A DNA stretch of 64,000 bases, taken from the NCBI GenBank assembly GCA_025526915.1, contig JAHLKH010000102.1:29276-93275 (forward strand), written 5' to 3'. Each line of letters begins with the position of its first letter. The stretch's first letter is position 1. The translations under genes were made by a program, and so were the position numbers. Shown in pieces: positions 1 to 64,000 of this stretch. This stretch comes from Entophlyctis helioformis. Its lineage: Eukaryota > Chytridiomycota > Chytridiomycetes > Chytridiales > Chytriomycetaceae. The notes beneath the pieces were generated by a model. The model did no database searches. It was not told where the DNA came from and saw nothing but the letters and a program-made list of their open reading frames with translations.

Positions 1-221
1 CAATGCATACGCTGTGATGTTGATTCCAACAATGGCAAACGAGAACCACGATGACGGATGGTGCGATGCCGCCAGGATACGCGCAGAAATGTCTGGGAGG
101 ACTTGCACGGGTAGGCAGATCGGTCAGTGCAAGGAGGCTCATGGCGCGACAGATCCACATGGGCATGATTCAAAAACGCAGCTTGAACGTTTCCGAAAAC
201 CTCTCGAACACAATCAACACA

Positions 222-1092
222 ATGGCAACCACGTTTGAACCCGAGCTCGCTAAGCCAGGGCCCTACGGCATCGAGCTGGAGCCTGGCCGCGACTACTACT
301 GGTGCTCGTGCGGAAAGTGGGTACACGCCTCCTCGCTGCTGTGCTGCATGCACGCCTTGGTGTGTGGTGGCGACTCGACACGGACGGCTGACATGTGTGC
401 CCTGTCCGCCGCCACCCTTGCTCGCTGTTCAGATCCAAGAGCCAGCCCTTTTGTGATGGCAGCGTGCGTCTGTCGATGCCCGCCGTGCCTGCCGTCTCTG
501 CTGCTGTGCTGCTGTGCTGACTCTTGCCTATCCAGCACAAGGGCACCGGCATGACTCCCCAGAAGTTTAGCGTGACCGAGAAGCGCACGTACTGGCTGTG
601 TGGTGAGTTGCTGCTGCCGCTGTTGCTGCTGCTGCCGTTGATCTCGCGTTCACGAGATCGCATGAGATTGTGGGGTCACTGTGGGGTCGCGGCTAGTTTC
701 TCCGAGTGGCAGATCTGACGCTGACTGGATATCATGCCCTGCCGTTTGTGTGTGTGTGTGTGTGTGTGTGTTCCAACGCAAGGCTGCAAGATCAGCGACG
801 GCAAGCCCTTCTGCGATGGCATGCACAACAAGGAGAAGGGCGTCAGAAAGTACAACGAGGTGAGGCGTTTGTGGCTGCACCGTTGATCCCTTGCACATCC
901 CCTTACACACTCACTCACCCCCTTGGACACTCACCCCTTGCACACGCACAGTTCCTGCTCAAGAAGAACACGGCTCTCCAGCTCGAGCTTGAGCAGACCC
1001 GCAAGCGAAACACTGCCATTTCCACCGGTGCCGTCATCCTCGGCACGGTCGGCATTGCCGCATTCATTGCAACTCGCCTGCAGTCCAAATGA
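222..1092 (+). CDS. Double CDGSH iron-sulfur protein with C-terminal membrane anchor
   Basis: Five exons (222-316, 433-463, 536-602, 783-859, 952-1092) give 136 residues. Two CDGSH-type 2Fe-2S motifs are visible: the first begins CSCGKSKSQPFCDGSH and is put together only by splicing exons 1-3; the second, CGCKISDGKPFCDGMH, spans exons 3-4. Each has the three Cys and one His ligands of the family. Exon 5 encodes a short charged helix and then a hydrophobic stretch (TGAVILGTVGIAAFIATRL) close to the C-terminus, which looks like a tail anchor. Known family members with two motifs (CISD3/MiNT type) are soluble mitochondrial matrix proteins, whereas mitoNEET-type proteins have one motif and an N-terminal anchor; this combination is therefore unusual. 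A role in iron-sulfur or redox handling at a mitochondrial membrane is inferred. The next gene follows on the same strand after about 75 bp. Confidence 0.88.
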
Positions 1093-1168
1093 GGCTGCTC
1101 GAGATCTGACGGAGGGGGTGGGCAATGCCGTGCATCGCTTAGCATTGCTTGACATGTGAGCGAGCCGA

Positions 1169-3333
1169 ATGAAAACTTCCCCTTCTGACGTTTGTATGAG
1201 CCCGTCAACGGATGCGCAGCCGTCCATGGAGTCCATGGCAGCAAGCCTGCCATCAGTGCGCAAGTCCCGCTACGAGCGTGTGCTGCGCCGAGCCAAGGCC
1301 ATGACCCGCTCCGAGCTGCTGCCGTCGTCGGGCGGCTGGGGACGCTATGGATTCGCAGCATCATGGCCGAGCACGGGCCCTGCCAACAGCCGGACGACAA
1401 CGACCGAGGAGGACATGGTCGTGGATCGCATTGACTGCGGGTCGGTGTCGGTGGCCGAGTTTGTCGAGCGGTGGGAGGCGCCCGGCCGGCCCGTCATTGT
1501 CCGTGACGCTGCCAGCGGCTGGGCAGCCAACACCGAGTGGTCCATCGAGGTGCGTGCGCCGTGTCGAGCTGTGCCGAGTTGTGCTCTGCCGAGTTGTGCC
1601 GTGCCGTGTCGAGCCATGGAGTCTGCGCGGGCAGTGCATCCAAGTGCTGGGCGGGTTCCGGGCGGGCTCGCAGCAGCCTCTGAGCGGCGCATGATCCACA
1701 TGCCATGCCTACCATGGGCCTCATGGCATCTGGTCTGGACACACTGGCACGTCCGTTTCCAACACTGCGACGATTGCCGCCGACTGACACGCCGTTTCCC
1801 GATCTGCTCTTCCGCCGACTGACCCGGCGATCGCGTCTGGCGATGGTCGCAGAACCTTGTGTGGAAGTACGGAAATACAAAGTTCAAGGTCGGCCAGGAC
1901 GACGAGGGGTTTCCTGTGCGCATGAAGCTCAAGTACTACTTGCACTATGCCATTGCAGACGAGCACGGTGCAAAGGCCGACGACTCGCCGTAGGTCCTGC
2001 CCACGATCCGGCAGTGGGCAGATCCGTTGCTGATGCCTGCGCGTGTATCCATGGACAGGCTGTACATCTTCGAGTCGTCATTTGCCCATAGAGACGCCGA
2101 GATCCAGGCAGACATTGGCGGGCAGCACGATCAAGACAAGGCAGACGACCCGGATCAGAACGGCGACAGCCGCCGTGTTCTGGACACGCCAAAGTCCAAC
2201 CTGCTCAACGACTACTCGATCCCAAAGTTCTTTACAGACGATCTGTTCAAGCTGGTGGGACAGCGGCGTCGGCCGCCATATCGATGGATTGTCATTGGGC
2301 CGCCGCGTTCTGGAACAGGCGTCCACATTGATCCGTTGGGAACGAGTGCCTGGAACACGCTGCTTCAGGGACGCAAGCGGTGGGTTTGGGCTGGCATGTG
2401 GCGACTGTCATCGCGTGGCATCTGACAGATAGCCGTGCATTTGTAGATGGGTGCTGTTTCCGCCTGGTGCACCACGTGAGATCATTGATCCCAAGCCGCG
2501 CGACTGGGACAACGAGGCGGCATCCTGGTTCGCCTTTTCGTACCCTCGCCTGCAGCAGCCGCATCCAGACTCGCCCGCCAACCGCAGCTACGCCCAAGTG
2601 CTTGGCATGATCGAGTTTGTGCAGCAGCCTGGCGAGACCGTCTTTGTGCCCGGCGGCTGGGCTCATGCCGTCATGAATCTGGGCAAGTTGCCTCTCCCAC
2701 CTTCGCCTGCCCACTCAGTAGGCCGCCCTCTGTCTCGCATGCTGACGTGGATGCCTCATTGGATGGACAGACTTTACCGTCGCCGTCACCCACAATTACT
2801 GTTCGCGCACCAACTTTGACATGGTTTGGCTCAAGGCCCGTGTCGGTCGTCCGCAAATGGCCGAAAAGCTCAAGCGCGTTCTGGATCTTGCCCGTTGGCA
2901 GCTCGACGCGGCAGCCAGCAATGGCGCTGTCACTGTCCCCGATCCTCTCCTCGACACTCAAATCTGTCTGGGCAAGCGCAAGCGACGGCAAGCCCGCGAA
3001 CTGCATGTCCTCAAGGGCAAGTCGGTTGCTGACCTCGAACTCTACCGGTCGCTATCCGCACGCATCAAACAGCTGGAAACTGTTCCGTCGTGGCCCGCGT
3101 CGTCGTCGTCCTCGTCGTCATCATCAACGTCGACCAGCTCGTCGTCATCGTCAGGATCGTCTGACGGCGGCGGCGACTCGGACAACAACGGTGGTGGGTC
3201 CGACAGCCGCCGCGAGTTGCGCAAGCTGTGCGAGGAGCCAGGGTGTCTGGCGTGCAGCCGCAAACGCGCACGCCTGCACCATTCCGACCGTGATCGCAAG
3301 CAGGCTGTTGCCAATGGCAGCAACTCTGACTGA
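1169..3333 (+). CDS. JMJD6: JMJD6-type JmjC oxygenase (lysyl hydroxylase / arginine demethylase family)
   Basis: Exons 1169-1549, 1853-1989, 2059-2379, 2447-2682 and 2771-3333 give 545 residues. Family hallmarks include [40 protein letters not shown] (His and Asp iron ligands of HxD), and [13 protein letters not shown] (the distal His), then [10 protein letters not shown]. The double-stranded beta-helix is complete, so an active Fe(II)/2-oxoglutarate enzyme is expected; in animals JMJD6 hydroxylates lysines of splicing factors in the nucleus. The C-terminal tail carries a long Ser run and basic patches, as in animal JMJD6. The intron at 2683-2770 starts with GCAAGT, so it is a GC-AG intron. 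Intron 1 contains repeats of a gtgccgagtt-like unit. The start at 1169 is the first ATG in frame; 1196 and later ATGs are possible. AATAAA lies just past the stop. Confidence 0.93.
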
Positions 3334-3339
3334 GCATCG

Positions 3340-3350
3340 CCAATAAACAT
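3340..3350 (+). terminator. Poly(A) signal of the JMJD6 gene
   Basis: The sequence CAATAAACATA lies 7-17 bp after the JMJD6 stop codon and contains a canonical AATAAA. It is very close to the stop, implying a short 3' UTR before the convergent neighbouring gene. Confidence 0.55.
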
Positions 3351-3448
3351 AAATGGGCCTTTATTCCGTCAGTCAACGACTGTCAGCGCGAAAGCGTAAA
3401 CGTAGAAAACGACAAAAATGGGTGTATAGAAGGGGGGATCCGACTGCC

Positions 3449-3964
3449 TCAGTCGTTTTTGAACGTCTTGCCGCCGCCATTGTTCTTGCGATGCGTGATC
3501 CCGCCGGCCGTGTATGACGTTGCAATGCTCGATGACGGAGCCGGCTCGTACACGTACCGCGATCCAGACGTGTAGCTGCCACTCGCACCCGTACCGCCAT
3601 TGCCACGACTGCTGTTGCTGCTGCCGTTGCTGCTGCCAGGGGGCTTTACGCTAGCAGCCAGCCCACCGATTGTGCCGCCGATCGTGTGGAGCCCCGACCA
3701 GATAGCCGAGGACGTCGAGTGCGCCATTGTGCTCACAGACGCACCCACATTGCTCGCAAACGAGGCAATGTTTGATCCCACAGACGATACAGACGATACG
3801 GATCGGCCGGACAGCGACGACTGCGCCGAGTGTGCCGAGTCGGTCGACAGCGACGAGTACGACCGCGCCAGATCCGGCGGCATGTTGTGCTGGGGAGTCG
3901 GAAACAGCACCGCGTTCTTGTCCGCAAACGTCGTGGCCATGCCGGGCGAGTACTTGCGTGCCAT
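3449..3964 (-). CDS. Small Ser-rich protein, unrecognised
   Basis: An uninterrupted 171-codon frame starts with ATG (3964). The product is rich in Ser, Gly, Ala and Asn. Its N-terminal third (MARKYSPGMATTFADKN, then a Ser-rich stretch) is followed by a weakly hydrophobic, glycine-containing central part (about residues 85-110, including IWSGLHTIGGTIGGL) and a basic C-terminus (THRKNNGGGKTFKND). I see no catalytic motif or known domain; the central segment could be membrane-associated or amphipathic. It is convergent with JMJD6 and lies upstream, on the same strand, of nothing recognisable for 220 bp. It is plausibly real because the frame is intact and compositionally protein-like; no family is assigned. 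Confidence 0.5.
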   Translation of the reverse strand: MARKYSPGMATTFADKNAVLFPTPQHNMPPDLARSYSSLSTDSAHSAQSSLSGRSVSSVSSVGSNIASFASNVGASVSTMAHSTSSAIWSGLHTIGGTIGGLAASVKPPGSSNGSSNSSRGNGGTGASGSYTSGSRYVYEPAPSSSIATSYTAGGITHRKNNGGGKTFKND

Positions 3965-4186
3965 CGTGTTTCTGGTTGCGTCTGTTTCTCAAATGTCTCG
4001 GCTGATAGGAAGACGGAAGATGGGGGTAGTTTACAAATGCCAACAGGTTTATAAGATTATCAACATCAGACGGCAGCGCACCGAGCAACGGCTAGCAGAG
4101 GAAGCGAGACGAGAGGGAAAGGGACAGGGGAGGAGAAGGAAAGAGTCGGACTGTACACACAATGTATGCGACACAACTGGCAGCGA

Positions 4187-6520
4187 CTAAACACCAGCCG
4201 TCGTTGTTGGATCCCCGACGCCACCGGGAACCACATATGTGGGATTGACATGCTCGACCGTCTGCTCGTAGATGGGATTCATCTGCGCGTTGCTGGATGT
4301 ATGGTCGAGCGCCGTCTCGAGCATGCGTGATCGCGAGGTCGCCTTGTTGCGGTACATCATCACGGCGGCGGCGGCGACTCCTGCAGCGCCAAGAACGCTG
4401 CCTGCGATTGCACCCGTGGTTGCGCCGTCCGGGCCGCCACCCGATGATCCGCCGCTGCTGTTGCTGTTGCTGTTGGTGTTGCCGTTGTTATTGTTGTTGT
4501 TGTTGTTGTTACCACCGCCGTTGCCGCCGTTGTCGTTGTTACCATCGTTGTTGTCTTCACCGTCATTTGACGGTGGGTGTGGGTTGACACTGCCTTGGTC
4601 ATCTGTAAGGGTTGGTTTAGGCGACGAAGACGAAGACGTGGCAAGTGACGGGCGAGTCGTGGTGGTGCGTGGCACGCTTGTCACCGCAGCCGTTTGCAGA
4701 GTCGATGTTGCTGGTCTGGCAGTCGTGGTGGTTGGCGCTGGCGATGACGTGGCAGTTGGTGCACTAGAAGACGCCGCCCTGGAAGCCAGTGTTGACGTGG
4801 TAGTCGATCGCGTTGTTGTGGTCGTGGTGGTGGTTGTTGTGGCTGGCCGTGTTGTAGTAGTTGTTGTGGGAAGACGCGTTGTAGTTGTGGATGATGCCCG
4901 CAACGTCGATGTTGTAGTCGTGGTCGTTGTCGTCGTGGTCGTGGTCGTCATGGTCGTTGTCGTCGTGGTCGTGGTCGTAGTTGTTGCTGGAACAGGCGGC
5001 GGCACACAGACAGCAAGATCGCCCAACGGACCAAGCAGCCCCGCATCCATCAATGCATCCGCGGCCTGATCGCAGTCATTCACAAACTGCAGCGAGTACA
5101 GCCGCATGCTGCCACCTCCGCGCAGCACCATCGACTGCAGCGACTGCGACAGCCCAAACATGGCGAGCTGGTCCAGCGTGCCGGCCACATCGAATCCCGT
5201 GTAGGTGATGTTGCCGCTGCTCGGGTCAGCAGCCAACACGTGCGAGTTCAGCACCGAGTTGCCGTACTGCAGATGCGTGGTGAACGTGTCTTCGCGGTTG
5301 GATCCGAGCGACACGCCTGCGGTGAGATTGAGACGGTAGCGGTTCGAGTCGTCCCACGCCGAGATGGGCCCGCGCACGTTGCCGTTAAAGTCGGACTTGG
5401 TGAACAGCGAGACGGATGCAGATGTCGACAGGATGCGTGTGGCTGTGGCGTTGATCTCGGCCTGCCACGGCGGCTGGAGCGTGAGCGTGTCCTTGGACGA
5501 GCGGAACCGCAGAAAGTCCGACATGGACTCGTCGTACCAGAGGACAGACGGCTCGAACGGCGGCTCAAAGAGAAGAGACGGGTACAGGGCTTCGTTGGGT
5601 TGCTCGATCGGCTGGCTGGCAAAAGCGAGTGTCTGGCCTGGCTGGCGGTTGGCTCTGCAGGAGCATGTCACACCAAGTCAGAAGATGGGCTGGATCCAAC
5701 GTAGCCACGTCGACACGCGTCATGGAACACTTACGCAAAGATGGGCTGGTCGCTGTCTTCGTCCGTGATCATCACGACGCTCTTGAGCGCATCTGGACGC
5801 CACGCGAGGACGCAGGGACTGTTGCTGCCGCCCATGCATCGCTGCCCAAGACCTGTGGTCGCCAGCGACACCGATCCGTCAGGACCGAAAGCTAGCACAG
5901 AGCGGAGTGCCTCAAGTCCCGACTCCTGCTCTCCCCAGCCATTTGCAGGGCCGGTCGTGCCCGCCAAGGCCGATAGCGTGCCAAACAGCAGCGTGGCGTT
6001 GGGCTGAAACGCGGTGACGTGTATTGAACGCGGCCAACGCGCGACAAGGGGGTGCCAATAGTGCCAATGACCCCCACAGCCCCCCCCCATTCAGCGAGTC
6101 AGACACGAGTCACGGGCAAGAGCACATACCAAGCGATATCGAATCAGCCAGGTCGCACGCAGGTTGCAGACGCACCTGGAATGGCTGCACGATCATGGCC
6201 TGACCGCCAAACGCCACCACACCGTAACGGATGTTCGTGTAGCCCTTGGCGCGCAGTGCGTTGGTCATGGCCGGCACGCGTGTTACGAGGGTCGTGAGAT
6301 ACGACTCCATTCCCGCGCTTGCGTCGACGAGAAACAGAGCATCAATCGGCTGCGAGCAGCTGGGTGATTGCAAACTTGGCCGTGTCTGCACGCTCACGGG
6401 CCGAGTTGTGATGGCCATGGGCAGCGCTGTGACGGCCATTGGGGCGAGCAGCGCGATCCAGACCGACGATGCCAGCAGCATGGCCAGCGCTCTTGGAGTA
6501 TTCTTGGATGCTTTGGACAT
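4187..6520 (-). CDS. vWA-domain surface receptor with Thr-rich stalk, GxxxG membrane helix and twin NPxY tail
   Basis: Exons 6520-6176, 6003-5735 and 5654-4187 join in phase to 693 residues. The order is: signal peptide (about 1-30, SVWIALLAPMAVTALP), a von Willebrand A domain with a MIDAS-like loop (DALFLVDASAGM; the usual third Ser is Gly), QESGLEAL and VVMITDEDSD, a beta-rich region with NxT/S sites, a long Thr/Ser stalk, an Asn-Gly linker, one membrane helix (TGAIAGSVLGAAGVAAAAVMM) with overlapping GxxxG motifs, and a ~55-residue tail with NPIY and NPTY. In integrin beta and Dictyostelium Sib proteins, tail NPxY motifs bind talin and small-residue membrane helices matter for signalling. 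A substrate-adhesion receptor is inferred from this architecture; the ligand is unknown. Other vWA proteins could share the first half, but the tail is distinctive. Confidence 0.85.
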
Positions 6521-6747
6521 TAGGCACAGGATTTTTGCAGTTTGTCGAGACGTTGGCAAGCTGTTGTGCGTCCCAAAGCGCGTGCTGTCTGCCACACAAG
6601 CACAGTGATGTCATCTCATTTTACGTCATGCGAGGGGGGTTTGACAATGACGGGGCTTATTCATTTCAAGGATATGTCCCTGCCTCAATGTCTCTCCCTA
6701 CAAGTCACGAAACAAACACTACAAAAGGGAGATCTTGCTGCTCTCAA

Positions 6748-9700
6748 TCACGCCATGTGCAGTGGCTCTGGATCGGGCAGGGGCGACGGCGGTCTCGAGT
6801 TTGGCCCGTGTCCGCCAAGCACCGATGTCTGTGGGAAAGGCGTGCTTCGTGGCGCCGTGCGCATCAGTGGATGTCCAGGGCCGATGTCCATGAATCCAAA
6901 CAACGAGCTCGATAAAGGCATCTCAATCCCAGGCGTCGACGGCATCGGTCCGCTCAGGAATGGCTGAGAAGTAAATGAGTCTGCTCGGACCCCTGCGCTT
7001 GGGCAATAGCCGCGACTGTATCCGCCCCCGTAGGACGAAGGCAGATCACGCTGGGTTTCGCTCCAGACTGAAAGGGTCGGTCTGCTTTCGATGGCTTGCG
7101 TGGCAGATGCAGGAGGCCGTAGAGACACTGGCGATGCTGACTGTGTCGGATCATGCTGTGGCAAAAACATTGGCGTCTGCGGCTTGAGGAGTGACACAGC
7201 CCGCTTCCCAAGCATGGACTGTGCAGGAACCTTCTGAAAGAGGTCCTGATCCGAGTTGGTCTGCTCAAGGAAGCCGAGGCTGCTGTTGAATGCAGTCTGC
7301 GTTACCATGTACGGTGACTGCGACGACTGCAAAGGAGACGCTGCGTACGACACGTTTGGCCAAGACGTGCTTCTCGAGGTGGAAGGGCCGGCGGTGGGTT
7401 TGCTGCCGTTGCTGGTGCTCGTGTTGTTTGCCGACAAAATGTCCGAGATCAGGCCCGATCCCTGGAGAGCCGAACTGCTCGCGTTTGGAACAACCACCGA
7501 GTCGAGACTGTGGCGACGACTGCGGGAATTGAGACGCACGCTAAAGTCGTCGTTCCACTGGAGACTGGCTCGGACGGGTGGCTTCCGGGCCGCCTCTTCG
7601 AGAACCTGTGCCATCAGGGGCCGCTGCAGCACAATCTAAAGGTCGAGTGTCAATGTTGGCAAGCGTCAGTCACAAGCCTCAATCAGCATGCCGGGCAATG
7701 CATGCATACCTTGTAGTTGTGCCTGCCGTTGTTGTCCCAGTGCTCTTGGCCACGGACACAGTACCGGATGGCAAACTCGATGCAGTGCGATGTGGCGGTC
7801 AGCCCAAACTCGCGGTTGAGATCCAGCTTGGCAACAAAGCGATCAACGCCCGTGTAGTTGCCCAGGCTTGGAGTCACAACGGCCTTGAAGGATGCGTGCT
7901 TGTCCGTGTATGTCGCCCAGTTGTCGATGGTGTAGCGCACGACGACGCTCTTTTCAAACGCCAGGTTGCGAGCAAGCACAGAGATCTGCAAGACGTTGGC
8001 GTTGTTGATGTCGATGTGATCCAGCACGACCGACAGGCTGCCAAAGTGAGAGTGGGCAGGCGTGTTCTTCTCTGTGACGATCCAGCGGTCAGAGAGCGCA
8101 AATGCCGACGAGACCGAGCCAATGTCCAAGTTGCCATTGTCGGACACAACCAGCACGTCCGTGTCAGAGACGACGCTGGGCGACTGCGTCTTGTCAAAGA
8201 GGCAAATGTGCTCAATGTCGTCTGCAAACTTGATCGATCGACGGCCAGACGAGTTCTTTCGCACGGGGACGGGAGCGAGAGGCGGCGACAGCATGGGCGA
8301 TGTGGATAGCCGTTGGGGATGATGCTGCTGATGTTGGTGCAGCCGATCTTGGACAGGCTGCTTGCGGTTGGTGTTGAGATGCGGTGAATACACAAGGGAT
8401 GGATCTGGAAGCGCGGCGTCTATGGCGTCCAAGTCAAAGGATGACGAACGCAGGATCGAGTGAAGAATGGGCTCTGGTGCTGGCTTGGCATGTGGGGTTG
8501 GCTCCAACAGGTCGAGCGGCGGCGGATCAAGGGGCAGCGGAGAATGTACAAGAGAGGGTTGCTGTGCAGCTTGATCGGCCAGGACGTCGGAGGGAGGCAG
8601 GAGAAGCGTTGGTGGCTTGGGTGGCGATGGCGTCGGCTCATCGACAAGAGTGGCAGTGCCAGATGCCGCAGATGGCGCAGTTGCCGAAATCGTGGCAGTG
8701 CTCATGGTTGTTGCCGACGCTGGCAGTGCAGAGTCCGCATCTGGGGAGCGGAACAAGGCGACAGGCGTAAGGGAGGCCGGCTCGGGAGCATCGGAGCCAG
8801 ACGGCTTTGCAAAGTTGGAAGGCGCAGTCGACCGAGATGCGGGCTCGTCAAATGGACGTGTTGGCATTCGCGCATTTGAAGGAGGCGAGAGAGGCGGCGA
8901 GTACAAAGCAGGCGGCGTGGAGGATGGGCGTACGATGGGGACGGTCGACACGAAGACCGGGTGAGGCGTTGGGAGAGAGGACGCCGATCCCGAACTATGG
9001 GGATGCTGGTGGTGGCGATGTGCAGACCAGGAAGCAAGTGGGAACGGGATTGGTATGGCGGCTGAATTGGCTGTCGACGAAGACAGCCAAGAGTGCTGTG
9101 CGGGCAGAGACATGGCTACTGCCTCTGCTGCTGCTGCAGGCTGCAGCTGTTGTTGTTGTTGATGATGATGATAGTAGTAGTGCTGATGTTGCTGAGCTGG
9201 AACGACCACGGCAGCCGTTGGATGGTCGCGAATATTGGGCTGTGGCGAAGACCCACGAGGAGCCGAGTTTATGCAGGGGTCGTCGATGGTGTCGGAATGA
9301 TCGATGCATGACGAGGCCATCGAGCGGGCGGTGGATGGGTCGGTGGCAAACAGCCGTCTGCGCTGGTCCCACAGCGCCTGAGCCTGGAGCGACACGGCTG
9401 CTGGAGAGGATGTGGGTGCCGTCGTTGATGCCGTCGTTGTCGCAGTCGCAGTCGCAGTCGCAGTGGTTGTTGGCGGTGCGGATAGGGACGCACGGGATGC
9501 ATGCGACGGGCGTGGAGGAAACGTCTTTGAGCGCTTGAGCAACGTTTGCGGCGACTTTGCGTTTACAGAGGCGGCCGAGGCGGGATGCATGCGAGACAGT
9601 AGTGGCTCGGACTGGGGCATCTTGGCAAAGGCGGGCGGCGAGCGGTCGATGGCAGCGGCCAGGTCAAGGCGAGAAGCGGGGAAGACGGGAGAGTTGGCCG

Positions 9701-9875
9701 ACGGGGTGCGCAGCTGGGAAAGCAGACCGGCGGACAGCGTCTGATCCAGGTGGGAAGCCGCAACGGCAGCTGCGCCACTGGATGTTTCGCGTCTGCGGCT
9801 GGTCTCGTGGGCAGCAGTCGCGGCACTCGCCACGGCACTTTCAGCAGATGCGGCCGGTGCGGCCGGTGCGGCCAA
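6748..9875 (-). CDS. Glycogen-targeting PP1 regulatory subunit (CBM21 domain, Gac1/PPP1R3 type)
   Basis: Two exons are seen (9875-7710 and 7635-6748); the first ATG in the long frame lies inside exon 1 (MPQSEPLL...), so an upstream exon may supply the true start and 9875 is only the frame limit. A long disordered N-terminus rich in Ser, Pro and Ala is followed by RRSIKFADD, an RVxF-type docking motif for PP1 (R-S-I-K-F), and then a CBM21 carbohydrate-binding domain: FGSLSVVLDHIDINN, VLARNLAFEKSVVVRYTIDNWAT, and HCIEFAIRYCV with WDNNGRHNYK, which is the family signature. The C-terminal exon is again disordered. Proteins of this family bring PP1 to glycogen to activate glycogen synthase. Low-complexity runs in the frame (His/Gln stretches, Thr-Ala repeats) are within exon 1. 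Confidence 0.85.
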
Positions 9876-11740
9876 CGGAGAGCCAGCGGTGGCGCCGAGG
9901 GCGGCGAGTCGGACGGGATCTGGCGAGTGCAGAGCGCAGAGCGCGACAGGGGGAGGGCCGTCTTGGCGAAGGCGACGCTGGAATGGTCAGCGAGGCGGTC
10001 TAAGTGATGGTCTGCATGATGGTCTGCGCGGTGGTCTGGGTGGTGGCAGCAGAGATGCAGGCCCGAGGGCGACACAGCCACGGGCAGGGGGCGGGGCAGG
10101 GACCGCGACAGCGCGACGGGCGGGCGTGGTGGATCCAGAGGGACAGCGACGACCATGCGAGCGTGTGACGGAGAGGGTGAGTGGGCCAGAGTGGGCCAGA
10201 GGGGGCCTGGCACCAAGAGACACGAGCGTGAGACAGGCGGTGAGACACGAGCGAGACACGAGAGAGAGGGCGGCGTGCGACAGCGCGAGACAGCGCGAGA
10301 CAGCGCGAGACAGCGCGAGACAGGCAGTGAGGCAGCGCAGGACACGGGTCAGTTGGCGTTGCGTGAGAGACGCGCGGCGAGAGACCGACACGGGCAGCAG
10401 CAGGCAGCAGGCAGCGTGGCAGGCAGGCAGGCAGCAAGAGACACGGACACACAGCAGCAAGAGACGCGCAACAAGAGACACGCAGACAGACAAGCAGACA
10501 GAGACCGGCAGCGAGGCATCCGCCATGCACTGAATGCGCTCAATGTGCCCTCAATGCCTGAATGCACTGCCTGTCCATGCTCTCAATCCATCCATCCATC
10601 CATTCATCCATCCATCCATCCGCTATGCATCCATCGATCCACCCTCGCATCCATCCATTGATCCACCCTCGCATCTGCCCTCGCATCCATCGATGCATCA
10701 GGTGATCAGTGCCATGCGGTCTCGATGCGGCTTGATGAGCCTGCGGCGCAGCATCCAAGGCGTGCTCACGGCGCGCGCAAGCCTTGCGCGGGATGCGCGG
10801 AGCCCGCCCTGTCCGCCCGTCTCGGCCAGCCAGCCAGGTGGTCTGGCGGTGGGTGGGCCAGATAAGCTGATGTGCGCGGGTGCGGGCGGACAAGCAGATG
10901 CGCAGATGAGCCTGCAGCGGAGTTTGCATGAAACGTCTCGTGACGGCCGGGCTGGCTGCCTGACTCAACCACCGATCCACCCACCACTCCGATCCACATC
11001 ACATCGCATCGCATCGCATCACACGACAGCCAGAAGGACAGCAGCAGTCTTGGGGGGCACTCCTGCAGAGCGGTGGCGTGGGCGGGATGGGGGTGTGGGA
11101 GTGGGTGCAAGGGAAGGCGTGGGACAGGGGAAGGCGGCTTGCTTACCGGCTGAGCAAGCGGTGCGTTGTTTGCGACAGGTGATTGCACGTCGATTGGCCC
11201 GACGCTGCAGAACAGGTGGAGATGAGGGAGCGGGACGGCTGCTGCTGCTGCTGCTGCTGCTGATGCTGCTGCTGATGCTGATGCTGACGGGACTGCGATG
11301 GGCGTCCTGTCCTTTGCGAGATACGATGGGGAGCGATGCGATGCGTGCTTGAACGGATGCCGCTGGTCCTGGCCAAGGCGTGAGCGAGCAAGTCACTGCG
11401 GATTGGTGAGTGGTGATCTGCAGCCAGGAATGTCCAAGGCGGGGTGAGTTTGATGCCTGGCCAGGAAAGGAGACAGCGGAATTGTGCGTCGGGCCGCAAG
11501 AGACACGAGCCCATCAGCCTGCAGCCCGTCTGTGCCTCGCCCCGTCTGTGCCTCGCCCCCGCCGCCATCTGGACAGCCAAATCGAATCTTCCATTGAGGA
11601 TCAAGGCCAGATGGATCTCAGAGGACGCTGCAGTCAGGAGCAGCGGGCAAGGCTGGAGAGGCATGGCCCGCCGCCGCTGCAAGCATAAAGTGTTCATCTC
11701 CCTATCACAGCCAAGATCCCGCGCTGACGCAACTTTCTGC
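9876..11740. other. Low-complexity intergenic tract without a recognised gene
   Basis: No frame in this 1.9-kb stretch resembles a known protein. It holds tandem repeats of a GCGAGACA-like unit around 10240-10325, CAGCAGGCAGGCAGG-type repeats to about 10440, ACAGACAG repeats, CCAT tetranucleotide repeats around 10582-10700, a CATCG repeat near 11003-11022 and a CTGCTG/GATGCTG run near 11238-11290. It probably contains the 5' region (and perhaps an upstream exon) of the PP1-targeting gene. The open frames here are compositionally repeat-driven and are not called. Confidence 0.5.
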
Positions 11741-11752
11741 ACAATGGCATGA

Positions 11753-12388
11753 TTGCTTGCACGCACCTGCGGTTATCGGTACGGCGGGCCAACTTGGCGA
11801 TGGCGAATCACGGGCGAATCGTACGATAGGAACGAGGTGCGGGGATCGGCGACGTCAACCTCAATGGGGCCAGACGGATTGAGACGGGGGGAAACCAACA
11901 AGTGCAGACGTGATGTGACGATAAGAGGCGTGCTGGACAGGTGTTAGTGTCTGCTTGTGCGCTCAGACTGCTTGCCTCGTTGCTGCGCTTGTCGCTCGCC
12001 CGTGCCGTTGTTGCGCATCGTATGCCGGCATGGATGCCGACGTATGCGATACGCTTACATGGGCTGCAACAATGGTGTCGGCGAACAAGCCGAATGCGAT
12101 GACGCCGGGAACGGCAAAAGCAGCGACGAGGCAAGCGGGCCGTGCCAGATAACGTAGCAACGAGACGAGCGAGACGGAACTGGCCAAGAAGGGCGAAAGG
12201 AAGGGGCAAAGACGCTGGCTACTAACCGGTTCTCGAGGCACAAGAGCGAAGGTATGAGGCAAAGCTGCACTGAAAGCGGCCGCTTCCAAGTGGCCGTTTC
12301 GGCTGTGCGAGGTGAATCGTTGTGAATCACGATTTTCCTCGGATCGGTCTAGACCGTTCGAGACCGGCCCATTGGAAAGATCAGCCAT
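11753..12388 (-). CDS. Possible small membrane protein, model uncertain
   Basis: An ATG at 12388 opens a frame (MADLSNGPVSNGLDRSEENR...) of about 50 hydrophilic residues, followed after a probable donor near 12228 by a region that in one frame is hydrophobic (LLRYLARPACLVAAFAVPGV, then IAFGLFADTIVAAH) and then a GTAAGC donor near 12057. Further downstream a frame reads VDVADPRTSFLSYDSPVIRH. I could not find one splice solution in phase through all pieces, so exons and even reality are uncertain. The duplicated block described below begins at 12395, only 7 bp upstream of this ATG, so the promoter of this gene was replaced or set by that rearrangement. Confidence 0.35.
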
Positions 12389-12551
12389 AATGATTTCATT
12401 CTGACTCACGATTGAACCGGGGCAATGCCGAAAGGAGGCAGCTCGGACGTCACGGAAATGTTCCAACACGCCACGACACCAAAACGCCACAGGGCCAGCA
12501 CACACACAGACACACACAGACACAGCTCGCCTGGAAATGGCGTGCCGTCCT

Positions 12552-14394
12552 CTATGTGCGCAGGATCGACGCGAGCGTCTTGGTTCCACTCGTGCCTGCA
12601 TTGGGATCGCGGCCATCAATGCCACGGCCGCTGCCGTCGTCGTTGAACCGGTGCTTGTGTGTTCCGGTGTATGCCTTGGTGTCTGTCAGACGCTCAAACA
12701 CGCTGCTGCCCATGCTGCCCGACGTCGACCGCTTGTTCTGTCACCACGTCCATGGCAAATGTGGATTGCAGTCAGTCAGTCAGTCCAGTCAGTCCAGTCA
12801 GTCAGTCCAGTCAGTCAGTCAGTCAGCACCAGCACGACACACACCAGGCTGCTCAGTGGGGTTGGCTCTGATGGCTTGATGTTGGCAAGGTTGGACGTCG
12901 ATCGCTTGACCGGACTGCCGACCTTCTTTGGCTTGCTCGACTGCAGATCTGTCCATCAAGTGTCACAATGCATGCCAAAGTGTCTGTCAGTCGATGCGTT
13001 CACCACCAATCCATCTATCCGCCTGCCTCCATGTGGGCATTGCTGTGCACATCACAGTCCACATGGCAACAGCACGGCAAACAGCCGCTCCATTCGTGTG
13101 CTCACCAAGACGCTCGGATGATGCCGTCACAACTGACTGATGGCCACGCTTGCCACTCGACGTCCCATTGCCGACATGGCTGCTGTTGCTGCTGTTGTGG
13201 ATCGACGGCGTGATCGAGCTGGTGCTGTAGCGGCCGTCGGCCATGTTGCTGTTGCTGCCGTATGCTGCCGACAAGGGAACGCCGCGCACATTGCTCTCTT
13301 CGCGGTTGGTGATCTTGGCCAGATCGTTGGTGCGCGACGGCTGGTCGCGTCCAGACATGCCCAGGCCGTTGCCCGACGCATCAAAGCGGTTCTTGTGCGT
13401 GCCAGTGTACAGCGTGTGGTCGGTCATGCGCTGCGTCACGGCATCGTTGGATGCAGCCTGTGCCATCCAGCAGCCACGAGCCACGAGCCAGCAGCCACGA
13501 TCAGCCAGCAACCACGAGCCAGCAACCACGAGCCAGCAACGATCAGGCAGCCGTCAGTCAACACGCGCGCCGTGCCACATCCCGCAGACCGCCTCACCGT
13601 TCCCTGCAGCACGGGTCGCACATTGCCATTGACAATCGTGCGGATGATGGCTGCAAACGCCTCGGTTGGCGACTTGCTGTTGCCGAACCGCTTGGCCGCA
13701 ATCAGCCGCAGGGCCGCCTGAAACTGGTCAAAGTCGATGCGGCGTGCCGTCTTGGCCTTGACCTTGTTGAACATGATGTCAATGTCGGTGGCCGAGATGT
13801 CCTTGTCGAGGAGGCCCGAGTCGCGGCAGAACTTGGCCCAGCGTGCACCTGCAGACGTGCCAATGCCGTTGTGTCGCCCGTGGTTCCGCCCGTGGTGTCG
13901 CCCATCCCATCCCAGCCACCAGGCAGTCGGACACGCAGCGCCAGAGTCGCGGTCCAAGCAGCAGGCAGACGCGAGACGTGCGTGGAGATGGCAAGCAAAT
14001 GGTCAGTCCAAACGCAATGCACCGGGCAGGCAGCCAGCCAGCCAGGCAGAGGGTGAGTGGGTTCAAAAGGACGTGTTGGCTGGCCTGCACCACCTGGCCA
14101 CCGCACAGACTGCCTCGGCAGATGCCACAAGCCTGCACGGCCGATTGATCGTGCACAAGCGGCTTGTTGTCACCGTCGCCAACTCAAGCAGTGCTGCCAG
14201 GTGGGGGGAACAGCCAGCGACATCGGACACACGGACACACGGACGGACAGACAGACGACAGCCGGACTGCGCCGCTCACCATCCATCGTCGGGCCAGCAA
14301 GATCAGTCATGGACCCCATGCTGGACAGGTTGCGGGACGACCCGAACTGGCAAAACGACGAGAAGCAGTTGTAAAGATCCTCGATGGTTGCCAT
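12552..14394 (-). CDS. TPPP: TPPP / p25-alpha protein, copy 1
   Basis: Same five-exon structure as copy 2 (44720-46556), inverted; predicted length about 335 residues. The p25-alpha core is clear: LYNCFSSFCQFG, RWAKFCRDSGLLDKDISATD, DIMFNKVKAKTARRIDFDQF, and two C-terminal modules of the signature RxTDxxxYTGTHKxRF (TLYTGTHKNRFDASGNGLGM and AYTGTHKHRFNDDGSGRGID). TPPP binds tubulin and bundles microtubules and is nearly confined to organisms with cilia or flagella. Two C-terminal signature modules in one protein are more than the single one in animal TPPP. All splice sites seen in copy 2 are preserved here and no frame break was found, so both copies are probably functional. The upstream region carries a longer 12-bp repeat array than copy 2. 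Confidence 0.9.
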
Positions 14395-14578
14395 CTGTTG
14401 ATGCTGTCAATGCTGCTGTTGACGATGTTGTTGACGATGTTGTTGACGATGTTGTTGATGACGGTGCTGTCGATGGCTGGGTAAAGTGCCGCACGATCAA
14501 CACGGCAGGAAAGCACGGGGGTGGATGCACTGACAGACGCTCTTTATTCGTGGCACGCTCCGTCGCAGCACGCTGCCC

Positions 14579-14965
14579 TTGTCACCATGCTGGCGTGCTC
14601 GGCTTGGGGACTGGCAGCGCGTCCATGCGTCCGCGCCACAGCTCGCGGAAGATCTTGCCCTGCTGCACAGTCGTTGCCAGAATGGGACGCACGTGGCAGG
14701 TGCGCACTCGGCCCAGCCAGTCGCCGACCACGCTGCCGTCTGCCTCGCCGTGGTACACAATCACGTTGCCGGCAAACTTGTGGCCGCCAAAGTGGCTGAC
14801 GCCGTACACGCCAACGTCTTGGCTGGTCAGACCCATCTCGCCAAACGCCTTGGTGAACTCGTCCACGAGCATGGGGCCGGCAACATCGCAGCGCTTGTCG
14901 CGGCGCTTGTGTGTGCACACAAACAGGGTCGTCTTGTGGTGCCAGACGCGCATGCCCGTCGATGC
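14579..14965 (-). pseudogene. 3' fragment of the Apd1/Aim32-like ferredoxin gene
   Basis: The frame ending at 14582 repeats the last ~128 codons of the full gene at 43441-44556 (from about residue 245: [20 protein letters not shown], through [16 protein letters not shown], to [10 protein letters not shown]). Similarity ends at 14965 in mid-gene, so the N-terminal thioredoxin-like half is missing. A substitution (RCD for RCG after the THKRRDK motif) changes a residue near an iron-sulfur ligand. It arose as the outward, truncated copy of block B and is unlikely to make a working protein, although an internal ATG (14953) leaves a 123-codon frame. Confidence 0.9.
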
Positions 14966-14982
14966 GTGCCCCGATACTTTAT

Positions 14983-16426
14983 TTATCTAGCGCCTCTAAG
15001 CATCGCTTTGAGAGAGTCGACAAAACTTGCACTATATCTGTGGGTATCTTTGCCCAAAAGCGCCTCCAACTCTGCAACCGCCACATTCCGCCCCCGACTG
15101 TCGATGGCAGCAACGTCATCAACCAGTCCGCCCTTGACAGATACCTGCAGCTCCTGAATCGATGCTCCGCCTGCTGCTGCTGCTGCAGTCTGGCCAGTCG
15201 GCGCAACTGGAATGTGGTGCACAAAGTCGGGCGTCTGTCCGAACGTCCAGTCCCAGCTCTGTCCAGCATCGGTTGGTTGTGTGCATCAGCCGTCGCCTCC
15301 ATCGGCCATATCGTCCACATTGCTGTGCGCCACCAAGCAAGTCGCACAGCCACAAAAGAAGCACACACAGACCCACGGCTGCTGCCACACATCAGCCAGT
15401 CGCCCATTGCATACCTTGAGCTGGTGATACGTTTCTTGGACATCCTTGGACGCGTAAAAGTCGTCCAGCGTCAGCGTCGTCACTTGGCCGTCGCCTCCGT
15501 ACATTTCCAGAAACTCGGCCATGACAGCACTGCAAAAGTTGTCGTGCGCAGCCGTCAGCGAGTGTGTCCGCAGACATGCCACGGGCGACTTGACGCTCTC
15601 GACGCCACGCCCTTCGATGCGTCCCTTGGATCCAGCCGTCAGCCTGCCAGTCGCTCCGCCAGACAGTCTTTCGCATATGCCAGCACTGCATACCTCGTCA
15701 ATGCCGCGCAGATAGCACGACAGCTTGGCCACGTCGCTGTCAATGAGCATCGTGCCGTGGTGATACGCACGCGCATTGACGAGCTTGAACGCAGAGCCAG
15801 ACACCTTGCGTCCATCCACAACAATATCGTGGCGCTCATTGACTTGCGCTGGCACCTGGATCCTCTGCAACGCACGGCCGACCATCTCTGCATTCTTTCG
15901 TCGATCAAACTCGTCCCTCGGCATTGTGATGGAGTAGTTGCTGTTGCCCATGTCGTGGTACACGGTGCCACCGCCACTCAGCCGCCGCACAATCGGAATG
16001 CCGTCGGCGTCCAGCTGTCGCACACTGCATTCTCTCCAAGGGTTCTGCAAGGATGCATCAGACGGATGTCAGGAGGATGCCAGGCCGTGCATCCGCAGCA
16101 GATCGCACAACGATCGCGCCACATCGGTCGCATGAGCGATGCGCACCGCACCTGGTTGCGACCAACAACGACACAGGACGAGTTGCGATAGAGCATCAGG
16201 TGGTACCGAGACTGCTTCTGCATGCGGAACAGCCTGCGTGCCGTGTCAGAGTCAGTCAGTGTCTGCCACTGGTGCTTGTACATGCAACGCACTGCCAACG
16301 GCCCACTTGCCAGTCTTCAAACGCCAGGTTGACCCAAGGGTCCGTGACCTTTGACAGAAACACCGACGACCGCCACTTTGCCGCTGCTGCTGCTGCCATC
16401 TCGGGCAAGATCGTTTTGTCGACCAT
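14983..16426 (-). CDS. Lipoate-protein ligase A-like enzyme
   Basis: Exons on the minus strand encode, in order, WVNLAFEDWLFRMQKQSRYH, YRNSSCVVVGRNQNPWRECS, the signature RRLSGGGTVYHDMGNSNYSI, NERHDIVVDGRKVSGSAFKL, ARAYHHGTMLIDSDVAKLS, and a C-terminal domain with SWDWTFGQTPDF and VKGGLVDDVAAIDSRG, ending LKAMLRGAR. RRxSGGGTVYHD..N and the Lys of DGRKVSGSA are the lipoyl-AMP binding and catalytic elements of LplA/LIPT1 proteins, which attach lipoate to mitochondrial 2-oxoacid dehydrogenase and glycine-cleavage proteins. The first intron has a GC donor (GCAAGT, about 16311). The start may be 16426 or 16399. The central 802 bp (15061-15862) are duplicated at 46722-47523. Confidence 0.9.
15061..15862. 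repeat. Inverted-duplication block A, copy 1 (inside the lipoate ligase gene)
   Basis: These 802 bp, which lie within the intact lipoate ligase gene, recur inverted and nearly identical at 46722-47523 (also 802 bp). The differences I noticed are single bases (for example G to C in the VNERHD codons). Block B copy 1 ends 95 bp to the left; those 95 bp encode the last ~25 residues of the ligase and have no partner at the other locus. Confidence 0.93.
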
Positions 16427-17987
16427 GCAACGTGTCTCTGCGTTCAACGTTGGCCACGACGACCTTGTGCATGACATTGCCTACGACTACTACGGCACCC
16501 GGCTGGTGGTGCGCACACCGCCTGTCTGAGCTGTCTGAGCTGTATGGCTGCGTGCTCGCAAGTCACTGACGCTGTCTGCACGTCGCCCTGACAGACCTGC
16601 TCGTCGGACCAGCGAGTCAAGGTCTGGGATGCCGACGAGGCCGGCGGTTGGGTGCTCAACGACTCGTGGAAGGCAAGGGCTTGCTTTGGCCGCCCATGCA
16701 TGTGCCGCACGTCTGCCTCTCTGACGGCTGACTGACTGGCGTGGACAGGCGCACGACTCGTCTGTGGTCAAGGTCGACTGGGCACATCCCGAGTTTGGCC
16801 ATGTCTTTGCGTCGTGCTCCTTTGACCGCACCATCCGCGTCTGGGAAGAGCAGGAGCAGCACGGTGAGCGAGATCTGTGCAGCCTGCTTACGGATGTGTG
16901 CGGCAGGGCGGCGTGCATATGCCCTCGCTCCCACCCACCTACTCTGTGTCTCCAGTCACTCGCTCCGTCTGACACGCACTGGCAACGGCAGACCAGCGCA
17001 AGACCGATCGCAAATGGATAGAGCGCGCCAAGCTGGCGGACAGCAAGGGCTCAGTGCACGACATCCAGTTTGCGCCATACCATATCGGCCTCAAACTGGT
17101 ATGTGCATCCCACGTATCGATGCAAGAGGATGTTGCTTGGCTCTCTGCTGACTCTGTGCGCATGCATCCAGGCGTCGGTCGGTGCAGACGGCGTGATGCG
17201 AATTTACGAGGCATTGGATGTGGTCAATCTGACCCAGTGGACACTCATGGTAAGAGAGACGCGCGCATGGACTTGGAACGCAATCAGCACTGGCAGTATT
17301 CTCGGTCGGTTGACATGATGGCTCCCTAGGATGATATTGAGATTGTGGCCGGTGGCTCCAAAGAGTCGGATGGCCCATACTGTCTGTCGTGGTGCCAGTC
17401 GCGCACAGAGCCGCAGATGCTCGTGGTTGGATGCGGCCGCGATCACACCGCCAAGATCTACCGCATTGATGCGCACAACAAATGGCAGCCGTACGAGGTC
17501 CTGCCTGGCCATGGCGATGTGGTCACGGACGTGGCGTGGGCACCGTCCATGGGCAGAAGCTTCCATCTGATTGCCACGGCATGCAAGGACGGTCATGTCC
17601 GCATCTTCAAGCTCACGGATGAAAACGCCGGGATGTCTGCATCGGCATTGCAAGGCGTTGGCCCGACACGGCGACGCTTCCGTGTTGAGTTGATGGCAGA
17701 CTTGACAGAGCATGGCGCTGAAGTATGGCGCGTCGAGTGGAACGTCACCGGTACCATCTTGTCATCCAGCGGCGACGATGGCCATGTGCGGCTCTGGAAA
17801 GGTATGCCACGCACTCCGATGCAGTGGATCAGCGTATCGGTGTTGCATGTATTGGCCGCTGACCCAAGTTGTCGCCGTCCTCCCAGCATCTGTCCTCAAC
17901 AAGTGGCGTCTCTTTGGCTATGTCGGTGCAGAAACAGCAGACGCGGCCCAGTCTGCCCATGGCGTCGTTGGTGCAGCGTCCAAATGA
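16425..17987 (+). CDS. SEH1: Nucleoporin Seh1 (WD40, Nup84/107 and SEA/GATOR2 complexes)
   Basis: Seven exons (16425-16508, 16595-16672, 16749-16863, 16992-17098, 17172-17249, 17330-17801, 17887-17987) give 344 residues. The Seh1 signature is plain: [101 protein letters not shown], and [18 protein letters not shown]. The protein is a WD40 beta-propeller that acts at the nuclear pore and in the vacuolar SEA/GATOR2 complex that controls TORC1; another member of the latter (WDR59/Mtc5-like) is at the window's right end. The second intron uses a GC donor (16673, GCAAGG). Its ATG overlaps the lipoate ligase ATG on the other strand. Confidence 0.95.
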
Positions 17988-18148
17988 ATATTCCCGCTTT
18001 GGTTTCGATCAGAGCATTCGTCGATCCATCCGTTGGTTCTTCATTCAACCCTTCCACGGTCTATTGCTTCGTCTCCGACTCCATGGCAATGGACATGCCT
18101 GCCTGTGGTAAACCTGTGTCTGCCCACACCGATCCAGCTGCCATCCAA

Positions 18149-20061
18149 TCACGACGCCACTCTGAACTTGGACAGCTCGTCCCTGATTCGCTCACGGGAC
18201 ATGCCATCCCGCCCAGTCTTTTGGCGCCACGACTTGGTGTCAACAGGCACATGCGCAGTCGTGGCTGCATCCAGAGACGCACGGCTCATGATCGCCTGTG
18301 CATCTGCAAACGTTCCCTTGAGCGACGACGTGTCCCTGGGGATCTCGCCTGTCCCACCGCGCCGGCCAAAAGTGTCCACGCCGTCCATGGTGAACAGCGC
18401 CTGGGTCCTTGGGTCGACATTCTGGCGCTCTTTGGAGGCAATCACTTCTTCCACGCGACGCAACGGCGATGCCAGCAGCTGGGCCTGCTGCTTGAGCTGC
18501 TTGCGGAGCTCAGTGTCTGCAAAAGCGCGTTGCGGGTCGGTGGCTGGGACGGTGAACGTGTGCGTCAAGTGGTGGTGCTCGAAGCGGTATGTCACGCGCC
18601 ACGCGTTCCCTTCCTGTGTCGATATGCACCCACATCCGGCCCGCCCAGGGACTCCTGTCAGTGCATGCATCAACCAATCACGAGCGTGCATGCATACAAG
18701 CGTGTTGATACTTGCCTTGGTCACGCTCAGCCAGACCGATCCTGTGGCGATCGATACGGGCTGCACCTTGCGTGGCTGGCAGAAGATGGTGCGGAACTGC
18801 ACCGTGGCGCTGGCAACGTCCTTGCCTCGGAGCTCGACATGGTAGTTCCACGCGCCATCTGGCTTGGTGGCCTGACTGTGGCCTCTGCCCAGAAACTCGG
18901 CACTCTCGGCTCGGCCCGCTGCCGACCCATCCCCGCCGTGAACAGTGCCGGGCGACATGGCCATGCCCGGCCCGCCAACACCAAACCCGTAGCTGCTTGT
19001 CGCGTGCGATCGCTGGCCCATGCCGCCTCCAGAGTCTGGGCCGCCTGCACCTCCCGGCGACGTGCCGCTGGCATACATGCCGCGGTCGGGACCCTGCCCA
19101 TCGGCCGACGAGCGCGACATGGCAAAACTCGCTGCACTCGGCACAAACGAGGCGGATTCAATGTGCACGTTCAGGTCGTCCAACACGCGATAGGCGGCAC
19201 TCTTGGGCCGCGCTGCGGCTGCCTGCTGCTCCTCGTCGCCCGTGGTTTGCGACTCTTCCGTACTGCCGCTCGGCGCGGCCATGGACTCTGCCACGACATC
19301 GGCTGCTTCCTGATTCTCGTCTTGGTTTGCCAATCCAGCTCCCTGCTCGGCAGGCTCTTGTTGCTCTTGGACAGCATCGCTAGCATTGGCGTCGTTGGCT
19401 GCATCTTGGGTTTCTGAGAGCTGAGCCTGCTGGTCGCCATGATCGGCATTCGCGTCCAATTCTTGCGGCTGGTCGCCAGACTGGTCACCAGACTGGTTGG
19501 CAGTCTCAGACCCATCTGGCTGCTCCTGAGTATCCGCCGGGTCAGCACGGTTCGCGTCGTCGAGTGCATCAGCAGCTTCTTCTGTGCCCGACTGAGCCGC
19601 GTCGGTATCGGCTATGTCTGCAGGCTGCTGGTCGTATTCCTCTGCCTCTGCTTCCTCCTCTGCGCCATCCGGTCCCGACTCTGCCTCTGCGCTGCCAACC
19701 GACTGTCCTTGATCGTCGTCGCGAAGTGATTTAGCGCGACTTGCGGCCAGATCCTTTGTGCTGGCTGCTGCTGTTGCAACACGGCCGCGCGGGCAGTTGG
19801 TGGCAGCACGCCCTGTAGTCAGCCCATGCCCGATCCACCAGCACGGACTGATCTTGGCCACCTACCTGACGGGCTGACTGGCGCTGTCGCTGCGGCAGTG
19901 GCGGGCTTTGATGGCCGTGTGATGGGCCTGGTGTTGGGTGCTGCCTGTGCAAAATAGTGGCTGTCCCAGAACGACAGCAGTTGGGACACGATCGCCAGAG
20001 CGTCCGTCTCAAGCCTGGACTCGTCCGACTCCACATGGAAGTTCTGCACGGTGGCATGCAT
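18149..20061 (-). CDS. Unrecognised acidic, partly disordered protein
   Basis: At least three exons: about 20061-19866, an exon ending at 18714 after a GCAAGT donor, and a last exon from about 18581 to 18149. The N-terminus (ATVQNFHVESDESRLETDAL, AIVSQLLSFWDSHYFAQ) looks folded. It is followed by a ~200-residue acidic, Gln/Glu/Asp-rich tract, a Gly-rich tract, and a folded part with AWNYHVELRGKDVASATVQF, FRTIFCQPRKVQPVSIATG and WRVTYRFEHHHLTHTFTVP, then a helical C-terminus (ELRKQLKQQAQLLASPLRRV). I do not recognise the family. It shares a 142-bp divergent promoter with the Atg11-like gene and is convergent with SEH1. The middle intron appears to be GC-AG. Confidence 0.65.
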
Positions 20062-20203
20062 TGGGTGGCCAGCCCGCCATGCACGGTCGGGGGCGGAGAA
20101 GCCAGCGGTTCCGATCCACACGGTCAGTCCAGTCGTCGTGTCAGCTCAGTCACGACTCTGCCACGATTTTTACCATTTTGACGTTTTGAAGTGTAGGGGG
20201 GAC
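20062..20203. promoter_or_regulatory. Bidirectional promoter, unknown gene / ATG11
   Basis: Only 142 bp separate the ATG at 20061 (minus) from the ATG at 20204 (plus). The segment must hold the start-site elements of both genes. It is GC-rich on the left and has a T-rich tract (TTTTTACCATTTTGACGTTTTG) near 20167; no TATA box is evident. Confidence 0.5.
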
Positions 20204-23200
20204 ATGGCCGACATCCGAGTCTATCTGGCCGAAACGGGCCAGCAGCTGCCGCTCAGAAAGCTGTCTGCAACACACAGGTAGACAAGGGGGGCAGTTGCGC
20301 TCTGCACCCACACGTTCTGCATCGGCCTTGTCCGCAGCCCGGCTGCAGCCTGGCGGACGCTTTCCAGCTGACACACGTCTGCACCGCTGGACAGGCTGGA
20401 TGACGTCCGCTCAGAGATAGAGGCGATAGCATCGCTGCCCGTCAATGCACAGATCCTGCTGACGTCCACGGGCATGCTGATGAAGCAGGAGATTCTCACC
20501 GAGTGGCTGTCCGCTCCACAGGTGGGGCAGCCATGCACGAATCAGTGGCAGCAACAGCCTGTGCTGTCTGCCGTCGAATGCTGTTGAATGCCGTTGAATG
20601 CACTCCCAGCAGACCAGGGCATTCATCGTGTCTAACCACGTGGCCGTCGACAGGCGGATGTTGAGCGCATCTTTGCCTTTAACCGCCAGAGCCTGGACCC
20701 TCGCAATGCCATCGATCATCAGGCCGCTGTGCAAATGTCCATCGACATTGAGCCGCCTGTGCCTGCCGAAGGTGCGTCCCAGCTTCGACTCGCTGCACTC
20801 TCACGCGAATGCGTCTGGCATCTGGATGGAGCGTTGTGTGACATGACATCGACTTACGTGGGTCGGCATGTACACCAGCCGTCACGGGCATCAAGGCGAT
20901 CCAGCCGCTGGGCCCGTCTGCGTCTGCCGAAGACCGAGCACAGTCGTTCATCAATGCGTTCCGAGTCCATGCAGACTATGGCAAAGTGCGTCACACGATC
21001 CTGGCTCGAGTTGCGGCTTGCGGATGCCTGCTTGGAGGTTTACGATGGCTTGCCCGGCTCAGACCAGCTGACATGCTGCAATCATGGCAGGCACTTGTAA
21101 AGACAGCCAAGAAGCATATCGCCACGTGCGACTCGTTGATGCAAGGTTGGCTGGATTGGATCGCGGCTGCTGGATGGCAGGCTCGGGCTGCTTCTGCCAA
21201 AACCAACTCGACTGACCAGCAGATGGTGCGAACGACAGAGCAAGCCATTCAGGTCGAGGCGCTGCTGGTCGCCATTCGGAACCTTCAGATGCACAGCAAG
21301 TACGCCACTTCTGGTGTGAGCCATGCTTGCGCGCCACTTGCCTGCTCACTGCCACCGAAACCCTCAGACGCGCATTCGACGCCTTTGATGGCTTTTACAC
21401 GCATGCACAAAAAGAGTTTTCCAAGCATGCGAATCTCTTGCAGAGCTTCCCGATTGACCTCCAGACGCTGGCACAGATCCCTGTCCATCAAGCGTTCATG
21501 ACCGAGTCAAAGACCCTGGACGACTTTGTGCCCAAAAAGAAACTGTTTCAGTGGGCCGACAACTGCCGCTTGGCCCACGGTGAGTCTAGCCGCTAGTTTC
21601 CATGAATGCTGCTTTCGTCTGACCGGTGTGACGGTCCAACTGCTGTAGATCAGCTGGTTGCACGTACGGCTCAACTGCAAGAGCTGGTCAACCATGCTCG
21701 GTCTGAAGCGATTGACGAGCTGGACCAGAATGATTACGAGTACGTGCATGCCATCTGCTGCTGTCATGCGGCACGCCATCCTTTCCTTGTATTGCTCATT
21801 GTCGTCTTCACTGGACAGCGCTGCTCGACTGGAATCGCTCATTGGCATTGGCCAAGATATCGTTTCTCGGATGGAAGCGCGCCAACTTGTGCTCGAGAGA
21901 GGTACCATGGTCTGATGTGGCTGCTGTTTGTTTGGCAGGTTGCAGCGTGTTGACTGGCCACACAATGGCCCACTTGCCACCAACGCTAGACTTGCTCCGC
22001 GTCGAGGCTGCACTCGCAGACATGCGGGCCAATCCATCGCCTGAATCGGAGGATCGCTTCCAAGCACTGCAGCATTTGTACGACATTCACTGCACCGAAT
22101 ACATTCCAGGTACCGAGTGGCTCAAGAGCGTGCGATAGGGACCGTTCCTGCACAGACAGAAACTGACAGGGACTGCCATCACACTTGCCTGCTTGCTTGC
22201 TTGTTGTGTGCACAGAAATGACTCGCCACGATCGCCAAGTCCGCGAGACGGTCGTCTTCTTTTCAGACTACAAGGCATGCCATTCAGCGCATATCTGTGG
22301 GCTGTTGACTTGACAGAGAATAGAGCCTGTCGACTAACTTTGGTGATGATTCCTCGCTGTGTGAATAGGCAAACTTGACGTATGCGATCAGGACCAGACT
22401 GTTGGCCGTTGCACAGCATCAGTCATCCATAGCCATGGTTCCGCAGGAGCTCGCTGCCGTGACCAGTGCCCTGAACTCACAGTCACAGGCATTCATGCAG
22501 CTATTGCATGTGCATCGCATAGCGCCTGCATGGGGAGCTGCCTTGGTGGAGATTGTCCGGCGCAAAGAGTATGTCAAGGTATGCAGCACTGGTCTCTGCA
22601 CAGAAGCATACTTGTATAACGTGCCAGTCTTGACAACATCGTGGCCAGGTCTTTGTTTCCAAAGCACGCGAAATGGCAGACGTGTTGTCGCGCTTCAAGG
22701 CCCAGGAAGAACGCCGACGAGAAAACTTTCGGGCAGAGATTGCCCGGTACCTGCCCAACGGAGTCGTCCAGGGTCTGGATGATCTGCTGCCTGCCTGCGA
22801 GATTTCCGTCTCCAACACCAAGGACTCGTTGCCGCAACTGGGACGCGACGATATCATTGGCAAGTTTGATACTTGGAGCAACCGACATGGATCGGAAACA
22901 CGGCTAACCCTTTGCATGGCAATGACGACACCTATAGCGTTTGAGCAGCTTGTTGCATCGATCCGCGGCAACCAGGATCCCAAATCTGCTTCGTCATCTG
23001 ATGCTGTTTCCAAGCTACAGGCCACCATGGTCAAGATGTCGTCGCAGGTGGACTCGATTGCCGTCGACTTTGAAAAGATTGTCGCCAAGACGGGTATGCA
23101 AGGCGACATGACGGATCCGGTCATTGAATGGCAGCTGACATTGTCTCCAACAGGGTTTTCGGAGCGTTTGTCGCGGCTGGAAGACGAAAACGCCAAGCTG

Positions 23201-25704
23201 AAGGCAGAGATTGCCGAGCTGCGCACAACGGGTAACGCCGGCATTCTCTTGCATCGCATTGCACAGCGGTGTTGCTGACGTGTGACTCTGTCCAGGCTCA
23301 TCGTCGCAGTCAACTGCCTTGGATCGCCACCAACACGCCAACGACCACATGGCGAAACAGGAAGATACGATTCGAGCCTATGAGATGCGCATCAAAAACC
23401 TCGAGCAGCTGCTGCACCAGAACTACAGCGTTTACCAGAGCGAGACCGACGGAGCTCGTTTTGGGCAGACGGACAAGAAGGCTGCGACTCCTGCAAGGGT
23501 CCAGGAACTTGAAGAGCGTCTTGAGCAGGTCACCCAGGCGAAAGAGGATGTGAGTGAGATGGCTTTGATGGGCAATGCGTGGGCTACTGGGCTAAGCGGC
23601 CTTTGTCTCTAGCTGGAGTTTAAGATTGCGCAGCAGGCGTTCAAGATTGAGCAGAATGGCCAGCAAAACGTCGAGCTGACTGGGCTGTATCAGAAGGTGT
23701 GCCAGCAGCCGTTCACGTATCACTTGGAGATCGCTATCGACTGACGGCTTGTGTGGCTTGATACAATGACAGATGTGCGACGCGTACGATCGCGTGTTCG
23801 GGGAGAAGCAAGTCTTGGAGTCGGAGGCCAACCTGCTCAAGACCCGTCTCAACAAGGTGTGCACGTGCAGGCCGTCGTTGCATGAGCTGGATGACCACTA
23901 ACCGTGATCATTTTGGTCTCCTCACCACGATCAGCTCAAAGACTTTCTTGTTGAAATCCAAGAGCATTTGGAGGCGTGCTCAAAGACGCTGCGCGCAGAG
24001 CCGGCAGCCACAACTGAAACCACAGAGACATCAGAGACCCACTCGCCCACCACACAGGTGCACGACCAAGCACAGCCGCCGGTGCACCAGCCGAACCAGG
24101 ATACTGGCAACAGCGATCGTGCGGAGCTGTCGCCCACTCTGCATCCCGGCCGACGAGCCTCGCAGGTCACCATCGATGGCGTCCGGCGTCAGATGCGCAT
24201 ATTGCATGACGATGTCCTTTGGCACGCGGCGCTGATGGCGAGCATGAGAAACTCGATGCAGGACAGCCACGACGGCAGCGAGGGAGCTCAGGTTTGTGTA
24301 ACGCGCACTTCAGCCATGTGCATGAACAGGCGGCTGATGATGAAGCGGGGAACAGTCTGTGGCAGGAGAGATGGTTTCGCTTATCCAACGGTTGAACGAG
24401 GCCGAGACGCGGCTCCGGACAACCGAGGCTGACTTGACGGCTGCAGAAGCGCGCGAGGCTGTCCTCGAGGCAGAGCTGAGCTCGCTCAAGATCCACCACC
24501 AACGCGCCGAAGCCAGTCTGGCGACGCTCAAGCAGCGGGACAAGGAGGCGGCTGCTCGAGCCTCGCAGCTTGGCGACGAGCTGGCTCTGGCAAAGCAGCA
24601 TGTCGCAGATCTGCAAGCGAAGCGCGTGGCAGACGAGCATGAGCTGGCTCATCTCAAGACAGAAGTCGATGCGGCCAAGGAGAGTGCAAGGGAGCTGCGA
24701 GAGCGCAATGCAAAGCTCGCTGAGCAGGCACGCGAGTCGGCGCTTGCCATGGCAGAGCTTCAGCAGGCTGCCTTTGCTGCCCAGGCATCTGCCGCGCAGA
24801 GCACCGAGGTACTAAAGAGCGACCTGGCCCTCATGCGCGAGCAGATTGAAGACTGGTCGATTGTGTGCCGTCTGGGTCTTGAGCAGGCAGCCACGTCCAT
24901 TGATGCGCTCATGCGTGTGATGCACCTGGCCCTGGACGACGCGACCGTGCAGGACCTTGTGAATGGCGACGAGCACATTCTGGACGAGTTCCTGGCCCTC
25001 TCCGAACATGGCAGTCTGGCACATGCCCACGAGTCCGGGGACATGGAGAGCTTTATCCGCAAGTATGGGCAGGCTGTCAAGGATGCCTACTCGAAAAGCG
25101 TGGCTATGAATGCGTATCTCAACATCGGCGACAGCGTTTCAGCCCTCGAGTCACGGTGGACTCGGTTGGCAGGTGAGTGGCTTGACAATGGCAGCCAACT
25201 TGCATGGCTCTCTCTGTTGACCTTGCTGCATCTGTCGACGTGTGTAGATACCGCGAAACGCCGCGTTGCGTTTGGCGGGTAGGTGTTTGACTTCTGGCTT
25301 GGACGATTATGCCATGCCATGCCATGCATTTCCTGTGCCACTGACAGCCGGCCCCATGAACGCAGGTTCCAGCCCAACGACTTGGTCCTGTTTCTGCCCA
25401 CACGCAACCCGATCGCATGGGCAGCGTTCAACCTGAATGCACCGCACTACTTTCTGGACACCTCGTCCAGCCCAGAGTTTGCCGAGCGCATCAAGTGAGT
25501 CGCGCGTGTTGAGCTTATCACCGGCCGTAGTGGCAAGCAGGGCTGACACGCCAATGCAACGACAGGAAACGCGAGTGGATCCTGGCGTACATTTCAAACA
25601 TCACCAGCAAGACAGCAAGGGCTGCGGATGCCGCCTCCAACCCGTTTGGGCTGGCAGACGGCACCACGTTTTTTGTGTGCCAAGCACGCCCGTTCTCAGC
25701 TTGA
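20204..25704 (+). CDS. ATG11: Atg11/FIP200-like autophagy scaffold
   Basis: A multi-exon gene (about fourteen exons). The N-terminus MADIRVYLAETGQQLPL and, after introns, LDDVRSEIEAIASLPVNAQI and LLTSTGMLMKQE form the ubiquitin-like start seen in FIP200 and Atg11. The middle is helical and coiled-coil (for example LSRLEDENAKLKAEIAELRT and the long run at 24366-25170). The C-terminus is the claw domain of Atg11/FIP200: RFQPNDLVLFLPTRNPIAWA, FNLNAPHYFLDT, and a final ILAYISNIT...NPFGLADGTTFFV. These proteins scaffold the autophagy-initiation kinase and bind selective-autophagy receptors. The close match of the claw to fungal Atg11 (AFN-APHYFL, DNPFGL) supports a fungal origin. Exon borders in the 20.9-22.6 kb part are my least certain. 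It converges with seipin; only about 150 bp separate the stops. Confidence 0.88.
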
Positions 25705-25855
25705 GCTGCTGTCAATAAACCAGCCACTGGGACGGGAGCCGTTTTGAGCCATGGGCTGTATTGCAAAAACGCAGAATGGCCATCATGCAAAGCAGATGCA
25801 GACACAGTGGTGGTGGTGGTGGTGGTTGCAGTGGTGGTGGTGGATTCCGTTAGAT

Positions 25856-28215
25856 CTAGGCGTCTTTGGGCTGGTCATGAGCTGGAGATGGCGAGTCGTT
25901 GGGCGACTCGGCGGGCTGCTCAAGTGGTGCAGATGCCGATCGTTGGCTTGGAACCAGACTCGCGCCATCGTCGGACGCCTCCATGTCCTGCAGTTCAAGA
26001 GACTCGTCCATGGCAGCCACAGGCAGGCTGTCAGACGACGACGGCACGACTGCAGCAAGAGCGGCGTCTGACTCGACAGTGGTGGTGGTTTGCTGGGAAG
26101 ACGACAACGACCATGCAGGCTGCTGCTGTTGCTGCTGCTGCTGGTGAAGCGATGGCTGCGCAGCCATACTCGTACCGCCCATTCCAGATAGTGTGGGCTG
26201 GACAGCTGGCGGCATTCCGGGATGGGCAAGGCTGGTTCCACCAGTAGCGGCAGCCGACCGCGGGTACGATGAGCCATAGGGCGACGAGAAGAGCGATCCA
26301 TACGCCGGGTTGGCCGGCGGGGCATACGGCTGCGACAGGGTGCTACCGGTGAGGTTGGCTGTGAACGAGTCGCCGGTAGCACCTGGTCCGAGACCGCCGC
26401 CTGCACCGCCGCCAATACGGCCAAGCATAGGAGCGCTGCCGGACCCACTCGGGCCAAACTGTGCTGGGTTGATGCCGCCGTACATGGCGCGACCGCCGCC
26501 GTAAGGGAGCGAAGGATCAGCCAGGCCGGCATCGTGGGCCGAGCTGCGGTAGCCCGATCCAATATCGTGGATGCCGTCCCTGCCGTCGTCCTCATTGCCC
26601 TCTTCCTCGCTGCTGTCTGTGCTGCTGCTGCTGCTGCTGCTCGTGGGTTGAACCTGGTCGCCGTTTTGGCCATGCAGGTCACGGCCCATGTAACGGCCGG
26701 ACGCGTCCGACGCGCCGCGCTGGCTCGCACGGCGGCCAGAGATGGCATCGTTGATGAGGTCGGCGTCGCGCTGCTCGGGAGAGCCGACCATGTCAAGCAG
26801 CTGCTCGCTGGTCACAACGCGTGGCGTCTCTTCTTCGTCGTCCAAGTCGGCGCTCATGAGCGCCTGGATGACGCGCCAAAAGGACGAGACAAAGAGCGTC
26901 TCGACAAGCATAAAGATCGAGATGAAGAAGGCGGCCGTAGTGAGCCACCAGTGGAACATGAAGTAGCTAAGGCCCTGGAAGTGTGTTTCGATGCGCAGGT
27001 TGGTGGCGTACGTCTGCAGCTTGTCCGTCGAGATGGAGACCAAGATGCGGTCCACTGGCGTTGCCTGTGGATGTGTGCCCAAGAAGAGATGTGAGAACGT
27101 CGGCAAGGATGGGCCAGCAGCGCATACCAGCCGACCTGCTTCTCCTCGTAGTCTTCAACAAGACGGACGGTGAACTGCTGGGATTCGAGCGAGAGGCCAA
27201 AGAGAAGCGACGTGAGCTTCCAGTACATGTTCCACGAGCGGAAGAGCGGTGACTTGTACATCAGAATGGCCTAGATGGGTGTCGAGTCAGACGGACGATC
27301 AGACAAAGCAGTGCACGACGGCGACAAGACGCGCGTGCATACCGGACGGCTGGCGCGAACAAGGGACGTGTTGTCCTTGGCCAGAGCGTCAATGTTGACC
27401 ATGAAGTTGCCTGTCGTTGTATGCATGCATGCGTGTTAATAGACGAGATGGTGCACACGCCGGCCGGCCGAGCCTTGGGCAGCGGCACACGAGGCGAAAG
27501 GCGCATACCCAGGTCGAGGTTGTTGTCCGAGTCGGGCACGAAAAAGTCGACAACGAGGTTGTAGTGCTGCTCGGGCTTCATGAGCGGGCCATGATACTGC
27601 AGGGCCGGTCCCGGGTTGGCGATGTCGACGAGCGCATGCGGATGAGGCGACGCCACAGCCAGGCTGGCAGCGTGACGAGCGCATGTCAATGGAGCAGTTG
27701 AACGTGGCGGCGCCGGCGCCAATCGGGCCGTCAGTCAGGCCGTCAGACAGGCCGTCAGGTCAGGCAGCGGTCAGTCGCCGAGCAGGTCAGACAGCAGCCA
27801 GACAGCAGAAGGAGAAGCACGGCATGGCGCACCTGGACGGGCCGGCGTGTGGCAGCGTCTGCGGGTACTGCAGGTAGATGGGCACGCTGACGGCCGCCTT
27901 GGGCACATAGAGCAGGAAGAACAGCACGTAGCCGACGACGGCGCCGACAAACAGCGTGCCAAAGACGGTGCTGAAGACGACCGAGTTGAGCGCAATCTTC
28001 TGCGTGCGCTCCGATGTGAGCTGCTCGACCACCGCCGTGACGATGGGCTCGGCGGCCATCCGCACGCTCTCGAACGAGCGCTCAAGGAACGACGGCTCGT
28101 CGGCGCCGGCGCCGGCGCTGGCGCCGTTTGTGTTTGAGGCGCCGCCCACGTTGGATGCGCCGCCGACGTCGCCGTTGAAGAGGCGGCTGCGGCTGCGCTG
28201 TCTGATCTCGCTCAT
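25856..28215 (-). CDS. Seipin-like lipid-droplet protein
   Basis: Start ATG at 28215; exon 1 ends at 27833 (AG|GTGCGC), then exons near 27664-27510, 27402-27350, 27273-27130 and 27065-25856. Visible features: hydrophilic N-terminus, first membrane helix (VVFSTVFGTLFVGAVVGYVL), the lumenal domain with HYNLVVDFFVPDSDNNLDLG, FMVNIDALAKDNTSLVRASR, ILMYKSPLFRSWNMYWKL, and a second helix (FMFHWWLTTAAFFISIFMLV). The pair NLDLGNFMV and RASRPAILMYKSPL is typical of seipin, which forms ER rings at lipid-droplet contact sites. The C-terminal tail of about 270 residues is long, acidic and Ser/Gln/Gly-rich. Intron 1 has no AG between 27665 and 27832, which fixes its acceptor at the CAG near 27664. Confidence 0.9.
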
Positions 28216-28375
28216 CTTCTGGGCACGAGTGTGAGCGGGCTGCGATGGGTGGATCGACGGGCGTAAGGGTGGATCGACAGGCGTAAGGACGTAAGGATGG
28301 GCGTAAGAACCAACCGACAGACCTTGTGCGTTGTGGGCAAAGCCGTTTCTTTCCGCGCATTTCGCCATTGCCAGC
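28216..28375. promoter_or_regulatory. Divergent promoter, seipin / capping enzyme
   Basis: 160 bp lie between the two start codons. The segment contains three near-copies of GGATCGACGGGCGTAAGG (about 28251-28305), a short tandem array that could bind a common regulator. No TATA box is seen. Confidence 0.45.
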
Positions 28376-28520
28376 ATGCTGCCCGCCATTCCCGGCGAGC
28401 GCGTGCGCGACAGCAGGCTGCTGCGGGCTCTGCGCGAGCAGGTGGCCGACCTCGTGCAGTTCAACGGCAACCCAAACCGGTGCGTGTGGTCGTAGTGGTC
28501 GTAGTGGTTGTGGTTGTATA

Positions 28521-28574
<54 letters not shown>

Positions 28575-30136
28575 ACAACCAACCAACCTGTTGACCAACC
28601 GACTGACCCGCATCCTCGCCGGCCCAGGTTCCCCGGCGCACAGCCCGTCAGCTTCGCCGCCGCGCACATCCAGGAGCTGCACCGGGAAGACTACTACGTC
28701 AGCGAAAAGGCCGACGGCGTGCGCTGCATCATGTTTGCGGCCGGCCCCTCCAACCACCGGCCGTTTGGCGGCGAGACCTACCTGGTGCGTGCCCGGCGTG
28801 TTGCCTGCGTCCTGTCCGACTCGGCTGACACTGGCGATCCTACGCTCCAGATTGACCGCAAGAACGACTACTACCGGCTGGATCTCGCCTTGCCTGTTCC
28901 GGGCAGCAGCAGCAGCGGCCGCGACTCAGACATCAGGTTCCATTCCAACACGTTGCTGGACGGCGAGCTTGTGCTTGAAGCCAAAAAGGACAAGGTGGGC
29001 CGTGCATGCGCAGCTCTGGTGCACGCGACCCTGCCGTCTGCCGTCCACTCACACGGCCACGGTCGTGGTGGACTTGAACTGGATCCTTCCTCCTTCTCCT
29101 CCCGTCGCGCACGGTCCAGGTCACTGGGGCCGAGCACCACGAGCTCTTTTACATGTTTTTTGACGCCATGGTCATGGACGGCAAGTATCTATGTGATCGG
29201 CCATACAACAAACGCCTTGCGGTGAGTCGGCCCTGCCTTGCCATGTACATCCAAGCCATTGCCACTTCCCTTTGCTCATTGCCACGCTCCTGGCCTGCAC
29301 ACGCCGGACAGTACCTGCGCCAAGACATTGTCAAGCCGTACATGGAGCTGTCGCAGCGCATGCCGCAGTACACGTCCGGTCATCCGTTCCGCATGATCCA
29401 GAAGCGCGTCCAGTTCTCGTATGGCATTGACGTGGTGTTTAATCAAATGCAGGGCTACAACCACAAGACGGACGGCGTCATTTTCACGTCGGTGGTGGCC
29501 CCCTATACCCTGGGCACGTGCTCGAAAATGTGGGTGCATGCGTGTATGCGAGCATGGCATTGAAAGGCATTGGAGGCATGCCAGGGGATGCCAGGGGATT
29601 GCCTGCTTGGTACTGATGCGCGACGCGGTGGGTCCGGTGGCAGGCTCAAGTGGAAACCGTCCGACGAGAACACGGTCGATTTCAAGGTGCTCTCGGCCCG
29701 ATCGACGCCAGACGGGCCCGAGTATCGCATCGGCATCATGGAGAACGGCGACCGGCACTCGGACTTTGGCGTTCTCACGCTGGACGACCACCTTGCCCAA
29801 GAGTACGTGTCCCGCTGCCATCACGGCGGTGTCTGACTGCGTGCAGCCTCGCATGCCTGCACTGACCGACAGAGACGCTTGCGTCCCTTTTGCGCGCACA
29901 GATGGGCTGCCCGTCCGCCTGTCGGCCGGATTGTCGAGTGCAGGTACGATCCAGACTGGCCTGGCCGGTGGCGGTTCTCGCGCTTCAGAGACGACAAGAC
30001 GACGGCCAACCATGTCAGCACATACAACAGCATCATGCAGTCGATTGCGGACAATGTCGACAAGGACACGCTCATCACGGCTGCACCCTCGATTCGCAGT
30101 GCCTGGAAGCAACGAGAGAGTCACGCGCCAAACTAG
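28376..30136 (+). CDS. CEG1: mRNA capping guanylyltransferase (Ceg1/Pce1 type)
   Basis: Seven exons (28376-28479, 28628-28784, 28851-28994, 29120-29221, 29312-29529, 29644-29802, 29902-30136) give 372 residues. The nucleotidyltransferase motifs are in order: motif I EKADGVR with the GMP-accepting Lys, SNTLLDGELV (motif III), MFFDAMVMDGK (IIIa), YNHKTDGVIFTS (motif IV), LKWKPSDENTVDF (motif V), and RIVECRYDPDWPGRWRFSRF with RDDKTTANH of the OB domain. There is no N-terminal triphosphatase domain, as in fungi, where the triphosphatase is a separate protein. The first intron has a perfect (CTGC)n array. The enzyme works in the nucleus on RNA polymerase II transcripts. Confidence 0.95.
28520..28574. 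repeat. (CTGC)n microsatellite in capping-enzyme intron 1
   Basis: About 13 uninterrupted CTGC/TGCC units fill much of the first intron. Similar tetranucleotide tracts occur in introns of several other genes here. Confidence 0.95.
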
Positions 30137-30437
30137 GCAGTCCCTCCTGCTCCCCCACCTTTGCTGTCGCCTTGCTGTACTATATTAAACAAGGGCTTGC
30201 GTGTGTATGTGTGTGTGTGTGTGTGTGGTGTGTGTGTGTGTGTGTGTGTGTGTCGGCGTTGGTGTGACTCAAGTCTTCATTCTTCTTGTGTGTGTGTGTG
30301 TGCAAGTTCCAACGCAACTGCTACCCAAGCACTCCTAGACTCTCCAAAAACAACCCTCCCTTGCCAAGCCTTGCATGTGTTGGTGAACACAAACGCAAAC
30401 GAGAGCGCGTCTGGGTTAGGTCGACCTGCAGACCGAC
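30137..30437. other. Convergent 3' intergenic region with GT repeats
   Basis: About 300 bp between the stops of the capping enzyme and the Def1-like gene. It holds TATATTAAA near 30181 and long GT dinucleotide runs (about 30203-30252 and 30286-30302). No gene is seen. Confidence 0.7.
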
Positions 30438-33400
30438 CTAGTTCTGTCCGTTCCAGTATCCCTGTCGCTGCTGCTGCTGTCCATTCGTGCCACCGGCCGC
30501 GGCAGTGTATCCGGCATTGCCTGGGTATTGCTGGTGCATCAAGTGCGGTTGGTAGCCGGGATGCACGCCCTGGAACTGGTGGTGTTGGCCATAGTAGCCT
30601 GTCGCAGGCACGCCGTGCGTCTGCGCAGCTCCCTGGTGCGATGCGGCACCCTGGTTACCCGCCTGGCCCTGACCGGCTCCAGCCATGGATGCCTGCGGCT
30701 GCTGGCCCTGCTGCTGGCCTGCATTCTGGCCTTGCTGCTGACCAGCCTGGCCGCCCTGCTGCTGCTGCTGCTGCTGGCCCTGCTGCTGGCCGTACTTTTG
30801 CGAGTCGTACGGCTGGCGGGACTGGCGGTTCTGTTGGGCGAGACACGGTCCATCGAATCGCGTCAGACGTGTGTCCATGGATCAAGCAACCATGGCACGT
30901 CATGGCCAGCACACAAATCCATTACCTGCTGCTTGTAGTCGGTTGTCTTGCCAGATCCGCCAATGTGGCCCGTGAAGCCGCCAAAGTTTTGCTGGACCGA
31001 GTACGCGCTGCTCATGCCCTTGTTGTAGTCCATCGGAATGTTGCCAAGGTTGACGTTGGTGATCTCGTCGTAGCTGGGGTAGAATGGCTGGCCGGACGGC
31101 GTCGAGTAGGCGTATGCTCCAGCCGTGTTGCCAGAACCAGGAGCACCAGCACCAGCAAGGCTTCCGCCGAGTCCTGCCGGTGCTGTGCTGCCGGGCTGCA
31201 TGAGGCCGGCGGGCTTTCCAACCTGCTGTCCAGCAGCAGCCTGGGCATTGAGCGCGCCGACACCGCCAGCGGGACCGCCCGCAGCAGGTGCAGACGACGG
31301 CGACGGCTGAGCAAAGTTGGGGTACACAGACTTGTTAACGTACTGCTGGCCGTAGATGTTGCCGCTCTGGTAGGCAGCCTGGTACTGGTTGGGCAAGTAG
31401 TAGGGGTAGTAAGGGTAAGGCACGTGGAAGCCTGCTTGAGCCTGCTGTGCTTGGTTCTGCAGAGAGGGCTGGGTAGCCTGTGCAGCACCAAGAGCCGGCT
31501 GCTGGAGACCGCCAAGCTGGGGGCCGGCTTGCGACGATGCACCAAGAGTGTCCTGGGGGTACTTTGAGCCCTGAGCAGAGGCATACGTCGACGGGTCGAT
31601 GGCGTGCGGATAGTAGCCCTAGACGGAAGGATCGCCAGAGAAGACGATGCAAGTTAGCCATCAGGGAAAGTGTGCCGAAACGCGGGTCAGCGTGACCGTC
31701 AGCATACCATGGCAGCAGCGCGGGCCTGCTCGGTGCCGTAGAGGTTGTAGTCGTGCACGCCACCCAGGTGGGCCATGCCAAAGGCGGTTGCCTGCTGGTT
31801 GGGGAAGTAGGATCCGTAGGGGTGCAGGTTGGGAAGGCCAGGAGCGCCGGCTGCGATGCCGGACACGGCAGAGGGAATCTGCTGCTGCTGCTGGAGACCA
31901 ATGGGGGCAGGCTGGACAGTCTCAGACACAGCAGGCTTGGCGGCAGGGGCGGAAGCGGTCTGCGTGGGCGAGACGGCCGGCGCGGCGCGAGCGGGCTGCT
32001 GGTTCTGGACGGGCGAGGGCGAACGCTGGACAGGCGGAGCCTTTTCGGGGGCAGCCGCAGCAACCGATCCAAACGCGGTTGTCGCATCGGCCGACTCGTC
32101 CACATTGCCAATCTTGAGCGAACCAAACTGGACGCCGATCGAGCCAAGGGTTGCGTTTGACGGCATAACGACGGCCTGGTCCTGGCGGAGCTTGCGGGCG
32201 GCCTGGCCACGAGCCTGCTGCTGCTGTTGCTGCTGCTTGAGGCCGGGAGGAACAGCGGTTGAAGCCACAGGTGAAGACTGAGCCTGTGCAGGCACCGCGT
32301 GCTCAGAAGGCACGGCGGCAGCAGGCAAGACAGCCTCTGCGGGGACAGGGGACGATTGTGCGGAGCGGGGCTGAGACTTGAGAGTGGGGGATGCATTAGA
32401 GCTCTTGACAGAAGAAGGTACAGCGACTGGCTTTGCAGAGTCGAGGACAGGCGAGGCACGGCCACTGGCCTGTGCTGTGCTGTTGGTAGATGTGGTGGCG
32501 GGAGCAGGAGCAGGAACGGCGGCAGGTGCAATGGCAGGCGCGGCCTCGTCCTTTTGCGAGCGTGCGGGAGACTTTGACTTTGCACGGCGGGTTTGCTTGC
32601 TTGGCTGCTCGGCAGAGGATGCAGCGGCTTGGACGACGGGCACTGCGACGGGTGCAGGCTCGGGACGTCTGTCACGGACATTGGATGAGCGTCAGGGTCA
32701 GAGGGAGGTGTGATGGAAGGCGCAGGACGGCAAGATGCGACTCGCGAGAGATGGACATACCCCTTGACAAGCTGTGCCCAAGACGTCTTGGGTTGAGGAG
32801 CCTTGGCAGCCGTCGCGGGTGCAGACACTACCGGAGCAGACGCCTTCTTTTCCGACTTGGGCTCAGGGGCAGGAGCTGCAGGCTCGCCCCAACCGACGCC
32901 CCAACCTTCAGTGGAAGCAGTCGCAGCGGGAGCGGCTGGCTCGGACGCGTCCCAGGCACCAGAAGCCTCTGCAGGCGCAGCAGTGTCCGCAGAGTCTGCC
33001 GAGCCCCATCCGCCGTCTGTTGGCTTTGTGGTGTCAGCAGCGACCTTGCTGGCCCACGACTGGGCAGAGTCGCCGCCGTTTTGGAACTGTCCAGACACGG
33101 GTCTGTCGCCACCTGTTGATGGTTTTACAGGATTAGCCAACAAGATCAGGGGGTGAGCAGCCGACATCAGCGTGTGCGTCATGGAGCGGCGACAGCAGTC
33201 TTTGCAAGACAAGTCAGGGACAGGACAGGGACAGACCTTGAGGACGCCCCTCGCCGCGGAGTCCGCCACGGCTGCCACCGCGACCACCGCCACGACCACC
33301 ACGGAAGCCACCACGCGCAGCCGGTGCACCTTTGAAGCAGCGAGCCAAGAAAGCGTTAGGAAAAGACAAGGGACAGCAAGAAAAAAGGATAGCGAGACAC

Positions 33401-34451
33401 TGCCTTACCTCGCGAGCGGTCCGTGTCGGACTGTTGCTGGAAGGACTGTTTGGCGGACACGCCAGAAGCAGGGCGTTGGGAGACGGGACGCTCGCGATCA
33501 ACAAATCCAGACGAGTTGGAAGGCAGCTGCTGCGACTTGGGTCTGTCCTTCTTCTTGGACGTCTTGACTTCGCCCCACTGTTCGGCAAGGCCTATGTGGC
33601 GGGAGAGGGGCACGCAGGGAGGATGGAGTCAGCCATTGGTGCCAAACGGAGACGATCCCGAGAGATGTCGAGGGGCCAGCGCAAGCCAAATCTCATGCCC
33701 AATGCAGCAGCAGGGCGGAATGGCGTGTGCATGTGATCACGAGACGGAGTGCAGGCAGAGAGCGGCATGGGGGACCAGGGGGGCGCAGACGCACGGAGCG
33801 GAGAGTGCGGAGCTCGAGTGGTGGTGGTGGTGGTGGTGGTGGTGGGGACGGGTGAGGGGAGAGCAGAGACGAGAGGCGGCAGCGGTGGCAGACGAGAGAG
33901 GGGCGCTGGTGTGGAGCAGCCCGGGCAGCAAGCGGGGCAGGCGGGTCCAGGCCTGCTCAGGCAGGCAGGCCAAGCAGACAGGTTGGCGGGCAGTGAATCG
34001 CACGAGTCGGGTCACCGACCGGATGGCAGCCAGGCAACACGGCGGTGATGCCAGCAACATGGGAACAGGGCGACCAGCAGGGCAGCCCAAGGCAGGCAGG
34101 CAGGCAGGCAGGCAGATGCGAGGCAGGCAGCACGAAGCAGGCAGCCCAAGGCAGCACGAGACAGCAGATGGGAACAGACACACACACACACGCACCCTCG
34201 CTAATCCGGGAAACGGCCACGTCCAAGTCGCCTTGGGTCTCGTCGAGGATGGCCAGCAGGTCGGGCTCGGACCAGGTGTCGAAGATGTCTCTGAGCGAGG
34301 CCAGCTGCGAGCGGTACAGGGCCTTGAGGCGCTGCGAGCGGTCGTCGAGGGCGGGCTTTGCGGGCTTTGCGGATGTGCTGGAGGGGGTGTGGGTGGATGC
34401 TGCGGCGTGGGGCCGAGGGGCCGCGACGGGCTCTTTGTGGCTGCTCACCAT
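30438..34451 (-). CDS. DEF1: Def1-like CUE-domain protein with Gln-rich tail
   Basis: Seven exons (34451-34196, 33591-33409, 33329-33237, 33112-32761, 32668-31708, 31618-30926, 30830-30438) give 976 residues. Near the N-terminus is a CUE domain: LYRSQLASLRDIFDTWSEPD, then LLAILDETQGDLDVAVSRIS. It is followed by EQWGEVKTSKKKDRPKS, an RGG box encoded by exon 3, Ala/Pro-rich segments with QSWASKV and TSWAQLVKG, and a long Gln-rich C-terminal third. This order (CUE, a WGEV segment, Gln-rich tail) is that of yeast Def1, which recruits ubiquitin ligase to stalled RNA polymerase II and is cut by the proteasome to enter the nucleus. The RGG box is an addition I do not associate with yeast Def1. Function is inferred from the architecture. 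Confidence 0.8.
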
Positions 34452-34715
34452 GGCTGGGTCTGGGCGGGTGTGGGCGGGTGTGGGAGAGGGGCTGGTGCTG
34501 GTGCTGGTGCTGGGCTTGGCTGGCTGGGCTGGCTGGCTGGCTGGCTGGGCTGGGAACGAACGAGCAAACGGGCTGGTGAAGGTGCGTGAGACAGGCGTGA
34601 GACAGGCAGGCAGCGTGAGACAACGAGCGTGAGACAGCAGTGAGACAACGAGCGTGCGTGAGACAGAGAGATCGCCGGCTTGCCACGCACTTTGCAATTC
34701 TGGGGAAAGGGCCGG

Positions 34716-34785
34716 ATGGACGAGCAGCGCATTGCCGAGCAGGTGCACGCGGCGCTCTACAGGCGAGTTGGCTTGCTGCTGGTGG

Positions 34786-34836
<51 letters not shown>

Positions 34837-35628
34837 TGGCTGCCCACGGACCGAATGGCCCAATGACTCACCCGCCGACAGCACGTCCAAGGAGCAGCAA
34901 GAGGCCGCCGTCACGGCGCACTACGCCTTTGGCTGCACATTCCACGATCCGCTGGTGCGTGTCCCTGGTGTCTCACGCCGTGTCTCATTTGGTGTCTCAC
35001 ACTCACTCACTCACTCACTCGGTGTCTCACACTCACTCACTCACTCGGTGTCTCACACTCACTCACTCACTCGCTGTCTCACACTCACTCACTCGCTGTC
35101 TCACACCCGCAGGTCGCCGTGGCGGGCATGAGCGCCATCCTGGCGCAGTTCCGGGCGCTGACGTGGCTGCCGGCCATCCACTCGGCCGTCTCGTCCGTGC
35201 ACCACTTTATCCGCACGTCGCCGTTCGACGATCGCGACCACAACCACGACACTGACCGCGACACTGACCTCGAATGCATCTCGGGCAGTGCACTCCAAGG
35301 GACTGCCCACCACGATAGAACAGCCCGCGATGGAACAACAGCCCGCGATGGAACAACAGCCCGCGACGGCGCCGTCGTCGTCGTGGTCGTCGACGCCGTC
35401 GTCACGTTTGTGCTCGTGCCCGGCCTGGTGCGGCTGCCCCTGCGCATCCTGTCGCACTTTGAGTTTGACCGCTCGCGCCGCATCGTCTGCCACGACGACG
35501 TGTGGTCGCTGCGCGAGGCCCTCGCCGCCTGGCCCCTGGGCCTCGGCTCGCTCTACGACCTGTGGCGCCGCGTCAACGGCGCGGTCAGCACGGCCGCCAT
35601 CGTTGGCCTTGTGCGGCTGCTGGCCTGA
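34716..35628 (+). CDS. NTF2/SnoaL-like fold protein, uncharacterised
   Basis: Exons 34716-34762, 34882-34954 and 35113-35628 give 211 residues. The pattern HYAFGCTFHDPLVAVAGMSA followed by ILAQFRALTWLPAI, and later RLPLRILSHFEFDRSRRIVC with a final WPLGLGSLYDLWRRVNG, resembles small NTF2-like (SnoaL) domains of unknown function; this is a fold-level guess. The first intron has a GC donor (GCGAGT at 34763) and is largely a (GGCT)n array; the second is made of CTCACTCA repeats with GGTGTCTCACA spacers. The exon-3 segment around 35225-35370 contains an in-frame repeat (CCCGCGATGGAACAACAG) coding an insert in the domain. It diverges from the Def1-like gene. Confidence 0.6.
34786..34842. repeat. 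(GGCT)n microsatellite in intron
   Basis: Around 12 GGCT units lie in intron 1 of the NTF2-like gene; a second run of the same unit is at about 36189-36222 in the formin's first intron. Confidence 0.95.
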
Positions 35629-35765
35629 CCACTGGGTCGATGCGGCATCTGACTACTCGTGCACCACTGCAATGAATCCTCCTCTTCGATCCTTCTTTAT
35701 AGCTGTCCGTCCTTATAGCTGCCACGCAACGCGCTCGCCGCCTCTTCGTCCATCCGCAACTGCGC

Positions 35766-36183
35766 ATGTCGAGCAAGGACGCCGACGCCACAACGCCAAA
35801 GGACGGCAGCAGTCTGGCTGGCGCCGGGGCCGGGGCCGGGGCTGGCGCTGCGGCAGGCGCCGGGGCCGGCGGCATGGGCAGCCTGTACAGCCCGTCGGAC
35901 GTCGAGTCCATCGGCAGCTCGGCCAGCAGCCGCCCGCCCGGCGCCGCAAGCACGTCCAGCCTCGCCTCGCTCGGCGCGACCGCAACAGCAACAGCAACCA
36001 CGACAGCAACAACAACAACAAAGCCCGGCCACACGAGCCTGGGCGCCAGCGGGGCCCTGGGGGCGGCTGCGCTCGGCCCCGTCGGCGGGCTGCTGGGCGG
36101 CGAGGTGGCCATGCCGCCCGTCGACGAGATCAAGATTATGCTCGAGCTGCTCATGGTGAGCTGCCTGCCACTCCATCTGGCTT

Positions 36184-36222
<39 letters not shown>

Positions 36223-39200
36223 TGCCGTCGCTCCCACGCCATCTGAACACGCATCCATTCCGCCGCAACGGCACGCTTCCCCGTGTCTTGTGTTGGCTTG
36301 CCTTGCCTTGCCTAGCATATGCAACCATGCCATGCCATGCCATGCCGTGCCGTGCCGTGCCGTGCCGTGCCGTGCCGTGCCGTGCCGTGCCATGCCATGC
36401 CGTGCAGTCGCCGCCAGACGTAAAGATGGCCAGATGGCATGACGGCTAGATGCACGGCTGGAAGGCGTGACGTGTGTGGCCGTGGGACGTGTCAGCGGGC
36501 TGCCCCCGCCCTTCATCTCCCTGCGCCACCCGCGTGCGACCGCCGCTGATCGGGCGTGTCTGGCGTGTCTGGCGTGTCTGGCGCATCGGGGCGTGTCCCG
36601 ACACGTATTTATTGCCACTCGTGCGCTGGCTGTCTGCGTGGCCGACTGGCTGACTCTGGCTCACTCTGGCTGACGCTGGCGGCTCGCAGGAGGACCTCAA
36701 CCTGACAGAAGACAAAAAGGACGTGCTCCGCAAGCTGCCCGATGAACGCAAGTGGATGATGCTGCTGCAGCATCTCGGCGAGCGCTATCGTGCTGGCCCG
36801 CAAGAGGTCCTGCAGGAGATCCAGGAGATCCAGAAACTCAAGGACGGCGCCGACAAGGAGCTCCTCACGAACCTAGTCGTCTCGCTGCGCTCGCGTCCCA
36901 TTCGCTGGATCAGCGGCTTCATCGACCACGGCGGCTTTGCCGTGCTTCTGGACAATCTCAACGAGCTCGAGTCGGCCAAAATGTAGGCCGCGTGGCTGCC
37001 GATCGTGCACATTTCGTTGGCACGCGTTGCCGCCCGCTGCTCACACACTCACACTCACACACACAAAACAGCCACAACGAGTTTGAGGAACTGTACATCA
37101 AATGCCTCAAGTCGCTCATGAACAACAAGGTTGGTTGCTCCTGCGCACGTCTCTCGGCATGGCATGCAGCTGACCAGCCCCTTGCCATCTCGCCGCACTT
37201 GAATGTGGCCGCGCACCTCCCAGATCGGCCTGTCTGCCGTCCTTGAGACAGAAGGCGCTCTCAACGTCATTGCCCTGTCCTTGCGCTCTCCGTCGGCTCG
37301 CACACGCGCGCTGGTGCTTGAAATCTTTGGTGCCGTCTGTCTGATCCCTGGCGGCCACAGCTGCGTCTTGCAGGCCATGGATGCGCTTCGTGACGAGGCC
37401 AACACGCGCTTCCGCTTTGAGATGGTTGTGTACTGCTTGTGGCTCAGCTGCAAGGGCATGACCCCGCTGGACAAGGAGTTGCAGGTGTGTCGGTTTGCAC
37501 GGCACAGCACGGCATGGCATCGCACTGCCCGGCGCTCACGCAGCAAATGTGTTGGTCCTGATGTCGCATTTGCAGGTCGCCAGCATGTCGTTTATCAATG
37601 CTGTCGTCTGTGGTGGACCAGGCGTCGATCTCGAGTTCCGCATGCACATGCGCTACGAGTTTATCCAGCTGGGTCTGCTGCAGCTCATTGAGGTACGCCG
37701 CCTCTACGGCATCCCACTCAATCCCTGAACACATCCTCCATACCTCGCGCTGCGCCTCTCTGACTTGGTGCTGTTGGGTAGAAAATCGTGCACTTGGAAA
37801 ACGATCTGCTTCAGACGCAGATTGACGTCTGGATTGCGGGCCAAGACGCGGATGAACAAGAGTGGTTTGGACGCTTGGAGCAGAAGCCTTTCAACAAGGA
37901 CGATCCCGAGGAGCTGTCCAAGCGGCTGCTCGAGGCCATGCGCTCAACTTCCTGTCAGGGTCCTTACGTCTCTCTCCAGCATCATCTTGCGCTGCTTCCA
38001 TCCAATCCACTGGAAAGGTGCGCTGCAGGCACCCCATGGTGCCAATCTGCCAAATGCCCACCACGGCACATGCGCTGACGCCCTCATGCACAACCTGGCC
38101 CGGTGGACAGACTCAACTACATGATGATCATTGACAAGATTGTCCAGCAGGTGGTGCTGCAGCGTGACGGAGAAGACCCCGACCCCATGGCCGCGCTGGT
38201 CAACATCGACGTGCGTAGTCTGGTGGGCGACATGACCAGCACCGAGATCCTCAAGGAGCAGGAGGAAAAGTACCGCAAGCAGCTGGAGAAATCCAAGCGT
38301 CTTGAAAAGGAGATTACCTCCCTGAGCAAAGGTCGGCGCGCTCCTTGGCTTGCCGCTCCTCCCCCCAGTCGCGACGGCTGACTGTTTTGTGCTGTGGGAC
38401 AGGCGGAGAGCCGGCGTCGGACGAAGTCAAGATGAAGCTCATGAATGCACAGCGGCAGATCAAGGAGCTCGAGGCGCTCCTCAAGGAAAAGATCTCCACA
38501 GTCGAAGGCGGGGAGGCGCTTTTGGAAAAGTTCAAAGCATTGCTCGGCAACATCCCCCGGGTCAGTCTCCATTGCAGTGGCCAGATGCCAAGTCGCGTCG
38601 AGTGCCTGTAAAATGGCTGACATGTCTTTTGTGGACAGGACGCGCCGGGTCTCTCTGGTGCTCCCGCAGTGTCATCGACAGCACCACCGCCACCTCCTAT
38701 GCCACCCGGTATGGGAGGACCACCTCCCCACCACCTCCTCCTATGCCACCGGAATGGGAGGACCACCGCCACCGCCGCCTCCGCCATGCCACCGGGAATG
38801 GGAGGACCACCGCCTCCACCACCACCTCCTATGCCACCGGGAATGGGAGGCGGTCCGCCACCTCCTCCTCCACCACCCATGCCGCCAGGGATGGGAGGAC
38901 CACCGCCACCACCTCCTCCTCCAATGCCGCCCGGTATGGGAGGTGGCCCACCTCCACCACCGCCTCCGCCAATGCCACCGGGGATGGGAGGACCACCGCC
39001 TCCACCGCCTCCACCGCCTGGATTTGGCGGCCCACCGCCGCCTCCCCCACCGCCTGGATTTGGAGGCCCACCACCGCCGCCGCCGCCTCCAGGGTTTGGT
39101 GGCGGCCCTCCTCCGCCGCCGCCGCCTCCTGGTATGGGCGGTCCGCCACCGCCACCCCCGCCGGGCATGGGCGGACCCCCACCGCCGCCGTTTGGAGGAG

Positions 39201-41808
39201 GATACGCGCCCGCGTCCTTTGCTCCGGCCGGCCCCAAGCCCAAGCCCACCAACATGTCGTCCAAGCCGCTCAAGTCGTTCAATTGGACCAAGCTTCCGCC
39301 GCAAAAGACCAAAGAAACCATTTGGGGCGAGCTTGACGACGAAGACATCCACAAGAAGCTTCGCGGCGATGGCTACAACCAGTTTGAAGAGCTGTTTGCC
39401 GCCAAAGAGACCAAGGTGGCAGATAAGCCTGCAACAAGCAAGGAGGACTGTGAGTGGGATTTTTGCCGACGCTTGTTGTGAGAGCACCGTGCTGATCATG
39501 TTGCTCATGGCGGGGGCACCAACAGTGAACAAGGAAATCACCTTCCTGGATCCAAAGCGATCTCAAAACTGCAGTGCGTGTCTGCTTCTGCTCTACTGCG
39601 TTGTGCTTTCTGGCTGGCCGGTCGTGCCATTCTTTGCTGACGATTTGCCCGCGTCTTCTTTCGCCAAAGACATTATGCTCAAGGCCGTCAAGCTGGATCC
39701 CAAGCTGATCAAGCGCGCCATTCTGACAGTGGACATGGACACGCTGCCGCGGTTTGTCCTGGCCGAGCTGCTCAAGTTTATTCCAACCGATGACGAAATC
39801 GCAGCCCTCAAGCAGTACGAAAAGGAAGTGTCCAAGCTTGCAAATGCCGAGCGGTTCATGTACGAGATTTCAGAAATCTCGCATTACGAGCGCAAGCTCA
39901 AGGCCATGCATTTCAATGCATCCTTTGCCGAGTTTGAAGACGACGCCGAGACGCTCATTAATGGGCTCCAGAAAGCCAGTGAGGACGTGATTGGCAGCAA
40001 AAAGTTCAAGGAACTGCTCAAGGTATGCAGATGCTGCTTTCTGCATGGCCATGTTCGCGACCGTGATCTGTCCTTACACGGCCGTGTTATGACGACTGCC
40101 AGGTCATTCTCGCTCTTGGAAACTACATGAACTCGGGTGCCCGTGGCGGTGCGTATGGATTCAAGCTGGGAAGTCTGCTCAAGGCAAGTCTGTGCTCCGT
40201 CGATGGGCAAGGCGGCATGATTCATGTGGATATGTGTCGTACTCGTGACACATGTTGACTGTCGCTGGATGCTTGACAGCTGGGCGATACCAAGTCGACC
40301 GTGCAGGGCCGCAAGCACACGCTGCTTCACTACCTCGCCGAGATGATTGACACACGGTTCCCCAACATTCAAGGCTTTGACAAGGACCTCATTCACGTCG
40401 AAGAAGGTTCCAAAGGTGAGACCGAGCGCGTTGCTGGTCTTGCCGTCACATCGACCCACTGGTGCATGCGATAAGTGCAGTCCTGACCATGGGCACACAC
40501 GTCCCCAGTCACGGTGGCACAGATCCGTCTGAGTCTCATCACAATCCGTGAAAACCTCAAGGGCGTGGAAGACCTGCTCGAGACTCTGTCCAAGACCGAA
40601 AAGTCAGACAAGGGTCCGAGCGGCAAAGAGCCCAAAGACGCCAAGGAGAAGCAGGTCGACAAGAAGGCTTCCAACTCGTCGATGCTGTCCACAACCTCGG
40701 CTGCGTCGGCGTCATCGGCCAAGCTGGGAGGCAAATTCATTGACATCATGTCCGCCTTTTATGAGCAGACGAAAAAGGTGTACGACGATCTCGAAGAGCG
40801 GTTCAAAAAGGCCGAAAAGACGTACGAGGAGGCGTTGGCACTGTACGGCGAAGACCCCAAGACGGCAACGCCTGAAGACTTTTTCGGCACGTTTGCCAAG
40901 TTTACGCAGAGTGTCATGGCAGCCAAGGCTGAAAACGACCAGGCGGCCGCCAAGGAGGTGGAGTTGCGGAAACGCGAGGAAGCCATCAAGGTGGGCGATA
41001 CAACGACCATGTCCGCGTTTTGCCCAGTCACGCCATTGTGGCGTGTCGTGTTTGGTGTAGTTGATGCTCACGCGTGGCATGGCAGGATCGCGAGGCGCGC
41101 AAACGCAACCGCAAAGACACGCCGACCCACAAGAGCAATCCTGCCGAAAAGGACGGCGGCTTGGACGATATCATTTCGTCTATCCGCACGGGCAAGGCGT
41201 TTAGCAACAACGACACGCCGTCTGCAGTCCCCCGCCAGCGACGCGCACATCGCGACAGCCACGCTGCCGCCGACGGCCAAAAGGACGCCGCCGCAGCGGC
41301 AGCAGGAGGAGCAACTGCAGGCGGACACGGAGGTGCGGGGGCGGACGGGAAGCGCGACGACAAGGATGGGGCGGGTGCAGGCGAAGGCAAGGCGGGCCAC
41401 AAGCACATTTCACGTGAGACATCGAGTGCACACCTCAAGGAAAAGTCGTTCCAGACGGCCGAGCAAGGCGCCGTTGGGCGATTGCGACGCCAGGGGTCGT
41501 TCAAGGACCGCAACGGCGTACCGCAGGGCAAGGACACCCTTGCCAGCGCCAAGTCGGCACTGCACAAGGACCCAACATCGGGGCTGAGGAGCACGCCGAG
41601 CAAAGAGGCGATGCCGGTGAATCTGCAAAAGGATCTCAAGTCGACGGGTCTGCTTAAGGAATCGTCGCGCGACATTCGCAACCGGTTTGAGGCTGTTGCC
41701 AAGACGGACACGGCGCCTGTGCCCATGCCAGTTGCATCAGCATCGGCATCCACACCTGCAGCTGCGCCAGCGGTCCCCACCAGCCCAACCAAGAAGCAAT
41801 CGCAGTGA
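35766..41808 (+). CDS. Diaphanous-related formin (GBD/FH3-FH1-FH2-DAD)
   Basis: Exon 1 (35766-36155) and exon 2 (36690-36982) begin a long multi-exon gene ending at 41808. After an Ala/Gly/Ser-rich N-terminus come GBD/FH3 repeats (LNLTEDKKDVLRKLPDERKW, ALNVIALSLRSPSARTRALV, FINAVVCGGPGVDLEFRMHM), a coiled coil, an FH1 domain of MPPGMGGPPPPPPPP-type repeats (about 38690-39190), and an FH2 domain: KSFNWTKLPPQKTKETIWGE, FLDPKRSQN, LGNYMNSGARGGAYGFKLGS, and the lasso/knob elements. The tail has GGLDDIISSIRTGKAF, a DAD autoinhibitory motif, followed by basic residues. Such formins are Rho-activated nucleators of unbranched actin filaments. Part of the FH1 is read in a shifted frame (see findings). 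A Lys/Ala-rich extension follows the DAD. Confidence 0.93.
36327..36405. repeat. CCRTG pentanucleotide array in formin intron 1
   Basis: About 15 tandem units of CCATG or CCGTG. It may be polymorphic. It lies in the intron between the formin's first two coding exons. Confidence 0.9.
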
Positions 41809-42019
41809 TGCAGACGCTGTCCCGTTCTGGTGGAGTGGTGGACAGGCAAGCATTCGATTGAAACGAACAATAGACCACTTGACCCCTACGTAGCAGGCAC
41901 AGTGTAGAGTGTGCCCGTTTTCATTGGGCGTGCAGCCATGTGCAGGCCATGTGCAGACAAGGTGTAGCATACAGACAAGGGAATCGGACAGGCGGATCAA
42001 ACAGGTCGGCAAGGTCCGT
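41809..42019. other. Convergent intergenic region, formin / acireductone dioxygenase
   Basis: About 210 bp between the two stop codons. I see no gene; there is a GAACAATAGACC segment at about 41862 that could belong to a 3' end signal. Confidence 0.5.
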
Positions 42020-43236
42020 TCACTCTGCAGCGACGGCAGAGGCCTTGTCAGCCTGCTCAACGGACGCATCAGCAGCGACCGACACAGGGACGGTCTCGGT
42101 GTCGGTAGCACCAGCACCAGCCGACGCGTCAACACTCTTGGTGCGCTTACTGGCAGGCGTGTCTTGGCCGGTGGCAGTTTCAGCGGTTTTGGGCTCGACA
42201 GCCTCGTCGGCAGTGCGCTTGGCAGTGACTGCGGCAGCGGCAGCCTTGGCCTCGAGAAAGTCGCGCACGTACTCGAGACGCCGGGGGTGGGTCTCGGTCT
42301 CGGCGTCGCGGTTGATGGGTGTCCACTTGGGGTCCTGTTCAACGAGAATCCGCAGTGTCAGACTGGCGTGTGTCCTCAGGCATGCCGATGCTGGCCAGGA
42401 CAGACGGGCAATGCATGCACACACACACACACCTCCTTGAACAGACGCATGGCCTTGAGGTAGTTGGTGTTGTCGAGGATGAAGCGGTGGTAGCTTCCAG
42501 CAGGCTGTCGTGGCGCAGCAAGTCAGTGATCTCGGTGCGCAAGTTGGGGGGGCTGCTTCAAAGCAGAGCGACTCACGAGAATGATCATGTCGCCCTTGAA
42601 GGTGTGGATGCGGATCCATCTGTCGTTTTTGTCGCGGATGTCAAAGAAGCCCGAGCCGTCGAGGATGTAGCGGATCTCCTCGTCATCGTGAATGTGTCTG
42701 TGTGGGGCCGGCCGCGGGCAAGCGTCAGCTGCTGTGGCTCGCAATGGCGGCACGGCCGAGCGAAATGGCGTCACGGGCCGAGACGACGATATCTCCGGGG
42801 CGGAGAAAGAGCCGGCGCAGCAACTTACTCGGTGAAGAAGGTCTTGAGCTTCTCGTCGTAGTTGGGCAGGGTGTCCTTGGCGATGTTGATCTGCAGGGCA
42901 GGGGAGTGCAGGGGAGTGCAGTGCGGGGTTGTGCAGTGCGGGGTTGTGTAGTGCGGGGTTGTGCAGCGCAGTGGTTTCATGTGTGAGACAGCCGTGAGAC
43001 AGCAGCGAGACAGCCGTGAGACAGCAGCGAGACAACAGGCTCACCTCGTCGCGGCTGACGTACTTGCGCTCCTTGGCGAGCTCGTTGACCTTGTCCAGCT
43101 CGGTGTCGGGGTTGAACGTCCAGTGCAGCACGCCGAGGGACGCCAGATGGTCGAGCGTCACCTCCTGGTTGGGCTCGTACTTGTGGGCCTCGCGGGGGTC
43201 CTCGGGGCTGTCGGCATAGAACCAGGCCGTGACCAT
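42020..43236 (-). CDS. ADI1: Acireductone dioxygenase (methionine salvage)
   Basis: Five exons (43236-43045, 42890-42829, 42697-42577, 42504-42433, 42334-42020) give 253 residues. The cupin metal site is complete: [12 protein letters not shown] supplies two His and one Glu, and [11 protein letters not shown] the third His. Other family segments are [17 protein letters not shown] and [12 protein letters not shown]. The enzyme cleaves acireductone; with iron it yields the methionine precursor, with nickel CO and formate. After the usual ~180-residue core there is a ~65-residue low-complexity Ala/Thr/Glu tail with KRTKSVD, which could be a nuclear-targeting addition; this is not part of the conserved fold. 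It diverges from the ferredoxin-like gene across 204 bp. Confidence 0.95.
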
Positions 43237-43440
43237 GTTGGCAGTTGGCAGTTGCTGAACGTTTGGCAAACGCTGGCCAATCGGATGGCTGCCGTCACCG
43301 CCGGTCTCAGAGCGGTCACCTGTACCCGGTTGCCCTTGCACACAACGTTTGCTCGGTCGAGGCGGCACTGCACGCATCGCCCACTCTACTCGCCCCACTC
43401 CCTCCACCCCCTCTCCTCCCCGCACTCGCCGCCCCTCGCC
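43237..43440. promoter_or_regulatory. Divergent promoter, acireductone dioxygenase / Apd1-like gene
   Basis: 204 bp between start codons. The right half is pyrimidine-rich (CCACTCTACTCGCCCCACTCC, about 43380-43400, and onward to the ATG), a common feature of start regions of expressed fungal genes. No TATA box. Confidence 0.45.
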
Positions 43441-44556
43441 ATGCAGCGCCGCCTGTCCAAGATTGGCGGCTCCGTCTACAATCTGGCTGCCGCCATGGCC
43501 AAGTCCACGTCGTCGCTGGCGTCGTCGCTGGCCTTCCAGTCCAACGAAAACCTCAAGGACGCCGCCTCGCAGTCCGACGCCTCGCAGTCCGACGCCAAGC
43601 AGCCAATCCAGCAGCCAAGCCAGCCGCCAATCCAGCAGCCAAGCCAGCAGCCTCAAGTGCCGGCGGTTGAAAAGGACGACGGCCCCTCGAGCCACGTCCA
43701 CTTTGCCGACTCGCCATGCAACACCTGCGAGAACCCGTGCGCCGAGCATCCGCAGCTGCCCGACTATCTGGCCAAGAAGATCGACCAAGACCTTCCGTTG
43801 GAGGGCACCATGAAGCCGTACGCCCAGCACATCCTGATCCGTGTCGGCAAGGGACGCAGCTGGGCCGACGATCTTGACTCCACTCCCGACTCGTTTGTCG
43901 TCCGCGTCGCCCAGGCCGTGTCGGCCAAGAAGCTGCCCTTCCGCACCCTGATCACGGCGTTCGAGTCCAACGACGACGTCGAAGGCCTGGAAGAGACCGC
44001 CGAGCAGGCGCAGGTTGTGTTTTACCCGCAGAGCCTGGCCATGGACCGTCTGGCGGTGGCCGACATTGCCGCTGCCATCGATTGGCTTGCCGGCACGGTG
44101 AATGCACCTTCCTCTGTGCAAACGCCTGCCACTGCTTCAGCAATCATCGCGTCGGCGCCCGAGGCTCTTGCTGCATCGACGGGCATGCGCGTCTGGCACC
44201 ACAAGACGACCCTGTTTGTGTGCACGCATAAGCGCCGCGACAAGCGCTGCGGTGTTGCCGGCCCCATGCTCGTGGACGAGTTCACCAAGGCGTTTGGCGA
44301 GATGGGTCTGACCAGCCAAGACGTTGGCGTGTACGGCGTCAGCCACTTTGGCGGCCACAAGTTTGCCGGCAACGTGATTGTGTACCACGGCGAGGCAGAC
44401 GGCAGCGTGGTCGGCGACTGGCTGGGCCGAGTGCGCACCTGCCACGTGCGTCCCATTCTGGCAACGACTGTGCAGCAGGGCAAGATCTTCCGCGAGCTGT
44501 GGCGCGGACGCATGGACGCGCTGCCAGTCCCCAAGCCGAGCACGCCAGCATGGTGA
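43441..44556 (+). CDS. Thioredoxin-like [2Fe-2S] ferredoxin, Apd1/Aim32 (sucrase/ferredoxin-like) family
   Basis: A single exon of 371 codons. The N-terminus (about 1-80) is Ser/Gln-rich with a PIQQPSQ repeat. The first thioredoxin-like half has [20 protein letters not shown] and the second has [20 protein letters not shown] followed by [20 protein letters not shown]. The Cys residues after FVCTHK and the two His of SHFGGH match the Cys/His cluster-binding region of Apd1/Aim32 proteins, described as having [2Fe-2S] clusters with two histidine ligands. Location could be cytosolic (Apd1) or mitochondrial (Aim32); the N-terminus is not a clear presequence. The last ~380 bp are in block B and are repeated, truncated, at 14579-14965. 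Confidence 0.9.
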
Positions 44557-46713
44557 CAAGGGCAGCGTGCTGCGACGGAGCGTGCCACGAATAAAGAGCG
44601 TCTGTCAGTGCATCCACCCCCGTGCTTTCCTGCCGTGTTGATCGTGCGGCACTTTACCCAGCCATCGACAGCACCGTCATCAACAACATCGTCAACAACA
44701 GCATTGACAGCATCAACAGATGGCAACCATCGAGGATCTTTACAACTGCTTCTCGTCGTTTTGCCAGTTCGGGTCGTCCCGCAACCTGTCCAGCATGGGG
44801 TCCATGACTGATCTTGCTGGCCCGACGATGGATGGTGAGCGGCGCAGTCCGGCTGTCGTCTGTCTGTCCGTCCGTGTGTCCGTGTGTCCGATGTCGCTGG
44901 CGGTTCCCCCCACCTGGCAGCACTGCTTGAGTTGGCGACGGTGACAACAAGCCGCTTGTGCACGATCAATCGGCCGTGCAGGCTTGTGGCATCTGCCGAG
45001 GCAGTCTGTGCGGTGGCCAGGTGGTGCAGGCCAGCCAACACGTCCTTTTGAACCCACTCACCCTCTGCCTGGCTGGCTGGCTGCCTGCCCGGTGCATTGC
45101 GTTTGGACTGACCATTTGCTTGCCATCTCCACGCACGTCTCGCGTCTGCCTGCTGCTTGGACCGCGACTCTGGCGCTGCGTGTCCGACTGCCTGGTGGCT
45201 GGGATGGGATGGGCGACACCACGGGCGGAACCACGGGCGACACAACGGCATTGGCACGTCTGCAGGTGCACGCTGGGCCAAGTTCTGCCGCGACTCGGGC
45301 CTCCTCGACAAGGACATCTCGGCCACCGACATTGACATCATGTTCAACAAGGTCAAGGCCAAGACGGCACGCCGCATCGACTTTGACCAGTTTCAGGCGG
45401 CCCTGCGGCTGATTGCGGCCAAGCGGTTCGGCAACAGCAAGTCGCCAACCGAGGCGTTTGCAGCCATCATCCGCACGATTGTCAATGGCAATGTGCGACC
45501 CGTGCTGCAGGGAACGGTGAGGCGGTCTGCGGGATGTGGCACGGCGCGCGTGTTGACTGACGGCTGCCTGATCGTTGCTGGCTCGTGGTTGCTGGCTCGT
45601 GGTTGCTGGCTGATCGTGGCTGCTGGCTCGTGGCTCGTGGCTGCTGGATGGCACAGGCTGCATCCAACGATGCCGTGACGCAGCGCATGACCGACCACAC
45701 GCTGTACACTGGCACGCACAAGAACCGCTTTGATGCGTCGGGCAACGGCCTGGGCATGTCCGGACGCGACCAGCCGTCGCGCACCAACGATCTGGCCAAG
45801 ATCACCAACCGCGAAGAGAGCAATGTGCGCGGCGTTCCCTTGTCGGCAGCATACGGCAGCAACAGCAACATGGCCGACGGCCGCTACAGCACCAGCTCGA
45901 TCACGCCGTCGATCCACAACAGCAGCAACAGCAGCCATGTCGGCAATGGGACGTCGAGTGGCAAGCGTGGCCATCAGTCAGTTGTGACGGCATCATCTGA
46001 GCGTCTTGGTGAGCACACGAGTGGAGCGGCTGTTTGCCGTGCTGTTGCCATGTGGACTGTGATGTGCACAGCAATGCCCACATGGAGGCAGGCGGATAGA
46101 TGGATTGGTGGTGAACGCATCGACTGACAGACACTTTGGCATGCATTGTGACACTTGATGGACAGATCTGCAGTCGAGCAAGCCAAAGAAGGTCGGCAGT
46201 CCGGTCAAGCGATCGACGTCCAACCTTGCCAACATCAAGCCATCAGAGCCAACCCCACTGAGCAGCCTGGTGTGTGTCGTGCTGGTGCTGACTGACTGAC
46301 TGACTGACTGACTGGACTGACTGACTGACTGACTGACTGCAATCCACATTTGCCATGGACGTGGTGACAGAACAAGCGGTCGACGTCGGGCAGCATGGGC
46401 AGCAGCGTGTTTGAGCGTCTGACAGACACCAAGGCATACACCGGAACACACAAGCACCGGTTCAACGACGACGGCAGCGGCCGTGGCATTGATGGCCGCG
46501 ATCCCAATGCAGGCACGAGTGGAACCAAGACGCTCGCGTCGATCCTGCGCACATAGAGGAGGGCACGCCATTTCCAAGCGAGCTGTGTCTGTGTGTGTCT
46601 GTGTGTGTGCTGGCCCTGTGGCGTTTTGGTGTCGTGGCGTGTTGGAACATTTCCGTGACGTCCGAGCTGCCTCCTTTCGGCATTGCCCCGGTTCAATCGT
46701 GAGTCAGAATGAA
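44173..46713. repeat. Inverted-duplication block B, copy 2
   Basis: These 2,541 bp are the inverted partner of 12395-14965. Here the ferredoxin-like gene continues intact across the left border, so this junction faces the inverted middle segment. On the right, 8 bp (GCCCTGTA) join it directly to block A copy 2. Confidence 0.93.
44720..46556 (+). CDS. TPPP: TPPP / p25-alpha protein, copy 2
   Basis: Five exons (44720-44834, 45266-45516, 45657-46008, 46166-46269, 46371-46556) join in phase to 335 residues. Domains: EF-hand-like p25-alpha core (about 1-130), linker with NREESNVRGVPLSAAY, and a C-terminus holding two copies of the YTGTHKxRF module, the first in exon 3 and the second in exon 5, separated by a Ser/Lys-rich linker. 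The protein should bind and bundle microtubules, most likely of the flagellum or zoospore cytoskeleton. Introns 2-4 are repeat-rich; intron 4 carries CTGA tetranucleotides. Nearly identical to the copy at 12552-14394. Confidence 0.93.
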
Positions 46714-46721
46714 GCCCTGTA

Positions 46722-47547
46722 GATCCAGGTGCCAGCGCAAGTGAATGAGCGCCACGATATTGTTGTGGATGGACGCAAGGTGTCTGGCTCTGCGTTCAAG
46801 CTCGTCAATGCGCGTGCGTATCACCACGGCACAATGCTCATTGACAGTGACGTGGCCAAGCTGTCGTGCTATCTGCGCGGCATTGACGAGGTATGCAGTG
46901 CTGGCATATGCGAAAGACTGTCTGGTGGAACGACTGGCAGGCTGACGGCTGGATCCAAGGGACGCATCGAAGGGCGTGGCGTCGAGAGCGTCAAGTCGCC
47001 CGTGGCATGTCTGCGGACACACTCGCTGACGGCTGCGCACGACAACTTTTGCAGTGCTGTCATGGCCGAGTTTCTGGAAATGTACGGAGGCGACGGCCAA
47101 GTGACGACGCTGACGCTGGACGACTTTTACGCGTCCAAGGATGTCCAAGAAACGTATCACCAGCTCAAGGTATGCAATGGGCGACTGGCTGATGTGTGGC
47201 AGCAGCCGTGGGTCTGTGTGTGCTTCTTTTGTGGCTGTGCGACTTGCTTGGTGGCGCACAGCAATGTGGACGATATGGCCGATGGAGGCGACGGCTGATG
47301 CACACAACCAACCGATGCTGGACAGAGCTGGGACTGGACGTTCGGACAGACGCCCGACTTTGTGCACCACATTCCAGTTGCGCCGACTGGCCAGACTGCA
47401 GCAGCAGCAGCAGGCGGAGCATCGATTCAGGAGCTGCAGGTATCTGTCAAGGGCGGACTGGTTGATGACGTTGCTGCCATCGACAGTCGGGGGCGGAATG
47501 TGGCGGTTGCAGAGTTGGAGGCGTTTCGCTTGCCCTTGCAAATTTGA
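46722..47547 (+). pseudogene. Fragment of the lipoate ligase gene (block A, copy 2)
   Basis: 46722-47523 is the inverted 802-bp partner of 15061-15862. It keeps the middle exons of the ligase (VNERHDIVVDGRKVSGSAFK to GGLVDDVAAIDSRGRNVAVA) with their introns, but has neither the first two exons with the GRNQ and RRLSGGGT motifs nor the true C-terminus: after ELEA the frame runs into unrelated sequence (FRLPLQI) and stops at 47547. It cannot be a working ligase. It follows block B copy 2 after 8 bp of filler. Confidence 0.93.
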
Positions 47548-47899
47548 TTGACACACAAGCTGACTCAGTCAAACAAGACAAATCCTCGCAGGTCAGCAAC
47601 CGCTGCCACGGCCGGCCAGACCCCCAAGCAAGCGGGGTCTCGAGTGGGCCAGCCTCGTCGACTCCCACGCTGTTGTTGTCCTTGTCGCCGCCGTCCTTGT
47701 CGTCGCCGTCCTTGTCGCATCAGCGCTGCTGGCTCTTGGACTCTGCTGACGCTCTCCTGCTGGAGGCGTAGGCTGCCCGTGCCAGACAAAACACAAGCAC
47801 GGCGAAAACTCCCGCTCCTGGAAAATTTTCTTATCGTGCTGTGCACCAAGGCACCCGCACCAATTTTCCTTTTCGGGTAAGATGAGCAAGCGTCGCCCG

Positions 47900-48218
47900 T
47901 TGAACGCAGGATTCCTTTAAATAGAGGGCCTGCCCCCGCCCAGCTCAGTCACTCAGATACAATTTAGAAGTAAGTTGCCCAGCTCTGCTCTGCTCTGTTC
48001 TGCTCTGTTCTGCTCTGCTCTGCTCTGCTCTGCTCTGCTCTGCTCTGCTCTGCATCAGCGGGCTTCCCGTTGAGTCTGTCGCTGCCTGGAGCGCTGTGCA
48101 TCGAGTTTTGCTGTTGCTGGCTGTCCGGCGAGCACACGATGCTGCTCTGCCCCGCTCTGCCCCGCTCTGCCCCCACGAGTGCACCATATGCTGACCACCA
48201 TGCCGACGGTGCACAGTC
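47900..48218 (+). promoter_or_regulatory. Strong promoter and 5'-UTR intron of the secreted repeat protein
   Basis: A TATA-like TTTAAATA (47916-47923) lies about 25-30 bp before a CAGCTCAGTCACTCAG start-site-like stretch. A perfect donor GTAAGT at 47970 and an acceptor CAG at 48214-48216, two bases before the ATG context, suggest a 247-bp intron in the 5' UTR. That intron is filled by TCTGC pentanucleotide repeats (about 47980-48055). A TATA box is unusual among the genes of this window and fits high expression. Confidence 0.65.
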
Positions 48219-49208
48219 ATGAAGGTCGCATCCATCGTTCTTGCCCTCGCCGCTTCGGTCGTTGCCCTCCCCGCCTACATCGCCAAGCCCGCCCCCGAGC
48301 CCGAGACGCCCGCCGTCTACGGCGAGACCCCCGCTCCCGAGCCTGTCCCCGCCACCACCCCCTGCGCCGACAAGTACGGCAAGGAGACCCCCGCCCCCAA
48401 GCCCGAGCCCAGCCCCGCTGGCTACGGCAAGGACGCCCCTGCCCCCGCTGCCACCACCCCCGCTGGTGACAAGTACGGCAAGGAGACCCCTGCCCCCGAG
48501 CCCGAGACCCCCGCTGGCGGCTACTACGGCAAGGACTCTGAGGAGACCCCTGCCCCCAAGCCCGAGCCCGCTGGTGACAAGTACGGCAAGGACTCCAAGG
48601 AGACCCCCGCCCCTGAGCCCGAGACCCCCGCTGGCGGCTACTACGGCAAGGACTCCAAGGAGACCCCCGCTCCCGAGGCCGAGACCACCCCCGCCGACAA
48701 GTACGGCAAGGGTGCCGAGACTCCCGCCCCCAAGAAGAAGTGTGTCCCCAAGACCAAGGGCACCGGCAAGGAGACCCCCGCTCCTGAGCCCACCCCCGCT
48801 CCCTACGGCAAGGAGACTCCCGCTCCCGAGCCCGAGACCCCCGCTGGCGGCAAGTATGGCAAGGACGGCAAGGAGACCCCTGCCCCCGAGCCCGAGACCC
48901 CCGCTGGTGGCAAGTACGGCAAGGAGACTCCCGCCCCCGAGCCCGAGACTCCCTACGGCAAGGAGACCCCCGCTCCCGAGCCCAAGCCCGCCACCACCCC
49001 CTGCGACGGCAAGTACGGCAAGGAGACTCCCGCCCCCGAGCCCGAGACTCCCTACGGCAAGGAGACCCCCGCTCCCGAGCCCAAGCCCGCCACCACCCCC
49101 TGCGACGGCAAGTACGGCAAGGAGACCCCCGCCCCTGAGCCCACCCCTGCTGGCTACGGCGACGCCCCTGCCCCCCAGGTCACCAAGGTTGCCGCCGTCT
49201 ACTACTAG
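48219..49208 (+). CDS. Secreted Pro/Glu/Thr-rich repeat protein (cell wall or matrix)
   Basis: A single exon of 329 codons. A signal peptide (MKVASIVLALAASVVALPAY) is followed by about twenty repeats built from KYGKETPAPEPETPAG and variants (PAPKPEPAGDKYGKDSKET), with a few Cys residues (TTPCADKYGK, TTPCDGKYGK) and one KKKCVPKTKGTGK module, ending in VTKVAAVYY. No catalytic domain. Codon use is strikingly uniform (Pro CCC, Ala GCC, Glu GAG, Lys AAG, Thr ACC), unlike most neighbours, which together with the TATA box and 5' UTR intron implies an abundant product. A cell-wall or extracellular coat protein is inferred. The transposon inserted 59 bp past its stop. Confidence 0.88.
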   Translation: MKVASIVLALAASVVALPAYIAKPAPEPETPAVYGETPAPEPVPATTPCADKYGKETPAPKPEPSPAGYGKDAPAPAATTPAGDKYGKETPAPEPETPAGGYYGKDSEETPAPKPEPAGDKYGKDSKETPAPEPETPAGGYYGKDSKETPAPEAETTPADKYGKGAETPAPKKKCVPKTKGTGKETPAPEPTPAPYGKETPAPEPETPAGGKYGKDGKETPAPEPETPAGGKYGKETPAPEPETPYGKETPAPEPKPATTPCDGKYGKETPAPEPETPYGKETPAPEPKPATTPCDGKYGKETPAPEPTPAGYGDAPAPQVTKVAAVYY

Positions 49209-49259
49209 ATGCGCGATCGATGACTGAAAACTTTGCATCCCGAATAACAAACACCATGT

Positions 49260-49267
49260 GAATTTCT
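49260..49267. repeat. 8-bp target-site duplication, left copy
   Basis: GAATTTCT directly abuts the left terminal inverted repeat and is repeated exactly at 58327-58334 next to the right one. Confidence 0.93.
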
Positions 49268-49290
49268 GGCCCGATATTCATACAATTACC
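49268..49290 (+). repeat. Left terminal inverted repeat
   Basis: 23 bp beginning GGCCCGATATTCATAC, matching the right end (58304-58326, inverted) at 19 of 23 positions. Confidence 0.9.
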
Positions 49291-49490
49291 AAGCGTTTTG
49301 GAATTAAATTCGACCCGAGAGGCGTCGAATGCAAACCCATACATCACGTGATTCAAGGCTCGCGTCAGCAACGAGCATGGACGACAGGCGGGCGAGGCAC
49401 ATCCAACAAGGGTCTCACCTTCTATTGAAGTTACCCGTTAGGTCGATCGGGAGGTCCCCCGATTCAAATAGTTGGTAGTGGTGGTGCAAG
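49291..49490 (-). ncRNA. Candidate Fanzor guide-RNA (fRNA/omega RNA) scaffold region
   Basis: In TnpB and Fanzor systems the guide RNA is encoded at and beyond the 3' end of the nuclease gene, ending at the element terminus, and its guide is the flanking host DNA. Here 200 bp separate the Fanzor stop (49491) from the left terminal repeat. The segment has a perfect 6-bp hairpin, ATCGGG/CCCGAT with a 6-nt loop (49446-49463). If the model holds, the RNA runs leftward on the minus strand through the terminal repeat and the guide begins AGAAATTCACATGG (complement of 49267 leftward). This is an inference from position; no conserved fRNA sequence could be compared. Confidence 0.4.
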
Positions 49491-52400
49491 TCAGAGTGCC
49501 AAAGGCTTGTCATGCGAGACAACACATGGCTGGCAACCAGGCTTGGGCACGACACTTGCACGCCGCTGGATGGCAGTATGCATTGCCTTGATGTCTGCAA
49601 GGTACTCTGGCGTGGCTGGATCGTCACTGGCTGGCGTGTGCGTCAAATAGAGCGGCCGGTGTCCAAAGAGCAGATGCCACAGTGCGACCATCCCGATGTT
49701 GGTGGCTCCAAGCACGTCTCGGTGGTAGACAGTCTCGCAGTCTGTGCACTCGTAGCGTCGCAGGTTGGTGCGGTTCTCGTATGGGATCCGCTGCTTGCAC
49801 TGCGGGCACATCTGGCTGGTCAGGTTCTCGTTGCAGCGGTAGATCTGTGTGTGTGTGTGTGGCATGATCGTGTGGTCAGTTGGTGCACAGATGGATGGAT
49901 GGATGGATGGACAGCGTGGCATCAGACGCACATAGGCATATCCAGACGACCGCAGATGCCTGATGAGAAACTTCTCAAACACAGCGTGCCGGCCACCTTG
50001 GCCTGTAAAGTCGATGCCAAATGCCCAGACAACGGGAATGTTGTCCTCTGTCGACTTTGATTGGTCGACAGGGAGGCCTTGAGACGCAGCAGATGCGCGC
50101 TTGCCAGTGGTTGATCCTGCCAGCTTCATGATGCCCTCAAGAGCGTTTCCGCGAATTGACATGCTGTTGCTGCGCATGGTGAACCGCTTGGCCTTGACCT
50201 TCTGTGGAATGCCATGTCATGCCATGCCGTCCAGTGTGATCAGCAGGCGATCAAGCAGCATGGCGGTCATGTCAATAGGCATCCAGAAACAGAGAAAACG
50301 TACCCGTGCATTCAGGAATGGCGAGCAGTACACACGGCAGCGCAGATCCCAAAAGGCTCTCTCGCCAGGCTTGAAGTTTGGATCAGCATGCTTTGCTGTC
50401 TTGAATGCAATGGCCTCGTGGACGTCGGTTGCCTTGGCATATCGATCAGCAAACCTGGCACAAGAGACAGGCACTGTGAGTTGATCTGGTCAAGAGTGTG
50501 TGTGGCAGAGTCATTGCATGCATACCACCGCTGAAGGCTGTGCTCAGCTCGTGCCATGCCAGAGGAGAGCACATAGTTGGCCTCGAGCGTGTATGTCTCC
50601 TCCTTGACATTGACCAGCATGCTGGACGCGCCATACAGGTACTGCTGGCCCCAATCAAGGCTGACAACGCGAACAGTCTGGTAGCCTTGGTCAGTGAACA
50701 GGTTGTTGGCTTTGAGGATGTTGCGCAGTCGCTGCGAGGCGTAAAAGTTGCGCAGGGCCTGTCGTGCCATGGCATGAGTGAGGAATGTGCAATGCAAGTG
50801 CACCAAAGTGCGAGTTTAGCATGCAAGTGGCTTACAGGATTGGGTGCTTTTGGCTTGGTGGCTGTGGATGGCATGTCAGTTGCTGCTGGTGCCAAGTGTG
50901 CATCATAATGGCACAGCAACTCACATTCGCCATCCATGTGATCATGCCCATCATTGGCCTCATCTGTTGAGAATGTGTGTGCGAGCGCGTGTGATAATGA
51001 AGTTACCTTATCCTACCAAATCCAACTCATCATCATCATCATCATCATCAGAATCATCATCATCAACAACCCACAGCTGCTGGCCTGAAGACACCAGATT
51101 GGAGCATGCAGAGCAAGGCGGCAGTCAGAATCAATGTGTGCACCAAAGCATCCAAGCACGCCACATACAGCAAGGTGACTCTGGACGGTCTGTGCGGCCA
51201 TTGAGAGCCAGTTGAAAGATGCTGTATCCATCCGTCCTGACGCTGCCTGTCAGGATTGCCTTGGCTGGTCTTGCTCGACGTGCCGCATCAATCGCAGCCT
51301 TGATATGCTCCTCGCACTCCTTGCCAACCAGACCCTGCTCGTCAGCCTCTTGCGTCGCCTTGGCTGTGGCCTTGGCAACCACGTCCATCTCATCTTTGGC
51401 TTGTGCAGGTGTCTGGAAGCGACCTTTCTCGGGGCGGAGGCCGGGAAGCAGGACGTCGAGAACACAGAGCTCTTGGCTTGCGCTGAATGCGTCTTGGATC
51501 TTGCTATTGGGCGTCTTAAGCTCCAAGTCTTCATCTTTGTAGTCTTGGACAAAAGTGCAGTGTCAGCATCAAAATCATACAAGCATGGCATAAACAAGTG
51601 CGACCTACTGAGTGCATCCAGAAGCTCCAGTCGCAATTTCTGCAAAGCATCACTCTGCTTGCCATTCTTGCGCTCATCCGTGGTCCCCATTACCGCCCAA
51701 AAGAGGGTGGCCTCGGTAATGAGGATGAACGGGTCGCGGCTCGCCGCCTCAGGGCACAACTTGATTGTTGTGCCAACAGCAAGCTTGCGCAGCTCGTAAA
51801 AGATCCTGATCTCTGAGAGTGACGCATTGCTCAAGATCGGCACAAGCACATGCAATGCTTGCGGGATTGTATCAAGACCGCCGTTGTCTGTGGCTGGAAG
51901 CGTGCTGGGTGTCGCGGCCACGGTGGTGGCCTTGTCCTTCCTGCCCCGTTGCCTCTTGGGTTTGGCACTGTTGGTGGCTGATGAAGAGGTGGACCGGTCG
52001 TGCTTGAGACCCAAGGCAGGAGGGGCAGCGTCTTGAGCAGCGTGTAGTGAGGCGTCCTCAGTGGCCGGTGGTGTGGTTGATGCTGGCCCTTTGCGCCTTT
52101 GTTTCTTGCGCGTCGGTGGGCTTGGTGTGGCGACCTCGGCAGCAGTGCGTTTGGCATCCTTGGCGGCGGCATGCTTGGCATCCTCAGTGGTCTTCTTAAT
52201 GATCCCGATCCACCTGTCAACATCCTTGGCAGACGCACCCTGCACCAGGCTGTGAGCTGCATCAACCAACAGCTTGGACTGGTTGGTCATAAAATGGGTG
52301 GCCAGCATGCGGCCAACGTCGCGTGCAAGGTTGTTGTAGATGTCGTGCCTTGCTTTTGCACAAAGGCTGCTATCAAGCCTGTAGGGCAGGACAGCCTCCA

Positions 52401-53373
52401 TAGTGTCCGTGTGCGCAGCGTCTGCCGTCGGTGCACTCTTCTGCATCAAGGCAGACAGATCTGCATTCGCCTGCTCCACAGCCGACTGGAACTCATTGGC
52501 CTTGGTTGTCGCTGTCTGCTGCATGCGTGCTGTCCGTGAGATTGACTTCCGTGTGCCTGCTTTCCACGTCGCTGCTTGCCGTGTGGTTTTCAGTGCTGCA
52601 GATGCCTGCTGTGTCGCGTCCACCTGCTCTGCCTTCCGTCTCCATGTCCGATGTATGATCAGCTGCATCACGGTGACAATCCAGCAGTGGACAGGGTACT
52701 TGATCGCATGCGGCTGGACCATCTTATCATCCGCCATGATGTATCCAATGTGATATAGCAGCATGTCCAAAGCACCCTCGCCACCAGACGTGCTGCTGGT
52801 GAGCGCCGTGAGCAGCTCATTTGCAGTTGGGACTGCTGGCGGCTGGGCGGCTGGCAATGATGCGCCGGCGCTGCTGGCTGCTGTTGCTGCTGTTGCTGTT
52901 GTTGCTGCCACAGTCTGCAATGCATTTGCAAAGGTGCAGATCTCAAGCACCGTGTCGCACTCGAGAGGCACCAAACTGCCATAGCGAGGAATCTCCGTGT
53001 CGCTGCTATGTGGTCCTGTGCCATACATCAACCATGCATTGATGCGCTTTTGGAGGATGCACCTGCCCGTTGTCTGCATTGTGCCCTTGCCCTCGCCGAG
53101 GTCGTCTGGGTTGATGTAGTAGTATGTTTTCACACTGCCACTAGTGACTTGCATCACGCAGTAGTCAAGTGGCAGTGGCGCATCTGGGCTGAGCTTGACA
53201 AGAACCTCGACTATCGCACCGATCAATGCGAGGACAGCACACAAGAGGCCGGCTGTGTAATCGTACACCGTCAGGAGGGCATCCTTTCTGACCGAAATGG
53301 CCGTCTGCTTGGCCAGTGGTGTCTTGGTATGGGTCCCGAAATACTTTGTATACTCTGGCTTGTTTGACAGCAT
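49491..53373 (-). CDS. Fanzor1 RNA-guided endonuclease (eukaryotic TnpB)
   Basis: Nine exons (53373-51609, 51543-51169, 51084-51017, 50958-50925, 50861-50836, 50758-50526, 50454-50304, 50201-49932, 49844-49491) give 1,091 residues from the ATG at 53373. The C-terminal half has the Fanzor/TnpB hallmarks: RuvC-I Asp in VRVVSLDWGQQYL (about D791), VVWAFGIDFTGQGGRHAV, the alternative-position Glu in YRCNENLTSQMCPQC (about E980), a C4 zinc finger (about C987, C990, C1007, C1010) and RuvC-III VYHRDVLGATNIG (about D1017). The published Fanzor pattern D-x(125-275)-[TS][TS]-xx-C4 zinc finger-RD is met. Upstream, LTGSVRTDGYSIFQLALN resembles the conserved Fanzor DGxS segment. The first ~580 residues are a Lys/Ala-rich extension with basic clusters (TRKKQRRKGP, KPKRQRGRKDK), probably nuclear-localising. 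It may be spliced to the nuclease upstream. Confidence 0.88.
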
Positions 53374-53380
53374 CTTCTGC

Positions 53381-56300
53381 TCATTTCACGAGTGCACCAG
53401 TCAGCCTCACAACACCAAGCATCCAGAGCAACATGGCAACCAAACCCCATACCGCCAGATCCACAATCATAACACGGCTGTTATGCTGTGCCTCATCCCC
53501 ATCCTCATCCTCATCCTTGCCCTTGCCCTTGCCCTTGCGCTTGCTCTTGCTCTTGCTCTTGCTCTTGCTCTTGCTCTTGCTGTTGCTGTTGATCTTGTCC
53601 TCATCCTTGTACTTTGGTGCTTTGCGATGATGCTGCACGTTTTTCCGACTGTCTGGTGTTTTGACTTTGAGGACCCCATTGACTGTCTGGACTGGCCCTG
53701 ATGTCACGCAGCAATTGCCCGCAACATCCAGATGTGTCGCCCATCTATCATGATATTCGTGTCTACCAGCAGAATCCATGTCAGCAAGCACAATCAGGGC
53801 TTGCAGCATGCCATCTGCCACTTACGTGCTTGTAGTTGTTGGAGATGGGGCCTTCCGGTGGCGTCGCCCTGACTTCTTCTTGTTTTTCTTGATGGTATTC
53901 TCGGTCGCAGCCTTCTCAGCTCGCTCGGCATTCTCCTTTGCATGTGCAGCCTCTGTCTCCTCAGAGAATTGGAATGGCGCCTGCCGTGGTTGGATGCAGC
54001 ATCAGGCATCCCTTCCTTGTGCACGCAACACAGTCACAATCACCAATGGTGCCCTGTAACCTACCGTCGTATTAGTGTCATCAAGTACACCAACGAGAAG
54101 TTTCTTGCGGTTTGCTTGTTCAGGGCGATCGTTGTCAGATGACTTGGGCAGCGGTGGAGGAGCACCAGCCTGTGGAGTAGAATGATCAGCAATCGTGCCA
54201 AATCAGTACAGGCACACACTGTCAGTGGAAGATGAGACGCACGGCAGCTTGCTCAATGACTTTCTGCAGCAGGGCAATGGCTGTTTGACGCTGATTGACG
54301 AGCATGATTGAATTGCCCTTGCTGATACATCGATTCTTGAGGCCATTCAAGTCATTCAGCAGGTTTGTGGCCTCATCATGGATAACTGCAAACGTGTCTG
54401 CCGGCACCACTCTTGTGCTGATCCGTCCGCGGTACTTGGTCTTCTTCTTGCCTGTATCTGCAATAGCACATTCAACAAAAACGGCACTGTGAGTGGATTG
54501 CATCAACCATTTCAATGCAAGCAGAATATACTTGGAGTGGCTGTATGCCGGAAGGGGGCATTTTGTGGATGCACAATCTCATCCAGCTGTGTCTTCATTC
54601 TTGGAGCAACAGTCTGTCCAGGAGCAATGGATCGAGTCAGTCACATTCAAGATCAACAACCATGTGTGGTGCAAGAGCAACGGCATGCATCCAAGCCATG
54701 CAGCAACTTACAAAAGCATGCCAAATCATCTGATCCGCCTTACTGAGCACCATGTAATCATCTGGCTCAATGGACTGCTCGCGCACAATCTGCAGCAACT
54801 GTGCACTAGCCGCCCTGCAGATGGCTGCGAGGATGTCACGGCTAGTGACTCCATCATACTTGCTCGCAAGGAGATCAACTGTTTGCTCTATGATGGCGTC
54901 CAATGCCACGTGGCAGCCATTGACCTCCTTGAATGCCACATCCAGCTGCCTGCTGGCAACAATGCCATTGGCAAGCTGTTTGACGCGATCGCTCGTCAAG
55001 TGGACAGGTGGGACACCAGTCTTGGCTTGCTGCTGCAGCTGCTGCGCAGTATGGATCAAACAGCAACCAGGCGATGAGCACCTGCACAATAACGAGATCG
55101 CAGCATCAGAAACAGGAAAGCCATGTCAGTTTTCCAGAAACACCACAGATGGCATACATGCATACTTGGCTCCAGCCGAGGCTGTCACATTGACATACAT
55201 GTGGTTGGCATTGCCTTGTTGAGGCCCAGATCTGTGCAAGGCATGCAATTGTGTCAATGCCAATATGTCCATAATATCCTTCAAGAATAGACTTGCCTCG
55301 CGACAATCGGGGCTGCAGTCATGCCAACTGGCGCTTTGGGCTCAATTCGGTCGACAAAGACTGAGAATGCGTTCTTGAACATTGGTATGAGGCTCTTGTC
55401 ATGGCTCTTGGCCAAGTCCTTGATGTACGCATCCCTGAGGTCATACATGAACACCTTGGCCTCTTCAGGAGTCTCGAGTTTTCTATAGAGCTCGGCCTCC
55501 TTGCCATCCAACTTGGCCGCCTTGCGATCGAACCACGCGTTAATGAACTTGGCAGCGGCCGCGATCCCTGAAGGCAATACAAGCAGAATCGCGCATGAAG
55601 ACAACAAATGGCATGTGAGTCATGACAGACAACAAAACAGGCGCAGCAACTCACCATGGCGATTGCGGCCAAAAAAGTCTGTATGAGAAAACGCTGCGAC
55701 ACCCTGACATGCACTGCGAAAATCCCGAACGCCCAATGCAGACGCAGTTGAGGCCATACCGCCATGGTTGTATGAGCGAGGCTGGTTAAACCGCCCATGC
55801 TGCAAGTGGGTCACAACGACACCACATTGACCAGCACAATGAGCAACCAGATCAGAGTCATTGGAGACAACAACGACTGGCTTGTCACTGTCACAAAATG
55901 GAGACTGTGAGCCATCAGTCACAGTAGAATGATCCAAGGCAATGTTACCTTGGCTCGCGAACATGGCGGGCAATGCATACATCAGCCTCATAATCACACC
56001 AGCATACCGTGCATCCCTTCTTTTTGCCAACAAGCTCGTTGAGGGCTGCAACAATGTGCTGTTTGTCGCTCTGCGTCAATGTGAAAAATCGGCCAAGAGC
56101 ATGGGTCTCCTTTCTGAGTGGCCAACAGCAGAAGATGGTTAGTAAGGCAGCCACACAGCAGAGAGTAGCAAACCTACTTGGTCATCAACCCAATCTGCTT
56201 GTATTCTTGACGGCGGAACGCATACCGCAGGACCTTGACCGCCGCATGCAGCATCTTGAGTGCGCGGTGTCGGTGCTCGATCTTGATTCCCGCGTCTCCG

Positions 56301-56494
56301 CAGCGACCGTCGACGTGGAATTTGATGGTGTGGCCGTCGCCGACCGACGCCATGAACAGCTCAATGGCCGGCTTGACGATGGCCTTCCAGGCATCCTTGG
56401 AGTCGGGCAAGCTGAACGATGCTGAGGCGATGAGCTGCGAGTAGAATACGCTTAGCATGTCAATGTGTAACATGCTGCTGATGAAGTCGTCTGT

Positions 56495-56544
<50 letters not shown>

Positions 56545-56691
56545 GTTTGCTGTTGCTGTTGTTGCTGGTCGCTGTTGCTGCAGTGTGCTGTGGACCACGT
56601 GCTGCACGACCTGGCTGAGTGCTGTGCCAGCAAGGTAGAGCCAGACGGCACAGCCTAGCTTGAGCATTCTCAAGTAGCCGCGGACCGTCAT
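53381..56691 (-). CDS. FEN1/XPG-like structure-specific nuclease of the transposon
   Basis: From ATG 56691 (MTVRGYLRMLK, like the MGIxGL start of FEN1) spliced pieces give LHIDMLSVFYSQLI, KFHVDGRCGDAG with EHRHRALKMLHAAVKV, CTVCWCDYEADVCIARHV, VVVVSNDSDLVAHCAGQCGV, and AAFSHTDFFGRNRHG. These match, in order, the FEN1 acidic residues of the N domain (ID, DG), the I domain (EAD), the (N/E)DSD motif and the G-x-DY-type helix-two-turn-helix. Downstream are helical segments, a GC-AG intron near 55290, a Lys-rich tail and (KS)n repeats; the frame can stop at 53381. The N-terminal exon border runs into a CAG/CAA repeat (56482-56550) and is uncertain. Roles in flap or hairpin cleavage during transposition are inference. 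Academ-type transposons are, as I recall, the known elements with an XPG-like nuclease. Confidence 0.72.
56482..56550. repeat. GCTGTT hexanucleotide repeat in nuclease gene
   Basis: About ten GCTGTT (AACAGC) units near the start of the FEN1-like gene. It reads as a Gln, Asn-Ser or Thr-Ala run depending on frame; it may be intronic, since AACAG endings offer many acceptors. Confidence 0.85.
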
Positions 56692-56963
56692 GTTGCGTGG
56701 TGCTGGTGCGTGGGATGGGGTGTGTGTGTGTGTGTGTGTTTGTTTGCGGGCAAACACGGCGCGTTCCAAAGTGGCGCGCTTTGATCAGATCTGATGGGCG
56801 GAGTTGAACTTTTCATTGCATGAAAACAGAGAGCGAGTCGATAGAGAGCGAGCATCCAGGCACTCGCCGCCCACTGTCCAACAGCCATAGAGGGAGCAGC
56901 GAGCACCAACAGCCAGGCGTTCAAGATGCGGTCGTGTGTTGCTGGCACAGTCATTGATGCCAC

Positions 56964-58184
56964 TCAGTGCGCAGCTTGACATGCACTGTGCAGCATCACT
57001 TTGCGTGTCATGAGCTGCATTGCAGTGAGCCTCTCTCCGAGTGTCGTCTTCTCAGTCAATGTCCCACTGCATCCATCAATCGGCCTGATATGCATCTGCA
57101 TTGTGACCCAGTGCGATGCAGTTGGTGTTGCCTGACTGGCCAGCTGGTCCGTGGACTGGTTGGCCGATGACGCACTGCCTGCATCGCCCCTCTGCTCTGG
57201 ATTGTCCTTGTCAACAAACACAGTGCATGCAAGACTGGGATCGTCAGGACCATCGCCATCATCATCGTTGTTGTGGTTGTTGAATGAATGGAGAGTGCTT
57301 GGTCTGTCTGGCCACTCCATGTGCTGCTCAGTGGATCGCATCCAAGATGCCATCGCACCAAGTGCAATGTGGCCAGACACGCCTGCCAGCACTCGCATCC
57401 TCCTCACCAATCTCGCCTGGATCAGTGTCGTCGAGTGTGCTGCTCGTCGAGTGTGCTGCCACTGCCGAGTTTGGCATCCAAGTCGGCATGCCAATCCAGC
57501 TATCCAGCAAGCAGTTCCTGCAGCCAACTCCCAAGGATCGATCCATTGAGCACGTCTCAGTGGCTGCTCATCTGCTGCTGCTGCATTCCATGTCGCAGTG
57601 AGAATGCACCAGGCAGCTCGGTCCTGCGATGCCAATGCTCTCGCTGTCCTCTTGAACAACAACCAGATCGCCCTGTTCACGGCCGTCTTGCCGACGTCCT
57701 TGTTGCTGTTTGGAGCCGTCAGACAAGCACACAGTCAGTGTCAAGACCACGCAGACACGGCCGTCAGACTGCTGTGCCGTCGTCGTCGATGGGCAATGGA
57801 GCATGCCTGGACAGACAGCGAGTCAACGCACCTGCTTGCCTGTCTGCAGCCTGCCTTCTGTCCGCCCGGCTTGTTGGGCATGCCTCTCAGACGGCCACGA
57901 CCACGCTTTTCTGGGACGGCCCGCTCGACGGCCTGCTGCATGGCATCTGGTACGGTCCGCCTCGTCGTCCCCCCGAAGGACTCGACCAAGGAGAGCTGGA
58001 CCATATCCGTGCAGATGGGTGAAAGGGTGGCGCGCTGTCTGCTAGGCCGTGTTGAAGGTGTGGTGGAAGTGGTGGTGCTGTCGCCTGCGTCGTTGTCGTT
58101 GGGCTCGTTGTTGCTTGTGTGCAGTTGGGCGGCAAGTGCAGCAGCGTCTGGATCTGGCATGGCGCGTTGCTGCTGTGCTCGCAT
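56964..58184 (-). CDS. AT-hook protein of the transposon, unrecognised
   Basis: An ATG at 58184 opens a frame with a Thr/Ser-rich start and EKRGRGRLRGMPNK, an AT-hook (GRGR core) for minor-groove binding. A GTGCGT donor (about 57831) can join it in phase to a second exon ending at 56964, which encodes NKDVGKTAVNRAIWLLFKRT, WIDPWELAAGTACW, MRVLAGVSGHIALGAMASWM, an Asp/Asn run and LTAMQLMTRKVMLHSAC. I do not recognise the second part. It is the gene next to the right terminus and could be a terminus-binding or regulatory protein; other frames in exon 2 (for example one with VWPHCTWCDGILDAIH) are also open, so more introns are possible. Confidence 0.5.
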
Positions 58185-58217
58185 CGCTCAGTGTCTGCAC
58201 CTTGCAACGGCTCTCTA

Positions 58218-58303
58218 GATCGACCAATCACAGCGATTCCACCAGGAGTTGACCAATCACAGCGATTCCACCAGGATTGACCAATCAGGAATATTCCACC
58301 AGG
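58218..58303. repeat. Subterminal 27-bp tandem repeats with CCAAT boxes
   Basis: Three successive units of GACCAATCACAGCGATTCCA + CCAGGA(G/T)T; the third is degenerate (AGGAATATT in place of ACAGCGATT). Each contains CCAAT and CCACCAGG. They lie just inside the right terminal repeat and just upstream of the AT-hook gene, so they could be transposase-binding sites or CCAAT-type promoter elements (as ATTGG on the minus strand). Confidence 0.9.
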
Positions 58304-58326
58304 GGTAATGGTATGAGAACCGGGCC
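58304..58326 (-). repeat. Right terminal inverted repeat
   Basis: Inverted match (19 of 23) to 49268-49290; ends in CGGGCC next to the target duplication. Confidence 0.9.
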
Positions 58327-58334
58327 GAATTTCT
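58327..58334. repeat. 8-bp target-site duplication, right copy
   Basis: GAATTTCT, identical to 49260-49267. Confidence 0.93.
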
Positions 58335-58699
58335 ATACTCTTTGCTGCGTTGTTTGGTACCAACCCTTGAAGTGAAGGCATTGATAGGCGATCCCACTAC
58401 GACGCTCGGAAGGCGACTGGCTCCTGATTCTCCCGTGTGGGCGGCATCTACACGCCATCAACGTCAACCTGCTCGACCCAGCCCATCCGTTTGGCGACGG
58501 TTCATGCTGCATCATGTGCGGCGAGGATCTCTGGGAAACACGCTGGGCATTGCATAGGTTGCGCTTGATTGCACAGAGGAGTGGAGTGTGGCTATTCGCA
58601 CAGCGCATTGGCAGCTGCAAGCCGCTGCTGTTGGCGAGGCGTGTTATGCCAGCACCTGGAACACAACGTCGCGTCGCGACTTACACAATCTTCACAAAA
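58335..58699. promoter_or_regulatory. 5' region of the FHA-RING gene
   Basis: 365 bp between the transposon and the ATG of the next gene. No gene is seen. The transposon's right end therefore became part of the upstream region of this gene, bringing CCAAT boxes within about 400-480 bp of its start codon. Confidence 0.45.
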
Positions 58700-60371
58700 A
58701 TGGCGTCTGTTGTGTCAGACCATCTCGTGCTTCGTTTGCTGCCTGCGGGGCCAACACCAAACTGCGAGCATGTCGAGCGGGTGCTGTATGAGCGCGTGTC
58801 TCTCAAGCTCGGACGGCAGGTCAAGTCACCAATGGAAAAAGCTGCCGCTGCCGCTGCCGCCGCATCCGCATCCGCAACTACTACTACTACTACTGCTGCT
58901 ACTGCGTTGACATTGGGCGGCAGACCGTCAACATCAAATGCCCAGCAGTCGCAACCGGCTTCTCCAGTCTCTCCCCTTGACCAGGCACGCGCCTTCTTCC
59001 TTGGTTCAGTTGCTGCCCAGCTAAAAGAACCCGCAACGTCTCCAACCTCGCCGACAACTGCCATTGGCGCCTCTCCAGCTGCAGCCTCGTCCACAGTTGC
59101 TGCAGGCTCTGATGACGCGACATCACCGCTGGCCAAGTCGCGTCCTGCTTTGCCTGAAAAACACGCCGAGCCCGTGTGGTTCAAAAGCAAGGTCGTCAGT
59201 CGCACACATGCAGAGATTTGGCTAAAGGACGGCCAGGTACAGCCATCTAGTCTATGCGACCAACTGTCGCCCCACCACTTACCGACAGTATCTGCTGCCC
59301 AATACCTTCGGTGCTGCTCGCTGCCTTTGTTCAGGTCTATCTCAAGGATATTGGCAGCTCTTCTGGCACGTTTCTCAACAAAATGCGGCTGAGTCCAGCA
59401 GGGAAACTCAGCAGACCGTACCCTATCCGCCAAGGGGATGTCATCCAGCTCGGTGTTGACTATCAAGGCAGAAGCGAAGGTATCCATCTGGTGCATCCCG
59501 TTTGTACTGGCATTGCTTGCTGACACTACTTTCTATTTGACTGACGCCGCCGACCGCCGCCATTCAAGACATTTACAAGGCCGTTGAAATGAAGGTTGAG
59601 ATTGAGCATCCGCAGACCATGACCACGATCAACAAGCGGCACAAGGCATCGCTGAGATTCCGTGCTGCGCTTCGGGCACTGCTTACGGCGACCAACCCAT
59701 ATTCTACAAGCCATGCAAGCACCGCGGCCGTCGCGAGTGCGAGTGCTACTGCTCTTTCAAAAACAGCGTCGAGCACCGCTTTGGGATCCGCAGGCGGCGA
59801 TGATTCGCACAAGCATCATGGCGGCTCGGTCGACTGCTGCATCTGCCTCTCGTCTATCGGCCCCTTCCAAGCGCTCTTTATCGCACCGTGCTCGCACTGC
59901 TTCCATTACAAATGCATTCGCCACGTGCTCAAGGAATCGCTCATGTTTCCGTGCCCCGTGTGCCGCCAAGTCGCCAATCTGGATGCAAGCGTCTCGATGG
60001 AGAGCCTGTTTGACATTGACGACAATGCCGTTCCGTACAGCAGCCTCGGCCGTCCCAAATCAGCCGCTGTGGACAATGACGATGATGATGATGAAGAGGA
60101 CGATGGCGAGGATGACGACGAAAATGCCGAGGCAGATGTGGAGCTCGATGATGATGCCGAGGAGCAAGGCGATCAGAGAAGCAGTATGGATGCCCATACT
60201 GGTGATGCTGGCAGGAATGCAAGCAGCATAGATCGTAGCATGCTGTGCAGAGCAAACCAAAATCAAGGCGACCATCTCTCGCAGGATAACCCGCATTTGT
60301 CTGGCATGATGGATGTCGACCACCAAGACGATGCATCGGATGGCATGTCTGTGTCTCAAACGCAAAAGTAG
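58700..60371 (+). CDS. DMA1: FHA-RING E3 ubiquitin ligase, Dma1/Dma2 (CHFR-related)
   Basis: Exons 58700-59236, 59335-59479 and 59569-60371 give 494 residues. The FHA domain is split by an Ala/Ser/Thr-rich insert: VVSDHLVLRLLPAG and ERVSLKLGRQVKSP before it; WFKSKVVSRTHAEIWLKDGQ, VYLKDIGSSSGTFLNKMRLS and YPIRQGDVIQLGVDY after it, with the phosphothreonine-binding S/RTH and SSGT/LN residues. The RING is CCICLSSIGPFQALFIAPCSHC then FHYKCI and FPCPVCRQVANLDASVSMES (C3H2C3 type). The FHA-then-RING order and the final VANLDASVS segment are those of fungal Dma1/Dma2, which ubiquitinate septin or spindle-checkpoint targets to delay mitotic exit. A very acidic stretch follows the RING. Confidence 0.95.
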
Positions 60372-60573
60372 ACTTGACCAGCTGGCCATGGTATCCGTCA
60401 CTTGCAGCCAATCACATTGAAGCTTCCTTTACGCAATGGCTTTTAAATTAATACAGTGCTATTCAACAGGACTGGGATGTTCAGCGAGTTCAGCAGACAA
60501 GAGAACGTGGCTTGAAACTGTCTGCAACTGGTGCTGTTCATAATGACAACAAACGAGCAGCCTCTCACGGATG
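60372..60573. other. Intergenic region before tRNA-Ile
   Basis: About 200 bp with TTTTAAATTAATAC (about 60441) that may serve 3'-end formation of the FHA-RING gene. No gene seen. Confidence 0.5.
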
Positions 60574-60667
60574 GCTCCTGTAGCGTAGTGGTTTATCGCC
60601 TCGTACTTATATGAATCTCTGTTCATATGGAATGCGAAGGTCCCGAGTTCGATCCTCGGCAGGAGCA
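60574..60667 (+). tRNA. tRNA-Ile(UAU) with a 20-nt intron
   Basis: Acceptor stem GCTCCTG/CAGGAGC with discriminator A (60667), D arm GCG...CGC, anticodon stem TCGTA (60601-60605)/TGCGA (60633-60637), anticodon TAT (60608-60610), T arm CCGAG-TTCGATC-CTCGG. The intron (60612-60631) follows position 37, the canonical site, and contains TTCATAT, which can pair with the anticodon side (ATATGAA), as usual for tRNA introns. tRNA-Ile(UAU) carries an intron in many eukaryotes. The internal A box (TAGCGTAGTGG) and B box (GTTCGATCCTC) are present; TTTTGCCATTTTTGC, with T4-T5 runs, follows and would terminate RNA polymerase III. Confidence 0.92.
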
Positions 60668-60747
60668 TCCATTTTGCCATTTTTGCTCGATTATCGGATG
60701 GACCGGCTCAAGTGATCAGCGTCGACACTTTTGGGTCTCAGTTGTGG

Positions 60748-60761
60748 ATCCCGCTAAAGGC
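60748..60761. repeat. 14-bp target-site duplication of the non-LTR insertion, left copy
   Basis: ATCCCGCTAAAGGC; repeated exactly at 62874-62887. Confidence 0.85.
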
Positions 60762-62771
60762 CCGCTCGCTGCTCGCCTCAACGATCTCGTTGAAGCCAAC
60801 GACCTGCTGGTGCATGAACAAGCAGGCTTCCGCCGCCGAGAGGAGTGCCCCGCGCAGATCTGTGCACTCATTGACATCATCCAGCGTCGCCGTGCGGTGG
60901 GCCTGCCCACCTATGCCGCCTTTGTTGACCTGCGCAAGGCGTTTGACACTGTGCCCTTCGAGGCCCTGCTCTGGAAGCTGGAACGGCTGCAGATCCCTCC
61001 GCGCATGCTTGCTTACCTGCGTGCTCTCTACACCAACCCCACAGCCCGTGCTCGCGCGGGCTCGTCGCTCTCAGAGTCCTTCCCGGTCGAGCGCGGCGTC
61101 CGCCAAGGCTGCCCTCTCAGCCCGATCCTGTTCAACCTCTTCATCAACGACATCCTCGACGGCGTCCCCGAGATCCACATCCCAGGCGTCGACCAGGCTG
61201 GCAACGGCCGAAACAAGAAGATCCGCGGCTTGCTCTTTGCAGACGACCTTGTCCTGCTGTGCGAGTCACCCGCTGCTCTCACCGCTGCCCTCACCTCGGT
61301 CGTCGACTGGGCCAAGAGATGGGAGATGTCCTTTGGCGTGTCCAAGTGCGCCATCCTGCGCTTTGCCTTTGATGATGATCGCCCTGATGACCCTCTTGAC
61401 CCCGATGACCCTCCCGACCCCGATGCCCCTCGCCCTCGCCCTCCCCGTGCCCGTGGCCGTGGCCGTCCCCTCCCTGCCCATCCTGCCCCTCCAGCCCCGC
61501 TCTTCACCATTGACGGCATCCAGGTGCCGATCAAGCACGAGTACGTCTACCTCGGCGTCACCATCGACGACAAGCTCACGTTCAAGCCGTGGATCAACGC
61601 CAAGGCCAAGTCGCTCCGCAACGCGGTCGCCTCGCTGCATCCGGTCATCACCAACACCAAGCTGCCCATCCACGTCCGGCTGCGTGTCTTCAAGGCATCG
61701 GCCCTCGGCGTCGCCGGCTACGGCCTCGAGGCTGTCGGCTCCAAGCGCACGCTCCTCAACCCGCTGCAAACCATCATCAACAACGGCGTCCGTCTGATCT
61801 GCAAGGCTCCTCGCTCGGTTCCCGTCGCCCCGCTGCTCATCGAAACAAGCGTCTTCAGTGTCGATGCCCGCGCCGTCGATGCTCGTCTCCGTCTGTCCCG
61901 CAAGGCCCGCTCGCTCCGCACCCCGCTCGCCCTCCTCTCCCAGCACCACAACACCGAATTCACCGCCCGTCGCCATTACTGGACTCGTGTTTCTCGCCTC
62001 CTGTTCAACCGTCTCAACCTCTCCGCCTTTGCTCCTCCTGTTGCCCGTAACGACCCCCTCCCCACCTTCTCCATCCTCGACCGCACCAAGCTCCGTATTG
62101 CCCGTACCAGCCTGCTCTCCCCCAAGTCCGATCTCGCCACCGCCTTCTTCGCCCGCCAGTTCACAGACATCAGCTTCGCCAACTCCCCTTGCTTCGGCTA
62201 CGACCTTGCCGATGGCGTCCGCACTCTGCTGCTTGCCCGGATCGACGGCCTGTGGACGCTCAAGTTCGCCCTCCGCCTCAACCTCCTCGCCGCCAACCAC
62301 CCCTTCACCGACGGCTACTGCATCCTCTGCAACCAGAGCCTGAACGGCACCCACGAATGGGCTCACTTTGTCGTCAGCTGCACCGGCCTCGCCATCCAAC
62401 GCGACGACGCCAACCTCGCCCCATTCATTGCCCAGATCTCGGAAGCCATCGAACACAAGCTCCCCGATTCCAACGATCCCGCCGCTCTCGCTGTACTCGG
62501 CTTCGACAACGATCTTCTGGCTACGTTTAGGACCATCCGAGTATCTACAAGAATCGACCAAGTGTACATAACGCTCCTCGGCGGAGGAGTTCTATCCGGT
62601 GTTGCGGACATCACAGAGTCTTGGCTCTGTGGTGACCAGCAACAAGTCAATGCACCTGGAGACGTGCGTCCACTCGCGTCGCGAATGTGCGCATTTCTTC
62701 AGGCGGCCCATGGTGTGTTCCAGCGTACTTTATGGATACATCACCATGGACGTGTCGGACCAGGGGGATGA
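60762..62771 (+). pseudogene. Reverse transcriptase fragment of the non-LTR element
   Basis: An intact frame of about 669 codons within the element. RT motifs: HEQAGFRRREECPAQ, AAFVDLRKAFDTVPFEALLW (catalytic Asp), ERGVRQGCPLSPILFNLFIN, and LLFADDLVLLCESP (FADD in place of YADD). The thumb contains an unusual Asp/Pro/Arg-rich insert (about 61372-61490). The C-terminus has CILCNQSLNGTHEWAHFVVS followed by C, a CCHC-like zinc knuckle. The reading frame continues upstream of the element into the tRNA only by chance. Without a start codon, endonuclease or 5' UTR it is a dead copy, though its intact frame suggests recent arrival. Confidence 0.88.
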
Positions 62772-62873
62772 CATAACTGAGGATCTACGCACGGCCTAAA
62801 GCTCGAAAGGGTATGGCATCTAGTGTCTTGGGGACTGGGAATCTTCTTGGAATGAACTTTGGCATCACCTAAA
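60762..62873 (+). mobile_element. 5'-truncated non-LTR (LINE) retrotransposon near a tRNA gene
   Basis: A 2,112-bp insertion bounded by a 14-bp direct repeat. It contains reverse transcriptase but no endonuclease domain and no ORF1, so the 5' part is missing, as common after target-primed reverse transcription. The left border falls inside the RT N-terminal region (the frame starts PLAARLNDLVEANDLLVHEQ). The right border follows a short CCTAAA tail. It sits about 80 bp downstream of the tRNA-Ile gene in the same orientation and 12 bp past the stop of the WDR59-like gene on the other strand. Confidence 0.85.
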
Positions 62874-62887
62874 ATCCCGCTAAAGGC
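62874..62887. repeat. 14-bp target-site duplication, right copy
   Basis: ATCCCGCTAAAGGC, identical to 60748-60761. Confidence 0.85.
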
Positions 62888-62899
62888 TCGGCACCGTTT

Positions 62900-64000
62900 T
62901 TATTCCTTGAGCCGGCATTCGCACCCGCATCCAGTCGCACAGTCTGTTTGCGTTGCAAACCAGCTTCGCAAGTGGGCGGGGTGGCCGCCGTGTTTGCAAT
63001 CAGGACAGACGAGAATCATGCCCTTGACAATCGTTCGGCAGAGCACACAGCGAATCCCAGGGACGCCAGCCCCGCATCCAAGACACGTGTGCGGTGGGTG
63101 GCGCTGGTGATGCTGGCGCACGCCTGGCTTGGTCTCTTGTCCGCACTTGTCGCACGCCAGACGCGTATCAGCCGATGCCTCGACGGCCAGAGCATTGAAT
63201 GGCTGCACAAACTTGAGAAACTTGAACAGCTCATTGCGCTGCTCCAGCAATCCCCACGCAAACAGCATCTCTCCGTACTGCCAGAGGTAGCTGTTGTATA
63301 CGTCTCTGCATGCTGGATCGAGCAGCTCGGCCTGCGGCGTAGCTTCTGTGTCCATGCCAAGACAGGCACCTCACCAAACTCGTCCTCGTCGTCCGGTGCG
63401 CCGTATTCCCGGATCACGAGCACTGCTTGCCCTCCACCAGGCATGGCCATGCCGGCCCCATCAACATCGGCAATAGCTGCGACAGCAGCCGATGACGAAT
63501 GTGTATCAGGTGCCATGCCTGAAGACCTTGAAAGTGCAGACATATGCCCAATACCGGCGCTCATCTTGTCGACCGGTGACATCACCATTGGAAGACTGCC
63601 AATCTGCTGGTGCTGCTGCTCGTAGGCTCCTCCACTGCTTGCTGCTTGAAACATACCAGACGGAAGAAAGAGGGATCCCAGCGACGGTCGTTTAGGTATC
63701 CCGCCTGCATCTGTGGACGCCGTCCCGCACAAGTCGACTTCCCGCGTCTCGTCGCCTCGCAGGGATCCGCATGCTCTTTGCAACCATGCCGCCTGCACCA
63801 AAACTCTGCCCTGATATCACCACCAGCCGTGCCAGATCGGACCAAAACCATCGGAAACAAGCGATCCGCCCGAAAAGGAAGCCGAGACCGAGTCTGTTGC
63901 CCCAAACGATAGGGCCGAGGTGGCCGACACGCCAGAAAGCCACTGTGCGCCACGTGCAAATCCTCGGCCGAAATGCCCAGCATGGACAAAGTCACGCGTT
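62900..64000 (-). CDS. WDR59/Mtc5-like GATOR2 (SEA complex) subunit, 3' part only
   Basis: The gene enters from the right edge; only its C-terminal region is present. A Ser/Met-rich linker (SLPMVMSPVDKMSAGIGHMS) leads to LVIREYGAPDDEDEFG; then, after an intron of about 22 bp (63355-63377) or a slightly different one, ATPQAELLDPACRDVYNSYL, WQYGEMLFAWGLLEQRNELF and the zinc-binding end: LACDKCGQETKPG, CLGCGAGVPGIRCVLCRTIV, LVCPDCKHGGHPAHLRSWFA, TDCATGCGCECRLKE. The CxxCxHGGHxxHLxxWF and TGCGCxC pattern is that of WDR59/Mtc5. GATOR2 regulates TORC1 in response to amino acids; its partner Seh1 is also in this window. The WD40 propeller is outside the window. The intron size at the 3' end is unusually short and uncertain. 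Confidence 0.85.

Follow-up and report, generated by a model that had tools for sequence, protein, structure and literature searches.

Between positions 49260 and 58334 of the window (the whole 64,000-nucleotide stretch of Entophlyctis helioformis DNA that was analyzed) lies a transposon of 9,059 bp with 23-bp terminal inverted repeats (TIRs) and an 8-bp target-site duplication (TSD). Twenty exons on its minus strand join into a single open frame of 1,848 amino acids, which runs from an apparently XPG/FEN1-like nuclease through a core to a Fanzor RuvC/TNB region. The features are as follows.

49260..49267, unstranded: left TSD, GAATTTCT
49268..49290, plus strand: left TIR, 23 bp
49268..49490, minus strand: putative omegaRNA (guide RNA) 3' region, from the Fanzor stop to the left end, by analogy with published Fanzor1
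49491..50758, minus strand: Fanzor1 RuvC (VSLDWG), zinc finger, HRD, and TNB domain, exons 17-20; splice sites kept in four of four full copies
50836..51543, minus strand: WED-like part of Fanzor1, containing a TDG motif (SVRTDGYSIFQL) and a linker rich in Asp, exons 13-16, from copy comparison
51609..53376, minus strand: exon 12, conserved core, 589 amino acids (by position, the N-terminal half of Fanzor); omega 0.36-0.45
53453..54613, minus strand: part that connects the XPG-like region with the Fanzor region, exons 7-11, from the exon chain and copy comparison
54712..56473, minus strand: XPG/FEN1-like nuclease, exons 1-6, from an acidic set, weak recurrent matches to Pfam XPG_I_2, and omega
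56474..56691, minus strand: start MTVRGYLRML upstream, of the MGxxG type seen at XPG N-termini; its frame here differs from that of exon 1
56827..58326, unstranded: right module, non-coding, common to subfamilies, from dN/dS and binned identity
58222..58304, unstranded: subterminal 26-nt repeat GACCAATCACAGCGATTCCACCAGGA in three copies, two of them exact and one at 77%
58304..58326, minus strand: right TIR, 23 bp
58327..58334, unstranded: right TSD, GAATTTCT

The left TIR, GGCCCGATATTCATACAATTACC (49268-49290), is identical to the reverse-complemented right TIR, GGCCCGGTTCTCATACCATTACC (58304-58326), at 19 of 23 positions, and GAATTTCT stands on both sides. The genome search for further copies that the first-pass annotation had proposed gave, at up to 3 mismatches, 170 matches to the left TIR and 86 to the right; the same patterns read backward gave 0 and 0. 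A longer left-end query aligned from base 1 in 39 of 40 places scored; a longer right-end query did so in 25 of 40, and from bases 2 to 5 in the other 15. Copy counts include haplotig-like duplicates, and among the 19 right-end loci compared, L026/L030 and L031/L034 are duplicates over 1.5 kb. An 8-bp duplication (at least 7/8 bases) flanks 22 of 38 paired ends (5/8 first pairs, and 17/30 later pairs as compared with 3/870 mismatched control pairs). Discounting two apparent duplicates within the set of 30 (C35/C436 and C18/C272) leaves about 20 of 36 independent pairs; C141 seemingly has one flank in common with C176, and C219 and C5:119707, which have longer or offset repeats, were scored as misses. 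The TIRs, the multi-copy ends, and a TSD of constant 8-bp length are those of a TIR DNA transposon: it is one full-length copy among a large family of such transposons in E. helioformis, and the earlier description of a complete Fanzor1 transposon with defined ends holds. Non-coinciding ends, which had been named as evidence against that description, were seen in a minority: about 48 bp outside the left end are common to L010, L019, and L020 (3 of 20 left-end loci) and to L043, which marks out one subfamily whose left end is extended or different.

The Fanzor1 motif, given in the available text of PMC3627910 as D-X(125,275)-[TS][TS]XX-C4 zinc finger-X(5,50)-RD, is found in the 3' half of the frame as D1547, a spacing of 192 residues, TS at 1740, C4, and HRD, and the hallmarks named from the sequence at first reading (RuvC Asp, TS-xx-C4, RD) are thereby borne out. 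The profile search recommended for the C-terminal half gave a Pfam match to Cas12f1-like_TNB above the cut-off (E = 8.9e-11), and the NCBIfam family guided_TnpB matched below its cut-off (E = 1e-7). A TDG motif in the WED domain is described as a Fanzor1 feature in the available text of PMC10711439; here it occurs in exon 13 (SVRTDGYSIFQL) and likewise in L042, L044, L045, L047, L060, and L062. The boundary between exons 14 and 15 is uncertain, the donor being missing in the four copies. A PDB search with 812 amino acids gave no match at E ≤ 1; with a 285-amino-acid piece, the best match (E = 0.73) was a designed RNA-guided nuclease. The Fanzor region had no match among 7,999 candidate proteins at E ≤ 0.01, and an IMG/VR search with the Fanzor piece gave no relatives. 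Omega, calculated for five MAFFT-aligned copies by simple Nei-Gojobori counting, is 0.57-0.82 for the catalytic exons, whose own frame gives the lowest value of the three in L041 and L044 and not in L042 and L043; the sequence comparison suggests purifying selection that is weak at best. Of 23 distinct copies, 10, including that in the window (and L013, scored open despite one changed acceptor), keep the catalytic half open up to and including HRD; in the other 13 its frame is broken earlier.

The first-pass annotation missed the in-frame nuclease upstream, as well as the high number of copies and their mosaic structure, described below. Exons 1-6 carry an ordered acidic set, D5, D55, E141, D143, D164, D166, and D224, which we take to be equivalent to FEN1 residues and which is invariant in all six aligned sequences (an alignment that omits L047 and L062); in protein P0005 the D55 position is occupied by N. 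Omega is 0.19-0.28 in frame versus 0.73-1.55 in the other two frames, pointing to purifying selection; this is the most constrained coding region of the element, and it is present in many divergent families. The joins of exons 1-6 agree by eye with NCBI protein P0001. XPG starts in the window's and related subfamilies read MTVRG or MTFVG, and distant families have starts of the MGxxG type (MGIAG in L060, MGIIG in L061, MGVIG in L045, and MGVDG in L062). A CAG/CAA repeat separates the upstream start from exon 1; of 10 near copies, 7 maintain the frame across it and 3, including the window copy, do not. At E ≤ 1, Pfam XPG_I_2 matched 5/6 and 7/7 members, all below the Pfam cut-off (best match, E = 1.9e-4, 21.5 bits versus a cut-off of 24.2), and one member scored equally well for Ribosomal_L20 (E = 0.00093), which is not a plausible family here. 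The part is thus apparently XPG/FEN1-like, an assignment resting on motifs and sub-threshold Pfam matches. A PDB search with it gave no meaningful match, and an IMG/VR search gave no relatives; hhalign against two host XPG-family pieces gave a probability of 0.3% versus 0.4% for the control, both alignments being very shallow. A profile of the part matched 7 of 4,384 candidate proteins, all named E. helioformis.

Is this one protein or two? We infer that the XPG-like and Fanzor parts form one fused polypeptide. If exons 14 and 15 are treated as a single exon and the joins otherwise kept, the frame stays open across all exons of L042 and, in L043, from exon 2; exons 1-12 of L043 lie at a dS of 0.72-1.14 from the window copy. 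Splice dinucleotides are kept at 18 of 19 introns in the four full copies, bar one acceptor in L043; in L044 the frame is not maintained at the exon 11/12 junction, where the alignment is poor. XPG, core, and RuvC occur together in at least 18 of 42 TIR-bounded intervals, and of 142 core loci at least 67 have XPG, at least 81 RuvC, and at least 41 both within 6 kb, all among the matches listed; the match lists, which include the listed part of 244 and 337, each come from part of the candidates. The first 156 residues of exon 12 have at least 150 genome matches (150 of 196 candidates scored). A serious competitor, though one we rather doubt, is a pair of neighboring genes, in which the XPG-like nuclease would stop near exon 10 and Fanzor1 would have its own start near 53373 (MLSNKPEY). 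The donor of exon 10 contains a TAA, and an ATG occurs early in exon 12; exon 11 is conserved in close copies only, its counterpart being found in L042 alone among eight loci searched. Protein records of the XPG part are 242-520 amino acids long, and a search of the whole chain against proteins of about 1,016 amino acids or more, 7,996 of them scored, gave no match at E ≤ 0.001. Against two genes, the frame is continuous over introns 10 and 11 in L041, L042, and L043, GT..AG is preserved at both introns in all four full copies, and the exon-12 ATG is replaced by Leu in L061 and L045.

The elements are mosaics, with young ends in common and old, diverse cores. The right module is 83-98% identical per 250-bp bin to those of L043 and L044, and the right-hand 1.5 kb has no coding signal; a "third protein" at 56.9-58.2 kb was rejected, the own frames of the two open reading frames giving dN/dS of 0.63-1.18 against L041-L044. 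The earlier verdict of a young, possibly active element is upheld in part: identity to the two nearest full copies is 94-95% over about 7 kb, and the window's Fanzor half is open through HRD, but its XPG start is out of frame and 13 of the 23 distinct copies have a broken Fanzor half. The 42 TIR-bounded intervals were drawn from 111 left ends (102 listed among the 170 matches, plus others) and 82 of the 86 right ends, and 10 of them span 13.9-15.9 kb. In C37, C5, and C297 the parts are the same, but the surplus sequence separates them at different points, which suggests nested insertions. This speaks against a longer autonomous form that would encode a transposase itself, but such a form may yet exist, as the long intervals C12 (13.9 kb) and C151 (14.3 kb) are flanked by 8/8 duplications.

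No DDE transposase was visible at first reading, and Pfam scans of 15 element open reading frames and of the chain in two halves likewise recognized no transposase family, TnpA or serine recombinase included. Elsewhere in the genome, KDZ transposase matches lie on three contigs (C334, C271, and C396; best E = 1.1e-15). Mobilization by KDZ, either by a resident transposase in trans or through KDZ-bearing elements with the same left end, gains because family ends lie on two of these three contigs: on C396, an exact left TIR points towards the KDZ match from about 9.8 kb away, and C396:200-1300 shows no resemblance to the family loci compared or to any part of the chain; C334 has a right end (query bases 5-100, 99%) about 8 kb from its match. 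We nevertheless consider it unlikely: the C334 element, by its orientation, extends away from the KDZ gene, and no right TIR was found at up to 3 mismatches on any of the three contigs. For hAT, the 8-bp TSD length fits; a genome search for the hAT dimerization domain gave no match, and neither did its control. MuDR was rejected, its 9-bp TSD differing from the 8 bp here and the genome having no MULE match where the control matched in three genomes.

It is improbable that the XPG-Fanzor protein is itself the mobilizing machine, acting by RNA-guided breaks and XPG-processed recombination with no DDE transposase. The strong constraint on the XPG part, its recurrence in divergent families, the lack of a recognized transposase within the element, and the genome-wide absence of MULE matches would all suit such a machine, but 8-bp TSDs together with TIRs are an established signature of DDE transposition, a KDZ transposase is present in the genome, and the genome-wide search covered three superfamilies. 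We give slightly less credence still to a transposon superfamily whose sole conserved product is a fused XPG-Fanzor mover, with no DDE enzyme, in which an RNA-guided cut at the target or donor site would be followed by flap or junction processing by the XPG domain and the young ends would be the footprint of Fanzor-driven conversion. The nuclease of AcademX elements is XPG. Membership of this nuclease-encoding Academ lineage (PMC10045372), with a captured Fanzor, is very hard to credit, because AcademX TSDs are 3-4 bp long (PMC10045372) and those here 8 bp; nor was an Academ transposase seen.

The region 49268..49490, aligned in 14 copies, has a mean column identity of 78%. The prediction that defined ends would make the guide RNA predictable fares well for its position and poorly for its fold, which is no better than shuffles (z = -0.31) and has 3 covarying pairs of 62; a covarying structure is therefore unsupported. 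In published Fanzor1, the TSD lies within the guide-RNA scaffold (available text of PMC10711439), so by analogy the guide here would start beyond GAATTTCT.

On balance, we favor a TIR family that encodes an XPG-Fanzor frame, is inserted by a DDE enzyme acting in trans or cryptic in the element, and uses its encoded protein for maintenance. A DDE-type transposase would carry out the 8-bp staggered insertion and would be supplied in trans (the resident KDZ being one candidate) or lie unrecognized inside the large core. After excision, Fanzor, with RNA from the left end plus flank, would re-cut the empty donor site, and the sister would serve as template for copying the element back; flaps may be trimmed, or repair intermediates resolved, by the XPG-like domain. 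The job of the encoded protein would then be maintenance, not insertion. Copy-back after a TnpB break is described, and the same raised for Fanzor, in the available text of PMC10432273, which takes up the role of Fanzor for transposons.

The elements of Bao and Jurka 2013, in the available text of PMC3627910, are similar in carrying Fanzor1 inside TIR elements, some without their own transposase, with the same C-terminal motif, sometimes next to another nuclease (GIY-YIG in PGv-1), and, in ESvi-1B, with an 8-bp TSD. Unlike those, the family here apparently has an XPG/FEN1-like partner in one frame with Fanzor and a much larger copy number; the term XPG is absent from the available main text of PMC3627910. 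The Fanzor of another chytrid, Spizellomyces punctatus (SPu-1; available text of PMC10432273 and PMC3627910), is likewise a Fanzor1 with TIRs and no transposase between the repeats, but is a single open reading frame of 633 amino acids in a ~2.1-kb element with a putative TA TSD. The corresponding figures here are about 1.85 thousand amino acids, 9 kb, and 8 bp. TnpB of IS200/IS605 and IS607 is also an RNA-guided nuclease with RuvC plus TNB and a guide RNA from the element end; unlike them, the present element is eukaryotic, spliced, and bounded by TIRs and 8-bp TSDs, and Pfam scans of it found neither of their recombinases. AcademX and AcademH have their own DDE transposase, and we know of no Fanzor in either. 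These DNA transposons resemble the present family in bearing a DNA-processing nuclease or helicase, and differ in TSD length (3-4 and 9-10 bp, respectively; available text of PMC10045372).

Literature searches returned no paper joining Fanzor, transposon, and XPG (a query that may miss papers with Fanzor and XPG alone) and none naming Entophlyctis helioformis together with Fanzor. A single fungus thus offers a Fanzor element in many copies, its ends and TSDs defined, its subfamilies divergent, and a second, conserved nuclease in its frame; with these, predictions on guide, target motif, partner enzyme, and copy-back can be put directly to the test. A natural XPG-Fanzor fusion, if true, would add a new architecture to the RNA-guided nucleases.

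Both ends proposed in the first-pass annotation proved to be real: the terminal inverted repeats (TIRs) are 23 bp long with 19 matches, and GAATTTCT stands on either side. The parts of the element referred to below are the following.

49260 to 58334: the element, with its 8-bp target duplication
49268: left end, near the Fanzor stop
58326: right end
56827 to 58326: right module
56473 to 49491, minus strand: one open frame of 1,848 amino acids in twenty exons (1 to 6, XPG-like part; 7 to 11, linker; 12, core; 13 to 20, Fanzor)

The assembly holding the window contig (C102; C numbers denote contigs of this genome, L numbers element copies) comprises 29.57 Mb in 482 contigs. A 73-bp left-end query matched from its first base in 39 of the 40 genome places scored; with a 100-bp right-end query this was so for 25 of 40, and the matches in the remaining 15 began at base 2 to 5. 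With up to three mismatches, the left TIR 23-mer gave 170 genome matches and the right 86; the same 23-mers read backwards, as a control, gave none for either end. When 20 left-end loci were compared in the sequence outside the element, three (L010, L019, and L020) proved to share about 48 bp adjoining the left end, and L043 has the same stretch. Because these copies share it outside the TIR, one subfamily appears to have an extended or different left end; the stretch itself may belong to a longer left end or be a target that the copies have in common. In these four copies, which carry the GGCCCGACATTC variant, it ends in CCGCCGGCAAAT, directly outside the TIR.

Among the eight pairs of ends read first, the 8-bp duplication was perfect in C102, C6, C138, and C66 (the last only if the final TIR base is taken as mutated) and 7/8 in C30, and C140, C49, and C5:189422 had none. 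A duplication of at least 7/8 was found in 17 of 30 further pairs, nine of them 8/8, and in 3 of 870 mismatched control pairs; positions 5 to 7 are T-rich in 21 pooled duplications. Window positions 57171-59826 are 98.6% identical to C89:1-2655, and because this match crosses the right junction into the flank, the second copy of the region, on a haplotig or overlapping contig, carries the element as well. No empty site was found for the window element. The element begins about 50 bp past the stop of a repeat-rich ORF (48195-49208, plus strand) with a signal-like start and KETPAPEPETPAGG units, and a tRNA, perhaps intron-bearing (60574-60667, plus strand; Rfam E 3.3e-8; odd ARAGORN anticodon), lies about 2.2 kb from the insertion.

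The family is large. The matches listed include at least 86 XPG, 142 core, and 115 RuvC loci, counts that contain haplotig-like duplicates (of 19 right-end loci compared, two duplicate others across 1.5 kb). Among those matches, 67 of 142 core loci have an XPG partner within 6 kb, 81 a RuvC partner, and 41 both. The 42 TIR-bounded intervals hold the core in at least 35 cases, RuvC in at least 31, XPG in at least 21, and all three in at least 18. At some 8 kb for each of 170 ends, we infer that the family would make up some 4 to 5% of the genome. Short TIR-bounded forms of 1.0 to 2.2 kb with 7/8 or 8/8 duplications also occur (C35:164492-165480, C436:7860-8911, and C199:20580-22748), the first two looking like a single site on two haplotigs. 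Three long elements (C37:109958-124764, C5:189422-205272, and C297:448-16378) carry some 6 kb of additional DNA, positioned differently in each, which is probably another nested element.

The open frame was assembled from the three minus-strand frames by eye and by script, with introns of 58 to 102 nt bounded by GT or GC and AG; a related protein record, P0001, is joined in the way proposed for exons 1 to 6, as judged by eye. In an alignment with four full copies (L041 to L044), splice dinucleotides are kept at 18 of 19 introns, bar one L043 acceptor. Intron 14 lies inside an Asp-codon repeat, and none of the four copies has its donor; all four were read with the window's joins and exons 14 and 15 taken as one. 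All exons are open in L042, and L043 is open from exon 2 on; L041 reads through the exon 11/12 junction before its first stop, which lies in exon 12, and L044 has an early stop in exon 12, where the alignment is poor. These readings support a predicted single frame joining the XPG-like and Fanzor parts. A counterpart of exon 11 was found only in L042 among eight loci searched. Copies differ in the length of a CAG/CAA repeat within the XPG frame (56491-56580), and in 3 of 10 near copies this puts the XPG start out of frame.

The first-pass annotation had also claimed a complete Fanzor1 transposon, and this is confirmed by the TIRs and duplication together with exons 13 to 20, which contain a TDG motif, VSLDWG, LTSQMC..C...C..C, and HRD, satisfy the published Fanzor1 motif, and match the TNB domain (E 8.9e-11). 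Sequence search gave no link to any Fanzor of solved structure. The frame from RuvC to HRD is open in 10 of 23 distinct copies. The gene stops 223 bp inside the left end; published Fanzor1 guide RNAs occupy the stretch between gene stop and element end (PMC10711439). By analogy with these, the TIR and target duplication would belong to the putative guide-RNA scaffold, in which case the guide would start at 49259 and lead away from the element on the minus strand. The putative guide-RNA stretch is conserved in fourteen aligned copies and shows slight covariation, and its predicted fold is no better than those of shuffles. An ARAGORN tRNA-Asp (49558-49641, plus strand), antisense to the last Fanzor exon and not listed by Rfam, is likely false.

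The product of exons 1 to 6 is, with good confidence from sequence, XPG/FEN1-like. Invariant acidic residues in six aligned sequences include D5, D55, E141, D143, D164, D166, and D224 (P0005 has N at D55), and distant families have an N-terminal MGxxG start. The order and spacing of these residues, with the E-x-D and D-S-D motifs set beside two host proteins, resemble the FEN1/XPG catalytic set, to which we take them to be equivalent. Pfam XPG_I_2 matched five of six members in one scan and seven of seven in another, at best with E 1.9e-4 and 21.5 bits, short of the cut-off of 24.2; a further scan of four proteins left one without a match. One member matched Ribosomal_L20 (E 0.00093), and PDB and profile-profile searches gave no match. 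All seven protein matches to an XPG-like profile are named Entophlyctis helioformis.

In comparisons with L043 and L044, dS was 1.14 to 1.21 and omega 0.25 to 0.26 for the XPG exons (other frames, 0.92 to 1.55), exon 12 gave omega of 0.37 to 0.45, and the RuvC/TNB exons gave dS of only about 0.21 with omega of 0.60 to 0.71. Over all four copies, RuvC/TNB omega was 0.57 to 0.82, and the coding frame had the lowest value of the three frames for L041 and L044, which did not hold for L042 and L043. Along the element, identity to L043 and L044 changes in sharp steps, from 83-98% right of 56.83 kb to 50-83% in the core and 79-95% left of about 51.1 kb. In the distant families L060, L061, and L062, XPG is about 29 to 42% identical, and RuvC pieces on their contigs (C130:44192, C98:80887, and C7:262073) are 83 to 92% identical. 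Because the same contigs pair divergent XPG with much more similar RuvC, and because of the sharp identity steps, the ends and the Fanzor catalytic half have been exchanged among old core lineages.

No transposase family was recognized in the element. A resident KDZ transposase is a possible but improbable source of the family's mobility, rated higher than it would otherwise be because two of the three contigs with KDZ matches in a genome-wide search (C334:6404-7253, C271:9823-10062, and C396:222-449) carry an end of the family. The C396 left TIR (10280-10302) points towards the KDZ match about 9.8 kb away; against this reading, the C334 element, its right end about 8 kb from the match, runs away from it. 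C396:200-1300 resembled neither the family loci compared nor the exon chain. Genome-wide searches gave no MULE match and no hAT match, the hAT control also being without one. Membership in AcademX is disfavoured by target duplication length (PMC10045372).

The family is thus large and mosaic, with no recognized transposase, and its Fanzor seems to share a single conserved frame with an XPG/FEN1-like nuclease, a kind of element not met in the literature searched and, in part, read. Insertion would proceed via a DDE transposase, in trans or cryptic, and the XPG-Fanzor protein may restore element copies after excision.
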